Positions 1 to 64,000 of a DNA stretch of 64,000 nt are shown here, piece after piece (within the stretch, counting starts at the first letter, position 1; each line of letters starts with the position of its first letter). Both the position numbers and the translations under genes were made by a program. The notes under the pieces were generated by a model. That model did not search any database, was not told the DNA's origin, and saw nothing but the letters and a program-made list of their open reading frames with translations. Origin of the DNA: Heliocidaris erythrogramma. Taxonomy: Eukaryota; Echinodermata; Echinoidea; Camarodonta; Echinometridae. Where the stretch lies: NCBI GenBank assembly GCA_025617745.1, contig CM046869.1, positions 3,930,244 to 3,994,243 on the forward strand, written 5' to 3'.

Positions 1-385
1 AACCATTCAAATAAGTCGCAGTAATAAAGTTAAAAGTAAGGATGACATTCAATACGCAATGAAAAATCTCTTCAAACAGGCCTTTCATAAGGATTTATCT
101 GGAAAGACATGTAATGAATTCTCAGCAAAGGAAAGTTGGTAACACAAGTGAAAATGAAACTGGTAATGATTCCAAAAAAAGTAATATTAATAAATTTGTC
201 AGATCCTGGTAAATCGTCCGATAAGATTACATCAGATGGTGAATCTTGTCAATCGTCTTCAAGACGTAAAAACTCTCATAGAAAGAATAATAAACCGTGA
301 AATGAATGATTTTTATTTTTCTTTTGTGCTACTTTGCTTTCTTATGCGTTTTCTCCAATGGAACGCTAAATCAATAGACAGGGGG

Positions 386-966
386 CTGAATTTAAGGTAG
401 CTATAACAAATGACATTAACCCCAAACCGGATATCATTTGTATTCAGGAGTCTTGGTTGAAGGATAAGAATTATTTTAATTTACATGATTATTTAGTACA
501 CTTGGAATCTTCGATACAAACTGGTTTCGCCAATAGGGAAAGTACCCTAGCTATATTTCTTGATCTAGAGAAGGCTTATGATATGGTATGGAGAAAAGGG
601 GTGTTGATAAAATTACAAGAGTTTGGTTTAGGCGGGCGTATAATTAGATGGATTAATGATTTCCTGTCAGATAGGACTATTAGAGTCAAGGTTCATGGTA
701 CATTATCAAATACTAAAATTGTAGAAAACGGAGTGCCTCAAGGTAGTGTCATTAGTCCAATATCATTTGATATATCTGTACATGATTTATGTAAACATAT
801 ATCTCATGCTAAAATATGTCAATTTGCTGACGATATTGCACTATGGAAAACTCTTAGAAATACTAATTTATTGAATAAACATCTACAATCAGACCTTAAT
901 TGTATCTCCAAGTGGTGTAGGCAATGGGGCAATTTAAACTTTCTGCTACAAAATCAGTTGCAGTAA
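386..966 (+). pseudogene. LINE-A ORF2 fragment: endonuclease start fused to RT palm
   Basis: Residues from 386 read as the start of an apurinic-like endonuclease (PDIICIQESWL). At about 490 the sequence jumps directly into the RT domain (AIFLDLEKAYD, NGVPQGSVISP, CQFADDIALW). Most of the endonuclease and the RT fingers are therefore missing, which points to an internal deletion of well over 1 kb compared with LINE-B. The catalytic box is FADD, as usual for this clade. The frame is lost soon after 960. The likely original role was target-primed reverse transcription of the element's own RNA. Confidence 0.75.
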
Positions 967-1280
967 TGTTTTCCTTGAAGGGTCAGTTAAATAAGATGTC
1001 TATAAGAATATCCGATAAAGAGAGAATTTAAAAAGTCCGCTAAAGAATTTAAAAAGTCCGCTAAATTTCTTGGTTTGATTTTTGACTCCAGATTAACATG
1101 GAGTAACCATATTAAGTATATTTTAGATCGATGTAAAGTAAAAATCAATCTTTTGCGTTGTATTGCTGGTTGTAAATGGGGTGCGAACTGTAGTTCCCTC
1201 AACATATACAGAGCTTTAATACGACCAGTTCTAGAGTAGGTTGTGAAGCATTTGACTCTGCCTCTAATTCTGTTAAGAAT

Positions 1281-2324
1281 ATGTTAAATGGAATTCAGTA
1301 TAAAGCTCTTAAGATTTGTACCGGGGCGTTATGTCTGACATCACTAACGAAATTACAAATAGAGTGTGGAGAACCCCCGCTTCAGTTAACCCGCAAATAC
1401 TTGTGCAATATTTATTCAGAATTGATTAGAATTAATACAGATCATCCATGTCGCATTTTACTTGAAGATTGCTGGCAGAAGCATTACTTTGAAGAAAAGT
1501 GGAATAAAAAAGGTCGCATTCCCTTTGGTTTTCGTGGTAATGTTTCTGATCTTGATCTCACTGATCGTGTCCGTTCTGTTTTTCCATATTGGTATTTTAA
1601 AACTAATGTTCACTTTTCCATCAAGTCATTGGCTGTTGGTGTGCAGAATGAGTATATTAATATAAACAATGCTATTCAAAATATTAATGAGAAATGGTTT
1701 TCTTATCTTCATATATATACAGATGGTTTGGTTGACCCTGTCCATGGAAAAGTTGGCTGTGGTTTCTGTGTTCCACTGTATAAGTATTCCCGTGGTTATA
1801 AGTTACTTCCACAGACTTCTATTTTTTCGGCTGAATTAGCAGCTATTTATATGGCTTTAATTTGGGTTTCGGAGGTGGAACCTACTGCTGTGTGTATTTT
1901 TAGTGATTCAATGAGTGCGTTACAAGCATTATCACATAATCAGACGAATAATCCTATTATCTGACATTAAACTTATCCTCTGTTCTATTGGTAATCAGGG
2001 AATTGATGTTCATTTTGACTGGGTTCCAAGCCATTGTGGTGTAGCTGGTAATGAGAATGCTGATAGTATTGCTAAACAAGCTGGTAATAAAAGTGTTGAT
2101 TTGCACATTAAGTTGAATTTAAATGAAATAAAACATGCCACTAAATTGAAACTAAAAGTTGAATGGCAACAACACTGGAATAAATATAAACGAAATACTC
2201 TGAAAGACATAGAACCCAATGTAAAGTTTAAACAAAGCAAATGGGGTGGTAATAGGAAAAGTGAGGTAATTTTCCATCGTCTTCGTATGGGTTCAGGTAA
2301 ATCCTTGAAATTCTTTCAATACCA
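1281..2324 (+). pseudogene. LINE-A ORF2 fragment: RT thumb and RNase H
   Basis: The first frame (1281-1964) carries the RT C-terminal region (GIQYKALKICTGA) and then an RNase H core (HIYTDGLVDP, FSAELAAIYMAL, IFSDSMSALQAL). A frameshift near 1960 moves into a second frame with the RNase H end (WVPSHCGVAGNENADSIAK). The D, E, D and final D positions of RNase H are all recognisable, so the decay is by frameshift rather than loss of residues. The reading continues at 8929 beyond the inserted LINE-B. Confidence 0.75.
2308..2324 (+). repeat. 17-bp target site duplication, left copy (LINE-B)
   Basis: The sequence aaattctttcaatacca here is repeated exactly at 8912-8928. It marks the target site at which LINE-B entered LINE-A. 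Confidence 0.9.
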
Positions 2325-2830
2325 CCCCCCTGTGGGTCCGGGGGTTAGAATAGGCCCACTGTGAACCTGCATGTCGTAAAAGGCGACTAAACGGAGCTCC
2401 GTTTGCCGTGGAGCGCGACCCGTGTCGGTGGAGAAAGGGATCCTGGTGATTGAGTGGAGGGTGAGACTGCGGTCCACCTGAAACAACACATTACTTTGGC
2501 CCTGTATTCACCTAGTCGGGAGGTTTAAGCTGGCCTGACTTAAATCAATCGGCTGGTGGTGTCTAGCCCTAGGATCTGATTTTAAAACTTTTTAGATGGC
2601 GTTTTTGTTACCTTGAACTTCAATACCTCTATTTGATATTCGTCTGAAATACTGATTCTAGAAGGCGACTGCTTAACAGGTCAATCAGGGTAGATATTGT
2701 TTTATGTATATATTTATATATTATATATATCCTCTCTGAGTATATTTCTATTGTATCCTTGTCGTTGGTATGAGTGACTATCCTCATATGATAACGTCCC
2801 CTTGTTGGGCTCCATGGTGGGTGGGGAACA
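2325..2830 (+). other. LINE-B 5' UTR
   Basis: There is no ORF. The first ~260 bases are GC-rich compared with the AT-rich coding part and include short palindromic pieces such as ggagctcc. This segment would hold the internal promoter expected of a LINE, but no specific promoter box can be named with confidence. An AT-rich stretch (2700-2735) precedes the ORF1 start. Confidence 0.5.
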
Positions 2831-4144
2831 ATGGTAATGAATATAAATCAACATAATATGGCTAAATCAAACAAACGAATACGAAGTGATTCCTCTGACT
2901 CTAACTGTACAGAAGTTTTCCCTCATTTCCTTGTGATTGAGGCAATAGACCCAGCGAAACCGTTAAAGATTTCTCCTTTTGCTATAAGCAAAGGCATTGA
3001 GGGGTTGATTGGATCTACAAAAAACATAAAAAGACTAAGATCAGGCAGTATATTGGTTGAGGTTGAAAAAGCTGTCCAGGCAAGTGGCCTGCTTGGGGTT
3101 GATACATTTGTTCAAATTCCTGTAAAAGTCATCGCTCATAAGACCTTAAATTCCTGTAAAGGGGTATTACGATGTCCCGACTTGAGGGACTGCGATGATG
3201 AAGAAATTTTGCAGGAACTTTCTGACCAACATGTTGTTGACGTTAAGCGAGCTACTTTTTTACAGAATGGTTTAAGGAAACCTACTAATACACTTTTTTT
3301 AACTTTCGATCAGCCAAACCTTCCACAATATGTGAGGGTTGGTTACTTGAAAGTTGAAATAGATAAGTACATTCCAAACCCTATACGTTGTTTTAAGTGC
3401 CAGAGATTTGGACATTTTAAAACAAGTTGCCAAAGAAAAGAAACCTGTGAAAAATGTGGTAGTGAAGAACATAATGCCACTGAATGCCAGGCACAGATAC
3501 AATGTATCAATTGCCATGGTAATCACTCTGCAAATTCTAAAACATGTCCAAAATGGATTGAAGAAAAAGAAATACAAAGAATAAAGGCACTAAGAAACAT
3601 TCCATATCCAGAAGCAAAGAAGCTCTATCAGATCCAAAACAACAACGAACTGAATTCATATGCAAATAGGGTTAAACAAACAAAAGATGATAAGCAAGTA
3701 AATAGAGAGATAAAACAATCACCCAAAGTAACAAGGGCTGTGCAAACTAATTTGACATGGTCATGTAACTTAGATAACCCAACCTTATTAAAACTTGATA
3801 ATAGCAAAGCAACTAACACCGAGATAAGAAACACAATACAGAATCAGGGTCAAGAGAAAGCACAGACTATAAAATCTACACATGATCGTAGAAGTAGAAG
3901 TCTATCTCGTGACCCTACTCCAAAAAATCCTAACGTGTCTAAAGAAATCAAACAATCCAAAAATCATCCAAAGGATAAAAGTAAAGTGCAATCTAGTGTA
4001 ATTAAAAAGTCAACTGATGTGTTATCAACTAAAAATAGATATGAACCATTATTAGTGGAGGGGGTTGATGATATGGAAACTCTCCCCATTCACCAACCCT
4101 CTTCGAAACTTAAAATTATAAAGAATAATGAACGAGTCACATAA
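2831..4144 (+). CDS. LINE-B ORF1, gag-like nucleic-acid-binding protein
   Basis: A 437-residue open frame. The N-terminal half contains a region like an RNA-recognition fold (about residues 35-170), followed by three zinc knuckles at about residues 190-240: CFKCQRFGHFKTSC, CEKCGSEEHNATEC and CINCHGNHSANSKTC. The C-terminal third is lysine/serine-rich and probably disordered. Proteins of this type coat the LINE RNA and chaperone it to the target. The stop overlaps the ORF2 start as taatg (4142-4146), which suggests termination-reinitiation coupling. The frame is uninterrupted. The ATG at 2831 is the first in frame, with a second at 2837. Confidence 0.9.
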   Translation: MVMNINQHNMAKSNKRIRSDSSDSNCTEVFPHFLVIEAIDPAKPLKISPFAISKGIEGLIGSTKNIKRLRSGSILVEVEKAVQASGLLGVDTFVQIPVKVIAHKTLNSCKGVLRCPDLRDCDDEEILQELSDQHVVDVKRATFLQNGLRKPTNTLFLTFDQPNLPQYVRVGYLKVEIDKYIPNPIRCFKCQRFGHFKTSCQRKETCEKCGSEEHNATECQAQIQCINCHGNHSANSKTCPKWIEEKEIQRIKALRNIPYPEAKKLYQIQNNNELNSYANRVKQTKDDKQVNREIKQSPKVTRAVQTNLTWSCNLDNPTLLKLDNSKATNTEIRNTIQNQGQEKAQTIKSTHDRRSRSLSRDPTPKNPNVSKEIKQSKNHPKDKSKVQSSVIKKSTDVLSTKNRYEPLLVEGVDDMETLPIHQPSSKLKIIKNNERVT

Positions 4145-7100
4145 TGCTGACTCAAAAAGAAAAGGCAGTTCTGCAATGGAACTGTCGTGGGCTTAAACCC
4201 AATTACGAGGAAATCAAGTGTCTCCTAATTAATCATAACCCTTATGTAGTTTGTTTGCAAGAAACACTTTTAAAAGATTCAGACACAAATTTATTTAAAG
4301 GTTATGATATGTATAGTAAAACCAATAAATCTCTAGTAGATGAGAGGCCCATTGGAGGCTCCTCTATTTTAATAAAGAAAGGAATTCCACATGAAAATAT
4401 TATACTTGATACTCGCATACAGGCTGTAGCGGTTAAAACAACACTTCATCGCACAGTCACTATTTGTTCAATTTATATTCCTCCGAGGTATGAATTGACA
4501 CAAAATGAATTAAATAAATTAGTTGATCAACTTCCTGAACCATTTCTCCTATTAGGAGATTTTAATGCTCATAGTTCTCTTTGGGATGCCAGAAATCAAT
4601 TAGACTCGGTAATATTTTAGAAAAAACAATTGAAAATTTTGATTTATGTCTTTTAAATGATGATTCTTGTACATATCTTCATCCTGCCTCCGGTTCCACA
4701 TCGGCTATTGATTTATCAATATGTTCAGCCAATATTTTTATGGATTTTCACTGGCGGACACATAATGATCAGTGTGGAAGTGATCATTTTCCTATTTTTA
4801 TTGATATTACTAAAGCAATACCAGAAGATAGAATTCCTAAATGGCAACTCCAAAAAGCAAATTGGGGTGACTTCATAACACAATGCAAACATAATATTAC
4901 GAAGGAACGTTTTGTGAACATCACAGATTGTTTGACACTGTTTACAGACACATTACTGGACATAGCTAGCAAGACAATTCCCAAGTCTTCTAGCACCCTG
5001 CATAATAAACATAACCCTTGGTTTAATATAGAGTGCAAAGAAGCAGTTCAATGCCGAAAAAGGGCACTAAGGAAATTCAACAAACGACCGACCAAAAATA
5101 ATTTAATAAAATATCAAGAAGCACGAGCAAAGGCCCGAGCTGTAATCAAGAAAAATAGAGAATCATGGAGAAAATTTGTCTCTAAATTAAATACTCAAAC
5201 TCCCATAAAGAAAGTATGGGATATGATTGGAAAAATAAGTGGGAAAAAGACAAATACATCTATATCTCACTTAAATGACTCGCATGGTAATAAATGTACA
5301 GAAAATCAAGATATTGTCAATTTATTGGCAAATGAATTTGCAAACAATTCATCGTCCAAACATTATTCACATTCATTTCAGAGCTATAAGATCATAGCTG
5401 AGAAACAAAAAGTAAACTTTTTCTCAAATAATAGAGAGGATTATAATATTCCTTTTTCTCTTGCTGAACTAAATATTTCTCTTAATAAATGTCATGATAC
5501 TGCTACTGGTCCAGATGATATTCATTATCAATTTCTTAAACATCTACCAGAAGAGTCGTTAATTGTTTTATTGGACATTATCAATGATATTTGGAAAACT
5601 GGCAAATTTCCAAAATCATGGTGTGAAGCCATCATAATTCCCATTCCAAAACCTGGGAAAGATGCATCTATCCCAACAAATTACCGTCCTATTTCTCTTA
5701 CTAGTTGTCTATGTAAAACGATGGAAAGAATGATTAATGCTCGCCTAGTTTGGTTTTTAGAAAGAAATCATTTGATAACTGAATGTCAAAGTGGTTTTAG
5801 GCATAATCGTACTACAACTGACCAACTTATCCGTCTTGAATCTTTTATACGAAATGGTATGGCCCGAGGTCACCATGTTGTCTCAATATTCTTTGACCTT
5901 GAAAAGGCATATGACACAACTTGGAAGTATGGAATCCTTAAAGATCTTTATAATTTTGGGTTAAGAGGCAGATTACCCAAATTTATTGAGAGTTTCCTAT
6001 CACATCGGGTGTTTAGAGTTCGAATTGGGACCTCAATTTCTGAATTACATAATCAGGAAATGGGTGTCCCTCAAGGTAGTATACTTTCTGTTACCTTGTT
6101 TCTCATTAAAATAAATAGTATCGTCGATGTTGTAAACCCTAGATTTGATAGATCATTATTTGTAGATGATTTTTCAATTTCTTGTTCATCAACACAAATA
6201 CTCATTATTGAGAGACTATTACAGAATTGTCTTAACAGAATAGAGAAGTGGGCTGATGAGAACGGCTTCCGCTTTTCAAAAAAGAAAACTGTCTGTGTAC
6301 ACTTTTGTAATAAACGATCAATACATCCAGATCCTCAAATAAGTATTAATGATGCTTTTATTCCCGTAGTTGAACAAACCAAGTACCTTGGCTTAATTTT
6401 TGACAATAAACTTAATTTTAAAGCTCATATTGACTATGTAAGGAAAAAATGTCATAAAACCTTGACACTTTTGAAGGTAGTATCAAAAATGGACTGGGGA
6501 GCTGACCGTATTGTATTACTTCGTCTTTATCGATCATTAGTCCGATCAAAATTAGATTATGGTTGTGCAATATATGGCTCTGCTAGACAATCTTACCTTG
6601 AAAAGCTGATACCTATTCAGAACCAAGGTCTCAGGCTTAGTCTTGGGGCGTATCGTACTTCCCCTATGGAGAGTCTCTATATAGAGGCCAATGAACCTCC
6701 ATTATTTTTGAGATATGAAAAACTATCATTACAATATGCAATGAAACTGAAAAATAACCCTCGAAACCCAACATACGAAGGTACATTTGTACCACCATTC
6801 ATTAATTTCTACACTAGTAAACCGTCGGCAATTCGACCTTTTGGCTTTCGTATCAAAGAAGCTTTCTTACAGATACTAACTACTGATAAGATAGCTCCTT
6901 TTTTGGTTCCCAATATTCCACCTTGGATAATTAGTGAATCAGTAATAGACTTGACACTAAATGAATTCAAGAAGGGTACCGTTAGTGATTTAGTTTTCCA
7001 AAATGCATATTTTGAACAAGAATAAATATTGTAACTATCGTGCAATTTATACAGATGGGTCAAAGTACCAAAATAAAGTAGGTGCAGCAGCTTCAAGCAG

Positions 7101-7836
7101 TTCGTTGCAAGTACAAATAAGATTGCCAGATAGTTCATCTATATTTTCTGCTGAGTTAGTGGCCTTAGGGATAGCTTTTGATATTATAGAAATCTGTGAG
7201 GAACAGCGTTTCATCATTTTTACAGATTCCCTGTCGAGCTTAACAGCAATACAGGGAAGATGCCATAAACACCCGTATGTTAGTCAATTATTAAAAACAC
7301 AGTTTAAAATAAATGCTATGGGGAAAAGTGTAATTTTTCTTGGATTCCAAGTCATGTAGGTATTAAAGGTAATGAAACTGCAGATAGATTGGCTAGAGAA
7401 GCTTTAAATGAGGATATTACTAATATTCACATTCCTTGCAGTGATTTAAGAACAAAGATCAACAGTTACATTAAAAAGAAATGGCAAGCGTTATGGAACT
7501 CTCATCCTAAGAATAAACTCTATCAACTTCAACCTTCCATTGAACCTCGCAACACATCTCCATTGTTTCGCCGGAGAGAGGACATTGTTTTGACCAGGGC
7601 TCGTATTGGTCATACATATTTAACACAATCATATTTACTTAAAGCTGAGAATCCACCTAGCTGTATACCGTGTAACTGCCCACTCAGTTAAACACATTCT
7701 TCTTGATTGTGGTGTTTTTTCACCAATTCGAACCAAGTACTATACTGTTACTGACTTGAAAATATTATTCAGAGATATTCCTCAATCAAATATAATAAAA
7801 TATCTTAAAGAGATTAAACTTTTTGTCCATTTTTAA
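4144..7836 (+). pseudogene. LINE-B ORF2: endonuclease-RT-RNase H, frameshifted
   Basis: Domains in order: apurinic-type endonuclease (LQWNCRGLKPN, CLQET, LLGDFNAHSSLW, then SDHFPIF after a first frameshift near 4600); reverse transcriptase in a long 814-residue frame to 7025 (NYRPISLTSCLCK, FFDLEKAYDTTW, GVPQGSILS); RNase H (IYTDGSKYQNK, IFSAELVALG, FTDSLSSLTA, then IPSHVGIKGNETADRLA); and a C-terminal cysteine-rich tail. Frameshifts lie near 4600, 7020, 7340 and 7685. The RT catalytic box reads FVDD (SLFVDDFSIS) rather than the usual FADD. As it stands it cannot make one polyprotein, so it is a recently disabled copy. Confidence 0.85.
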
Positions 7837-8911
7837 AAAGCTGGAATTTATTTTAAGTAAAACAATGTTAATATATATGAATGTATATCTAAAATCAAAC
7901 ATTTATTGAAAAAAAGGCAATGCAACCCAATACATACACAATATGTGATACTTTTAACATAGTAATATTATTCATGTCCGAGTACTGTGTACTAGGAAAA
8001 CTTATGGTATTTCAAATTGCATTTTTTGGGTTCTTTTTAAAAAAATGTCAATGTCTTCCTTAAGACAACGATCGAGTATGTCGGGTAGAGTGGACGACCT
8101 CTGGTCCGTGCTTGAGTTATCTTAGGGGGCCTTAAGTCCCTGATTAGCTATACACATAACATACCTTGTAAGAGCCGATAAGATGGCACATTAGATGGGG
8201 TAGGGGATCCGTACCATCTACCTTACAGAAAGTTCGTCCAAAACATCCAAAGTAAATTACATGCACAAATATCATTCGTTTTTAAGTCTTAAAGTATTTA
8301 TACTCATGGAATTGTATGTACTATGGATATTAAACTCGAATAAAATGATAACTCATATAAAAATTGCACTCTGTTTTACAAAGGAAAATGTTATACATTA
8401 GTGAACCGGGCGCTGGGGCCTATGGTGGATTCTCATCTGCTATAGGTCATCGGTTGGACTCTCACTCCTTCCACAACAGATCATACACGTGGTGTTATTT
8501 TATCACGATGGTCGGTGGTTGGTGTCTGGTCCTTCTCGGCTAGTCATTGGGAGTGGCTAGGTTCTAAGCTCTCGCCCAGTTGGCTAGTAACTCAGTAACT
8601 CGGGGATCTACTTAAGTAAGTCCTTGGTGGAAAGAAACTGCCTTTTATACTATTTTATGATCTATACGAATTAACTATAAATTATTGTTTTTAGTCCACT
8701 TGGACATTGTATAAAATGTACATAATAATAATCATTGTGATCTGAATTTCAGAACTTAAGAATTTCATATACATGTATAACATCAGTCAAAATTTTAACG
8801 TTAAAAGTTTATAGCGTTTTAATGAAATTTTTAACTTTATTATCTATTAATGTCAGACACTTATATAACACTGTTGTGTTGATAGTGTCGTTAAAATTTT
8901 AACAATCAATC
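7837..8911 (+). other. LINE-B 3' UTR
   Basis: No coding sequence. AT-rich stretches alternate with two GC-richer blocks (about 8040-8230 and 8405-8640). It ends directly at the right target site duplication with no long poly-A. Confidence 0.55.
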
Positions 8912-8928
8912 AAATTCTTTCAATACCA
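8912..8928 (+). repeat. 17-bp target site duplication, right copy (LINE-B)
   Basis: Exact copy of the 17 bases at 2308-2324. LINE-A sequence resumes immediately after it. Confidence 0.9.
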
Positions 8929-10366
8929 GATTAAAAAACACCAATGGTTTATGTGAGGTATGTTTAAAGCCCGATACAGTTGGTCACTTTTTATTGGAAT
9001 GCAAAAAATATCGAATTCAGAGAATAAAACTACAAACAAAACTGAATTCTATAGGAATAAGTGAATGTAATCTTCGTTCTTTGCTTGGGGGAAAGGCCCC
9101 CTTTAAAGAGGTGATGGAGATAGTACTAGTTCATACATGGAGTTTTGCTGCTGTGTGGATTCGCATTGAAATTGCCCCCTTGCTTCATTGGCTGCTCGTG
9201 TTTGGGCCTGGTGGCCTCGATTGCTAGAGCTCCTGTGAGTTGATAGCTGACTGGGCTGGTCCCTTAATCCTAACTAGGCCGGGGGGGGGGGGGGGCCTGG
9301 GAGGCCCCCCCTCCCGAATTTTGTACGTGGCCTCGCGACGGCTGAATCTTTCGCGCTCAAATTTCATGACTTTTTTCCCTGAAGTTTCACGCACATTTTG
9401 ATCCCTCATTTATGTGGATCGGTCATACGGTTCTGGTGTCAGATTACAATTATTGATCATATGTCAAGCAAAATGATCAAATTCTCCATTCATGTGTGTA
9501 TTAGCCTATGGCAAAGAGTAACCATTCCTAGTAATCACAATTTCTTGTTTATTATCACAATATTCATTTAACAAATATGCTTTATGGTTGGCAAACAATA
9601 GAATACATTAAAATTCAAAAACAAAAAATACATAAGATTAAAAACAAAAATACATTATTGGCTTGTAATACATATGACAGCTAATTTGCATATTAATGAA
9701 TAAAACACCGTTTTACGCAATTTTCTTTTTTATGTATTTGTGAGTCTAACAAGTCCAGTTACAGCCAATATTCAATCCATTTTCATCTTCATATAGCAAA
9801 ATTTACCATTTTGAGAAAAAAGAAAAAATTTGCATATTATGTAATAAAATAATTAATAAAAAAAACGAACAAGAATATTGAAAAAATATTGAAAAAAAAT
9901 TGTGTTCTACATCTGTGCCAAATTTCATGCGCGCAGAGTCAACCGTTGCCGAGATCTTAGGGGGGGGGGGCCTGGGGGCCTGGGAGCCCCCCCCCCCCCC
10001 CCCGGCCGTAAGAACTCCCAAAATACCCCGGCCTAGTTAGGGTTAAATTGTTGGTAAACGGAGCGGCATGAGGTCACCGGGCCTATACCGGGTGATGCTG
10101 GGAGGTTGTGGTGGGTGATGAAATTGTGAGTCGCATGTGTGGTATAAATTTGTATTGTATAAGAAGAAAATGTTTTAGTTGCAAGTTATTTTTAATTTTT
10201 AAAGAGGAATTGTTTTTTTTTGTTTTTTTGATAGAACTTATAAGAATTTGATAAAACTTTGCACAGAGTTTATAAACGATCAGTGTAATTCAATTTTCTT
10301 TTATAATGTAAGGTTTGGTGCAAATAGCCCTAGCAGCTGAGGCACCATTAATCAAATAAAAGTTCA
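8929..10366 (+). mobile_element. LINE-A, 3' part
   Basis: LINE-A resumes with the C-terminal zinc-binding tail of ORF2 (NGLCEVCLKP, then VGHFLLECKKY), the C-x2-C-H-C pattern found at the end of I-clade ORF2 proteins. One frameshift at the junction separates it from the RNase H frame. The coding part ends near 9225. The 3' UTR runs to about 10366, where an AT-rich end (aataaaagttcaaagttca) is followed by unrelated DNA. A TTAA-flanked transposon interrupts it at 9268-10042. Confidence 0.7.
9268..10042. mobile_element. TTAA-flanked non-autonomous DNA transposon with G/C tracts
   Basis: About 775 bp bounded by TTAA on both sides (9264-9267 and 10043-10046). The ends are inverted repeats: cctaactaggccgggg near the left end and its complement near the right end. 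Just inside lie long G or C runs, then a second, more diverged inverted pair (the caaatttcatg region on both sides). The interior is AT-rich with no ORF. TTAA duplication plus CCY-type ends fits piggyBac-like or Kolobok-like MITEs. It sits in the LINE-A 3' UTR. Confidence 0.75.
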
Positions 10367-10894
10367 AAGTTCATACTCGGGGAGAACACTTTTAAGCTAT
10401 TCAATATGTCACACATCAGTTAGGGGTAAATCTTCTTCACGAGATGCGACTTCCAACTGCCCGTTAAACAGTTCTCACATGAATTGAACTCTATCTCGAT
10501 CCGAGACCCATCGATGATATCAACCAAAGGGAGGCTCCGAGGGTCTCTGACTGGGGACGACGCTATTGGTGGAGGCTATTTGAGGGGCCGAGTCGCCGTG
10601 ACATCCAGCAGAGGGCAGACGATATAGGCCTATACATCAAAGGTGGATCATCATTATTTTTATAAGATGAGTTTATTTATGAAATGATGTTTATCTGATC
10701 AATTCACCAGTGTATGATTTATATTTCCAAACGTGCCACTAAAGACAGAAAATAAAATAAGTGAACCTTGAATAATAAAGTTAGAGACGAATGTAAAATT
10801 ATATTTTATCTCATTTATCGATTTGTAGCAGTAAAAAAAAGTTCAAGAGGTTGTTTCTTGACAGCAATGTGGTTGTACTTATTAAATCTTTTAC
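10367..10894. other. No recognisable gene
   Basis: Unique-looking sequence after the LINE-A end. I see no ORF, RNA gene or clear repeat. If the ankyrin gene continues, this lies in its intron downstream of the 10895-11107 exon. Confidence 0.4.
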
Positions 10895-11107
10895 CTCTTG
10901 TAGTTTTACTCTGGATTGGGTAATGCTACCCGGTTGATTGCAGAGTATGACGGCTTCATGAAGGCAAGTATTTCCGTCGTGCGATTGGATGTTCAGGTCA
11001 GCTCCATGGGAAACCAATGTCTCAACAACAGACGCTTTACCCTTTTGAGTGGCGAGGTGAATTGCCGTCATTCCGTTCTCATCCGGCTGGTCTAGATTCA
11101 CAGTGAT
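10895..11107 (-). CDS. Ankyrin-repeat gene, downstream exon
   Basis: A 213-nt open exon (71 codons) with an AG acceptor just before 11107 (tatag) and a donor after 10895 (caagag then gtaaaag). It encodes one and a half ankyrin repeats (ENGMTAIHLATQKGK, ETLVSHGADLN, DGNTCLHEAVIL) and a short charged tail. Both boundaries are phase 0. The upstream large ankyrin exon also ends in phase 0, at a CACAG/GTAAT donor (18376/18375). The joined reading keeps ankyrin periodicity across the junction. The tail resembles what I recall of sea urchin ankyrin proteins before their non-ankyrin C-terminal domains. Further exons would lie below 10895, but none is recognised. Confidence 0.65.
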
Positions 11108-11232
11108 CTATATTATTGATACAGATTATTCATACAGATGCTGATTTTGAAAGACTTCATGGATACCAACCCCGATACGCTTTTTAAAGCTACATAATCA
11201 AACAGAATTTGTAAAAATATGCTTTTTCTATA

Positions 11233-11410
11233 ATTTACTGCAATAAATCATATATACCTACCTATTATGCCAGTAGTCTTGACTACGTGACCCCTTCGAG
11301 AAATTAACACAAATGAGTCACAATATTTCGCGCACCCCCGTAATCCTATTGTCCCCTTCGCCACTCACGCGCGTCAACACGCTACGGCCATCTTCCTCTT
11401 TCTTGCTCGC
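11233..11410 (+). repeat. DIRS copy 1 left terminal repeat
   Basis: This sequence recurs in inverted orientation at the right end of the same element (about 17420-17570), including the cactcacgcgcgtcaa and ggccatcttcctc blocks. It also recurs in direct orientation at the left ends of copies 2 and 3. Confidence 0.85.
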
Positions 11411-12329
11411 CCCCGACGAGTTAGGACGTCTAGTCACAGCGCTCCTGAAATCGGGTCTTTTTAGTATCTTTTAGGCGCGCTTTTTCGCATCTTTAAAGCA
11501 CTTTTAGGTACCTATATTCTCTTAGATTATAGTACTTTGTGTTTTAGTAGTCACTTTTGCCGATTGAAAGGGATTTTGATTCCTTTTTCTTGGCAATTAT
11601 TTTTCACTTTTACGGTTAGCCCCACGTAGTTATATCTGTGTTTATGGGTGTTTCCGTTTGGCACCGAGCCTTTGGGTTCGGTGTTTGTTGTCATTTGCTG
11701 TGAAATTTGTTGTGCGTATCTCCAAATTTATTATTACCTGCACTCAGTCAAAGTATTTTAGTATATTTGTCTGTTTTATTGCAGTGTCACGAGTTCGGAA
11801 GAAGAAACAGCTAGGTCGCGGAGACCTGCTTCTTCCGAAGAGTCGTCTAGCAAGACGGCTCGGCCCTCCAGAACTCTCCCGAGTACTTCGGTACATGGGG
11901 GAGGAAGGAGGGCTGCAGGTAAGTTGCCTAGTGGTGTTTCCCTGCAGAGTTTGCCAGTCTCGGAGCTTGCGGCTTCGGGGCGGGTGGCGTTAACTGAGCT
12001 TGGGACGTCAACTCCGATGCCCGTGGCTTCGGGGTGGGTGGCGTCAGGTTCTAGTGGTGTGTTTCCCGCACGGTAGCGTTCACTCGCTTAAATCCGTTAG
12101 GGGAGACGCGTCCCACAAGTGGTTTGGATATCTCGAATCCAATCCCCGGTCGTTAAGACCAGAGGGGGAGATGTGTTTCCCGTACGGTAGCGTCCGTTCG
12201 TTTAAACCCGTTAGGGGAGATGCGTCCCACTACTGCAGGGCAGCTCACGGGCTCAGCCCATGTTGGTCTGGGTTCTCAAACCCTAGCCCCCGGCCGATGC
12301 CAATGGGGGAACGAGTACTTCCCGGGCTG

Positions 12330-12690
12330 CTAAATTTTTTTTCCCACGAACTTATTGTCCCTGTCCTCCCTGGCGCATGCGCACCTGATCCTTTCCGATC
12401 TAAATAAATTTCCCAATCATAGGGTTTATTCCGTAAGCGATATAATGACGGTTGCTCCCAGCGTTTTCCTGTGGCGAGATGCGTTAGCCCTCGGACATAT
12501 AACCTGAGGTATGTGGGTTCGACTCTCAGTTTGGACATTACAAAAATAACGTCTTGTATTTTTTTTTTGACAAAAAGTAGGATGAAACTTTGAAACCCCA
12601 TCCAACTCCAAGCATTGTAGGGCTATTTCAAAGTTGCGCATGCGTCAAGGACGATGTTGACAAAAAGTTCGTGGGAAAAAAAAGTTCGCT
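12330..12690. mobile_element. 361-bp inverted-repeat element with tRNA-like core
   Basis: Absent from DIRS copies 2-4 at the matching position. It is flanked by perfect 9-bp duplications cccgggctg (12321-12329 and 12691-12699). The ends are ~55-bp imperfect inverted repeats sharing ttttttttcccacgaact and gcgcatgcgca-like blocks. The interior contains a tRNA-like stretch (about 12468-12534) with the box B-type sequence gggttcgactctc. A 9-bp duplication suggests Mutator- or Merlin-type mobilisation; the superfamily is not proven. Confidence 0.8.
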
Positions 12691-13094
12691 CCCGGGCTGT
12701 CTATATTGCCAGCTGATGGGAATGCTCGAGCTAACAATTATGGGCGCTCTTCGGAGCAACAGTGCGTGACTACTTAGTAGTCGATGGGCAAATACCGAGT
12801 CATCTCTGTTCGCCCTTGCACTGAGTGCGAGACTACTAGTGCTCTCCTATTGCCGCTCTCTAGTGGTTCAATAGCGAGTTCACATGCCTTAGTAGTCTAT
12901 GGGCACATACCGAGTCATCTCATTCTGCCCTCGCACTGGGTGCTTTCAGCACCCGGCTCAGACTTTGGGTTCAATACCCATAAGTGCGGTCACCGGATCG
13001 AGTGATTACTTTCGGTTTGACCTGAGGTCACGATTACTAGTGCTCTCCTATTGTTGCCCACGGGCGGAACAATAAAGAGTTCACATACTATTAC

Positions 13095-13269
13095 AGAGAT
13101 GCCAACCGTTCCGGAATATGCATGAGGTCAAAATTAAAATGTGAATTACGCAACGGTTGAATGCTTGTGAGAGAAAACATGACAACAATAACCATGCTCT
13201 CCGCTATTCACTTGTCATGAAAGCCTTGAAATCCACCTCATACATATTCCGGAACAGTTGGCAACTCTG
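13095..13269. mobile_element. 175-bp MITE in DIRS copy 1
   Basis: The terminal inverted repeats are about 34 bp with few mismatches: cagagatgccaaccgttccg at the left and the complement of cggaacagttggcaactctg at the right. It is flanked by ctatta on both sides (13089-13094, 13270-13275). There is no ORF. Other DIRS copies lack it. Confidence 0.8.
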
Positions 13270-14639
13270 CTATTAGTAGTCAGTGGGCGTATACTGGGAT
13301 CTTGTCCCAGTCTGCCCTCGCACCTGGTTATTGAATAGCCCCTGGCCGACGCCGTATGGGGGAACGAGTGCTACCCGGGCTGTTGCTTGGCCAGCTGATG
13401 GGTAGACTTGAGCTCATTTTATGGGCGCTCTACGGAGCAACAGGTGTGCTGACCCGTTTGTGTGTGACTGCTAGTGCTCTATTGCCGCTCTCTAGTGGTT
13501 CAATAGCGAGTTCACATGCCTTTAGTAGTCGGTGGGCAAATGCCGGGTCATCCCGGTCCGCCCTTGCACTGGGCGCATTGGCGCCCGGCCCATGGCTGTT
13601 GCATCTTCTTGCTCAGTCGATATGGGTAATTAGTGCGCGTCTTTGGGTTCAATACCCTCAGCGCACTTCTCCCATAAAGGGAGGTGAGCGTCCCTCAGCG
13701 GAGGGTTCGGTTCGTGTTCCCGAAGGGCTTCGGGGATCCGAACGAAACCGAATAAACGCTCTAAAAAGCGGGTTTCGACTTAGGCTCCTTTTGAGCCAAT
13801 CAGAAGGAAGCCTAGGGAAGGGGCTAAAAGAGGCAAGGCTTTGCCCACCGGCCTCTCAAGCTGAGATGTTCGGTGTGAGATGGGCTCTGCCCAGACTCAG
13901 GGTTGGTCCCTTGTACCAGGCATCACATCCCCTGCTTTTGTCCCCTTTTTTGGGTCGGACATCAAGACTAATTAGCCTTTTATGGTTTATGGTCTTCTTT
14001 GTCTGTGACGGGATCACATGCGCCTCCTATTCTCGCAGCCTCGGGGCTCCGTCGGGTGAGGAGGCTTATGGCGGTTCATGGGTGAATCCGACTGTTTCGG
14101 CCTTTGTTCGTGATCCTTTGTCACGATCATTTCAGGCGGAACCAGTTTTAGAAGCGGCCTCTCAAGCTTCGGTTTCCGAATCGCTGGGGCAGACAGAGCC
14201 TCAGTCGCTCTCCCTTTGTGGGGTAGAAGCGATTGCTTTGTTCTAAACTTTCCCTGACTTTCAGTCAGCCCGCGCGCAGGGTTCGACTTTGCTTGGGTTC
14301 AGGCAGCGGGATTCCTCCGAGGGTATTTCTCTTGCGGAGGATTTCAAGCTGGATTATGGACGCATTGAAGCGGCGCTTCTTTTAAGCGTCATGTTTGGTT
14401 TGCAGTGGTCAGTTTTCCACTGCAGCTGCCTCGGTCATGTACCGTCGCAGAGTCTTGTTTCTTACGGCCCTTTGGGTTAAGGAGTCGGACATCGCACTGC
14501 TTCTCTCGGATGTTCCGTCTCGGGTCCTTTGCTTTTGGCGATGCGCGATAACAGGTCTCTGTCTTGTTTACATGCTCATCCTAAGTCGATGCGAGCCTCT
14601 GTCCGCGTCTTGGTTGGTGGCTGTCTTCGTTCCTTTCTC

Positions 14640-16287
14640 CCCGCTTGGGAGGCCATCTCCGGGGACGCTTGTTCTCTTTGACGGACGAGACGGATTCTTC
14701 ATAGATCTTTCCGCCCCGCTCCCCGGATGGGCTATAGGAACTCGGTCACCTCACAGGCCCTAGCTCGTTCTCGTGCCTCATCGGAGATTGAATCTCTGTT
14801 GAAAAAGTGGGCTATAGAAAGGGTAAGAGACTGGCCGTCTTTTTCCCTTTCTCCGACTTTTGTTATTCCCAAGCGCTCGGGAAAACTTCAGTACATTTTC
14901 GGATGGAGACTCTCGCCTCCATTCTCCCGTTGATCAAGAGGAAGGACTACGCGGTCTTGATAGTTTTCGAAGATGCGTATTTCCACTTTCCCATTCATCG
15001 CGCTTCGCGCGATCTTCTGGGGTTTTCTTTCCTCTCAGAGACTTATCGCTTTCGCACTCTTCCCTTCGGGCTGCGCCCAGTCCCTCGGGTTTTTACTCAG
15101 GTTGTAGCCGTGCTGGCAGCCTCTCTGAGGCGACGCGGCCTTCGGCTATTTTTGCTACCTGGACGATTGGCTTCTCCTAGCGAAGTCGCGCGATTGTTTG
15201 TTGGACGAGACTCGTTTGCTCGTCAATCTTACTCAAGACTTGGGTTTCCTAATATTTTGGGAAAAGTTAGAGTTAGTTCCTACTTGCAGCCCAGTTTTTC
15301 TGGGGGCTGTGTTGGACATTTGGAATCAGTTGGCTCGGCCCAGTCGAGACAGGTTTCTCACCATTGTCTCTGGCCAGCATGAGCTTGCGAGCTGCCGAAA
15401 GGTTCTTGCGCGAGGCAAGTCCTTCCGTACCCCCTCCCCTTCCGTTGATCTCGGTTTCGACGGACGCCTCTCGGTTGGGGTGGGGAGGACACTGCAACGG
15501 CAGCACGGTTGCGGGGGATTGGTCTCATCTTGGGACTCTTCCTCATATCAATGTCCTGGAGTTTATGGCAGTTCTGTTGACCTTGCTCCATTTCAGAAGT
15601 CGACTTCTCAGTCGTTCGGTTCTGATTCTCACGGACAATGTTACTGTGGCGGCATATATCAATCGGCAGGGAGGCACTCGTTCGGTTGCCCTGAATGCCC
15701 TAGCAGCTCAGCTGTGGAGGTGGTGTCGTCGCATGGCAATCACACCCGTGGCCTCTTTCATCCCCGGTCGGGAAAACCTCATTGCGGATTTTCTGTCTCG
15801 GGGCAGGGATCTTCCATCGGAATGGACGCTCCATCCGGAGGTATTTTGCCGCATTCGCAGTTGCCTAGGTCCACTGGAAGTGGATCTATTTGCGTCGGTG
15901 CTAAATCACCAGCTGCCGAAGTATTGCTCCCGTGTTCGCGATCAGGGAGCATGGGCTCTCGATGCTTTCTCCCTCAGCTGGGAGAACCTTCAGGGATTCG
16001 CCTTTCCTCCCTTCCAACTGATTCCGCGTGTCTTGCGGAAAATCAGGGAAGATCGGGCGCGGGTGCTCGTAATAGCTCCCTTTTGGCCCAGGAGGAATTG
16101 GTTTCCAGAACTTATGAGCCTCCTAAGGGCTCAACCGTTCGTTCTCCCGTTAAGAGCGGATCTGGTGTTACAGCCCCTATCGGGGATTCTTCACCACAGT
16201 CCGGAGTCTCTTCATTTGACTGCTTGGCCCCTGTCAGGGAATCTGCAAGACAGTCGGGTCTCTCTGATAGAGCCGCGGACTTTTTAA
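14640..16287 (+). pseudogene. DIRS copy 1 RT-RNase H, disrupted
   Basis: Recognisable pieces are the RT N-terminus (FVIPKRSGKL), a palm region (LLGFSFLSETYRF, LPFGLRPVPRVFTQVVAVL) and RNase H plus its C-terminal extension in one 307-residue frame at 15364-16287 (VSTDASRLGWGG, INVLEFMAV, LTDNVTVAAYINRQGG, GRENLIADFLSRGR). A 43-bp deletion at about 14890 removes the NLKRIN motif region and shifts frame, and a further frameshift removes the YLDD box. RNase H is intact; RT is not. Confidence 0.85.
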
Positions 16288-17184
16288 TGTCCAGTCGTAG
16301 GGTTTCTACTAGGGAAATTTACAATTCCCGTCTCTCGGTCTTTTTCCTTTGGTGCAAAGAGAGAAATCAAACCCCTTCTAAGGCTCCTATTGGTTCAATT
16401 GCGGATTTCTTAATCTCGTTATTTGACAAAGGGAGATCTATCTCTACTATCCGAGGCTACCGTTCGGCGATCGGGGCCATTCATTCGGGTTTCTCAGATG
16501 GTTCGGGGATTTCCAATTCCCCGCTACTAAGTGGTTTGATTCGTTCTTTCTGAAACGACCTTCTTTTTCTAAGTTAGTGCCGTCTTGGAGTCTGCCTAAG
16601 GTCCTGGAGGCCTTGGCGAAACCTCCTTTCGAACCGTTAGGTGAAGCTTCGCTTCATCATCTTACGGTTAAGATGCTCTTTTTGGTAGCTATTGCCTCTG
16701 GGCAGAGGCGCAGTACTCTTCATGCTCTCTGTCTTACTCCTGGTCATGTTCGCTGGGAGAGAAAAGGCGTTAGATTGATTCCTAGGGCTTCTTTTGTTGC
16801 CAAGAATCAGACAGCTGCCTCTGGCCCTGTTGAGATTTTTCTTTGTCCGCTTTCTAACTTTTCTTCGGTGCGTGAGGACAAAGTTTGGTGTCCTGTAAGG
16901 GCTCTCAAATGGTATATTGATAAGACTAAGTCTTATCGTAAGGATGATCAGTTGTTCCTGATCACTAGAGAGCCCTTTTATCGGACAGTAAGCCTCGTGC
17001 TCATGATACTCGTAGTGTCAGCACTTCTTGGGCTCTGTTTCAAGGTGTGGCGCTTGTTGATATTTTGAAGGCTGCTTATTGGCGTTCGCCCAATTCCTTC
17101 ATTTCTTGCTACCTTAGGGATGTTCCCGCAGGTGAAGCTTTGTTTGCGTCAGCCACCTTGAAGGCCGCTGTGTCTTCTTTGTAG
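16240..17184 (+). pseudogene. DIRS copy 1 tyrosine recombinase, disrupted
   Basis: The N-terminal core-binding part lies in a frame overlapping RNase H (DFLMSSRRVSTREIYNSR, IRGYRSAIGAIHSGF). After a 4-bp difference near 16543 the catalytic domain follows in another frame (IASGQRRSTLHALCLTPG with the first arginine). A deletion near 16975 removes ~60 bp; the end (ALVDILKAAYWRSP, CYLRDVPAGEALF) is readable up to the stop at 17182-17184. The overlap in a shifted frame with RT-RNase H is typical of DIRS elements. The enzyme would insert circular cDNA. Confidence 0.85.
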
Positions 17185-17253
17185 TCTTTGGTGTAATCCT
17201 ATTCCCTTCTGCTCGAAACATGCCTCCCGGTCTTTGAGTTGGCGCTGGTCTGG

Positions 17254-17346
17254 CATAATAGGTAGGTATATATGATTTATTGCAGTAAATTTGTAAAATC
17301 AGCACTGATTTTCTTATTTACTATATAAATCTATATACCTACCTAT
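17254..17346 (+). repeat. DIRS copy 1 internal complementary region
   Basis: This joins the reverse complement of the element's left end (cataataggtaggtatatat to gcagtaaat) directly to the reverse complement of its right end (ttgtaaaatcagcac onward). That is the internal complementary region known from DIRS-1, thought to template completion of a circular DNA intermediate. Confidence 0.85.
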
Positions 17347-17542
17347 GACCCTCCCTCCTTCCCCGCACCTTGCAAGCAACATGTTTCTTCTTGGGGTTGC
17401 TGGCAAAAGAGGAAGATGGCCGTAGCGTATTGACGCGCGTGAGTGGCGAAGGGGACAATACGATTACGGGGGGTGCGCACAATATTGTGACTCATGAGTG
17501 ATAAATTCTCGAAGGGGTCCCGTAGTCAAGACTACAGGCATA
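17347..17542 (+). repeat. DIRS copy 1 right terminal repeat core, standard orientation
   Basis: A 196-bp segment lying between the inverted arms acctacctat and ataggtaggt. It starts gaccctccctcc and ends gactacaggcata. Copy 4 has the same orientation; copy 3 has it reversed. Confidence 0.85.
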
Positions 17543-17598
17543 ATAGGTAGGTATATAGATTTATGTAGTAAATAAGAAAATCAGTGCTGATTTTACAA

Positions 17599-18345
17599 AT
17601 TAAATGCCAATTACACCACTATAGTTATGCTCAATAAATAAGGGTTAATTTCCAGCGAAGTTGAAAAATGATTTGCGAGTTTTTTCCTTCCCTTTATGTC
17701 ACTTTAGAAGAATATCGTGAAAGAAATATTACTTGAATGATTGCTCTTTAACTGCTCTCATATTCTGAATATGAGAAATACTTTAAAGATTCGACCAATT
17801 TTTGTCATATGTGAATGTGTTCCAATATTCACATCTCTACGTGCAGTAGGCTTACATGTGGATTTTAACGATTTTAGCAGTAATGAGTCAATTTCCTACC
17901 ATTCTAAGCATTCCAGGGACTTACAGTATAAAGCAATTCTCATGAACTACGTATAATGAATCTTTCCACATTGATTCCAGACAGTTTCTTTCACTATTCT
18001 CATAACCAGATCTCAACTTTATCTTTGATAACGGCGTTTAACGAAAAGTAAAATAACACTCTGCTGCAAGTTAAAACCATCATCGTTACATTACTTACAT
18101 GTGTTTTATCATGACCATGCTTTCTTCTTATACAGAGTTGCTATTATCTATTATCCTACTACCTATTGTGCTTGGTCTTTGTGAACAGGTATAATTTACA
18201 TACATCTGCATGTTCTGCTAACATCTCGGCAAAGTCTAAGATTCCCACCCTGGATGATAAATGGAGAGAAGTGTGTTCTTTGCATTTGTCATATCCTACC
18301 GTGCTCCATTATCCATAAAAAACCTAATAACATTTATATGAACCT
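17599..18345. other. Intronic DNA of the ankyrin gene, no other feature seen
   Basis: Unique, AT-rich sequence between DIRS copy 1 and the large ankyrin exon. Only short ORFs without recognisable content. The last ~30 bases before 18376 are the intron side of the candidate splice donor. Confidence 0.4.
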
Positions 18346-21300
18346 TTAAATCACCAACTTATTCGCCTGTATTACCTGTGTTAACAAATAATTTGTCACA
18401 TCAAGATGGCCTTGCTCTGCAGCTAGATGTAAAGCAGTCCTACCACCGCTGTCTCCCTTTTTCACATCAGCTCCTTGACTGATCAGATATTTGGTGACAT
18501 CAAGATGACCTTTGCTTGCAGCTTTGTGTAATGCGGTCCAACCTTCGTTATCTCCCTTATTCACATCAGCTCCTTGACTGATCAGATATTTGGTGACATC
18601 AAGATGACCCTCAAATGCGGCACTGTGTAATGCAGTCCAACCTTCGTTATCTCCCTTATCTCCCTTATTCACATCAGCTCCTTGACTGATCAGGTATTTG
18701 GTGACATCAAGATGACCATGAAATGCGGCACTGTGTAATGCAGTGCAACCTTCGTTATCTCCCTTATTCACCTCAGCTCCTTGACTGATCAGATATTTGG
18801 TGACATCAAGATGACCCTCCTGAGAAGCACTGTGTAATGCAGTGCAACCATCATTTCTTCCCTTTTTCACATCAGCTCCTTGACTGATCAGATATTTGGT
18901 GACATCAAGATGACCCTCCTGAGAAGCACTGTGTAATGCAGTCCAACCTTCGTTATCTCCCTTATTCACCTCGGCTCCTTGACTGATCAGATATTTGGTG
19001 ACATCAAGATGACCTTTGCTTGCAGCTTTGTGCAATGCAGTCCAACCTTCGTTATCTCCCTTATTCACATCAGCTCCTTGACTGATCAGATATTTGGTGA
19101 CATCAAGATGACCATCAAATGCGGCACTGTGTAATGCAGTCCAACCTTCGTTATCTCCCTTATCTCCCTTATTCACATCAGCTCCTTGACTGATCAGGTA
19201 TTTGGTGACATCAAGATGACCATGAAATGCGGCACTGTGTAATGCAGTGCAACCATCATTTCTTCCCTTTTTCACATCAGCTCCTTGACTGATCAGATAT
19301 TTGGTGACATCAAGATGACCATTAAATGCGGCACTGTGTAATGCAGTCCAACCATCATTTCTTCCCCTATTCACCTGGGCTCCTTGACTGATCAGATATT
19401 TGGTGACATCAAGATGACCCTCCTGAGAAGCACTGTGTAATGGAGTCCAACCTTCGTTATCTCCCTTATTCACCTCAGCTCCTTGACTGATCAGATATTT
19501 GGTGACATCAAGATGACCCTCCTGAGAAGCACTGTGTAATGGAGTCCAACCTTCGTTATCTCCCTTATTCACCTCAGCTCCTTGACTGATCAGATATTTG
19601 GTGACATCAAGATGACCTTTGCTTGCAGCTTTGTGCAATGCAGTCCAACCTTCGTTATCTCCCTTATTCACATCAGCTCCTTGACTGATCAGATATTTGG
19701 TGACATCAAGATGACCCTCCTGAGAAGCACTGTGTAATGCAGTCCAACCATCATTTCTTCCCCTATTCACCTGGGCTCCTTGACTGATCAGATATTTGGT
19801 GACATCAAGATGACCCTCCTGAGAAGCACTGTGTAATGCAGTCCAACCATCATTTCTTCCCTTTTTCACATCAGCTCCTTGACTGATCAGATATTTGGTG
19901 ACATCAAGATGACCATTAAATGCGGCACTGTGTAATGCAGTCCAACCATCATTTCTTCCCCTATTCACCTGGGCTCCTTTACTGATCAGATATTTGGTGA
20001 CATCAAGATGACCCTTCTTAGAAGCACTGTGTAATGCAGTCCAACCTTCGTTATCTCCCTTATTCACATCAGCTCCTTGACTGATCAGATATTTGGTGAC
20101 ATCAAGATGACCATTAAATGCGGCACTGTGTAATGCAGTCCAACCATCATTTCTTCCCCTATTCACCTGGGCTCCTTGACTGATCAGATATTTGGTGACA
20201 TCAAGATGACCTTTGCTTGCAGCTTTGTGTAATGCAGTCCAACCTTCGTTATCTCCCTTATTCACATCAGCTCCTTGACTGATCAGATATTTGGTGACAT
20301 CAAGATGACCATGAAATGCGGCACTGTGTAATGCAGTCCAACCATCATTTCTTCCCCTATTCACCTGGGCTCCTTGACTGATCAGATATTTGGTGACATC
20401 AAGATGACCTTTGCTTGCAGCTTTGTGTAATGCAGTCCAACCTTCGTTATCTCCCTTATTCACATCAGCTCCTTGACTGATCAGATATTTGGTGACATCA
20501 AGATGACCCTCCTGAGAAGCACTGTGTAATGCAGTCCAACCATCATTTCTTCCCTTTTTCACATCAGCTCCTTGACTGATCAGATATTTGGTGACATCAA
20601 GATGACCCTCCTGAGAAGCACTGTGTAATGCAGTCCAACCTTCGTTATCTCCCTTATCTCCCTTATTCACATCAGCTCCTTGACTGATCAGGTATTTGGT
20701 GACATCAAGATGACCATGAAATGCGGCACTGTGTAATGCAGTCCAACCATCATTTCTTCCCCTATTCACCTGGGCTCCTTGACTGATCAGATATTTGGTG
20801 ACATCAAGATGACCTTTGCTTGCAGCTTTGTGTAATGCAGTCCAACCTTCGTTATCTCCCTTATTCACATCAGCTCCTTGACTGATCAGATATTTGGTGA
20901 CATCAAGATGACCCTCCTTAGAAGCACTGTGTAATGCAGTCCAACCATCATTTCTTCCCTTTTTCACATCAGCTCCTTGACTGATCAGATATTTGGTGAC
21001 ATCAAGATGACCCTCCTGAGAAGCACTGTGTAATGCAGTCCAACCATCATTTCTTCCCTTTTTCACATCAGCTCCTTGACTGATCAGATATTTGGTGACA
21101 TCAAGATGACCCTCCTTAGAAGCACTGTGTAATGCAGTCCAACCATCATTTCTTCCCTTTTTCACATCAGCTCCTTGACTGATCAGATATTTGGTGACAT
21201 CAAGATGACCCTCCTGAGAAGCACTGTGTAATGCAGTCCAACCATCATTTCTTCCCTTTTTCACATCAGCTCCTTGACTGATCAGATATTTGGTGACATC

Positions 21301-22686
21301 AAGATGACCATTAAATGCGGCACTGTGTAATGCAGTCCAACCTTCGTTATCTCCCTTATCTCCCTTATTCACATCAGCTCCTTGACTGATCAGATATTTG
21401 GTGACATCAAGATGACCCTCCTGAGAAGCACTGTGTAATGCAGTCCAACCTTCGTTATCTCCCTTATCTCCCTTATTCACATCAGCTCCTTGACTGATCA
21501 GGTATTTGGTGACATCAAGATGACCATGAAATGCGGCACTGTGTAATGCAGTCCAACCATCATTTCTTCCCCTATTCACCTCGGCTCCTTGACTGATCAG
21601 ATATTTGGTGACATCAAGATGACCTTTGCTTGCAGCTTTGTGTAATGCAGTCCAACCTTCGTTATCTCCCTTATTCACATCAGCTCCTTGACTGATCAGA
21701 TATTTGGTGACATCAAGATGACCCTCCTTAGAAGCACTGTGTAATGCAGTCCAACCATCATTTCTTCCCTTTTTCACATCAGCTCCTTGACTGATCAGAT
21801 ATTTGGTGACATCAAGATGACCCTCCTGAGAAGCACTGTGTAATGCAGTCCAACCATCATTTCTTCCCTTTTTCACATCAGCTCCTTGACTGATCAGATA
21901 TTTGGTGACATCAAGATGACCATTAAATGCGGCACTGTGTAATGCAGTCCAACCTTCGTTATCTCCCTTATCTCCCTTATTCACATCAGCTCCTTGACTG
22001 ATCAGATATTTGGTGACATCAAGATGACCCTCCTGAGAAGCACTGTGTAATGCAGTCCAACCTTCGTTATCTCCCTTATCTCCCTTATTCACATCAGCTC
22101 CTTGACTGATCAGGTATTTGGTGACATCAAGATGACCATGAAATGCGGCACTGTGTAATGCAGTCCAACCATCATTTCTTCCCCTATTCACCTGGGCTCC
22201 TTGACTGATCAGATATTTGGTGACATCAAGATGACCTTTGCTTGCAGCTTTGTGTAATGCAGTCCAACCTTCGTTATCTCCCTTATTCACATCAGCTCCT
22301 TGACTGATCAGATATTTGGTGACATCAAGATGACCATTAAATGCGGCACTATGTAATGCAGTCCAACCATTATTTGTTTCCCTCTTCACCTCGGCTCCTT
22401 TACTGATCAGATATTTGGTGACATCAAGATGACCCTCCTGAGAAGCACTGTGTAATGCAGTCCAACCATCATTTCTTCCCTTTTTCACATCAGCTCCTTG
22501 ACTGATCAGATATTTGGTGACATCAAGATGACCATTAAATGCGGCACTGTGTAATGCAGTCCAACCATCATTTCTTCCCCTATTCACCTGGGCTCCTTTA
22601 CTGATCAGATATTTGGTGACATCAAGATGACCTTTGCTTGCAGCTTTGTGTAATGCAGTCCAACCTTCGTTATCTCCCTGATTCAT
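18346..22686 (-). CDS. Giant ankyrin-repeat exon (about 43 repeats)
   Basis: A single 1446-residue open frame made almost wholly of 33-residue ankyrin repeats (consensus pieces GWTALHSA, GHLDVTKYLISQGADV, NKGDNEG or KKGRNDG). Units are nearly identical at DNA level (99-bp period; seven carry a 9-bp insertion adding GDK), so the array expanded recently. The frame is open upstream to 22758 with a damaged partial repeat, bounded by an in-frame stop, so the exon probably begins there or further 5'. Near the 3' end, TTAACACAG/GTAATA is a good donor at 18376/18375; the residues after it (to 18346) are probably intronic. Ankyrin arrays bind proteins; partner and location cannot be told. No signal peptide or membrane segment is seen. 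Confidence 0.85.
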   Translation of the reverse strand: MNQGDNEGWTALHKAASKGHLDVTKYLISKGAQVNRGRNDGWTALHSAAFNGHLDVTKYLISQGADVKKGRNDGWTALHSASQEGHLDVTKYLISKGAEVKRETNNGWTALHSAAFNGHLDVTKYLISQGADVNKGDNEGWTALHKAASKGHLDVTKYLISQGAQVNRGRNDGWTALHSAAFHGHLDVTKYLISQGADVNKGDKGDNEGWTALHSASQEGHLDVTKYLISQGADVNKGDKGDNEGWTALHSAAFNGHLDVTKYLISQGADVKKGRNDGWTALHSASQEGHLDVTKYLISQGADVKKGRNDGWTALHSASKEGHLDVTKYLISQGADVNKGDNEGWTALHKAASKGHLDVTKYLISQGAEVNRGRNDGWTALHSAAFHGHLDVTKYLISQGADVNKGDKGDNEGWTALHSASQEGHLDVTKYLISQGADVNKGDKGDNEGWTALHSAAFNGHLDVTKYLISQGADVKKGRNDGWTALHSASQEGHLDVTKYLISQGADVKKGRNDGWTALHSASKEGHLDVTKYLISQGADVKKGRNDGWTALHSASQEGHLDVTKYLISQGADVKKGRNDGWTALHSASKEGHLDVTKYLISQGADVNKGDNEGWTALHKAASKGHLDVTKYLISQGAQVNRGRNDGWTALHSAAFHGHLDVTKYLISQGADVNKGDKGDNEGWTALHSASQEGHLDVTKYLISQGADVKKGRNDGWTALHSASQEGHLDVTKYLISQGADVNKGDNEGWTALHKAASKGHLDVTKYLISQGAQVNRGRNDGWTALHSAAFHGHLDVTKYLISQGADVNKGDNEGWTALHKAASKGHLDVTKYLISQGAQVNRGRNDGWTALHSAAFNGHLDVTKYLISQGADVNKGDNEGWTALHSASKKGHLDVTKYLISKGAQVNRGRNDGWTALHSAAFNGHLDVTKYLISQGADVKKGRNDGWTALHSASQEGHLDVTKYLISQGAQVNRGRNDGWTALHSASQEGHLDVTKYLISQGADVNKGDNEGWTALHKAASKGHLDVTKYLISQGAEVNKGDNEGWTPLHSASQEGHLDVTKYLISQGAEVNKGDNEGWTPLHSASQEGHLDVTKYLISQGAQVNRGRNDGWTALHSAAFNGHLDVTKYLISQGADVKKGRNDGCTALHSAAFHGHLDVTKYLISQGADVNKGDKGDNEGWTALHSAAFDGHLDVTKYLISQGADVNKGDNEGWTALHKAASKGHLDVTKYLISQGAEVNKGDNEGWTALHSASQEGHLDVTKYLISQGADVKKGRNDGCTALHSASQEGHLDVTKYLISQGAEVNKGDNEGCTALHSAAFHGHLDVTKYLISQGADVNKGDKGDNEGWTALHSAAFEGHLDVTKYLISQGADVNKGDNEGWTALHKAASKGHLDVTKYLISQGADVKKGDSGGRTALHLAAEQGHLDVTNYLLTQVIQANKLVI

Positions 22687-22903
22687 CTTAGCTCCTTGAT
22701 TGATCAGATATTTGGTAACACCAAGATGACCATTAGATGCAGTTCTACCATCATTTCCCTATCTATCCATCTCTATCCATCTCTCTTTCAACACGTTTTC
22801 CCTATGTACACATGTGATTCGTTTGTAATGTGAAAAAGCTAAATGAATGACAGTGCATGAGTGGAACAAAATAATACTTTATCACATCTCAATGCCGCCT
22901 GCG

Positions 22904-22922
22904 CGCTCTCTCTCTCTCTCTC
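22904..22922. repeat. (TC)n microsatellite
   Basis: About nine to ten CT/TC units. Confidence 0.85.
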
Positions 22923-24080
22923 TGAACTCGTCAGGAAGTTCGTGTAATTAAAACTGTTTCAGTGCGTTTTATTTCCGCATTGCATGCAATTTTTATTATA
23001 AAAGGATGTGGCTATTTATCAGTTTGATCGATTTGAAAATAAAGAACATCAGAAAGGAGCATGATATCGAGAGTGTAGTAATTGTTTCGAGGAAAATATT
23101 GAAACAGAAAGACAAGAGTTCAGTTGGATAATGACAAGAATCATAAACAAACTAAAACGATAAATGTTTTCAAAAAATAACGGGGGGGGGGGGGCAATGG
23201 CGATCCCGATAGTATAGCAATCAATGATGGTAATTTCTAGTCGCCCCCCCTTCCCTGGCCGTGACAAGAAATTGATGACAATATATCATGTCGGGACGGT
23301 TAATAAACACATTTATGTTAGAAAAAAAAAACGTGAGTTTTAAGTTTATTGTAATGTAGGCTTACAGCCAAGTTAATTACTAAATCAATATAGCTTTATA
23401 GTGATGTTGCAATAACAGCCCGCCTTCCCCCTTATTTTTTTTTACAGCAGATGACGGAATCGAATAAAATAAAGATGCATGAAATTAAAGCTTTCAAAGT
23501 ATGCAATATTATGGTTATCCTTTTGACACAAATCCCAGTCATCAGGATAACCATTTAACGGGCTGTACTGTGAATTTTAAAATGAGCATTAATAATTGGG
23601 TTCCCGTAATTCTTGGTTGTAGTTTTATATTGATAGCATGGCAGCGCATGTTTACAGTTCATTCTTGAATACATGTATATTCAGTAGGTCGACCTACGTA
23701 TACTTCCCCTTTCAAAATGCTAATCCTTGTTAGTAGTCCACGGAACTGAGAAAGCGTTTCATTTTGAAAAGGTTCATTGGCAAATTCAGCGCTTCATTCA
23801 TGAATTTCAATTTCAATTGATATAATCCTTGAGCAAGCTCCTTTTATTTTATCTTATGAACTTGGATTATAAGGAGCAACGTCAAGTTATCAAAGCACAT
23901 GTTTGGAACAGGGAGGCAATTTCTTGTCATTGACCGGGATGGATCGGGTAAACTTGAAACGAAATCCTATTTTTCTCCATGTACCCTCATATTTTTAAAA
24001 TATCTACATAATACTAAGAATTTTAGCGCATAAGAGCGGATAGTTAGCTGGAAAACTTTGTCAACATATTAGGCATAAAT

Positions 24081-24143
24081 CTCGGCTTCTGTAGAAGCCC
24101 TCCGTCACAGACTGAGCACCTCGCTCGGCTTCTGTAGAAGCCC
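24081..24143. repeat. Duplicated hairpin repeat
   Basis: The 20-mer ctcggcttctgtagaagccc occurs at 24081 and again at 24124 (43-bp period). Each contains the palindrome ggcttc-tgta-gaagcc, able to form a 6-bp hairpin. Confidence 0.75.
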
Positions 24144-24606
24144 GTCGTCTCCAAAGGGTTAAAGCTGAATGCGACGAAGCGAATAAAAATTGTTTTGAAA
24201 AGAATTGGACTTTACACTCATTTTGAATAAATATTATTAGTAAGAGACTGCGTTAAGCACTAACTGAAATTCAACAACATTCCATATAGTAGGCGGGAAT
24301 CTAAATTTTATATAAACACCTTAAAATTAGTTTCGTTTTGCATAGGCCTTTCAATAACATAAATACTGTTGGTACATAGCATTTTTTGTCGACACATCTT
24401 CCCCATCATTTGTGGAAAGATTACATAAATTCCCATCCATAATTAGTTATAAATATTAGAGTTTTGAGTTCTAGAAAACAAAATTATTGCATCATCGAAA
24501 ATAAATAAAGAAATAAAACTCATTCATAAAATCGATACCAAAGTGGTCATTTTCAAGTTCACTGAATTTAAGGCTCTCCTTCAGAAGTAATTGAATAAAA
24601 TTTGAG

Positions 24607-24785
24607 ATTTACTGCAATAAATCATATATACCTACCTATTATGCCTGTAGTCTTGACTACGGGACCCCTTCGAGAATTTAACACACATGAGTCACAATAT
24701 TGTGCGCACCCCCCGTAATCCTATTGTCCCCTTCGCCACTCACGCGCGTCAACACGCTACGGCCATCTTCCTCTTTCTTGCTCGC
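24607..24785 (+). repeat. DIRS copy 2 left terminal repeat
   Basis: Same sequence as the left ends of copies 1 and 3, beginning atttactgcaataaatc. Confidence 0.85.
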
Positions 24786-25197
24786 CCCCGACGAGATAGG
24801 ACGTATAGTCACAGCGCTCCTGAAATCAGGTCGTATAGTATCTTTTAGGTGCGCTTTTTCGCATAGTTAAAGCACTTTTAGGTATCTATATTCGTTTAGA
24901 TTATAGTACTTTGTGTTTTAGTAGTCACTCTTGCCGATTGCAAGGGATTTTTTGATTCCCTTTATTGGCACTTATTTTTCTCTTTCACGGTCAGCCCCAC
25001 GTAGATATTTCTGTGTTTGCGGGTGTTTCCGTTTGTCACCGAGCCTTTGGGTTCGGTGTTTGTTCTTACGGTTTTTAGGCTGTGAAAATTTCTTTAGTGC
25101 GTATCTCCCAAATAAACTTTAGTTTTATTTACTGCATTCAGTTGAAGTATTTCTTATTTTGAAAAGTATACTTTATTGTCTGTTTTATTGCAGTGGT

Positions 25198-26455
25198 ATG
25201 AATTCGGAAGAAGAAGCAGCTGGGTCAAGGAGACCTGCTTCTTCCGAAGAGTTGTCTAGCAAGACGACTCGGCCTTCCAGAACTCCCCCGAGTACTGCGG
25301 TACGCGGGGAGGGAGGAGGGCTAAAGGTAAGTTGCCTAGTGGTGTTCCCTTGCAGAGTTTGCCAGTCTCGGAGCTTGCGGCTTCGGGACGGGTGGCGTTA
25401 ACTGAATCGGGATTGTCAACTCCGAAGCCCGTGGTTTCGGGGTGGGTGGCGTCAGATTCTAGTGGTTTGGATATCTCGAATCCAATCCCCCGGTCGCTGA
25501 GACCAGAGGGGGGGGGGGGGGGGGGGGCGGTTGTTTCCCGTACGGTAGCGTTCACTCGCTCTGATCCGTTAGGGGAGACGCGCCCCACTACTGCAGGGCA
25601 ACCCACGGGCTTAGTCCATGTTGGTCTGGGTTCTCAAACCCTAGCCCCCGGCAAACGCCATATGGGGGAACGAGTACTTTCTGGGCTGTCTCAGGTGCCA
25701 GCTGATGGGAATGCTCGAGCTAACAATTATGGACGCTCTTCGGAGCAACAGGTGTTTTCACCTGAGTGCGTGACTACTTGTGCTCCCCTATTGCTGCTTT
25801 CGAGCGGTCCAATAGTGGGTTCACACGCCTTTAGTAGTCATCGGGCACATACCGAGTCATCTCGGTCTGCCCACGCACTGGGAGCTTTTAGCTCCCAACC
25901 CATGGCTACTGCATCTTCTTGCTTAGCCAATATGGGTGATTTGGGCGATTCTCTAGGCTTACGCCATGAGCGCTCCAATCCCTTTTTGGGAAGTGAACGT
26001 CCCTCCGCGGAGGGATCGGTTCGTGTTTCCGAAGTGGCTTCGGAGATCCGAACGAATCCGATTAAGCGTTCTAACAAGGGTTTCGGCTACGACTCTTGTC
26101 GAGCCAGCCAAGAAAAAGGCCAAGAAGAAGGCAAAAAGTGGCAAGGCTTTGCCGGCCTCTTGCCCGTCTGGCCTGGCTAACCCAGCTAGCTCCTCTCAAG
26201 CTGACATGTTCAGCATGATGCGGGCTTTTGCTCAGAATCAGGGTTGGTCCTTTGTACCGGCTACTTCAACCCTGACTTCTGTCCCTATTCAGGGGTCTGA
26301 CTTTGAGACTAATCAGCCTTTTGTGTTGGATTCGTCTTTGTCTGAGTCGGTTTCGCATGTGCCTCCTATTCCCGCGGCCCTTGGGGCGCCGCTGGGCGAG
26401 GAGACTTTCGTTGAACCATGCGGGGCTCTGCCTGCTGAGGCCTTTGTTTAGCGTT
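25198..26455 (+). pseudogene. DIRS copy 2 gag, first (copy-3-like) segment
   Basis: It begins ATG-AAT-TCG with the N-terminus MNSEEEAAGSRRPASSEEL. It is broken by the frame near 25329 and by a G run of about 21 at 25507-25527. Later pieces include SVRVSEVASEIRTNP, the lysine-rich stretch KKKAKKKAKSGK (a plausible nuclear localisation signal) and QADMFSMMRAFAQNQGW. Gag of DIRS elements is thought to bind element RNA; this copy cannot make it whole. Confidence 0.75.
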
Positions 26456-26636
26456 CCTTTGTCTCTTTCCACTCGGGTGGAACCAGATTTGGAGGTGGCC
26501 TCTCAAGCTTTGTTTTTGAATCGCTTGGGCAGGCGGAGTCTCAATCGCTCGCCCTCTGTGGGGTGGAAGCGATTGCTTTGTTATTCAGATATCTCTCTGA
26601 ATTTTAGTCAACCCGCGCGCAGGGTTCGACTTCGTG

Positions 26637-27440
26637 TTGACGCCTTGGCGTCCGGCCCATGGCTGTTGCATCTCCTTGCTCGGCCGATATGGGTAATTGG
26701 TGCGCGTCTTTGGGTTCAATACCCTCAGCGCACTTCTCCCATAAAGGGAGGTGAGCGTCCCTCAGCGGAGGGTTCGGTTCGTGTTCCCGAAGGGCTTCGG
26801 GGATCCGAACGAAACCGAATAAACGCTCTGAAAAGCGGGTTTCGACTTAGGCTCTTTTTGGGCCAATCAGAAGCCTAGGGAAGGGGCTAAAAGAGGCAAG
26901 GCTTTGCCTGCCTCTTGCCCATCGGGTTTAGCTAACCCTCCGGTCTCTCAAGCTGAGATGTTCAGTGTGAGATGGGCTTTGCCCAGACTCAGGGTTGGTC
27001 CCTTGTACCAGGATTCACATCCCCTGCTCTTGTCCCTTTTTTGGGTCGGACATCGAGACTAATTAGCCTTTTATGGTTTATTCTTCTTTGTCTGTGATGG
27101 GATCACATGCGCCTCCTAGTCTCGCAGCCTCGGGGCTCCGTCGGGTGAGGAGGCTTATGGCGGTTCATGCGTGAATCCGACCGTTTCGGCCTTTGTTCGT
27201 GATTCTTTGTCACGATCATTTCAGGCGGATCCAGTTTTGGAAGTGGCCTCTCAAGCTTCGGTTTCCGAATCGCTGGGGCAGGCAGAGCCTTAGTTGCTCT
27301 CCCTTTGTGGGGTAGAAGCGATTGCTTTGTTCTAAACTTTCCCTGACTTTTAGTCAACCCGCGCGCAGGGTTCGACTTTGCTTGGGTTCAGGCAGCGGGA
27401 TTCCTCCGAGCGTTTTTCTCTTGCGGAGGATTTCTAGCTG
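26637..27440 (+). pseudogene. DIRS copy 2 gag, second (copy-1-like) segment
   Basis: From about 26637 the sequence restarts inside gag with strong similarity to copy 1 13580-14380 (gtccggcccatggctgttgc, then the SVRVPEGLRGSERN coding stretch). Material from the first gag segment is thus encoded twice in this element. Several stops make it non-coding. Confidence 0.75.
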
Positions 27441-27559
27441 GGTTTTGGACGCATTGAAGCGGTGCTTCTTTTGAGCGTCATGTTTGGTTTGCAGTGGTCA
27501 TAGTTTTCCACTGCAGCTGCCTCGGTCATGTACCGTCGCAGAGTATTGGTTGGTGGCTG

Positions 27560-29246
27560 TCTTCGTTCCTTTCTCCCCGCTTGGGAGGCCATCTCCGGGG
27601 ACGCTTTTGTTTGACGGACGAGACGGATTCTTCATAGATCTGTCCGCCCCGCTCCCCGGAGGTGCTATAGGAACTTTTTCTTCTTTTCTTCTTGTCTTTT
27701 TCCCTTTTCTCCGACTTTGTGTATTCCCAAGCGCTCGGGAAAACTTCAGTACATTTTCGGATGGAGACTCTCGCCTCCATTCTCCGTTGATCAAGAGGAA
27801 GGACTACGCGGTCTTGATAGTTTTCGAAGATGCGTATTTCCTCTTTCCCATTCATCGCGCATCTCGCGATCTTCTGGGGTTCTCCTTCCTCTCGGAGACT
27901 TATCGTTTTCGTGCTCTTCCCTTCGGGCTGCGCCCGGCCCCTCGGGTTTTTACTCAAGTTGTAGCGGTGCTAGCGGCCTCTCTGAGGCGTCGCGGCCTGC
28001 GGTTGTTTTGTTACCTGGACGATTGGCTTCTCCTTGCGGAGTCGCGCGATCGTTTGTTGGACGAGACTCGTTTGCCCGTCTCTCTTACTCAAGACTTAGG
28101 TTTCCTAAGTCGAGACAGGATTCTCACCATTGTCTCTGCGGCTCGCAAGTTCTTGCTGGCCAGAAGAGTCTTGGCCAGACAGTGGCTTCAGTTTCTAGGT
28201 TATCTAGCCAGTCTAGTCGATGTTTTAGAGGACTGCCGGCTCCTCATGAGACCCTTTCAGAGACATCTCCTCAGGTTCTTCAAGCCGGGAAAAGACTCTC
28301 TTTTGGTCTGGATTCCAGTACCAGTAAGGATCAAGTCTCTTCTCTCTTGTTGGACGAGCGAGGTGTTTCTCGCGCGAGGCAGGTCCTTCTCTGCCCCTCT
28401 TCCGTCGATATCGGTTTCGACGGACGCCTCTCGGTTGGGGTGGGGAGGACACTGCAACGGCAGCACGGTTGCGGGGGATTGGTCTCATCTTGGGACTCTT
28501 CCTCATATCAATGTCCTGGAGTTTATGGCAGTTCTGTTGACCTTGCTCCATTTCAGAAGTCGACTTCTCAGTCGTTCGGTTCTGATTCTCACGGACAATG
28601 TTACTGTGGCGGCATATATCAATCGGCAGGGAGGCACTCGTTCGGTTGCCCTGAATGCCCTAGCAGCTCAGCTGTGGAGTGGTGTCGTCGCATGGCAATC
28701 ACACCCGTGGCCTCTTTCATCCCCGGTCGGGAAAACCTCATTGCGGATTTTCTGTCTCGGGGCAGGTATCTTCCATCGGAATGGACGCTCCATCCGGAGG
28801 TATTTTGCCGCATTCGCAGTTGCCTAGGTCCACTGGAAGTGGATCTATTTGCGTCGGTGCTAAATCACCAGCTGCCGAAGTATTGCTCCCGTGTTCGCGA
28901 TCAGGGAGCATGGGCTTTCGATGCTTTCTCCCTCAGCTGGGAGAACCTTCAGGGATTCGCCTTTCCTCCCTTCCAACTGATTCCGCGTGTCTTGCGGAAA
29001 ATCAGGGAAGATCGGGCGCGGGTGCTCGTAATAGCTCCCTTTTGGCCCAGGAGGAATTGGTTTCCAGAACTTGTGAGCCTCCTAAGGGCTCAACCGTTCG
29101 TTCTCCCGTTAAGAGCGGATCTGGTGTTTCAGCCCCTATCGGGGATTCTTCACCACAGTCCGGAGTCTCTTCATTTGACTGCTTGGCCCCTGTCAGGGAA
29201 TCTGCAAGACAGTCGGGTCTCTCTGATAGAGCCGCGGACTTTTTAA
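27560..29246 (+). pseudogene. DIRS copy 2 RT-RNase H, disrupted
   Basis: The RT palm (LLGFSFLSETYRF, RALPFGLRPAPRVFTQ) with the YLDD box (CYLDDWLLLAESRD) and RNase H (VSTDASRLGWGG, TDNVTVAAYINRQGG) are read in one frame to about 28680. The C-terminal extension follows in another frame to the stop at 29246. It carries the same 43-bp deletion as copy 1 near 27747 and lacks a further ~100 bp of the RT N-terminus near 27675. Confidence 0.85.
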
Positions 29247-30041
29247 TGTCCAGTCGTAGGGTTTCTACTAGGGAAATTTACAATTCCCGTCTCTCGGTCT
29301 TTTTCCTTTGGTGCAAAGAGAGAAATCAACCCCTTCTAAGGCTCCTATTGGTTCAATTGCGGATTTCTTAATCTCGTTATTTGACAAAGGGAGATCTATC
29401 TCTACTATCCGAGGCTACCGTTCGGCGATCGGGGCCATTCATTCGGGTTTCTCAGATGGTTCGGGGATTTCCAATTCCCCGCTACTAAGTGGTTTGATTC
29501 GTTCGTTCTTTCTGAAACGACCTTCTTTTCTAAGTTAGTGCCGTCTTGGGGTCTGCCTAAGGTCCTGGAGGCCTTGGCGAAACCTCCTTTCGAACCGTTA
29601 GGTGAAGCTTCGATTCATCATCTTACGGTTAAGACGCTCTTTTTGGTAGCTATTGCCTCTGGCAGAGGCGCAGTACTCTTCATGCTCTCTGTCTTACTCC
29701 TGGTCATGTTCGCTGGGAGAGAAAAGGCGTTAGATTGATTCCTAGGGCTTCTTTTGTTGCCAAGAATCAGACAGCTGCCTCTGGCCCTGTTGAGATTTTT
29801 CTTTGTCCGCTTTCTAACTTTTCTTCGGTGCGTGAGGACAAAGTTTGGTGTCCTGTAAGGGCTCTCAAATGGTATATTGATAAGACTAAGTCTTATCGTA
29901 AGGATGATCAGTTGTTCCTGATCACTAGAGAGCCTTTTTCTCCTGCCTCTCTTGATTCCATCTCTAGATGGATCGTTGAAGCTATTAGGGCCGCTGGCAC
30001 AGAGGCTCTTTTATCCGTCAGTAAGCCTCGTGCTCATGATA
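29190..30041 (+). pseudogene. DIRS copy 2 tyrosine recombinase, 3'-truncated
   Basis: It reads from DFLMSSRRVSTREIYNSR through ISTIRGYRSAIGAIHSGF and the catalytic start, with small frameshifts. It keeps the stretch up to EALLSVSKPRAHD, then stops where copy 3 begins. The terminal tyrosine region (AAYWRS in copy 3) is absent, so the enzyme is dead. Confidence 0.85.
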
Positions 30042-30220
30042 ATTTACTGCAATAAATCATATATACCTACCTATTATGCCTGTAGTCTTGACTACGGGAC
30101 CCCTTCGAGTATTTATCACACACGTGTCACAAAATTGTGCGCACCGCCCGCAATCCTATTGTCCCTTCGCCACTCACGCGCGTCAATACGCTACGGCCAT
30201 CTTCCTCTTTCTTGCTCGCC
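30042..30220 (+). repeat. DIRS copy 3 left terminal repeat
   Basis: Begins atttactgcaataaatc. The stretch gagtatttatcacacacgtg and what follows recur in the same orientation in the flipped segment at 35974-36120. Confidence 0.85.
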
Positions 30221-30626
30221 CCCGACGAGTTAGGACGTATTGTCACAGCGCTCCTGAAATCAGGTCGTATAGTATCTTTTTGGTGCGCTTTTTCACATAG
30301 TTAAAGCACTTTTAGGTACCTATATTCGTTTAGATTATAGTACTTTGTGTTTTATTAGTCACTCTTGCCGATTGCAAGGGATTTTTTGATTCCCTTTCTT
30401 GCATTTTTGTTTCTCTTTTACGGTCAGCCCCACGTAGATATTTCTGTGTTTGCGGTGTTTCCGTTTGTCACCGAGCCTTCGGGTTCGGTGTTTGTTCTTA
30501 CGGTTTGGCTGTTAAAATTTTCTGTTGTGCGTATCTCCCAAATAAACTTTAGTTTAGTTTCTGCATTCAGTTGAAGTATCTCTTAATTTGAAAAGTATAC
30601 TTTATTGTCTGTTTTATTGCTGAGGT

Positions 30627-32110
30627 ATGAATTCGGAAGAAGAAGCAGCTGGGTCGAGGAGACCTGCTTCTTCCGAAGAGTTGTCTAGCAAGACGACTCG
30701 GCCTTCCAGAACTCCCCCGAGTACAGCGGTACGCGGGGGAGGGAGGAGGGCCAAAGGTAAGTTGCCTAGTGGTGTTTCCTTCCTTGCAGAGTTTGCCAGT
30801 CTCGGAGCTTGCGGCTTCGGGACGGGTGGCGTTAACTGAATCGGGATTGTCAACTCCGAAGCCTGTGGTTTCGGGGTGGGTGGCGTCAGATTCTAGTGGT
30901 TTGGATATCTGGAGAGAATCCAATCCCCCGGTCGCGGAGACCAGAGGGGGGGCTGTTGTTTCCCGTACGGTAGCGTTCACTCGCTCTGATCCGTTAGGGG
31001 AGACGCGCCCCACTACTGCAGGGGCAACCACAGGCTTAGTCCATGTTGGTCTGGGTCCTCAAACCCTAGCCCCCGGCAAACGCCATATGGGGGAACGAGT
31101 ACTTTCTGGGCTGTCTCAGTTGCCAGCTGATGGAATGCTCGAGCTAACAATTATGACGCTCTTCGGAGCAACAGGTGTTTTCACCTGAGTGCGTGACTAC
31201 TAGTGCTCCCCTATTGCCGCTTTCGAGCGGTCCAATAGCGGGTTCGCACGTCGTTAGTAGTCATCGGGGCATACTGAGTTTTTCTCGGTCTGTCCACGCA
31301 CTGGAGCTTTTAGCTCTCAACCCATGGCTTCGGCATCTTCTTGCCTAGCTAATATGGGTGTTTTGGATGATTCTCAAGGCTCACGCCATGAGCGCTCCAA
31401 TCCCTTTACGGGAAGTGAACGTCCCTCCACGGAGGGGTCGGTCTGTGTTTCCGAAGAGGCTTCGGGGATCCGAACGGTTCCGATAAGCGTTCTAAGAAAA
31501 GGGTTTCGGCTACGACTTTTGTCGAGCCAGCCAAGAAAAAGGCCAAGAAAAAGGCGAAGAGCGGCAAGGCTTTGCCGGCCTCTTGCCCATCTGGCCTGGC
31601 GAACCCGGCTAGCTCCTCTCAAGCTGACATGTTCAGTATGATGCGGGCTTTTGCTCAGAATCTGGGTTGGTCCTTTGTACCGACTTCTTCAACCCTGACT
31701 TCTGTCCCTATTCAGGGATCTCGCTTTGAGTCTAATCAGCCTTTTGTGATTGATTCCTCTTTGTCTGAGACTGCTTCGCATGTGCCTCCTACTCCCGCGG
31801 CCCTCGGGGCTCGCCGGGTGAGGAGACTTTTGGTGTACCATGCGGGGACCCGCCTGCGGAGGCTTTTGTTAGCGTTCCTTTGTCTCATTCATCGGGTGGA
31901 ACCAGATTTGGATGCGTCCTCTCAAGCTTCGGTCCCCGAATCGCGTGGGCAGGCGGAGTCTCAATCGCTCAATCTCTGTGGAGTGGGAAGCGATTGCTTT
32001 GTTGTCCTAATATCTCCTGAAGTTCAGTCAAACCCGCGCGGAGGGTTCGACTTCGCGTTGGACTTTCAAGCAGCAGGCCTCCTCGAGAGCAATACCCTCG
32101 GAGGAGGCTT
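30627..32110 (+). pseudogene. DIRS copy 3 gag N-terminal part, disrupted
   Basis: It starts at an ATG with MNSEEEAAGSRRPASSEEL. An extra G in the run near 30735 and a 4-bp insertion (ttcc) near 30781 shift frame. Downstream pieces in other frames include the lysine-rich stretch AKKKAKKKAKSGK near 31540 and MFSMMRAFAQNLGWSFVP. It is not translatable as one protein. Confidence 0.75.
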
Positions 32111-32122
32111 TCAAGCTGGAGT

Positions 32123-34837
32123 ATGACCGCATTGAGGCCGCTTTGTTGGTTAAGCGATCTAACGCGGTCAGGGGTAAGGCCTTTACCTTTTGTTCTCAGG
32201 ACCAAGACAGCTTTTTCAAGGCTAAGGGTTCTTTCTCCTGAGATTTTAGAGGTTGGTCGTCGCTTGCAGGCGACTAACCCGCTTACCTCCGCTGCGTTCA
32301 GGGCGGAGGATAGGATTTGGTCTAATATTGAAAACCATGTTAGGTCAGGGATGCGTTTGGCGGTGTTCCAAGGGCTTCTCTCGGACCTTAGGTCCAGGGC
32401 GGAGGAGTTGAATGTTACCGATGGTGACAAGTTGATTATTGACGACTTGCTGCATACTCTTTTTTGTCTGCAGTGGTCGCAGCTTTCCACGGCAGCTGCT
32501 TCGGTTACGTTCCGTCGCAGGACCTTGGCTCTCTCGGCACTGGGTGTTAGGGAGTCGGGCATTGCTCAACTTCTCCGAGATGTACCGTCTCGGGGTCCTT
32601 CGCTTTTTGGTGGTAAATTCGCTACGGTATTCCAAAGAGAGATCGATGCGCGAAAGCAGATCTCGGATATGACTAAGCAGTTTCACACTAGCTCTAAGCC
32701 AACGCGGGCCCCTGTTCGGCGTAGACCTGCTGGTCCCGTTTCGGGTCAGCGCAGCCGCGTGTCTAGGGTCCCGCCTCCTGAGCCTCAGCCAGCTCCGTCT
32801 CGTGGGAGAGGGAGTCGTGGCAGGGGCTTTTCGAGAGGTTCTCGTGGTAAGGCAATGGTTTCGCAGAGGCCAAGCCTGGATTTTGATGTTTTTCCCCGAG
32901 CGCTTGTTCAACCGAATGTGGTAGGTGGCCGACTTCACGCGTTTCTCCCCGCTTGGGAGGCCATCTCCGGGGACGGGTTCGTTCTCTCCGTCGTGCGAGA
33001 CGGATTCTTCATAGATCTTTGCGCCTCGCTCCCCGGAGGGGCTATAAGAATTCGGTCACCTCCCATGTCTGCCCTGTCTCGGTCTCATGCTTTGAAGGAG
33101 ATCGAGTCTCTCTTGGAAAAGAGGGCTATAGAAAGGGTAAGAGACAGGTCGTCTCTTTCCCTCTCTCCAATTTTTGTTATTCCCAAGCGCTCGGGAAAAC
33201 TTCGTTTGATACTGAACCTAAAGAGGATAAACAAATTTATTCCTCCGGTTCATTTTCGTATGGAGACTCTTGCCTCCATTCTTCCGTTAATCAAAAGGGA
33301 AGATTACGCGGTCTCGATAGATCTCAAGGACGCGTACTTTCACATTCCCATTCATCGCGCTTCTCGCGATCTTCTGGGGTTCTCCTTCCTATCGGAGACT
33401 TATCGTTTTCGGGCTCTTCCCTTCGGGCTGCGCCCGGCCCCTCGGGTTTTTACTCAGGTTGTAGCGGTGCTAGCGGCCTTTCTGAGGCGTCGCGGCCTGC
33501 GGTTGTTTTGTTACCTGGACGATTGGCTTCTCCTTGCGGAGTCGCGCGATCGTTTGTTGGACGAGACTCGCTTGCTCGTCTCTCTTACTCAAGACTTAGG
33601 TTTCCTAATAAATTGGGAAAAGTCAGAGTTAGTCCCCACTCGCAGCCCAGTTTTTCTGGGGGCGGTGTTAGACATAAGGAATCAGTTAGCTCGACCCAGT
33701 CGAGACAGGATTCTCACCATTGTCTCTGCGGCTCGCAAGCTCTTGTTGGCCAGAAGAGTCTCTGCCAGACAGTGGCTTCAGTTTCTGGGTTATCTAGCCA
33801 GTCTAGTCGATGTTCTAGAGGACTGCCGGCTCCTCATGAGACCCTTTCAGAGACATCTCCTCAGGTTCTTCAGGCCGGGAAAAGACTCCCTTTTGGTCTG
33901 GATTCCAATACCAGTAAGGATCAAGTCTCTTCTTACTTGTTGGACGAGCGAGGTGTTTCTCGCGCGAGGCAGGTCCTTTTCTGTCCCTCTTCCGTCGATA
34001 ACGGTTTCGACGGACGCCTCTCGGTTGGGGTGGGGAGGACACTGCAACGGCAGCATGGTTGCGGGGGATTGGTCTCATCTTGGGACTCTTCCTCATATCA
34101 ATGTCCTGGAGTTTATGGCAGTCTTGTTGACCTTGCTCCACTTCAGAAGTCGACTTCTCAGTCGTTCAGTTCTGATTCTCACGGACAACGTTACTGTGGC
34201 GGCATATATCAATCGGCAGGGAGGCACTCGTTCGGTTGCCTTGAATGCCCTAGCAGCTCAGCTGTGGAGGTGGTGTCGTCGCATGGCAATTACACCTGTG
34301 GCCTCTTTCATCCCCGGTCGGGAAAACCTCATTGCGGATTTTCTGTCCCGGGGCAGGTATCTTCCATCGGAATGGATGCTCCATCCGGAGGTATTTCGCC
34401 GCATTCACAGTTGCCTAGGTCCACTGGAAGTGGATCTATTTGCGTCGGTGCTAAATCACCAGCTGCCGAAGTATTGCTCCCGTGTTCGCGATCAGGGAGC
34501 TTGGGCTCTCGATGCTTTCTCCCTCAACTGGGAGTACCTTCAGGGATTCGCCTTTCCTCCTTTCCAACTGATTCCGCAGGTCTTGCAGAAAATCAGGGAA
34601 GATCGGGCGAGGGTGCTGGTAATAGCTCCCTTTTGGCCCAGGAGGAATTGGTTTCCGGAACTTTTGAGTCTTCTAAGGACTCAACCGTTAATTCTCCCGT
34701 TAAGAGCGGATCTGGTGTTGCAGCCCCTATCGGGGATTTTTCACCACAATCCGGAGTCTCTTCATTTGACTGCTTGGCCCCTGTCAGGGAATCCGCAAGA
34801 CAGTCGGGTCTCTCTGATAGAGCCGCGGACTTTTTAA
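32123..34837 (+). CDS. DIRS copy 3 gag C-terminus-RT-RNase H ORF
   Basis: A 904-residue open frame. The first ~45 residues are out of frame compared with copy 4; the true frame begins at LSPEILEVGRRLQATNP. Order: gag C-terminal region with arginine/glycine-rich tail (PAPSRGRGSRGRGFSRGSRGK, about residue 230), RT (FVIPKRSGKLRLILNLKRI; SIDLKDAYFHIPIH; LPFGLRPAPRVFTQ; CYLDDWLLLAESRD), then DIRS-type RNase H (TVSTDASRLGWGG; INVLEFMAV; ILTDNVTVAAYINRQGG; FIPGRENLIADFLSRGR) and a C-terminal extension ending EPRTF. RT and RNase H catalytic motifs are intact, making this the only copy here with a usable enzyme reading frame. Confidence 0.85.
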   Translation: MTALRPLCWLSDLTRSGVRPLPFVLRTKTAFSRLRVLSPEILEVGRRLQATNPLTSAAFRAEDRIWSNIENHVRSGMRLAVFQGLLSDLRSRAEELNVTDGDKLIIDDLLHTLFCLQWSQLSTAAASVTFRRRTLALSALGVRESGIAQLLRDVPSRGPSLFGGKFATVFQREIDARKQISDMTKQFHTSSKPTRAPVRRRPAGPVSGQRSRVSRVPPPEPQPAPSRGRGSRGRGFSRGSRGKAMVSQRPSLDFDVFPRALVQPNVVGGRLHAFLPAWEAISGDGFVLSVVRDGFFIDLCASLPGGAIRIRSPPMSALSRSHALKEIESLLEKRAIERVRDRSSLSLSPIFVIPKRSGKLRLILNLKRINKFIPPVHFRMETLASILPLIKREDYAVSIDLKDAYFHIPIHRASRDLLGFSFLSETYRFRALPFGLRPAPRVFTQVVAVLAAFLRRRGLRLFCYLDDWLLLAESRDRLLDETRLLVSLTQDLGFLINWEKSELVPTRSPVFLGAVLDIRNQLARPSRDRILTIVSAARKLLLARRVSARQWLQFLGYLASLVDVLEDCRLLMRPFQRHLLRFFRPGKDSLLVWIPIPVRIKSLLTCWTSEVFLARGRSFSVPLPSITVSTDASRLGWGGHCNGSMVAGDWSHLGTLPHINVLEFMAVLLTLLHFRSRLLSRSVLILTDNVTVAAYINRQGGTRSVALNALAAQLWRWCRRMAITPVASFIPGRENLIADFLSRGRYLPSEWMLHPEVFRRIHSCLGPLEVDLFASVLNHQLPKYCSRVRDQGAWALDAFSLNWEYLQGFAFPPFQLIPQVLQKIREDRARVLVIAPFWPRRNWFPELLSLLRTQPLILPLRADLVLQPLSGIFHHNPESLHLTAWPLSGNPQDSRVSLIEPRTF

Positions 34838-35809
34838 TGTCCAGTCGTAGGGTTTCTACTAGGGAATTTACAATTCCCGTCTCTCGGTCTTTTTCCTTTG
34901 GTGCAAAGAGAGAAATCAAACCCCTTCTAAGGCTCCTATTGGTTCAATTGCGGATTTCTTAATCTCGTTATTTGACAAAGGGAGATCTATTTCTACTATC
35001 CGAGGCTACCGTTCGGCGATCGGGGCCATTCATTCGGGTTTTTCGGATGGTTCGGGAATTTCCAATTCCCCGCTGCTAGGTGGTTTGATTCGTTCGTTCT
35101 TTCTGAAACGACCTTCGTTCTCTAAGTTAGTGCCGTCTTGGAGTTTGCCTAAGGTCCTGGAGGCCTTGGCGAAGCCCCCTTTTGAACCGTTAGGTGAAGC
35201 TTCGCTTCATCATCTTACGGTCAAGACGCTCTTTTTGGTAGCTATTGCCTCTGGGCAGAGGCGTAGTACTCTTCATGCTCTCTGTCTTACTCCTGGTCAT
35301 GTTCGCTGGGAGAGAAGAGGTGTTAGGTTGATTCCTAGGGCTTCTTTCGTTGCCAAGAATCAGACAGCTTCTTCTGGTCCTGTTGAGATTTTTCTTTGTC
35401 CGCTTTCTGACTTTTCTTCGGTGCGCGAGGACAAAGTTTGGTGTCCTGTTAGGGCTCTCAAATGGTATATTGATAAGACTAAGGCTTATCGTAAGGATGA
35501 TCAGTTGTTCCTGATCACTAGAGAGCCTTTTTCTCCTGCTCTCTCGATTCCATTTCTAGATGGATCGTCGAAGCTATTAGGGCCGCTGGCACAGTGGCTC
35601 TTTTATCCGACAGCAAGCCTCGTGCTCATGATACTCGTAGTGTCAGCACTTCTTGGGCTCTGTTTCAAGGTGTGGCGCTGGTTGATATTTTGAAGGCTGC
35701 TTATTGGCGTTCGCCCAATTCCTTCATTTCTTGCTACCTTAGGGATGTTCCCGCAGGTGAAGCTCTGTTTGCGTCAACCACCTTGAAGGCCGCTGTGTCT
35801 TCTTTGTAG
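34740..35809 (+). pseudogene. DIRS copy 3 tyrosine recombinase, few frameshifts
   Basis: It begins in a frame overlapping the RT-RNase H ORF (SGLSDRAADFLMSSRRVST), loses frame near 34866 by one base, and regains the catalytic frame from 35085. Catalytic landmarks: first arginine in IASGQRRSTLHAL, the H-x-x-R motif in RAHDTRSVSTSWALFQG, and a candidate nucleophile tyrosine in LKAAYWRSPNSF. A frameshift near 35540 splits the domain. The last frame ends at 35807-35809. Conserved residues remain, so decay is recent. Confidence 0.85.
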
Positions 35810-35880
35810 TCTTTGGTGTAATCCTATTTCCTTCCGCTCGAAACATGCCTCCCGGTTTTTTTGAGTTGGCGTTGGTCTGG

Positions 35881-35973
35881 CATAATAGGTAGGTATATAT
35901 GATTTATTGCAGTAAATTTGTAAAATCAGCACTGATTTTCTTATTTACTATATAAATCTATATACCTACCTAT
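35881..35973 (+). repeat. DIRS copy 3 internal complementary region
   Basis: Reverse complement of the left end followed by the reverse complement of the right end, as in copies 1 and 4. Confidence 0.85.
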
Positions 35974-36168
35974 TATGCCTGTAGTCTTGACTACGGGACC
36001 CCTTCGAGTATTTATCACACACGTGTCACAAAATTGTGCGCACCGCCCGCAATCCTATTGTCCCTTCGCCACTCACGCGCGTCAATACGCTACGGCCATC
36101 TTCCTCTTTTGCGAGCAACCCCAAGAAGAAACATGTTGCTTGCAAGGAGCGGGGAAGGAGGGAGGGTC
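35974..36168 (+). repeat. DIRS copy 3 terminal segment, inverted orientation
   Basis: A 195-bp segment between arms acctacctat and ataggtaggt. It starts tatgcctgtagtcttgacta and ends ggagggaggg-tc, the exact reverse of the order in copies 1 and 4. Confidence 0.85.
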
Positions 36169-36224
36169 ATAGGTAGGTATATAGATTTATATAGTAAATA
36201 AGAAAATCAGTGCTGATTTTACAA

Positions 36225-36479
36225 GTTATCTTTAGGCCATTTCCTAAGGCTAGGATTCTTCCGTATCTTAATTTCTCAAAGGTCTGAATGATTAGAATAA
36301 AAGTCGCATTCAACCTGTTTATGAGCATGTCACTCGCATTTCTATATTTAGCTGTGAAGTGAACATAGATAATTTTATTCGTCCAATTAAGGAAATTTGC
36401 TTTGTTGGCTTACAAAAGTACATAACTTTGTATTTATTTCCGTATTAAGAAAACCACATACATTTCATAAAATACAACG
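36225..36479. other. No recognisable feature
   Basis: Short AT-rich spacer between DIRS copy 3 and a LINE 3' end. Confidence 0.4.
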
Positions 36480-37012
36480 TATACATGAGCTTAAAAAACG
36501 GAGGATGACCCAAATTCAGCAGTATTTACAAAATGCCGCTGTTCTTCCTTGGGGTCCCACATAGCATTATATATTAAAAATTATATCTTAACACAATTAT
36601 ATAATTAAAAAAAACATCAAAAAAAGAGAAACAAAATAATAAAAAAAACACAAATCAATCAAATTTGCAAACTACAGTCAAACCAAGTTACAAATTAATA
36701 AAATGAAAATGACTATACCGAACCCAGACAACCCCCCCCCCCCCCCCACTTATATGCTCATTTATAATATTGATTCAATAGCAGTTTAAAGGATCTAATA
36801 GATGTTGCACTTCAAATTTCATTGGGTAGTTGGTTATAAATGGAAATTCCCCTGTAGAAAAAAGTTCTTTTACAATGATTAGACTTTGGCTTTGGGAGAT
36901 ATAAATTCTGATTAGAGCGGAGTGTGTAATTGGAAGTTCTTATTGTGATATTGTCAGACATATAATTTGGGGTGAAATTATGCAAAATCCTATAAATCAT
37001 TGTACACATGTG
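36480..37012 (-). mobile_element. LINE-C, CR1-like 3' fragment
   Basis: The minus-strand frame 36812-37009 reads like the very C-terminus of a CR1-group ORF2 (YRILHNFTPNYMSDN, TLRSNQNLYLPKPKS, FFYRGISIYNQLPNEI). AT-rich DNA at lower coordinates, including a C run at 36729-36748, would be its 3' UTR. It is cut at about 37012, where LINE-D begins on the other strand. Confidence 0.6.
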
Positions 37013-39640
37013 CGTCCCTACTTAACTCACTTGTTCTTGAGCCATCTGAGGTTATTTTGACAGGAGATTTCAATATATGGGTTGATGATTTGACGACGTA
37101 CGGGCAAGGCAGTTTATGAACATACTTTCTTCCTACGGAATGAAGCAGCTTGTAAGAGAGGGGACCATCTGCATGGCCATACACTGGACTTGGTCATTAC
37201 TCGGGATTCATCTCCTCTTGTTTCTGATGTATCTGTCATCTTAGGAGTGTCTGACCATTATGCCGTCCAGTGTAAGCTTGATTTAAGAAAACCCTCCCCA
37301 TCTCGAAGGTCTGTCACAACTCGCCCTCTACGATCGGTAAACAGAGATCAATTCCAGTCTGGAGTTCATGAATCTCTGTCACAAATTGATATTGAGAATA
37401 GCAGCATCTTCTTCATATCGAAAAATATGATTTTTCTCTTAACAATCTTCTTGATAAGCTGGCACCTAAAAAGACTAGAAGAGTTATTATCAAACCATCA
37501 AGTCCATGGATGACTGAGGAAATTCATGCTGCTAAGTGTCATAGGAGACGCCTTGAGCGCAAGTGGAGGAGTACTAGAAGTGAGGAGGATCGCGCTTTAT
37601 ACCAGAAACAACGTCAGATTGTTTCCCAGGAAATTCAAAAGGCAAAAACTAAATACTATTCAGAATTTGTTGAAGAATGTGAAGGTAATCAAAGACGTCT
37701 TTTCACTGTGGTTGACACTCTGCTTCATCGTAAGAAGGAGACTATTCTTCCAGTTGCCTCTTCAGACCAGATACTCGCTGATGAATTCTGCCAGTTTTTC
37801 TTCAACAAGGTCACTAAGATACGTGATGACATTGAAGCCGAGCTCCGGGTTAGAACAACATGTACAGCACTACGAGTTGCTACCTGTTCCAGTTATGACT
37901 GACTTTGCACCAGCTTCTGTAAGTGAGATCAAGAGAGTTGTCATGGGTTCTCCAACATCATCATGTGAGCTAGATCCAGTTCCTACTTCCTTGATAAAAG
38001 AATGCATTGATGTATTTGCACCATACATTACAGAATTTGTTAATAAGTCTCTTCGAAGTGCGAGTTTTCTGCGACTATGCAACAGGCTCTCGTGAAGCCT
38101 CTCCTCAAGAAAGCAAATCTGGACAGGCAAGTTTTTTCGAATTATCGACCTGTGGCAAATCTAAGTTTCTTATCAAAGGTTATTGAACGTATTGTTTCAA
38201 TACGTATTCAGTCCTTTCTTAATGACAATGACCTTCAAGATAACTTCCAATCGGCCTACCGAGGAAAGCACAGCGTTGAGACTGCACTTTTACGAGTGCA
38301 AAATGATATCCTTGCCGGAATGGACTGTGGAAAAGTGACTGGGTTGATTCTGCTCGATCTAAGTAGTGCATTCGACACAGTAGACCACGCCATACTGCTG
38401 AAGAGACTCCAGTCGATCGGAATTGGTGGACAGGCTCACCAGTGGTTAACATCTTATCTCTCAAACAGATCCCAGAGGGTTTGCGTTCATGGAGCTGTTT
38501 TTGGAAAGTTCATCTTCCCTTCTCTGTGCCCCAGGGATCGGTGCTTGGGCCGCAACTCTTCAATATCTATACTCTTCCCCTCCATGATATCATCAAGAGG
38601 CATAATCTCAATCACCATATGTATGCCGATGACACGCAAATATATTTTTCGTGTTCTCCTACACAATGTGAAGTTGATGCCTGTATTGCTCGTGTTGAAG
38701 TCTGTATACGTGAAATTAGGAACTGGATGAAGGATAATTATTTGAAGCTCAATGATGAGAAATCTCAGTTTATTATGCTGGGTTCGAGGCAGCAGCTCAA
38801 CAAATTGACAATTCCTAATTTGAATATTGGTTCTTCATCAATTACTCCAGTGGATAAAGTTCGGAATCTAGGAGTTATTTTTGACTCAAATATGACCATG
38901 GATTCACAGGTATCATCGTGTGTTAAACTCGCTATCCACAGTCTCCGTAACCTCCGTGCTATTCGCAAGTATCTAACTACAAAAGCAGCTGAGCAGCTTG
39001 TGCATGCATTTGTAACATCCCGGATTGATTGCTGTAACTCGTTGTTATATGGCATCTCTCAGTCTCAAGTAAGGAGGCTCCAATGTTCAGAATGCTGCTG
39101 CCCGTCTAGTTACATGTACGCACAAGTATTCTCACATCACACCAGTCCTTAAGTTCCTTCATTGGCTTCCTGTTGAACACCGTCTCACATATAAAACCCT
39201 TCTGATTGCGTATCGTGCCCTGACGTTCTCCTCTCCACAGTATATTTCATCTCTTCTTGACTTTCACAAGCCTGGTCGTCCTGGTCTCCGCTCTTCCAAT
39301 ACATCTACTCTTGATCTTTCATTCCTAAAACCAGACGGTCATGGGGAGATCGAGCATTTATATCAGCAGCTCCCCGTTTGTGGAACAGTCTTCCAACTAA
39401 ACTAAAGGACTGTAAATCAGTAGAACATTTCAAGTCCTGTCTGAAAACTCATCTAATGGCCCAATATTATTGTAGTAATTTGCATTGACATGAATTTTAA
39501 TGTCTTTATACCCTAACCTGTAATGTTATCATTGTAATTGTATTTTAGGTTAAGTTTATATGCAATTGAACTGTAAGCGCCTTGAGCACACCTTTGGGTG
39601 GATATGTTTTTGCGCATTATAAGTGTCTATATTGTACACA
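37013..39640 (+). mobile_element. LINE-D, L2-like retrotransposon, 5'-truncated
   Basis: It starts within an endonuclease domain (EVILTGDFNIWVDD) and runs through RT to a 3' end of L2 type: tgtaagcgccttgagcacac, then gcgcattataagtgtctat. This short 3' signature is characteristic of L2-like LINEs and related SINEs. No target duplication was identified. Confidence 0.75.
37030..39410 (+). pseudogene. LINE-D ORF2: endonuclease-RT, frameshifted
   Basis: In order: endonuclease end (LDLVITRDSSPLVSD, GVSDHYAVQCKLDL), linker (RRLERKWRSTRSEED), RT (FSNYRPVANLSFLSKVIER, LILLDLSSAFDTVDH, VPQGSVLGPQLFNIY, NHHMYADDTQIYFSC) and the C-terminal RT region (LKFLHWLPVEHRLTYKTLL). At least five frame changes (near 37130, 37515, 37900, 38095 and 38520) separate them. 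The catalytic YADD is intact. It has no RNase H, consistent with L2. Confidence 0.8.
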
Positions 39641-42640
39641 TGTGGTTGTTATAGCGGCAATCAAGAAGGTCCCAACCCAATTTGTCGTGAATATGTTGAT
39701 TTGATGTATGAGAAAAAGGATTGATTTTCATAAACATTCATATAAATAAACAAAATTACACAATTTATGAACATTTAGTCATATGTGGTCATAAACATAC
39801 AAAATTATACGTACTACAATCAGCATATTATTTCAGCCTAAACTCATCAGAAAGGAAAGATTTTCAATTTAAGTTTAGATTGCTATACAAGTTAGCTTTC
39901 TATATAGAGTCAACATAAAAAATATGAGGAAAATACGTTGAACAAGTCAATAATGTCTAGTCTGGTGAGTTGCATGTAGCAGGACGATAATTGTATAGCT
40001 TTGTTACTTGAGTTTATTGTATTCCCGGATTGACAGCGGAATAAATGAGTTTCCAAAACGATTTGTACGAAATCCTACTGATCGAAACCGTTTTCCAGAA
40101 CGCATGACAGTATAATAGGAATGGAGAGGGTGATTTGTATTTTCAAAGATAATTTCAGCCTGTTTCAAAATCAGAGAGGTACATGCCTCATTCAAAATTG
40201 CCTCTTCACCTATCATTTCCTTCGCGTGCCTGGGGATTTTTTTTCAATTGTTAAAAGTCCTCCTTTCTGCATGCTCCAAACCAAACTACACAACTAGGCA
40301 GAATTACGCTTTCAATTACTGATTTGTAGAGCAACAGGAGAACTGTCCTATCAACGTGAAATGAGTACATCTTTTTCAGAAAGTATAACCGTTGCTGTGC
40401 TTTTGCATACACATTCTGACATTGGTCGATCCACGACAGTTTATTGTCAACAGTTGTTCCCAAGTACTCAAAAACTTTCAACTACTTCTATAGTCTTGCC
40501 CTTCATTGTTATCGGATTTACATTGTTTTGTTTCATAGAACGGAAATCGGTTATCATCTCTTTCGTTTTACTAGTATTTAAAACCAAAAAGTTCTCATCG
40601 CACCATTTTTCAAACACAAGCAATTCTTCTTTATAATTTTGCTCATTGTTTCTTGAAATCAGACCAATAATAGCAGTGTCATCTGCATATGTAATCATAC
40701 TGACATCTGCAGAGGATGATATACAATCGTTCGTGTACAGAATGAATAACGGTGCAGAAAGCACACATCCCTGTGGTGACCCAGTATTGATGTTTATAAA
40801 ATCCGAAAGAACATTCAATAATTGAACCCTTTGAAATCGACCTGTCAGAAAATCATGCAACCACAGTATCTGTGAGGGTCTAACATTCATCTTACTGAGT
40901 TTTTGCATTAGTATGTGGGGTTGCATGGTGTTGAAAGCCGAAGAGAAATCTACAAAAGTAGTGCGAACATAGTGGCCAAGTTTGTCGACATGCCGAGCAA
41001 TATTGTATCAACTAAGCGTAAGATGGCATCGTTAACAGACTTTTTAGGTTGATAAGCAAATTGTTGTGAATCAATGTGTCGCAGTATTTGTGGCAGTAAG
41101 TGCTTCTGGAGAATCAGACGTTCAAAAGTTTTCATGACAAAGGAAGTGAGGGATATACGCCGATAATCTGCTGCTGGAATGACGGTAGACGATTTCCAAC
41201 ATTTTGGGACATAGTTTTGATTCAGTGACTCTTGAAAGAGGCTGGCGAAAGGAACAGCAAGTTGCCTTGCACATGTTTTGAGCACCTTGCCACAAATACT
41301 GTCAGGTCCCATGGCTTTCCTGGGGTTTATACAGCTAATTAAAAGTACTACATCTGTAAATTGACATTCAATAGGCATATCATTTAGACTTTTCAACCCA
41401 TTTACTATGGTGGCATTTTCAACTTCAAAACTTTTATCATCAAACCTAGCATAGAATCTGTTAAACTCATTAGCTGTATCATATACTGAGTCATTCACTA
41501 CAGGAGATTTTGATTTTTGTTTATAACCAGTCATTTCTTGCATACATTTCCATGCATCGCGAGTGTTTTTAGATCTAAATTTACTTTCAAGTGTATGTTT
41601 ATAGCTGTCCTTTGCTTCATCAATCTCTTTCTGAATTTTCAAGTTAATGTTCTTAAGCTCGTGGTCTTGTTTTCTAGGAAGGCTCTATTTCTTTGAACAA
41701 ACAAGTATTTTAGATTCTTCCTGACCCATGGTTTCTGATTTGGGAAAATTTTTAACTCCTTCTGATCAATATGCAAATCTGGACAAAAAAGAATATAACT
41801 GTTCACAATACCAACCGCTTCATCTAGACTCGAAGAGCTAGAAATAAGTAGGTCCCAGTCCGTGATTTCAAAGCACGTTTTCAATTTTTCAATTGCAGAC
41901 TAATTCCATACTTTGATGCACTTTCTCTGAACCTTTTCTCTTTTGATGAGCTGCCTATATTTCGGTAGTAGATGTACAACACGATGATCAGACTTTCCGA
42001 TACTTGGGCGCGTAATCGCTTTGTACGCGTCGCCGATAGAGCAGTAGAAACGATCCAGGACATTGTTGCCTCGAGTAGAGCAGTCGACCACTTGCTGGAA
42101 GTTGGGGAGCGTGTCCTCGAGGCGGCAGTGATTAAAATCCCCCAATACCATAATTGGAGCATCAGGAGAAAGCGTTGATATGGTATTTACAGTGTCTGAG
42201 ATCGTAGCCGCTGCAACGTCCGCGTCACCGTCAGGAGGGGGGGGGGGGGGGGGGGGGCGTCGTACACAGCCAGGACATGAACCTGGCCGAATTCTCTGGG
42301 GAGGTAGAATGGCCGAAATGATACACACAGGAGTTCAACGTTGGGCTGACATACCTGCGACCGAATGGTGTAATTTCGGCACCAGTTCTCATTCATGTAG
42401 ATGCAGACCCCGCCGCCCTTTGCCTTCTTTGTCGCAGCTTGCGATCTATCCATCCGGATTACCTGGAAGCCGTCGATATTAATAACGCCGTCAGGGGTGG
42501 AGGGTGCCAGCCATGTTTCCGTGAGGCATAGCAAGCTAGATTGCAGAAAGTCACAGTTGTAACGTGCGAGCCCCCTAATCTCATCGATTTTGTTGTTTAT
42601 CGACCGTACATTCGCCATAGGGCGGTTTACTTAGTATATG
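39641..42640 (-). mobile_element. LINE-E, Rex1/CR1-like retrotransposon
   Basis: A minus-strand LINE with endonuclease near 42600-41900, RT to about 40250 and an AT-rich 3' region to about 39700. Both ends are approximate. The RT wording (YADDTAIIGLISRNNE, LNTSKTKEMITDFRS) is of the Rex1-like CR1 type common in fish and marine invertebrates. Confidence 0.7.
40004..42618 (-). pseudogene. LINE-E ORF2: endonuclease-RT, frameshifted
   Basis: It starts with an endonuclease (MANVRSINNKIDEIRGL, LCLTETWL). It is broken at a G/C run (42236-42257) and continues in a second frame (MVLGDFNHCRLEDTLP, SDHRVVHLLPKYRQL). The linker and RT follow over four more frames (NPRKAMGPDSICGKVLK; ADYRRISLTSFVMKTFERL; GSPQGCVLSAPLFILYTND; MITYADDTAIIGLIS), then the thumb (VFEYLGTTVDNKLSW) and C-terminus (FRSVGFRTNRFGNSFIP). 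Catalytic motifs survive but about six frameshifts make it a pseudogene. Confidence 0.8.
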
Positions 42641-42901
42641 CAAAGACATTTAATTTTGCACACGGCCCGCAACCTCGGGCAAAGGAACTGTCGACGTCGA
42701 CTGCTGGGGGCTGCTCTATTAGTCCCATCTATAGAAGTACGTGTAGAGTACTGATAGAGTGCGTCGCATCAAAGCTTATCTCATCAATACTTGAAAGAAA
42801 TTCAATTCTACATCACATCGCACACCGTAGATCTAAATCAAGGTTTAATTTCACATGAGAGAATACGCCAAAAGAGGATTTTTCTCCACAGTTTCCGCCA
42901 A
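42641..42901. other. No clear feature; possible LINE-E 5' flank
   Basis: Between the first ATG of LINE-E on the minus strand and the THAP-like sequence on the plus strand. No ORF of note. Confidence 0.35.
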
Positions 42902-43322
42902 ATGGGAGGAAAACATTGCTGTTAGTGTTATGGAACGTGCAACAGCGATTCACGATATTTTGGGAAAAGGACCGAAATGCTGGCGGTGTTTTTCATCCCT
43001 TTCCCGAAACCAAAGACATATTTGGACAAATGTACAACCTGGATGAAAATGTGTGGTCGAAAAGACTTTGGAATAGACCGAATCACCAAGGATACCTACA
43101 TCTGTTCCAAGCAGTTTGTGGGAGGAAAGGGCCCGATAATCGAACAAATCTCCCCATTTCAGCTGCAGTCACCGAGCTTGAAAACCTCTGCGGTCTCCGC
43201 CCGAAAGCGGTTGTTGGAAACTCCGCCTCTAGCTCTGCCTCCGAGTCCAAAGAGCCATCAGGCAGTTCAAATAGAAGAAATTCAAGACATGCAAGATGTT
43301 CCCCCGAATGTTCCCCCCTGAT
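42902..43322 (+). pseudogene. THAP-type zinc finger fragment with nonsense codon
   Basis: The frame from ATG 42902 reads MGGKHCC, then a stop (tag, 42923-42925), then CYGTCNSDSRYF, FFIPFPKPKT, CTTWMKMCGRKDF and ITKDTYICSKQF. This is the C2CH order of a THAP domain: paired cysteines, FPKP, a tryptophan, and C-S-K-Q-F in place of C-x2-HF. The stop falls within the first cysteine pair and the final histidine is Q, so it is inactive. A proline-rich tail with a ~15-bp gatgttccccc-type minisatellite follows. THAP domains occur in host regulators and in P- and Kolobok-type transposases; which source applies is unknown. Confidence 0.6.
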
Positions 43323-43365
43323 GTTCCCCCCTGATGTTCCCCTGGATGTTCCTGTCTACAATTTT

Positions 43366-43985
43366 GTGGATTGTAGTAATAAATGTGTATAAATCTACCC
43401 CCCCCCCCCTGACAGAAGGAAGCACGGGTTATTGTTCCTAGTTGCCCCATACTCCCTTCTGTCAAGTGGGGGAGGGGGGCAGTATATGAATTACAGGATC
43501 CATACTTTATAGCTTTTCATAACTCTTTATTTTTACTGAAATTATTTTGTATTTAAAAGTTTGAGGCAATAGATGAGTACAAAGTGTGAGTGGGGGGGGG
43601 GGGGGGGGAGGGGTGTATAGCATGATATAGGCCTACATACTTTATTTGTGTCTATCGCATGTACAAGTCATCATACTTTCTTATTTGCATCCTTTGTTAT
43701 TACAGACATTAGTGGGACAATGTGGGAAACTGTGGATCGTAGTAATAAATGTGTATAAATCTACCCCCCCCCCTGACAGAAGGAAGCACGAGTTATTGTT
43801 CCTAGTTGCCCCATACTCCCTTCTGTCAAGTGGGGGGGGGGGGGGGGCAGTATATAAATTACAGGATCCATGCTTTATAGCTTTTCATAACTCTTTATTT
43901 TTACTGAAATTAGTTTGTATTTAAAAGTTTGAGGCAATAGATGAGTACAAAGTGTGAGTGAGGGGGGGGGGGGAAGGGTGTATAG
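43366..43985. repeat. Two-copy duplication, ~366-bp period
   Basis: 43366-43620 and 43732-43985 are near-identical, starting gtggattgtagtaataaatg. They differ mainly in G/C run length. Each contains an inverted pair, ccctgacagaagg and ccttctgtca, around ~45 bp. The spacer (43621-43731) is unique. Confidence 0.8.
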
Positions 43986-44243
43986 GGACAAAAAAAAATT
44001 CTCGCCAAACTTCAAAAAAAACGCTCAGTAAAGGGGTTATGGGGTACAGTTTACTCCGTAATTCCCTGACAAGCACAAAAAAAACAAAAAAAAACAAAAA
44101 AACAAGAAAGACGGCGCCAAGTACAAAAAAAATTTCCACCCTTTTCTTTTTTTTTCACTCCAAAAATTATTGGGGGGAAACTGGGGGGGGGGGGGGGGGG
44201 GAATGCCCCCCCATGCCCCCCCCTAGTGGGGGGGGGGGGGGCG
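43986..44243. repeat. Dispersed repeat with homopolymers
   Basis: The segment with tctcgcca, cgctcagta and ccgtaattccctgacaagc resembles 53325-53490 (tctcgccagccctcc, cgctcagtgg, cataattctctgacaagc). Long A, G and C runs follow, up to the broken 5' edge of DIRS copy 4. Confidence 0.6.
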
Positions 44244-44252
44244 TCCAGAACT

Positions 44253-46434
44253 CTCCCAAGTACTTCGGTACATGGGGGAGGGAGGAGGGCTACGGGTAAG
44301 TTGCCGAGTGGTGTTTCCCTGCAGAGTTTGCCAGTCTCGGAGCTTGCGGCTTCGGGGCGGGTGGCGTTAACTGAATCTGGAATGTCAACTCCGAGGCCCG
44401 TGGCTTCGGGGTGCCGGTGGGTGGCGTCAGATTCTAGTGGCTTGGATATCTCGAATCCAATCCCCCGGTCGTCAAGACCAGAAGGGGGGGGGGGGGGCGG
44501 CTGTTTCCCGCACGGTAGCGTTCACTCGCTTAAATCCGTTAGGGGAGACGCGTCCCACTACTGCAGGGCAGCCCACGGGCTTAGTCCATGTTGGTCTGGG
44601 TTCTCAAACCCTAGCCCCAGGCCGGTGCCATATGGGGGAACGAGTACTTCCCGGGCTGTCTCCATTGCCAGCTGATGGGAATGCTCGAGCTAACAATTAT
44701 GGACGCAATTATGGAGCAACAGGTGTTTTCACCTGAGTGCGTGACTACTAGTGCTCTCCTATTGCCGCTCCCTAGTGGTTCAATAGCGGGTTCACACGCC
44801 TTTAGTAGTCAACGGGCACATACCGAGTCATTTCGGTCCGCCCCCGCACTGGGTGCTTGCAGCACCCAGCCTATGGCTATCGCATCTTTTTGCTCAGCCA
44901 ATATGGGTAATTTGTGCGAGACTTTGGGTTCATACCCTCAGCGCACTACTCCCTTTGAGGGAGGCGAGCGTCCCTCCACGGAGGGTTCGGTTCGTGTTTC
45001 CGAAGCGGCTTTGGGGATCCGAACGAATCCGAATAAGCGCTCTAAGAAAAGGGTTTCGGCTACGACTCTTGTCGAGCCAGCCAAGAAGAAGGCCAAGAAA
45101 AAGGCAAAAAGGGGCAAGGTTTTGCCGGCCTCTTGCCCGTCTGGCCTGGCTAACCCGGCTAGTTCCTCTCAAGCTGAAATGTTCAGCATGATGTGGGCTT
45201 TCGCTCAGAATCAGGGTTGGTCCCTTGTACCGGGTACTTCAACCTTGCTTCTGTCCATATTCCGGGGTCTGACTTTGAGACTAATCAACCTTTTGTGATT
45301 GAGTCTTCTTTTTCTGAGTCGGGTTCGCATGCGCCTCCTATTCCTGCGGCCCTCGGGGCTCCGCCGGGCGAGGAGACTTATGTTGAACCATGGGAGGGTC
45401 CGCCTGCTGCGTCCTTTGTTGGCGGTCCTTTGTCCTAATCCACTCGGGTGGAACCAGAGTTAGAGGCGGCCTCTCAAGCTTCGGTTTCTGAATCGCTTGG
45501 GCAGGCGGAGCCTCAATCGCTCGCCCTGTGCGGGGTGGAAGCGATTGCTTTGTTGTCTAAATATCTCCCTGAATTTCAGTCAACCCGCGCGCAGGGTTCG
45601 ACTTCGCGTTGGTTCAGGCAGCAGGATTCCTCCGAGGGTATTTCTCTCCAGGAGGATTTTAAGCTGGAGTATGACCGCATTGAGGCTGCGCTTTTGGTTA
45701 AGCGCCCTGTTACGGTTAAGGGTAAGGCCTTTGCCTTCGGTTCCCAAGATCAAGACAGCTTTTTCAAAGCTAAGACTCTCTCTCCGGAGATTTTAGAGGT
45801 TGGTCGTCGCTTGCGGGCGACTAATCCGCTAACCTCCGTTGCTTATAAGACGGAGGATATGCGTTGGTATAATGTTGAAAACCAGGTTAGGGCAGGTATG
45901 CGTTTGGCGGCTTTTCAAGGGTTTCTCTCCGACCTTGGGTCCAGGGCGGAGGAGTTGAACGTTACTGATGGTGACAAGCTGGTTATCGATGACCTGCTGC
46001 ATACTCTTTTTTGTTTGCAGTGGTCACAGCTTTCCACTGCAGCTGCTTCGGTTACGTTCCGTCGCAGGAGCCTGGCTCTTTCGGCACTGGGTGTTAAGGA
46101 GTCGGGCATTGCTCAACTTCTCCGAGATGTTCCGTCTCGGGGTCCTTCGCTTTTTGGTGGTCAATTTGCTACGGTTTTTCAGAGAGAGATTGATGCGCGA
46201 AAGCAGGTCTCGGATATGACTAAGCAGTTTCACACTCACTCTAAGTCGACGCGGGCCCCTGTCCGGCGGAGGCCTGCTGGTCCCGCTTCGGGTCAACACA
46301 GTCGTGTGTCTGGGGTCCCGCCTTCTGAGCCGCAGCCAGCTCCTTCTCGCGGGAGAGGGGGACGTGGCAGGGGCTATTGGAGAGGTTCTCGTGGTAAGGC
46401 GACGGCTTCGCTTAAGGCCAAGCCTAGGTTTTGA
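44253..46434 (+). pseudogene. DIRS copy 4 gag, mostly readable in three frames
   Basis: N-terminal frame: STSVHGGGRRATGKLPSGVS and on; it is broken by a G run at 44486-44498. Middle frame (44675-45298): SGSIAGSHAFSSQRA, EPAKKKAKKKAKRGK (lysine-rich, likely nuclear targeting), AEMFSMMWAFAQNQGW. Last frame (45448-46434, 328 residues): ASQASVSESLGQAEPQ, SPEILEVGRRLRATNP, LHTLFCLQWSQLSTAAAS, ending in the RG-rich tail RGRGGRGRGYWRGSRGK. This tail is typical of RNA-binding proteins. The last frame is the cleanest view of gag in the window. Confidence 0.8.
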
Positions 46435-46435
46435 T

Positions 46436-48381
46436 GGTCTTCCCCGAGCGTTTGTTCTTCCAGTCATGGTAGGTGGCCGACTTCATTCCTTTCTCCCCGC
46501 TTGGGAGGCCATCTCCGGGGACGCGTTTGTTCTCTCCGTCGTGCGAGACGGATTCTTCATAGATCTTTCCGCTTCGCTCCCCGGAGGGGCTATAAGAACT
46601 CGGTCACCTCCCATGTCTGCCCTGGCTCGATCTCATGCTTCAAAGGAGATCGAGTCTCTGTTGGAAAAGAGGGCTATAGAAAGGGTAAGAGATAGGCCGT
46701 CTCTTTCCCTTTCTCAAATTTTTGTTATACCCAAGCGCTCGGGAAAACTTCGTTTGATACTGAACCTGAAAAGAATAAACAAATTCATTCCTTCAGTACA
46801 TTTTCGGATGGAGACTCTCGCCTCCATTCTCGGGTTAATCAAGAGGAAGGACTACGCGGTCTTGGTAGATCTCAAGGACGCGTATTTTCACATTCCCATT
46901 CATCGCGCTTCGCGCGATCTTCTGGGGTTCTCCTTCCTCTCAGAGACTTATCGTTTTCGCGCTCTTCCTTTCGGGCTGCGTCCGGCCCCTCGGGTTTTTA
47001 CTCAAGTTGTAGCTGTGCTGGCGGCCTCTCTGAGGCGACGCGGCCTTCGGCTATTTTGCTACCGGGACGATTGGCTTCTTGCGGAGTCGCGCAATCGTTT
47101 GTTAGAAGAGACTCGTTTTCTCGTCAGTCTTACTCAAGACTTAGGTTTCCTAATAAATTGGGAAAAGTCAGAGTTAGTTCCTACTCGCAGCCCAGTTTTT
47201 CTGGGGCGGTGTTAGACATACGGAATCAGTTGGCTCGGCCCAGTCGAGACAGGATTCTCATCATTGTCTCTGCGGCTCGCAAGCTCTTGCTGGCCAGAAG
47301 GGTCAAGGCCAGACAGTGGCTTCAGTTTCTGGGTTATCTAGCCAGTCTAGTCGATGTTCTAGAGGACTGCCGGCTCCTCATGAGACCTTTTCAGAGACAT
47401 CTCCTCAGGTTTTTCAAGCCGGGAAAAGATTCTCTGTTGGTCTGGATTCCAGTAACAATAAGAATCAAGTATCTTCTCTCTTGTTGGACGAGCGAGGAGT
47501 TTCTCGCGCGAGGCAAGTCCTTCAGTACCCCTCTTCCGTCGATCTCGGTTTCGACGGACGCCTCTCGGTTGGGGTGGGGAGGACACTGCAATGGCAGCAC
47601 GGTCGTGGGGGATTGGTCTCATCTTGGGACTCTTCCCCATATCAATGTCCTGGAGTTTATGGCAGTTCTGTTGACCCTGCTCCATTTCAGAAGTCGACTT
47701 CTCAGTCGTTCAGTTCTGATCCTCACGGACAATGTCACTGTGGCGGCATATATCAATCGGCAGGGAGGCACTCGTTCGGCTGCCCTGAATGCCCTAGCAG
47801 CTCAGCTGTGGAGGTGGTGTCGTCGCATGGCGATCACACCCGTGGCCTCTTTCATCCCCGGTCGGGAAAACCTCATTGCGGATTTTCTGTCTCGGGGCAG
47901 GTGTCTTCCATCAGAATGGATGCTCCATCCGGAGGTCTTTTGCCGCATTCGCAGTTGCCTAGGTCCTCTGGAAGTGGATCTATTTGCGTCGGTGCTAAAC
48001 CACCAGCTGCCGAAGTATTGCTCCCGTGTTCGCGATCAGGGAGCATGGGCTCTCCATGCTTTCTCCCTCAGCTGGGAGAACCTTCAAGGATTCGCCTTTC
48101 CTCCCTTCCAACTGATTCCGCGAGTCTTGCGGAAAATCAGGGAAGATCGGGCTCGGGTGCTTGTGATAGCTCCCTTTTGGCCCAGGAGGAATTGGTTTCC
48201 GGAGCTAATGAGCCTCCTGAGGGCTCAACCGTTCCTTCTCCTGCTAAGTGCGGATCTGGTGTTGCAGCCCCTCTCGGGGATTCTTCACCACAGTCCGGAG
48301 TCCCTTCATTTGACTGCTTGGCCCCTGTCAGGGAATCTGCAAGACAGTCGGGTCTCTCTGATAGAGCCGCGGACTTTTTAA
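46436..48381 (+). pseudogene. DIRS copy 4 RT-RNase H, three frame breaks
   Basis: RT in the frame to 47215: FVIPKRSGKLRLILNLKRI, LVDLKDAYFHIPIH, LPFGLRPAPRVFTQ. The YLDD box reads YRDD (CYRDDWLLAES), a catalytic-box change, and 3 bases are missing next to it. After a one-base loss at about 47208 the frame 47056-48381 gives connection, RNase H (SVSTDASRLGWGG, LTDNVTVAAYINRQGG, GRENLIADFLSRGR) and the C-terminal extension ending EPRTF. Full-length motif order but not one polyprotein. Confidence 0.85.
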
Positions 48382-49357
48382 TGTCCAGTCGTAGGGTTTC
48401 TACTAGGGAAATTTATAATTCCCGTCTCTCGGTCTTTTTCCTTTGGTGTAAAGAGCGAAATCAAACCCCTTCTAAGGCTCCTATTGGTTCAATTGCGGAT
48501 TTCCTAATCTCGTTATTTGACAAAGGGAGATCCATCTCTACTATCTGAGGCTACCGTTCGGCGATTGGGGCCATTCATTCGGGTTTCTCAGATGGTTCGG
48601 GGATTTCCAATTCCCCGCTATTGAGTGGTTTGATTCGTTCGTTCTTTCTGAAACGGCCTCCTTGTTCTAGGTTCGTACCGTCTTGGAGACTGCCTAAGGT
48701 CCTGGAGGCCTTGGCGAAACCTCCTTTTGAACCGTTAGGTGAAGCTTCGCTTCATCATCTTACGGTTAAGACGCTCTTTTTGGTAGCTATTGCCTCTGGG
48801 CAGAGGCGCAGTACTCTTCATGCTCTCTGTCTTACTCCTGGTCATGTTCGCTGGGAGAGAAAAGGCGTTAGATTGATTCCTAAGACTTCTTTTATTGCCA
48901 AGAATCAAACGGCTGCCTCTGGCCCTACTGAGATTTTTCTTTGTCTACTTTCTGGGTTTTCGTCAGTGCGCGAGGACAAAGTTCGGTGTCCTGTTAGGGC
49001 TCTCAAATGGTATATTGATAAGACTAAGTCTTATCGTAAGGATGATCAGTTGTTCCTGATCACTAGAGAGCCTTTTTTTCTCCTGCTTCTCTTGATTCCA
49101 TTTCTAGATGGATTGTCGAGGCTATTAGGGCTGCTGGCACAGAGGCTCTTTTATCTGACAGTAAGCCTCATGCTCATGACACTCGTAGTGTCGGCACTTC
49201 TTGGGCTCTGTTTCAAGGTGTGGCGCTTGATGATATTTTGAAGGCTGCTTATTGGCGTTCGTCCAATTCCTTCATTTCTTGCTACTTTAGGGATGTTCCC
49301 GCAGGTGAGGCTATGTTTGCGTCAGCCACCTTGAAGGCCGCTGTGTCTTCTTTGTAA
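48280..49357 (+). pseudogene. DIRS copy 4 tyrosine recombinase, disrupted
   Basis: The N-terminal part (GLSDRAADFLMSSRRVST, LFDKGRSISTI) overlaps RNase H in another frame and stops at TGA 48546-48548, where the other copies have an arginine codon (cga). The catalytic part at 48621-49080 keeps IASGQRRSTLHALCLTPG; a T-run difference near 49075 shifts frame. The HDTR motif and final AAYWRSSNSF are readable up to the stop at 49355-49357. Confidence 0.85.
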
Positions 49358-49426
49358 TCTTCGGTGTAATCCTATTCCCTTCTGCTTGAAACATGCCTCC
49401 CGGTCTTTGAGTTGGCGCTGGTCTGG

Positions 49427-49517
49427 CATAATAGGTAGGTATATGATTTATTGCAGTAAATTTGTAAAATCAGCACTGATTTTCTTATTTACTATATAAA
49501 TCTATATACCTACCTAT
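49427..49517 (+). repeat. DIRS copy 4 internal complementary region
   Basis: Same composition as in copies 1 and 3, two bases shorter. Confidence 0.85.
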
Positions 49518-49713
49518 GACCCTCCCTCCTTCCCCTCACCTTGCAAGCAACATGTTTCTACTTGGGGTTGCTCGCAAAAGAGGAAGATGGCCGTGGCGTG
49601 TTGGCGCGCGTGAGTGGCGAAGGGGACAATAGGATTACGGGGGGTGCGAACAATATTGTGACTCATTTGTGTTAAATTCTCGAAGGGGTCCCGTAGTCAA
49701 GACTTCTGGCATA
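49518..49713 (+). repeat. DIRS copy 4 right terminal repeat core, standard orientation
   Basis: A 196-bp segment in the same orientation as in copy 1, starting gaccctccctcc. Confidence 0.85.
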
Positions 49714-49769
49714 ATAGGTAGGTATATAGATTTATATAGTAAATAAGAAAATCAGTGCTGATTTTACAA

Positions 49770-50463
49770 CTTTAGTTTAGTGCAGAAATTCAGCTGTGTA
49801 TTCGAGCGTTAGTTTAGTGCAGAAATTTAGCTGTGTATTCGAGCGTTAGTTTAGTGCTCGAATTCACTTGGTATTCGAGCTTTAGATTAGTGCAGAATGT
49901 AGTATAAGTTTGAATTAAAAAAAAACAACATATCACGAAATGAATTACTGATATGTTGCCAATCTACGTAAAAATATAGTTGATTTTGAGACTATTTACT
50001 TGCGTTAAATATAAATCTAAGGAATGCAAGTGAAACCATAAATTCTTTGTACGTGACATGTTTAATAAAAACAATTATATATACATTAAACAATGAAAAC
50101 TCGAAAATATATGAAACAGCTTGGCGGGTTTCATTTAAATTGACATCTCATTAATTGAATTCTTGATATGTTGCCAATCAATTTACATGTATCAATTCGT
50201 CTAAAATTATTTTAAAATCGTTTCCAGTGAAGGATATGGATGCGAAAACTCTGTTGCTATTTTTCTTCAAATTTAAACTACATTCTGCACTAAACTATAA
50301 AGCTCGAATACCAAGTTAATTTGAGCACTAAACTAACGCTCGAATACACAGCTGAATTTTTGCACTAAACTAACGCTCGAATAGACAGCTGAATTTCTGC
50401 ACTAAACTAAAGCTCGAATACCAAGTGAATATCTGCACAAAACTAATGCTCGAAATCAAAGTT
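49770..50463. mobile_element. Fold-back element with repeated 37-bp units in its arms
   Basis: The left arm (49770-49905) has units such as agtttagtgcagaaattcag with gtgtattcgagcgtt, at a 37-bp period. The right arm (50275-50463) holds the same units in reverse complement (gcactaaactaacgctcgaa), with about two more units than the left. The ~370-bp centre is AT-rich without an ORF. The missing left units suggest that DIRS copy 4 sits in or truncated this arm. Confidence 0.75.
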
Positions 50464-50506
50464 ATTTTTTGCACAACATGCGTGCTAGAATTCCTTTGCC
50501 ATTTTA

Positions 50507-50711
50507 TGATATCACAAAATGGAATTAGTGATATCACAAAATGGAATTCGTGATATCACAAATTCGAATTTGTGATATCACGAATTGAATTTGTGATATC
50601 ACGAATTCGATTTCTTGATATCAAAAATTGGGTTCATGTGCTAAACCAATGGGAATTTGTGATATCAGAAATTCAATTCGTGATATCACAAATTCGAATT
50701 TGTGATATCAA
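50507..50711. repeat. Palindromic 22-bp tandem array
   Basis: About eight to nine units of the type gatatcacaaattcgaatttgt. The unit is itself nearly palindromic (gatatc and ttcgaa are centres), so either strand can fold into hairpins. Part of the array (50610-50660) is degenerate. Confidence 0.8.
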
Positions 50712-51660
50712 AAAATCACTTTAAATAGTAATATGGCTTTCCATACGCGCGCGCACCCTATATTATAACTTATGGAGACACACTAGCATAACCCAAAATA
50801 CTGTGTTGAGTTAGAAATATCATAAAATTGGAAATTCCCGTAGACCTGTGACTTCCACCAATCGACTCTTTATATATTTTTTCTAAAAAAATACCTCAAT
50901 TTTAAAATAAAAAGACATCTATTAACGTCGGACTGGCTTTTCAAAGACACCTCTGTTAGTTATTTTTAGAACAGCTGCCCCATAGGAATGTACATGCTTT
51001 TCCTCAAGTTGACGTATTGCAGTTGTAACAGCGGCCTGTTCGTAAGGCTGTAACTCCGCAGCCAGACATCCCACGCAGCTGTGGCTTTCATCATATACCC
51101 GCAAGAAAGTTTTCTATCACATATCTCAAACTCACTGTGATTGGTCAACACGTCTTGTCGGAAAAGGGAAAAAACCAAGAAGGTTCGTTTCCGAATCCAA
51201 TCAAAATCAGTGACACAGAGAACCTCATTAGCATATTTGACTCATGACATCATCGTCTAGATAACGTGTGGTTGCTTTTGGCTCTTCGACGGCTGTGGTA
51301 CCGATCATGTGAGTGACGACATCCAATGAGATCGTGCACTAGCAGACGACCATGTAGCAGACGTACGTCCGTCCGAAAGCAAACACAACCTAGCCGGTTA
51401 GAAGAAAATCTAACTAAATTCCAGTTCACTACCCCGGGGGGGGGGGGGGGGGGGCACTCACATATATATGTCACACATGTATGTGCTGCTGTGACGTCCC
51501 CCATTTTCAGCCTTCTCGGGTCGCTCCGATGATATGCAATTTTCAGATTTTCACTAACCGCACCTCGATTGGCTTCCGACTCGCTCCCTAGAATAAATTA
51601 TGAGAAAACAATGCGCACAGTCCATTGTCGGGGAACAGTCGCTCCCTAGCCTCCCAGGCC
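50712..51660. other. No secure gene; two small minus-strand frames
   Basis: Overlapping minus-strand frames at 50922-51104 and 50966-51178 look protein-like in places (CLAAELQPYEQAAVTTAIRQ in one) but match no family I recognise and have no clear splice sites. A G run lies at 51436-51454. Confidence 0.35.
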
Positions 51661-51774
51661 GCGTGTTATTTTTTGGTAACCAAGCCTAGGCAGATTTCGC
51701 ATTTTTTCATACTAATACGGTTTATTCCGTCAAGACTAATCGGCATGAATATTCATGAAAACGAATTTTAGCTA

Positions 51775-51825
51775 TATAATAAAACGAGCAAGGGCATCGA
51801 GCAGCTGTTCTGTGTGGCGCAATCG
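51775..51825 (+). repeat. 51-bp repeat, inverted copy at 52501-52551
   Basis: The stretch from tataataaaacgagcaaggg to ctgtgtggcgcaatcg is found in reverse complement at 52501-52551 with one mismatch. It spans the 5' part of the tRNA-like sequence. Confidence 0.85.
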
Positions 51826-51883
51826 GATAATCCAGTCCTCTCTTGGTGAAGGAACCACGAGTTCGAACCTCGGCAGAAGATTA
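51811..51883 (+). other. tRNA-like (SINE-like) sequence, probably not a functional tRNA
   Basis: It has an A-box-like tgtggcgcaatcgg and a B-box-like gagttcgaacctcgg with a 4-bp T-stem (cgag/ctcg). The acceptor stem and anticodon arm do not pair convincingly. It is best read as a tRNA-derived SINE head or tRNA pseudogene. Confidence 0.5.
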
Positions 51884-51907
51884 TATTACGAAATTTTCTT
51901 TTGCTTA

Positions 51908-51940
51908 TTAGGGTTAGGGTTAGGGTTAGGGTTAGGGTTT
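51908..51940 (+). repeat. Interstitial telomere-like repeat (TTAGGG)5
   Basis: Five head-to-tail ttaggg units ending in ttt. Confidence 0.9.
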
Positions 51941-52138
51941 AGAAAATACAAGTCCGATACTTGTAGTCTGTTTCAAAGTCTTCAAAAAGGGGTTTCTGCC
52001 TAGGCTTGGTTACAAAAAAAAAGACGCGGGACAGCGCAGCGGTAGCCTTTTGACAAGGCCCTCGTGACTTGGCTATTTTTCTCGGCAAGTAAGCTAGTAG
52101 TGGCTGCATAACAAGACTAGCCGCCCAGCCCGGTGAAT

Positions 52139-52496
52139 GCGCGATCGAGCGACGTGAGTCTGAGGGCCTTTTGTAACCTGGCCTGTATTTCTTATGTTAT
52201 CCTTTGTTCCTAGCGAGGATCTGCTACCTTATAGGTAGGAGCCAATCAGCAAACGTATCTTCGCATGACGTCAGCAAACATTTGGTATGCAAATTCGCCT
52301 TCATCTCGAGCTAGCGCGGCCCGTGCAAGCTACTAGTACATCAATCATGGAAAGCAAGCCCCGCAGATACCGTTGTGATTGGTCGATAATCCTCGGTAGG
52401 CGTGTTAGCATACGAATGTCAACTCGTGAATAATTCATATCGGACGATGGAAACCCAGGTTCCAAAAGGCCTCGCGACTAAAGTCGCTCGATCGCG
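52139..52496. mobile_element. ~358-bp inverted-repeat element
   Basis: The ends are imperfect inverted repeats of about 45-50 bp: cgcgatcgagcgac at the left, gtcgctcgatcgcg at the right, then ggccttttgtaacctgg against ccaggttccaaaaggcc. The interior has CCAAT-like boxes (52242 region; inverted at about 52377) and the palindrome tgacgtca (52265-52272), a cAMP-response-element core. Confidence 0.65.
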
Positions 52497-52500
52497 ATTG

Positions 52501-52551
52501 CGATTGCGCCACACAGAGCAGCTGCTCGATGCCCTTGCTCGTTTTATTATA
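52501..52551 (-). repeat. Inverted copy of 51775-51825
   Basis: Reverse complement of the 51-bp repeat. It lacks the 3' half of the tRNA-like sequence. Confidence 0.85.
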
Positions 52552-55200
52552 ACGAGCGAGATCAATCTGCATGCGACATCGAGTCAGTGCAGTGGCGCCG
52601 CATGTACAGCGTTAAAAACAGCGCTGCGACCGCTGACTCAGCTCATGCACCGTATGTGTACCAGAGTAGTGAGATCGCGAGCAGCTAAAATTAGCTCTGC
52701 CCATGAGCCCTTTCGCTCCTTAGACCCTCAAAAATGAGCTTCCTCAATTAACCATTTAGCATTTATTAGCTCCTTAGCCCCCTGTTTTGAGATTGGCAGC
52801 GGCACACCCACATCCAAAAACAGGTTGAGTGCCCCCCCCCCCCGGGTTCACTACTATATTTCTAATGTACCAGAGGCAAAATTCAATGGGTTAGATTCAT
52901 AAATTCGTATCATCAATGTTCTATCACCGCATTACGCCTAGCCTAATGGCTGATGTTCATGCAAGCAGCATGGAACAGCTGAGCGGAATAGGTGCATGGA
53001 CATGATAGGTGTCTACCACTATCTAGGCTTGGTCTACCCCTCTGCGATCCCAATCGAGGTGGTGGCGTTACCGGTGGCGTTGCCGATGATATGTCAGTTT
53101 GCCAAAACTTGGCTCATCAAGGTTTTTTTGCTTGCTGTTCGTTGTTTGCTTGTCTTTGGTACCGAGAGACCGACAATGTAGTGTGTGTGTGTGGGGGGGG
53201 GGGGGGGGGGGCTTCTGAACCCCCCCCCCCTGGATATGAGTCTGACATTGACATTCTATATGACAAGGGCGAATGCGGGATGTAGTAAAAGGGTGGGGGC
53301 ACAAAATTGATCCATTTTTTTTCATTTTTCGCCAGCCCTCCAAAAGTTGCTCAGTGGGGAGTGGGGGGGGGGGGGGGGGGGCAAATTTTTTTCTTCTCGC
53401 CAGCCCTCCGAAAGTCGCTCAGTGGAGGGGTGTAGGGTATCAGATATTATTAGTCCAGTTTTCCTCCATAATTCTCTGACAAGCCAAAAAAGTTATCAGT
53501 TCTAAAAGGGGGATACAATTTTATTTAAAAGCCTCCTAAATCCGCCACTGATCCATGCCCGGACTGTGAGGTCAGTCTTGCGAGGTGGGCCTTTTTACAT
53601 CTTTTTCTCGGAGGGTTAATAGAACGACATTGTTAGGCTCTTGGGCTTCCAAACTAAATTTGGTGCTCGATCCGGGTTTTTTCACAATTTAGGCAAGATC
53701 CCGTATATGCCAACTTGGGTTTCAAGAAGGGGACCGCGGCCGATTCGCCCCCTCTTGATCCGCCCCTGCTATTCTGTCATGGATGTGAAGAATATAATTG
53801 CATAGTGTTGGTGGTCGATCTCATTAAATTGAAAGATTAGGGGGGGGGGGGAAGAAATAGATCATTTTTATTATTTTTTTTTTAATTTTGTTCCAATTGC
53901 TTTATTTTTTACTGTTTGTTTTTGTTGGGGTTTTTTTTTTTTTTTTTGCTCAGTGATTTTTTTTTAATAATGTAAATCACTTGTAATTGTTGTGATTTCT
54001 GTTGATTTCCTAATAAAAACACAAATTAAAAAAATAAGAGATCATAATTTTTTCCTCAATTCTATTGGAGTCATTTTTACAGATCTGTTGTAAGAGAGAA
54101 AAGAGGGGGGGGGGGAGACAAAGAGAGATGGGGGCAAAAGTAATGGAATATTCCTACAAAGACAGAATAGGATTGGTAATAATTAAATTATATCATCAGC
54201 TGCTATATTGTTGGTTACTAGTTAATTCAATTCAAAACACGGAGGCCATCCCCCTTTTCGTACAATCGGTAAAGGCCCTGTTGCGTTGGTGATGGCTTCG
54301 GAGCAAGCCCCTATACTGTTTTCTTCGCCTGTCGTCTCACATTTCTACAGCAGAATATTACAAATAACTTACCGTAAGTTGGTTATATTGGTGGCGTATC
54401 CAGGAATGAAGGGAGAGGGGGGAGGCTCACGCCTGACGAACAAAAAAATCATCAGATGCATTCTATTTTGAATTTTTAGGACAAGCAAGGAAAAAATTAT
54501 AACAGTTTTCAGATTCTTTCTGTGCGGGGGGGGGGGGGGGTACACATTTCCTTTCATATTATGTCAGATTTTGTTTGGGCTGGCACATAGGGGCATGTAC
54601 ATTCCTGGATAATCTTGGATACGCCACTCTTAATGTAATTTTTATATTTATATAAGGAATTGCTCGCACGCAATCTCATTTTATTAAAGCCTTTTCTGTC
54701 TTGAATTTTAAAAGATAAGGCTAATAAAATTACATTGCAGGTCTATAATCCCTATAATTTCCATAAATCATATCAACTGAAATATTCTGATTTAATAGAA
54801 AAATAAAGATAGCACATTATTATTTTTAAATAACTTTTCCCAACATTCCTGTCAGATATCGCAGTGTTTGCTCATATAGAGCTTAATGTCAGGGAACATA
54901 TTTGGACCCCCCCCCCCCCATCATCACATAAATATTAATAGAAATTTCATAGCAAATAACTTTAACAAAAATACAAACATCTAGTCCGAAGCCCCCCTCC
55001 CAACTCTCACCCTCTCCTCCCTGGTGCAGTTAGAGTTGATTCCTATCTGTTTGGGGACATAAGTTTGTATTTGAAGGGACAATATCAAGATTATGCCCTT
55101 TAGTTACGGCTTTTACCAAAAGGCAAAAGCGCTCTCCAGAAAAAGAAGAAAAAATAAAGAAAATAAAAAATACAAACATCTTGATTAAGACTATAACCTT
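52552..55200. other. Gene-poor DNA with many homopolymer tracts
   Basis: No convincing exon. G or C runs of ten or more lie at about 52828, 53192, 53220, 53364, 53839, 54110, 54526 and 54909; T runs occur near 53930. The segment 53325-53490 has a ~71-bp internal duplication (cgccagccctcc, then gctcagtgg) and belongs to the dispersed family also seen at 43986. Confidence 0.5.
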
Positions 55201-55305
55201 TCCCTCTCGGCCGATCGACATGTACCACAATATATACGCGTGCTTTATTTCGGCACTGAGCACTCTTCGTATTTAAACTCTTTGGTACTGTCGTCACTTG
55301 GCAAA

Positions 55306-55392
55306 ATGGCGACTTCCATGGCGAAGTTTCTCGTGTGTATGAGTCTAGTTTTCCTGCTGAATTTACACCTTATATCTTCTTATACCATTGAG
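55306..55392 (+). CDS. Probable first coding exon with signal peptide
   Basis: ATG at 55306 in the context caaaATGG opens 29 codons: two lysine-free starting residues pairs (MATSMAK) and then a strongly hydrophobic stretch FLVCMSLVFLLNLHLISS, followed by YTIE. The exon ends at a strong donor (GAG then gtaagc, 55393) in phase 0. A TATA-like tatatacgcg (55232) lies ~70 bp upstream. This is the layout of a short first exon for a secreted or membrane protein. No downstream exon could be assigned with confidence, so the gene is unidentified. Confidence 0.5.
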
Positions 55393-55521
55393 GTAAGCGC
55401 AGTTCTTCCTCCGTTCCATCGTCCCCAATGTATTTATCACATTTGCAGTAATTAGGCGTAACTGAATCGATGTCGGTATCTAAACAACGACTGCATTTTT
55501 TGTTGTTGACACGCACGCGAG

Positions 55522-56262
55522 TTACTGCGGCAGCCCGAACACGTAGTGTTCGGGCTGCGCTTCGCAGTCCTTTGATCGCATGGATGTCACATAATTACAA
55601 GGTCGTTTGTCAAAATGATAGCCATGAAACATGAAATCAGTTGATTTTAGGCTATTTTAGGTACTTACAATACTTTACGATTGACTGTCGTCTTTCTTTT
55701 CAATGAGGATGATACAAAAAGGCATATTTATCTCCAAGAGCCTGTAGTAAAAACTTCCGAAGGTCGGTGTTTTGCTTGCAATGCGCATGCGTCAGCAGCT
55801 CCAATTATAATACAGACAAGAAGGGAGGATTATGAATATTCATTAGACGAGCTTGAGCGAGAGCGCTAGATCTATACGCTAGCGATCGGCGGATTACAGT
55901 GGGTATATGAATATTCATTATTCCATTGACGAAAACTATGCCGTCATTGTAATAAACATTCATAGGCGCATGCGCAAGTGCCTATTTTCAATTTGGCTTT
56001 AACAACATGGCGAATGGGACTGGTTTCGAAAATTGAGAGTAAAAAGTGACATTCATCGATTCTACACATTTTTTAGGAAAAGCTGATTTGCGTAAAGTCT
56101 GTTTAGGTAAGTGGCATCGTATATATGATACTTCAATTAAAAAATAATAATTACATGGCCATTTTTTAAATGGTCATTTGAACATTGGTAGATTGTGAGA
56201 CCCACCGAATCGTACTGGTTTCACTCAGGACGCTGCCACTTCGTGGCAGCGTCCCGGGGCTA
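55522..56262 (+). mobile_element. 741-bp element copy a, 9-bp target duplication, hairpin ends
   Basis: Flanked by exact gcacgcgag (55513-55521 and 56263-56271). The left end carries a perfect hairpin (gcagcccgaacac / gtgttcgggctgc); the right end carries another (cgctgccac / gtggcagcg) just before the terminal ccggggcta. The two ends do not form ordinary long terminal inverted repeats with each other. There is no ORF above ~75 codons. A 9-bp duplication fits Mutator-like (TIR-less) or Merlin-like mobilisation. Confidence 0.85.
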
Positions 56263-56469
56263 GCACGCGAGATGAATGCGTCTTCGACTTCGTGCACTTT
56301 TCCAAACCGCTGGGCCCCCGGTGCATTCACAACTAGGCCTACTCCCGTTAGCTCCATGCCGTTGGCCTTTCTAATGCACTGCACTGCGGTTGCGCCTTAC
56401 AGCGAGGCATAACGGGGTTTCCTGCGTTACGCTCAAACTTGACGAAAGGAGAGGAAAAGGAGAGAAGAT

Positions 56470-56636
56470 GGCATTATCGTGAAATAGTCCCCGCTTCAAA
56501 AAAATCTAAGTTTTTTTAGGATTAGGATTAGGGTTAGGGTTAGGTTTTAGGGTTAGGGTTTAGGGTTAGGGTAGGGTTTAGGATTAGGGTTAGGGTTAGG
56601 GTTAGGGTATGGTGGGGACTATATCACGATTATGCC
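56470..56636. mobile_element. Short inverted-repeat element with telomere-like core
   Basis: Inverted 23-mers, ggcattatcgtgaaatagtc at the left and gactatatcacgattatgcc at the right (about two mismatches), enclose ~90 bp of ttaggg, tttaggg and ttaggatt variants (about 56515-56610). Confidence 0.7.
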
Positions 56637-56972
56637 GAGAAGATTAGGATTTTAGGTAAGCAGGGGGTTGTTTCATCAAATCAACTCCATGACAGTCATA
56701 ACTGTTGTCGGTAATCTACGGAAATGTCATGGATCTGAAAAACTGTTTCACGAAAACATGATCACTGATGATAAACGACAACTCAATGATATCGATACTC
56801 ATCGGCGAAAAAACATAGTCTATAATAATAATAGTCTATATCACACTCCATTGGAATTATCGTCAATTACCCAAACAGATTTTGAGGCTCAGTTTTACCC
56901 AAACTAGGCCTACTCCAAAATGTAAAAAATGGCAGCGAAGATGAATGCTTGTGATACAAACATCCCGTTTAC

Positions 56973-57714
56973 TTACTGCGGCAGCCCGAACACGTAGTGT
57001 TCGGGCTGCGCTTCGCAGTCCTTTGATCGCATGGATGTCACATAATTACAAGGTCGTTTGTCAAAATGATAGCCATGAAACATGAAATCAGTTGATTTTA
57101 GGCTATTTTAGGTACTTACAATACTTTACGATTGACTGTCGTCTTTCTTTTCAATGAGGATGATACAAAAAAGGCATATTTATCTCCAAGAGCCTGTAGT
57201 AAAAACTTCCGAAGGTCGGTGTTTTGCTTGCAATGCGCATGCGTCAGCAGCTCCAATTATAATACAGACAAGAAGGGAGGATTATGAATATTCATTAAGA
57301 CGAGCTTGAGCGAGAGCGCTAGATCTATACGCTAGCGATCGGCGGATTACAGTGGGTATATGAATATTCATTATCCATTGACGAAAACTATGCCGTCATT
57401 GTAATAAACATTCATAGGCGCATGCGCAAGTGCCTATTTTCAATTTGGCTTTAACAACATGGCGAATGGGACTGGTTTCGAAAATTGAGAGTAAAAAGTG
57501 ACATTCATCGATTCTACACATTTTTTAGGAAAAGCTGAATTGCGTAAAGTCTGTTTAGGTAAGTGGCATCGTATATATGATACTTTAATTAAAAAATAAT
57601 AATTACATGGCCATTTTTTAAATGGTCATTTGAACATTGGTAGATTGTGAGACCCACCGAATCGTACTGGTTTCACTCAGGACGCTGCCACTTCGTGGCA
57701 GCGTCCCGGGGCTA
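56973..57714 (+). mobile_element. 742-bp element copy b, 9-bp target duplication, hairpin ends
   Basis: Nearly identical to 55522-56262 (a few single-base indels) but flanked by a different exact 9-mer, cccgtttac (56964-56972 and 57715-57723). Two copies with independent target duplications show transposition, not segmental duplication. Confidence 0.9.
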
Positions 57715-57723
57715 CCCGTTTAC

Positions 57724-58214
57724 ATGAAAAAATGTGTTACTTATGGCATCTTAGAATTTATAAAATTGGGAAAACTCGAGGAGGCTTTTGCGATGTACGA
57801 ATCTAAATTTGTAAGTAAGAGGATACCGTAATTGACTAATTACGGAAAGAAGACCCAAATCGTGTTCATTTTAGGGAAAATGATTAAATTAAGATATCTT
57901 ATTGCCTAATTTTAAATATTTCTTCATTAAAAGATACATATAATATCCATATCAAAGCGTTGCGTGAAAACGTAAAAAATAGCGAAAATACATACCTACA
58001 TGATAAATTGTCGTCGTTCATATGGGTCTGTATATACAGACTCTTCCGTTTTCGATGCTGGTTCTATGGTAGACGGATGCACTCATAGGCACACGCCATT
58101 GCCGACTGTAGGAACGCAGGCAGTAGTCAGTACGGTACTAATATGTATCACTGTGCATTTTTGGCTATATTTAAGTGAAAACATTCGGTTGAAATGTATT
58201 AAAACTTACCAGTT
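57724..58214. other. No secure gene
   Basis: A short frame ends at a strong donor-like gtaagtaag (about 57810) but no compatible acceptor or phase was found. Otherwise AT-rich DNA up to the candidate LTR. Confidence 0.35.
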
Positions 58215-58582
58215 TGTTTTGTGACTGTGGTAATTTTTGGCTTACCACGCTCACCAAATGTGGTATATTTTGGCGTACCACGGTCACACACTCACACAAC
58301 TCTCGTAAAATACTTACTCGCTGTAAACTTACTTGTATTGATACTTGTAAGAGTAACTCTGTCTCTGGCTTCGGAGTCGAGGTTTCAGGTTAAGACTGTA
58401 GGCAAAAGCTATCATCCATCGGCTCCAAAACATTGAGATCAGACTGGCGAGGTATTTCCTTTGCCAGCCCAGCATGACTCCCAGGCGACGTACGCGCCGC
58501 ACGTCACCATTAAACCCTCATTATAGGGGCGCGCGCTAACGCTTACGCGATTGTTTCCCGTGGTCTACATATTCAGACCACA
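58215..58582 (-). repeat. Candidate 3' LTR of the gypsy element
   Basis: Read on the minus strand it begins TGTGGTCTG right after a purine run and ends CACAAAACA, giving TG...CA ends over 368 bp. It contains a TATA-like cccctataatg about 50 bases in. The second LTR is outside the window, so identity cannot be checked here. Confidence 0.5.
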
Positions 58583-58592
58583 TTCCCCCCGA
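58583..58592 (-). promoter_or_regulatory. Candidate polypurine tract
   Basis: On the minus strand cggggggaa lies immediately before the TG of the candidate LTR, the expected position for the plus-strand DNA primer of an LTR element. Confidence 0.5.
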
Positions 58593-59309
58593 CTTTAGGA
58601 CTACGTTACCTCCTCTGAGTTAGGACCAGGATCCCTAAATTTATGGGTCCTTTAAAGTTCCTAGAAGAAAAGGGAACGACTTTGTTAATATACCACCGCT
58701 CCTTTGCTATTAGTAAGAATGTAAGACACCCCTTTAATAATGAGTTGTCCGGAGTCTCAAGGATTAGCATATTAACATGTCATAAGTCTAAAAATGTCCT
58801 ACATTTAATTAAAGATAACTAATCAGCTTCTCAAGTAAAAGGGCAAGGGGAATCTTATCAATGTGACTTTTAGAATAAATGTTTTAATCAAACCAAAACT
58901 GGTCACATGATAAGCTTGATGCTAATACTGAGACTACTGGGGATCCTGTACAATTTTGCACCCAAATATTGTTAATTTCAACTGTTTAATTTCCAGTGTT
59001 AAGTTTAACTCGAACAAGGAAATGTTAAAATTGTTATGAAATCTGTCCAAATCACAATACTGACTTTCACAAATACATTATAGAAATACATTCATGCAAA
59101 TAAACTCTGCATGTTTGCAGTAGGAAGTCCTATGTACTTCCAAAACACGATATACATAATATAGATATAGATTGCAGCTTTCGCAGTAAGAAGTCACACT
59201 TCTAAAAACAATGTACAAAATATAAACAATGTACAAAATATAAACAATGTACAAAATATAAACAATGTACAAAATATATACTTGTATACATGTATACAAG
59301 TAAAATTAT
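58593..59309 (-). other. Gypsy element 3' untranslated region
   Basis: No ORF. It includes an 18-bp tandem repeat (59207-59280). Confidence 0.5.
59207..59280. repeat. 18-bp tandem repeat
   Basis: About four units of tataaacaatgtacaaaa. It lies ~30 bp beyond the stop codon of the TatD-like ORF on the minus strand. Confidence 0.85.
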
Positions 59310-60955
59310 CTAATGTGTGGGTAGGCCATAGTACAACTTTAGACCATTATGACGTGTTGCGTTGATGACCTTTTCGACAGGTTCATCCCGGATACGAGCT
59401 ACAGCATGAGCGACCTCTCCTAGATGTTCAGGAGTATTCACTCGCACTTCCGGTCTAACGGAAAGATATGGAGAATCTGTCTCTAGAAGCATGTGCTCAA
59501 GAGGGCATGAACGCAACGCGCAGATCTGGTCCGGGTCAAAAGTTTTCACCAAACCTGAAAAGCTGACATGGCAATTCGGGAAATGTGACAACCACTCTTG
59601 CATGGTGTCTGTGTTCCCTGAGAAACTGTGCAGGTGGATGCGCTGATACATAGAACAATGCAATTTGACTTGCTTCAACACCATACGATGGACTTCGCGC
59701 GTAAGTCCGGGGTCGGAATGAGGTCCCCTGATATGCATAATCAGAACATATCCCAGAGTGCCTACACTTAAAATGCGATCCAGCAAACGCCACTGTGCAT
59801 TCCAGGTCTCCGGGTCGTGAGTGTAGTCTAAGCCAACCTCACTGATCCCCGAGATCTTGCGGGACGACAGAGCTCGCTCTAAAAATGACCAATCAGAAGC
59901 GCTGTAAGTACATGCGCGCTTGGGATGAATCCCAATAGCCAAATGCCATGGATGTTGCAGCATAAACGGCATTGTAGAGTAGGTCTCTGGGTCGCAAAAA
60001 TTCAAGACACCCCCCTTCCACTGTAACCGGAAAATTAGACGGAACGGTTGGAATACGGTGCAAATGTGAATCCATACGATCTTTATGGAAATGCGCGTCA
60101 AATACACGTATGGGTGTAACATAAGTTGCAGATGGAGCAATTGGCGCTGTTACTGGTCCGGACTGTGAAGTAGCACTTGGATCCTGAATCCCCCTACATG
60201 TACGGGGCTCTGATCCACTAGGGACAGACATCGCCGGAATGGGCTGGGATGATGCAGCAGTTGGAACCGGGATCCCCGTAAGGGGCTCTGATCCAACTGA
60301 GACTGGTGAAAATCGCGTCCTGAAAAGCGTCTGCTTCGCACTTGGCAATTGACCCACCAAAAACAACAACGGACGCCAATGAATAAGTACAGCAGGTGAG
60401 TTCGGTGGATTCAGTTGGAACTTCTTTGGCAGAGGCCATCCATTTTTTTGAGAAAATGTCTTCATCTCTGCCATCATTTCCACTGAAATGAGAGTGGAAA
60501 CTGGCAACCAAACTATTCACTTGCAACTCTTTCGCTAAAAATAGCAAAGCTTCTTCTCGTACTGGGCGCGCCTCAAACCACTTTGTGGAAGAGTCTATTA
60601 AGTGAAAGCACATAGGTAAATGGTATCGGAAAGCATGTGTTCTAAGCTTGTCCCTTCGCATGGTCATAACACACCCATTGAAAGGACAAGGGTAGTTATG
60701 TTTCCGAATTTGCTTTGTTCTGGGTTTCCCCGGAGAAACCGCAGTTCCAGCAATTGGAGCAAATGAAACCGATTTGCTGGTATGCGTGACACCTAAGTGT
60801 GTTCTTGTTACCGATTCAGAGTTTATCGGAAGGACACTTGGAAGTGTTCCTGGAACAATAGACGTGCTCGCGCTGGGAGTCACGACTGGGTGAGGCTCCA
60901 AAGCCACCCCTGCATCCGTCTCCATAATTATCTCGGGAATCTTTGTGGAATCCAT
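59310..60955 (-). pseudogene. Zinc finger-TatD nuclease-like ORF in gypsy element (two frame breaks)
   Basis: Three consecutive frames give about 548 residues. Frame 1 (60955 to about 60450): a linker and a C2H2-like finger, CPFNGC then RTHAFRYH (C-x4-C-x11-H-x4-H). Frame 2 (to about 60012): GWPLPKKFQL, a Pro/Ser-rich linker, then VFDAHFHKDRM, the H-x-H start of TatD. Frame 3 (to 59310): WHLAIGIHPK, ISEVGLDY, VLIMHIRG, HLHSFSGN, LLETDSPYL and NTPEHLGEVAHAVARI. All TatD metal ligands (HxH, E, H, H, D) are there. TatD proteins are metal-dependent DNases. Breaks fall at a 7-base A/T run (60443-60449) and a 6-base G/C run (60010-60015), each a +1 change, so decay or homopolymer error are both possible. 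A splice-acceptor-like tttcttatttcag ends one base before ATG 60955. Confidence 0.75.
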
Positions 60956-60956
60956 C

Positions 60957-61046
60957 CTGAAATAAGAAAGAAAGTGTTACTCTCATACCTGGAGAGTTGC
61001 TTATGCAGCTTAACAGTTAACATATTAACAAAAGACACATTTATAC
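60957..61046 (-). promoter_or_regulatory. Possible 90-nt intron joining pol to the TatD-like ORF
   Basis: The donor candidate is catag/gtataa inside the last codons of pol. The acceptor is a pyrimidine tract ending ttatttcag/g just before ATG 60955. Removing the 90 nt deletes the pol stop and joins the two ORFs in frame. The donor is weaker than the acceptor; a longer-range donor could use the same acceptor, as for spliced env RNAs. Confidence 0.4.
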
Positions 61047-64000
61047 CTATGTGCATTACCCATGTCTTCTGGGTCAACTGACACAAAACGTACATGGTAA
61101 CCATCCAAACCATAGTCCTCCTTAAGCTTACAAACAGGACATTTATATTTAGCCATGGCCTCTCCTTCTCTTTGAGTGATCCTGATACATCGCCCATGAT
61201 ACCAGTCCAAACAATAGTCACATTGGATCATGAAACTGCCATCATCTAGTTGACGACAGAGACAGTATCTCTCGTGCCGATTTCCCTTGTGGGATAATGA
61301 TGGAACTGGACTATTGTCTTTGCAGGCTTTCAGTGGGTCATGATTTACTACATATGTGGTACGATGGTGAGCCACTTGATATAAATAGGGAGTAAACTTA
61401 TGAATGATTATTGCTGGTCCTTTCCAAGGAGCCTTCAATTTTCTACCTTTGCCTGTTTGTGCGGCTGCATTCAGAATGTACATGTACATGTACACCCTAT
61501 CTCCTATTTCAAAAGAGTTCTGCCTGACTTTAAGGTCATAATCTCTTTTTCGCAAGTTCACAACCGACTGAAGCCTGTCCCGTGCCACTTCATGAGCTCT
61601 CTCTAAGGATTCCCTCAAGGAAGCACAATATTGATTAGGAAGCATTGGCTTAACTGCTTGAGGTAAAGGAAAGACTAGATCTACCGGTTGGTTTACCTCC
61701 CTACCCAACATCATCATGTTAGGAGTAAAACCTGTACTCCTGTTTACAGTGGACCTAACCGCTCCTGCTAACTGTGGTACGTAGAAATCCCACTCTGCTG
61801 GTGTTGAATTTATAAAACATCTGATAGCATCCATCAGAGTCCTATTGTATCTTTCTACTTGACCGTTAGCAGAAGGTCTATAGGGCGTTGTCCTTGCCTT
61901 ATGTATGTGTAAAACTTTACACATTGAAACAAAAAGATTACTTTCAAAGTTACGACCTTGGTCTGTAAATATTTGTAAAGGGCAACCAAAACGAGAAAAG
62001 AATTCATTAACTGCTGCTCTTGCAGTAATTTCTGCAGTTTGTAAAGGAAGAGGGATACATTCTACCCATTTGGTAAATTGATCTACAATAACCAAAATGT
62101 ATGAATTACCCTGTTTTGTCTTAGGTAGAGGTCCTAGAAAATCTAAATGTACCTTTTCCATTGGCACCCCTGCGTGATAGATTACCATAGGGTAACGCCC
62201 CTTCCGTCCTGGCTTTTTATTGAGGTTACATATTGCACACCTAGCAACATAAGCTCGGACATCTAAGGTCATACCATACCAATAATACTTCACTTTAAGT
62301 TTGGCCAATGTCCGGTCCACCCCAGCATGACCAGCTAAAGGTACATCATGATTTAGATGAAAAATGGATTCTTGCAAATCCTGGGGCACCACTATTCTAT
62401 CAGTTGGTTCTCCCTTCTTCCACAAAATTCCATCCTTCAAATAAAAGTTATCCCTACCTATCCATAGGGCCTTTTCACTTGGACCCCATAACATAATTGT
62501 CCCTTCATCGGGTATGGTTTGGTCCATTAACCATTGCCTTAAATGAAGTAAACGAGGATCACTGGTCTGTGCCTCCAAGAACTTAGAATACAAGTCAATA
62601 TCAGAAGAATTTACAGAGATTTGATTAACTTGATTTTCCCTCTCTACAAAAAATTGTGGGTCACTTTCCCTTTCAACCAGAATCTGTGGTTCATTTTCTC
62701 CTAACAAAACATCCATGTGAGTGACACACATGTCAGAGGATTTGTCCTCACTAACAGGGTTTTGTTTGCTTAAAGGAACTATATTATCAATCATATGTGC
62801 AAAAACAGACCAATTCTTGTTGGCACGTTCACAGTAATTGCAGCCTCCACATGGAAGGTCTGATGGAACAACACCCAACATATAATTTTCACAAAAAGCA
62901 TCTTTATGATCCGGTCTACGAGAAAGTGCATCTGCATTGACATGTTTCCTACCTGGTCTATGTTCAATGATTAAGTCATATTGACTAAGCACTTCGAGCC
63001 AGCGCGCTAATTGACCATGTGGTTCCCGGAAATTCAGCAACCACCTTAAACTATCATGGTCAGTTCTAACCTTGAAAGGTTTCCCCAAAAGAAAATGACG
63101 ATATTGCTGTACGAATTTTACTACAGCTAATAATTCTTTGCGTGTTACGCAATACCTTCGTTGCTCAGGAGATAAACTTAGGCTACCATAAGCAACAACA
63201 CGTTCGAAACCACCTTGGACCTGAACAAGTTCAGCTCCAATAGCGGAATGAGAGGCATCTGTATCTAGAATAAAAGAATCATAAGTATTTGGTAAAGCTA
63301 AAACGGGAGCTGTAGTCAAAGCTTGCTTGATTCGTTCAAACGCTAACTCATGCTGCTGCTCCCAAACAAAAGAACGCTTTTTGCTTGTAAGTGTGTATAA
63401 TGGATCAGCTAATTCAGCGCAATTCTTCAAGAAGAGCCTATGATAATTAACTAACCCAAGGAACTGTTGTACCTCCTGGGTACTAGTGGGTGTTGGCCAA
63501 TCTAATATTGCACTAATATGTTGTGGTTTTAAGTGTAAGCCTTCGGAGTCAACTTCGCGACCTAGAAATTCAACGCGTTGTTGAAATAAACTACATTTCT
63601 TTGCCTTGAGTTTGAGGCCATACTTCTGAAACCGACTCAAGACTAACTTAAGATTATCTAAATGATTCTCAAAAGAACGGCCCAATACAATTACATCATC
63701 TAAAAAAGCTAAAGATATGTCCCAATTTAAACCGCTCAATATCAAATTCATAACCCTAGAGAAAGTAGCAGGGGCATTACAAAGTCCAAAACCCATTCTA
63801 ACGAATTGAAATAAACCATACTTTGTGATAAAAGCAGTTTTTTCCCTGTCTTTTGCACTAACATGGACTTGCCAATAGGCGGCATTGGCGTCAAGTTTAG
63901 AAAACCACTGATTACCTCCTAAGGTATCTAGACATTCCTCTATGCTGGGTAGAGGATAGACATCCTTCTTGGTTACATCATTAAGTTTTCTATAATCTAT
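61025..64000 (-). CDS. pol: Gypsy pol: RT (partial)-RNase H-integrase-PHD finger
   Basis: Open from the window edge (first residues IDYRKLNDVT) for about 991 codons. RT: FGLCNAPATFSRVM and the FLDD catalytic box (about residue 100). RNase H: FILDTDASHSAIGAE (about 245), YCVTRKELLAVVKF and RTDHDSLRWLL. Integrase: zinc-binding H-H-C-C region (LAGHAGVDRTL, ARCAICNLNKK), then catalytic D, D, E in HLDFLGPL, IFTDQGRNF and ANGQVERYN, and a C-terminal SH3-like part (RVYMYM, PWKGPAII). The end is a PHD finger: YCLCRQLDDGSF, CDYCLDWYHGRC, KYKCPVC (C4HC3). No frameshift is seen, so this copy may be recent. Ty3/gypsy is inferred from the RT-RNase H-integrase order. Confidence 0.9.
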   Translation of the reverse strand: MDYRKLNDVTKKDVYPLPSIEECLDTLGGNQWFSKLDANAAYWQVHVSAKDREKTAFITKYGLFQFVRMGFGLCNAPATFSRVMNLILSGLNWDISLAFLDDVIVLGRSFENHLDNLKLVLSRFQKYGLKLKAKKCSLFQQRVEFLGREVDSEGLHLKPQHISAILDWPTPTSTQEVQQFLGLVNYHRLFLKNCAELADPLYTLTSKKRSFVWEQQHELAFERIKQALTTAPVLALPNTYDSFILDTDASHSAIGAELVQVQGGFERVVAYGSLSLSPEQRRYCVTRKELLAVVKFVQQYRHFLLGKPFKVRTDHDSLRWLLNFREPHGQLARWLEVLSQYDLIIEHRPGRKHVNADALSRRPDHKDAFCENYMLGVVPSDLPCGGCNYCERANKNWSVFAHMIDNIVPLSKQNPVSEDKSSDMCVTHMDVLLGENEPQILVERESDPQFFVERENQVNQISVNSSDIDLYSKFLEAQTSDPRLLHLRQWLMDQTIPDEGTIMLWGPSEKALWIGRDNFYLKDGILWKKGEPTDRIVVPQDLQESIFHLNHDVPLAGHAGVDRTLAKLKVKYYWYGMTLDVRAYVARCAICNLNKKPGRKGRYPMVIYHAGVPMEKVHLDFLGPLPKTKQGNSYILVIVDQFTKWVECIPLPLQTAEITARAAVNEFFSRFGCPLQIFTDQGRNFESNLFVSMCKVLHIHKARTTPYRPSANGQVERYNRTLMDAIRCFINSTPAEWDFYVPQLAGAVRSTVNRSTGFTPNMMMLGREVNQPVDLVFPLPQAVKPMLPNQYCASLRESLERAHEVARDRLQSVVNLRKRDYDLKVRQNSFEIGDRVYMYMYILNAAAQTGKGRKLKAPWKGPAIIIHKFTPYLYQVAHHRTTYVVNHDPLKACKDNSPVPSLSHKGNRHERYCLCRQLDDGSFMIQCDYCLDWYHGRCIRITQREGEAMAKYKCPVCKLKEDYGLDGYHVRFVSVDPEDMGNAHRYKCVFC

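Follow-up and report, generated by a model that had tools for sequence, protein, structure and literature searches.

Results

A Ty3/gypsy element with a third gene downstream of pol

The window, that is, the whole stretch of 64,000 nucleotides of Heliocidaris erythrogramma DNA analysed here, holds the 3′ part of a Ty3/gypsy element of about 10.4 kb, which lies, with all the window features described below, on the minus strand. The 3′ part of pol (61025–64000) is open to the window end and its frame runs on past it; followed beyond the edge, pol is a stop-free single frame of 1415 amino acids. Pfam located in it RT (63557–63997), RNase H (62978–63364), integrase H2C2 (62213–62389), the integrase core rve (61874–62164) and a PHD finger (61130–61264), in agreement with the first-pass annotation, which had described pol as intact. 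A protease-like motif, DTAAEVTIVSD, was recognised by eye ahead of RT in the stretch L009, and the order protease-RT-RNase H-integrase fits Ty3/gypsy. The gag of the window copy is fragmented, the longest frame piece having 123 amino acids; in the gag of a related element, L029, zf-CCHC scored above the Pfam cut-off and PNMA barely above it. A helix-hairpin-helix-like stretch was observed close to the gag N-terminus.

The TG...CA repeat that had been proposed as an LTR (TGTGGT...ACCACA; 58226–58582) is indeed the 3′ LTR, as its partner was found beyond the window (L009, 4715–5069) with 343 of 355 bases identical. The LTR pair encloses the third gene, and its flanks, GTGAC and GTGAT, differ at one base and may represent a 5-bp target-site duplication. 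The polypurine-like tract noted earlier also held up: by eye, a G-rich purine stretch (58583–58591) abuts the 3′ LTR on its upstream side.

Between pol and the 3′ LTR lies the third gene, ORF3, which in the window copy is split over three frames. The first piece (60218–60955, ATG at 60955) carries a C2H2-like finger (60620–60688), the second (59893–60507) the N-terminal TatD motif DAHFH (HxH), and the third (59310–60140) the main TatD part, with the motifs EVGLD, HIRG, RIHLH and LETDSP. The Pfam TatD_DNase match (59331–59945, E = 2.4e-33) spans only positions 56–252 of the 253 of the profile. The finger and the TatD domain reported earlier are thus present, but not in one ORF as had been claimed for this copy. 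In the sister copy L052, whose IN-PHD region is 99% identical, ORF3 is unbroken in one frame of 559 amino acids, and the frame break therefore belongs to the window copy. An intron in place of a frame break was ruled out, since the sister copy is open across the same stretch.

Immediately ahead of ORF3 we found a splice-acceptor-like tract (60957–60980; 16 of 18 pyrimidines, then CAG), which ends one base before the ATG and whose quality was matched by none of 236 background windows. Of the 18 elements listed, 11 had an ORF3 start that could be placed, and 8 of these 11 have such a tract ahead of the gene (Fisher 1.3e-5, a value that is too small, as related elements were treated as independent). 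Among the 11, it was not seen in L011 and L018 and was weak in L027. Equally good tracts occur elsewhere within the same element in L017 (40/236 windows) and L021 (37/236), and in L017 and L023 the tract is downstream of the first in-frame ATG.

ORF3 encodes a finger-TatD protein with conserved ligands

From its N-terminus, the ORF3 protein comprises a helical domain, a C2H2 finger accompanied by a second helical domain, then a linker and the TatD nuclease barrel. Of 47 aligned proteins, bivalve ones included, 45–47 retain its zinc and metal ligands, those of the finger being found in 46–47 and the metal ligands in 45–46. These 47 were picked by hand (46 of 78 proteins plus that of L011), those left out being mostly short, duplicate or of the cellular type. 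One protein, P0002 from Lytechinus, has lost two metal ligands.

The TatD family comprises DNA- and RNA-cutting enzymes. In seven ORF3 proteins scanned with Pfam, TatD_DNase (PF01026) was the sole match, and an envelope match was not found. In a structural model of the L011 ORF3 protein, a TatD barrel was predicted with pLDDT above 90 across most of the barrel, and the best PDB matches retrieved by Foldseek were TatD enzymes (E from 5.7e-13 to about 1e-12), suggesting an intracellular type of nuclease fold.

Close relatives were not found among microbes and viruses in the searches made. Bacterial and archaeal genomes yielded five loci of ordinary TatD at 23–25% identity; 19 phage records had a match, with at most 31% identity among the best 10; one scan of viral contigs gave ten stretches with the pattern and no relatives; and in BFVD a single match below 0.001 was obtained, to an uncharacterized Yasminevirus protein. 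An alignment-based protein search, probably spent on low-complexity words, returned two matches, both already in the set.

The arrangement recurs in several families

The genome contains at least 149 TatD matches. This count and those of the integrase search are lower bounds (150 of 207 and 92 of 3059 candidates were scored, respectively) and refer to match pieces, not genes. Gypsy pol (RT, RH, IN or PHD) lies upstream on the same strand at 17 of 20 inspected TatD places, several of which belong to one family, and pol was absent from the fetched stretch at two (L014, L019). The first-pass annotation had asked whether the ORF also occurs in host loci devoid of pol, and these two of the 20 places are candidates. 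Seen from the integrase side, a listed TatD follows on the same strand, at most 8 kb downstream, at 49 of 93 integrase-PHD places. Many related gypsy families were observed within this one genome.

LTR pairs were found in six of the seven further elements with a fetched 5′ flank (L011, L015, L017, L018, L028 and L029), L021 being the one in which a pair was not found. When all 20 loci were scanned, most of them too short to hold both LTRs, L020 showed a pair within its own stretch (92.7%). The LTRs of L017 are identical over 368/368 bases, and this element has a 797-amino-acid frame. Among eight elements examined for target-site duplications, L015 and L017 have exact 4-bp repeats, L018 a 4-bp repeat with one mismatch, as has the window element over its 5 bp, and none was clear in L011, L020, L028 and L029 at the borders used. 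The LTRs around ORF3 and the recurring arrangement rule out a host gene lying beside pol by chance.

ORF3 is old and under purifying selection

TatD and RT divergence are strongly correlated across 12 elements (Mantel r = 0.91), also after two near-duplicate rows were dropped by hand (r = 0.87), and none of 20,000 permutations reached as high a value. Outside the group of L021, L023, L028 and L029, TatD identity is 33–47% as against 66–82% for RT. Of 18 TatD pairs, 12 yielded a dN/dS ratio, with values of 0.05–0.25, several of these pairs having dS above 1; of the others, two had no synonymous change and four were saturated. Of nine RT pairs, three gave a positive ratio, which is near 0.06, and TatD is less constrained than RT. 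The selection analysis proposed earlier thus indicates purifying selection on TatD.

A TatD tree had likewise been proposed. In ours, a quick tree built without the host's own TATDN genes, the element TatDs group together in one 72-row clade (SH-aLRT 100), from which a set of 14 bacterial and unnamed short TatDs is separate; the outgroup row P0076 was placed among element rows, and 8 of 21 own-genome TatDs and 10 of 78 proteins had been removed by hand beforehand. One subgroup of 19 rows (SH-aLRT 94) lacks named molluscs and comprises 13 own-genome, four named echinoid and two unnamed rows.

Together with the LTR pairs and the recurrence in several families, the RT-TatD congruence and the purifying selection support the original reading of a gypsy element that captured a finger-TatD gene and carries it downstream of pol, ahead of the 3′ LTR.

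ORF3 was lost repeatedly by copies that then multiplied

At 44 of the 93 integrase matches, a listed TatD was missing within range. Copies of this kind had been named in advance as evidence against the element-borne reading; they do exist, but 38 of the 44 trace, by coordinates, to three deletion junctions, one of them partial. Families ancestrally free of TatD were rejected as their source on the same ground. Six of the 44 are unexplained, two of these being pieces of one window-family copy whose TatD piece lies about 9 kb off. In many ORF3-deleted copies pol is still open. There were at least three losses of ORF3, and the copies concerned afterwards multiplied. In three families the deleted forms are commoner than the parent forms found, which indicates that ORF3 is unnecessary in cis and makes a role in core replication doubtful. 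ORF3 is therefore old and selected yet dispensable in cis, and in that respect env-like.

Discussion

A third gene in a gypsy element is generally taken for env. The third-gene site of several gypsy families, the usual place of env-like genes, here holds a finger-TatD gene, an enzyme domain under selection across these families. We consider it probable that they form a lineage of Ty3/gypsy elements with a trans-acting accessory nuclease as third gene, the exact substrate being left out of this judgement. TatD would have been acquired once, long ago, by the common ancestor of the lineage. ORF3 would be translated from a spliced mRNA by way of the acceptor ahead of it, and its product is predicted to be an active nuclease, brought to nucleic acid by the finger. 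This product would act in trans, and copies lacking ORF3 may depend on protein supplied by other copies or manage without it. By the most likely mechanism, this diffusible nuclease would trim or remove a nucleic-acid intermediate that arises in the element's own cycle, such as an RNA:DNA hybrid, a cDNA end or a flap; taken alone, this assignment of an own-cycle substrate is tentative, and we hold it to be somewhat more likely wrong than right.

One alternative is that the predicted nuclease attacks host silencing material, such as piRNA precursors, R-loops at silenced loci or sensed cDNA, with ORF3-less copies profiting from the protein of others. Loss followed by amplification fits such a shared trans-acting benefit, the faster divergence of TatD than of RT could reflect contact with a host factor, and human TATDN2 is reported as an R-loop-resolving RNase (PMC12709183). 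However, dN/dS is low, and positive selection was not seen in whole-domain averages; we regard counter-defence as rather unlikely.

A second possibility is that ORF3 is needed only for cell-to-cell or host-to-host transfer, so that purely intracellular elements drop it and multiply. Its position, the acceptor-like tract and the loss with amplification are the pattern of env, and env-less endogenous retroviruses, too, are reported to have lost env and then multiplied. The Pfam result, with TatD_DNase alone in the seven proteins, and the modelled fold do not suit this role, however, and the 19-row group without a named mollusc row speaks against frequent transfer between phyla; we regard an env-like role as unlikely.

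Still less probable, in our view, is a weapon against competitors, in which the finger would aim TatD at the DNA or cDNA of rival elements, as nucleases of bacterial defence systems do. In its favour are the many related families in one genome and a weak similarity, by profile, to QatD, which is a TatD nuclease from the anti-phage system Qat, but this match scores far under the model cut-off (43 versus 230 bits). Elements do capture host genes by chance, and dispensability in cis would suit a transduced gene, or a nested-insertion artefact, functionless for the element; the occurrence in several families, the congruence with RT, the purifying selection and the conserved ligands make this extremely improbable.

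The trans-acting accessory nuclease thus remains our preferred reading, and a bolder version of it can be drawn, which we offer as speculation and think unlikely to hold in full. A bilaterian-wide gypsy lineage may have taken up TatD in deep time as a diffusible public good, made from spliced mRNA and replacing env, for example dissolving RNA:DNA hybrids or germline silencing RNA. The deleting copies would be cheaters that outnumber the carriers, and capture or domestication may have given animal genes annotated as TATDN2, one of them an R-loop nuclease of the germline, a part in the same history. The genome in any case offers a natural experiment, as forms with and without the predicted nuclease coexist in it after three separate losses, each followed by amplification.

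In the open literature, as covered by titles, abstract openings and passages, we found no gypsy element with a finger-TatD third gene. Compared with what is generally known of Ty3/gypsy elements with a third ORF, including the env-bearing errantiviruses, the elements described here share the LTRs, the zinc-knuckle gag, the protease-RT-RNase H-integrase order, and a gene after pol that is preceded by an acceptor-like tract and lost in some copies. They differ in that this gene is a C2H2 finger-TatD gene without an envelope match, and in the helix-hairpin-helix motif near the gag start and the PHD finger that ends integrase. Cer1 of C. elegans is likewise an LTR retrotransposon with an extra protein, the nuclear CERV, which is reported to be made from spliced RNA with acceptor sequences ahead of its ATG, to have a role in genomic RNA export and to share partial sequence with GAG (PMC10309623). 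In our elements an acceptor-like tract mostly lies before the ATG, so that ORF3 may likewise be made from spliced RNA, and ORF3 has a TatD domain, whereas the passages covered describe no nuclease domain for CERV (PMC10309623).

With E. coli YcfH/TatD and human TATDN1 and TATDN3, ORF3 shares the TatD barrel and the HxH, E, H, H and D ligands (profile scores of 131 bits for YcfH, 55 for TATDN3, and 53 and 51 for TATDN1); unlike them, it is element-borne and adds the N-terminal helical domain and the C2H2 finger. Related finger-TatD proteins occur in bivalves as well. In 14 rows with a bivalve name the TatD domain is 37–58% identical to P0009, and seven of these have the finger pattern. They are annotated as host genes, one of them, P0026 from Pecten, as TATDN2, a name given by annotation only. 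Together with the elements described here, this suggests that some of the TatD or TATDN2 annotations in invertebrates may refer to genes of elements.

Structure of the window element

In the window (C17:3930244-3994243 of the 1.06-Gb genome), pol lies on the minus strand, running from beyond the window end to a 3' end at 61025, and encodes reverse transcriptase (RT), RNase H, integrase and a C-terminal PHD finger. The first-pass annotation had described pol as intact, and the frame, followed past the window end, is indeed 1415 aa without a stop. It is followed, on the same strand, by an acceptor-like tract, ORF3 (the C2H2 finger-TatD gene), a G-rich tract and the 3' LTR (58226-58582). This LTR, previously a TG...CA candidate, was confirmed by a partner outside the window (343/355 identical), and the flanking bases, GTGAC on one side and GTGAT on the other, point to a 5-bp target duplication differing at one position. 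The single ORF claimed to hold the finger and all TatD motifs stood in part: both are present, but the finger, the HxH motif and the remaining TatD occupy three separate frames. The gag of this copy is fragmented. A sister copy (L052), 99% identical in its integrase-PHD piece, reads through finger and TatD motifs in one open ORF3 frame, 566 aa long in all and 559 aa when counted from the ATG shared with the window copy. Judged by its frames, the window copy is a disrupted one in a family where other copies keep the frame open.

Near the element, a near-perfect direct repeat of ~0.7 kb (55522-57673, 1452-base spacing) ends ~0.55 kb from the 3' LTR. The window also holds short interstitial telomere-like TTAGGG arrays (51893-51942 and 56513-56624) and dense nested inverted repeats with arms of up to 126 bases (49431-50722). 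About 1.5 kb past the element, a second gypsy-type integrase ORF of different sequence lies on the same strand (6529-7950 of L009, the stretch that carries the partner LTR).

Recurrence of ORF3 and its predicted product

A Pfam TatD search yielded at least 149 matches in the genome (150 of 207 candidates scored; match pieces were counted, and genes are fewer). The first-pass annotation had proposed other copies as a check on the arrangement, and the ORF in syntenic host loci without pol as evidence against it. ORF3 recurs at 17 of 20 inspected places with RT, RNase H, integrase or PHD preceding it on its own strand; L022 has an integrase fragment only, and no pol domain was found upstream in the fetched stretch at two (L014, L019). 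These places overlap in family (L010/L016; L011/L012/L013/L026/L027; L015/L018; L021/L024). An LTR pair was present in 6 of 7 further elements with fetched 5' flank, and was not found in 4 kb of that flank at L021. L020 has an LTR pair within its own stretch, and L017 combines identical LTR stretches (368/368) with an ORF3 frame of 797 aa. Four TatD places have the top score in common and ten the next, which points to recent copying. L012, L013 and L026 are without integrase and join RT-RNase H and the finger-TatD ORF3 in a single frame of 1472-1491 aa.

The TatD part of ORF3 occurs three times in tandem in L024 (4666-7753, 976-base spacing; first and third copies 99.9% identical over 972 bases). 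L045 (560-5644) has two tandem ORF3 copies, and a PHD-finger stretch closes the upstream copy. Near its start, gag in this lineage encodes a helix-hairpin-helix motif, which exceeds the Pfam cut-off in L035 (3325-3900) and falls below it in L009 (2878-3246); the L029 gag (1-1812) gave a PNMA match just over the cut-off.

The predicted model of the L011 ORF3 (808 aa, mean pLDDT 73, pTM 0.48) comprises a helical N-terminal domain (~8-100), a finger with a helical domain (~265-413) and a barrel (~530-805), joined by low-confidence linkers. Foldseek against PDB placed S. aureus and E. coli TatD enzymes first, followed by human TATDN3 and TATDN1; the family profile gave 131 bits for E. coli YcfH, 55 for TATDN3, and 53 and 51 for TATDN1. 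Lytechinus, Diadema and Strongylocentrotus supply the named finger-TatD proteins that come closest to an ORF3 from this genome, which makes an echinoid the most likely host. Of 47 aligned, hand-picked finger-TatD proteins, 46-47 keep the zinc ligands and 45-46 the metal ligands.

Descent and constraint

The first-pass annotation had proposed a TatD tree as a test for a separate clade of element-borne copies. In a quick tree of 86 domains, with host TATDN genes not among its rows, the 72 rows of element and finger-TatD proteins grouped into a single clade (SH-aLRT 100); the other 14 rows, all outside it, were bacterial or unnamed short TatDs. An inner group of 19 rows (94) holds 13 from this genome, four named echinoid and two unnamed proteins; named bivalve and gastropod rows fall outside it. 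Two of the family's TatD proteins, P0030 and P0063, are filed under Thiodiazotropha metagenome bins and are perhaps host clam DNA.

Identity matrices of RT and TatD from 12 elements were strongly correlated (Mantel r 0.91; 0.87 minus two near-duplicates), as were those of integrase and TatD from 11 (r 0.86), the observed r being reached in 0 of 20,000 permutations in each test. The matching RT and TatD matrices fit a single old acquisition of ORF3 and subsequent joint descent. Between families, with the L021/L023/L028/L029 group and near-duplicates set aside, identity is 33-47% for TatD and 66-82% for RT. The dN/dS comparison proposed earlier gave TatD ratios of 0.05-0.25 in the 12 of 18 pairs yielding one (L011/L027, dS 0.45, ratio 0.10), against near 0.06 for RT (3 of 9 pairs with a positive ratio), and by these ratios TatD is under constraint weaker than that of RT.

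Loss of ORF3

The first-pass annotation took copies without the ORF as evidence against the arrangement. Such copies exist: the integrase search, which scored 92 of 3059 candidates, gave at least 93 integrase-PHD places, and a listed TatD lies no more than 8 kb downstream at 49 of them and is absent from that range at 44; yet by coordinates 38 of these 44 are explained by three deletion junctions. The flanks of the missing ORF3 in L042 match the L018 family (96% and 86%), and those in L043 the L028 family (99% and 98%); L043 also has, farther downstream, a 104-base piece similar to the L028 ORF3 region. L044, which matches the L045 family, has lost most of ORF3 and keeps a C-terminal remnant. 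In these comparisons L043 and L044 show loss, not late gain, because remnants remain; for L042, the probable direction of loss rests on RT-TatD congruence.

Junction searches found 12 L042-type, 10 L043-type and 31 L044-type copies at full length or nearly so. Both halves at the spacing of the ORF3-bearing relative occurred at 3 places for the L042 type and 2 for the L043 type; for the L044 type, the TatD-side half occurred at 5 places, of which one has both halves. Within what these searches detect, each of the three losses of ORF3 is accompanied by a higher copy number. Judging from the copies, ORF3 is not needed in cis, because deleted copies multiply and the pol frame still reaches 1340 aa or more in 24 of the 38.

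Discussion

The most economical account would be an accessory nuclease acting in trans. Selection on the lineage would keep the predicted nuclease, single copies may drop the gene, and ORF3-less copies may either draw on protein made by other copies or have ceased to require it. Since reverse transcription and integration give hybrids, flaps and ends, the enzyme could trim these, and we tentatively favor work on the element's own intermediates. A role in counter-defence fits almost as well, and we consider it somewhat less likely.

Among the open PMC papers matching searches on TatD or TATDN2, no title or abstract start described such a case; the arrangement may be described in subscription papers or Repbase, outside that scope. 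In the giant squid genome paper (PMC6962438), one figure legend names TATDN2 as a non-Hox gene inside the Hox cluster, next to a pogo transposable-element gene; an element insertion would fit this.

Under one rule (14 or more pyrimidines among the 18 bases ahead of an AG), an acceptor-like tract precedes the ORF3 ATG in 8 of 11 elements; it was not found in L011 and L018 and was weak in L027. Of 236 upstream windows per element, at most one scored as well in the window element, L010 and L019, 12 equaled the tract in L023, L028 and L029, and ~40 did so in L017 and L021. The tract lies downstream of the first in-frame ATG in L017 and L023; L045, outside the 11, has one by eye. The position of this tract before the ATG suggests that ORF3 may be translated from a putative spliced mRNA. 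The env mRNA is spliced. PMC10309623 describes CERV of Cer1 as made from a spliced mRNA. ORF3 may be likened to both through its acceptor-like tract.
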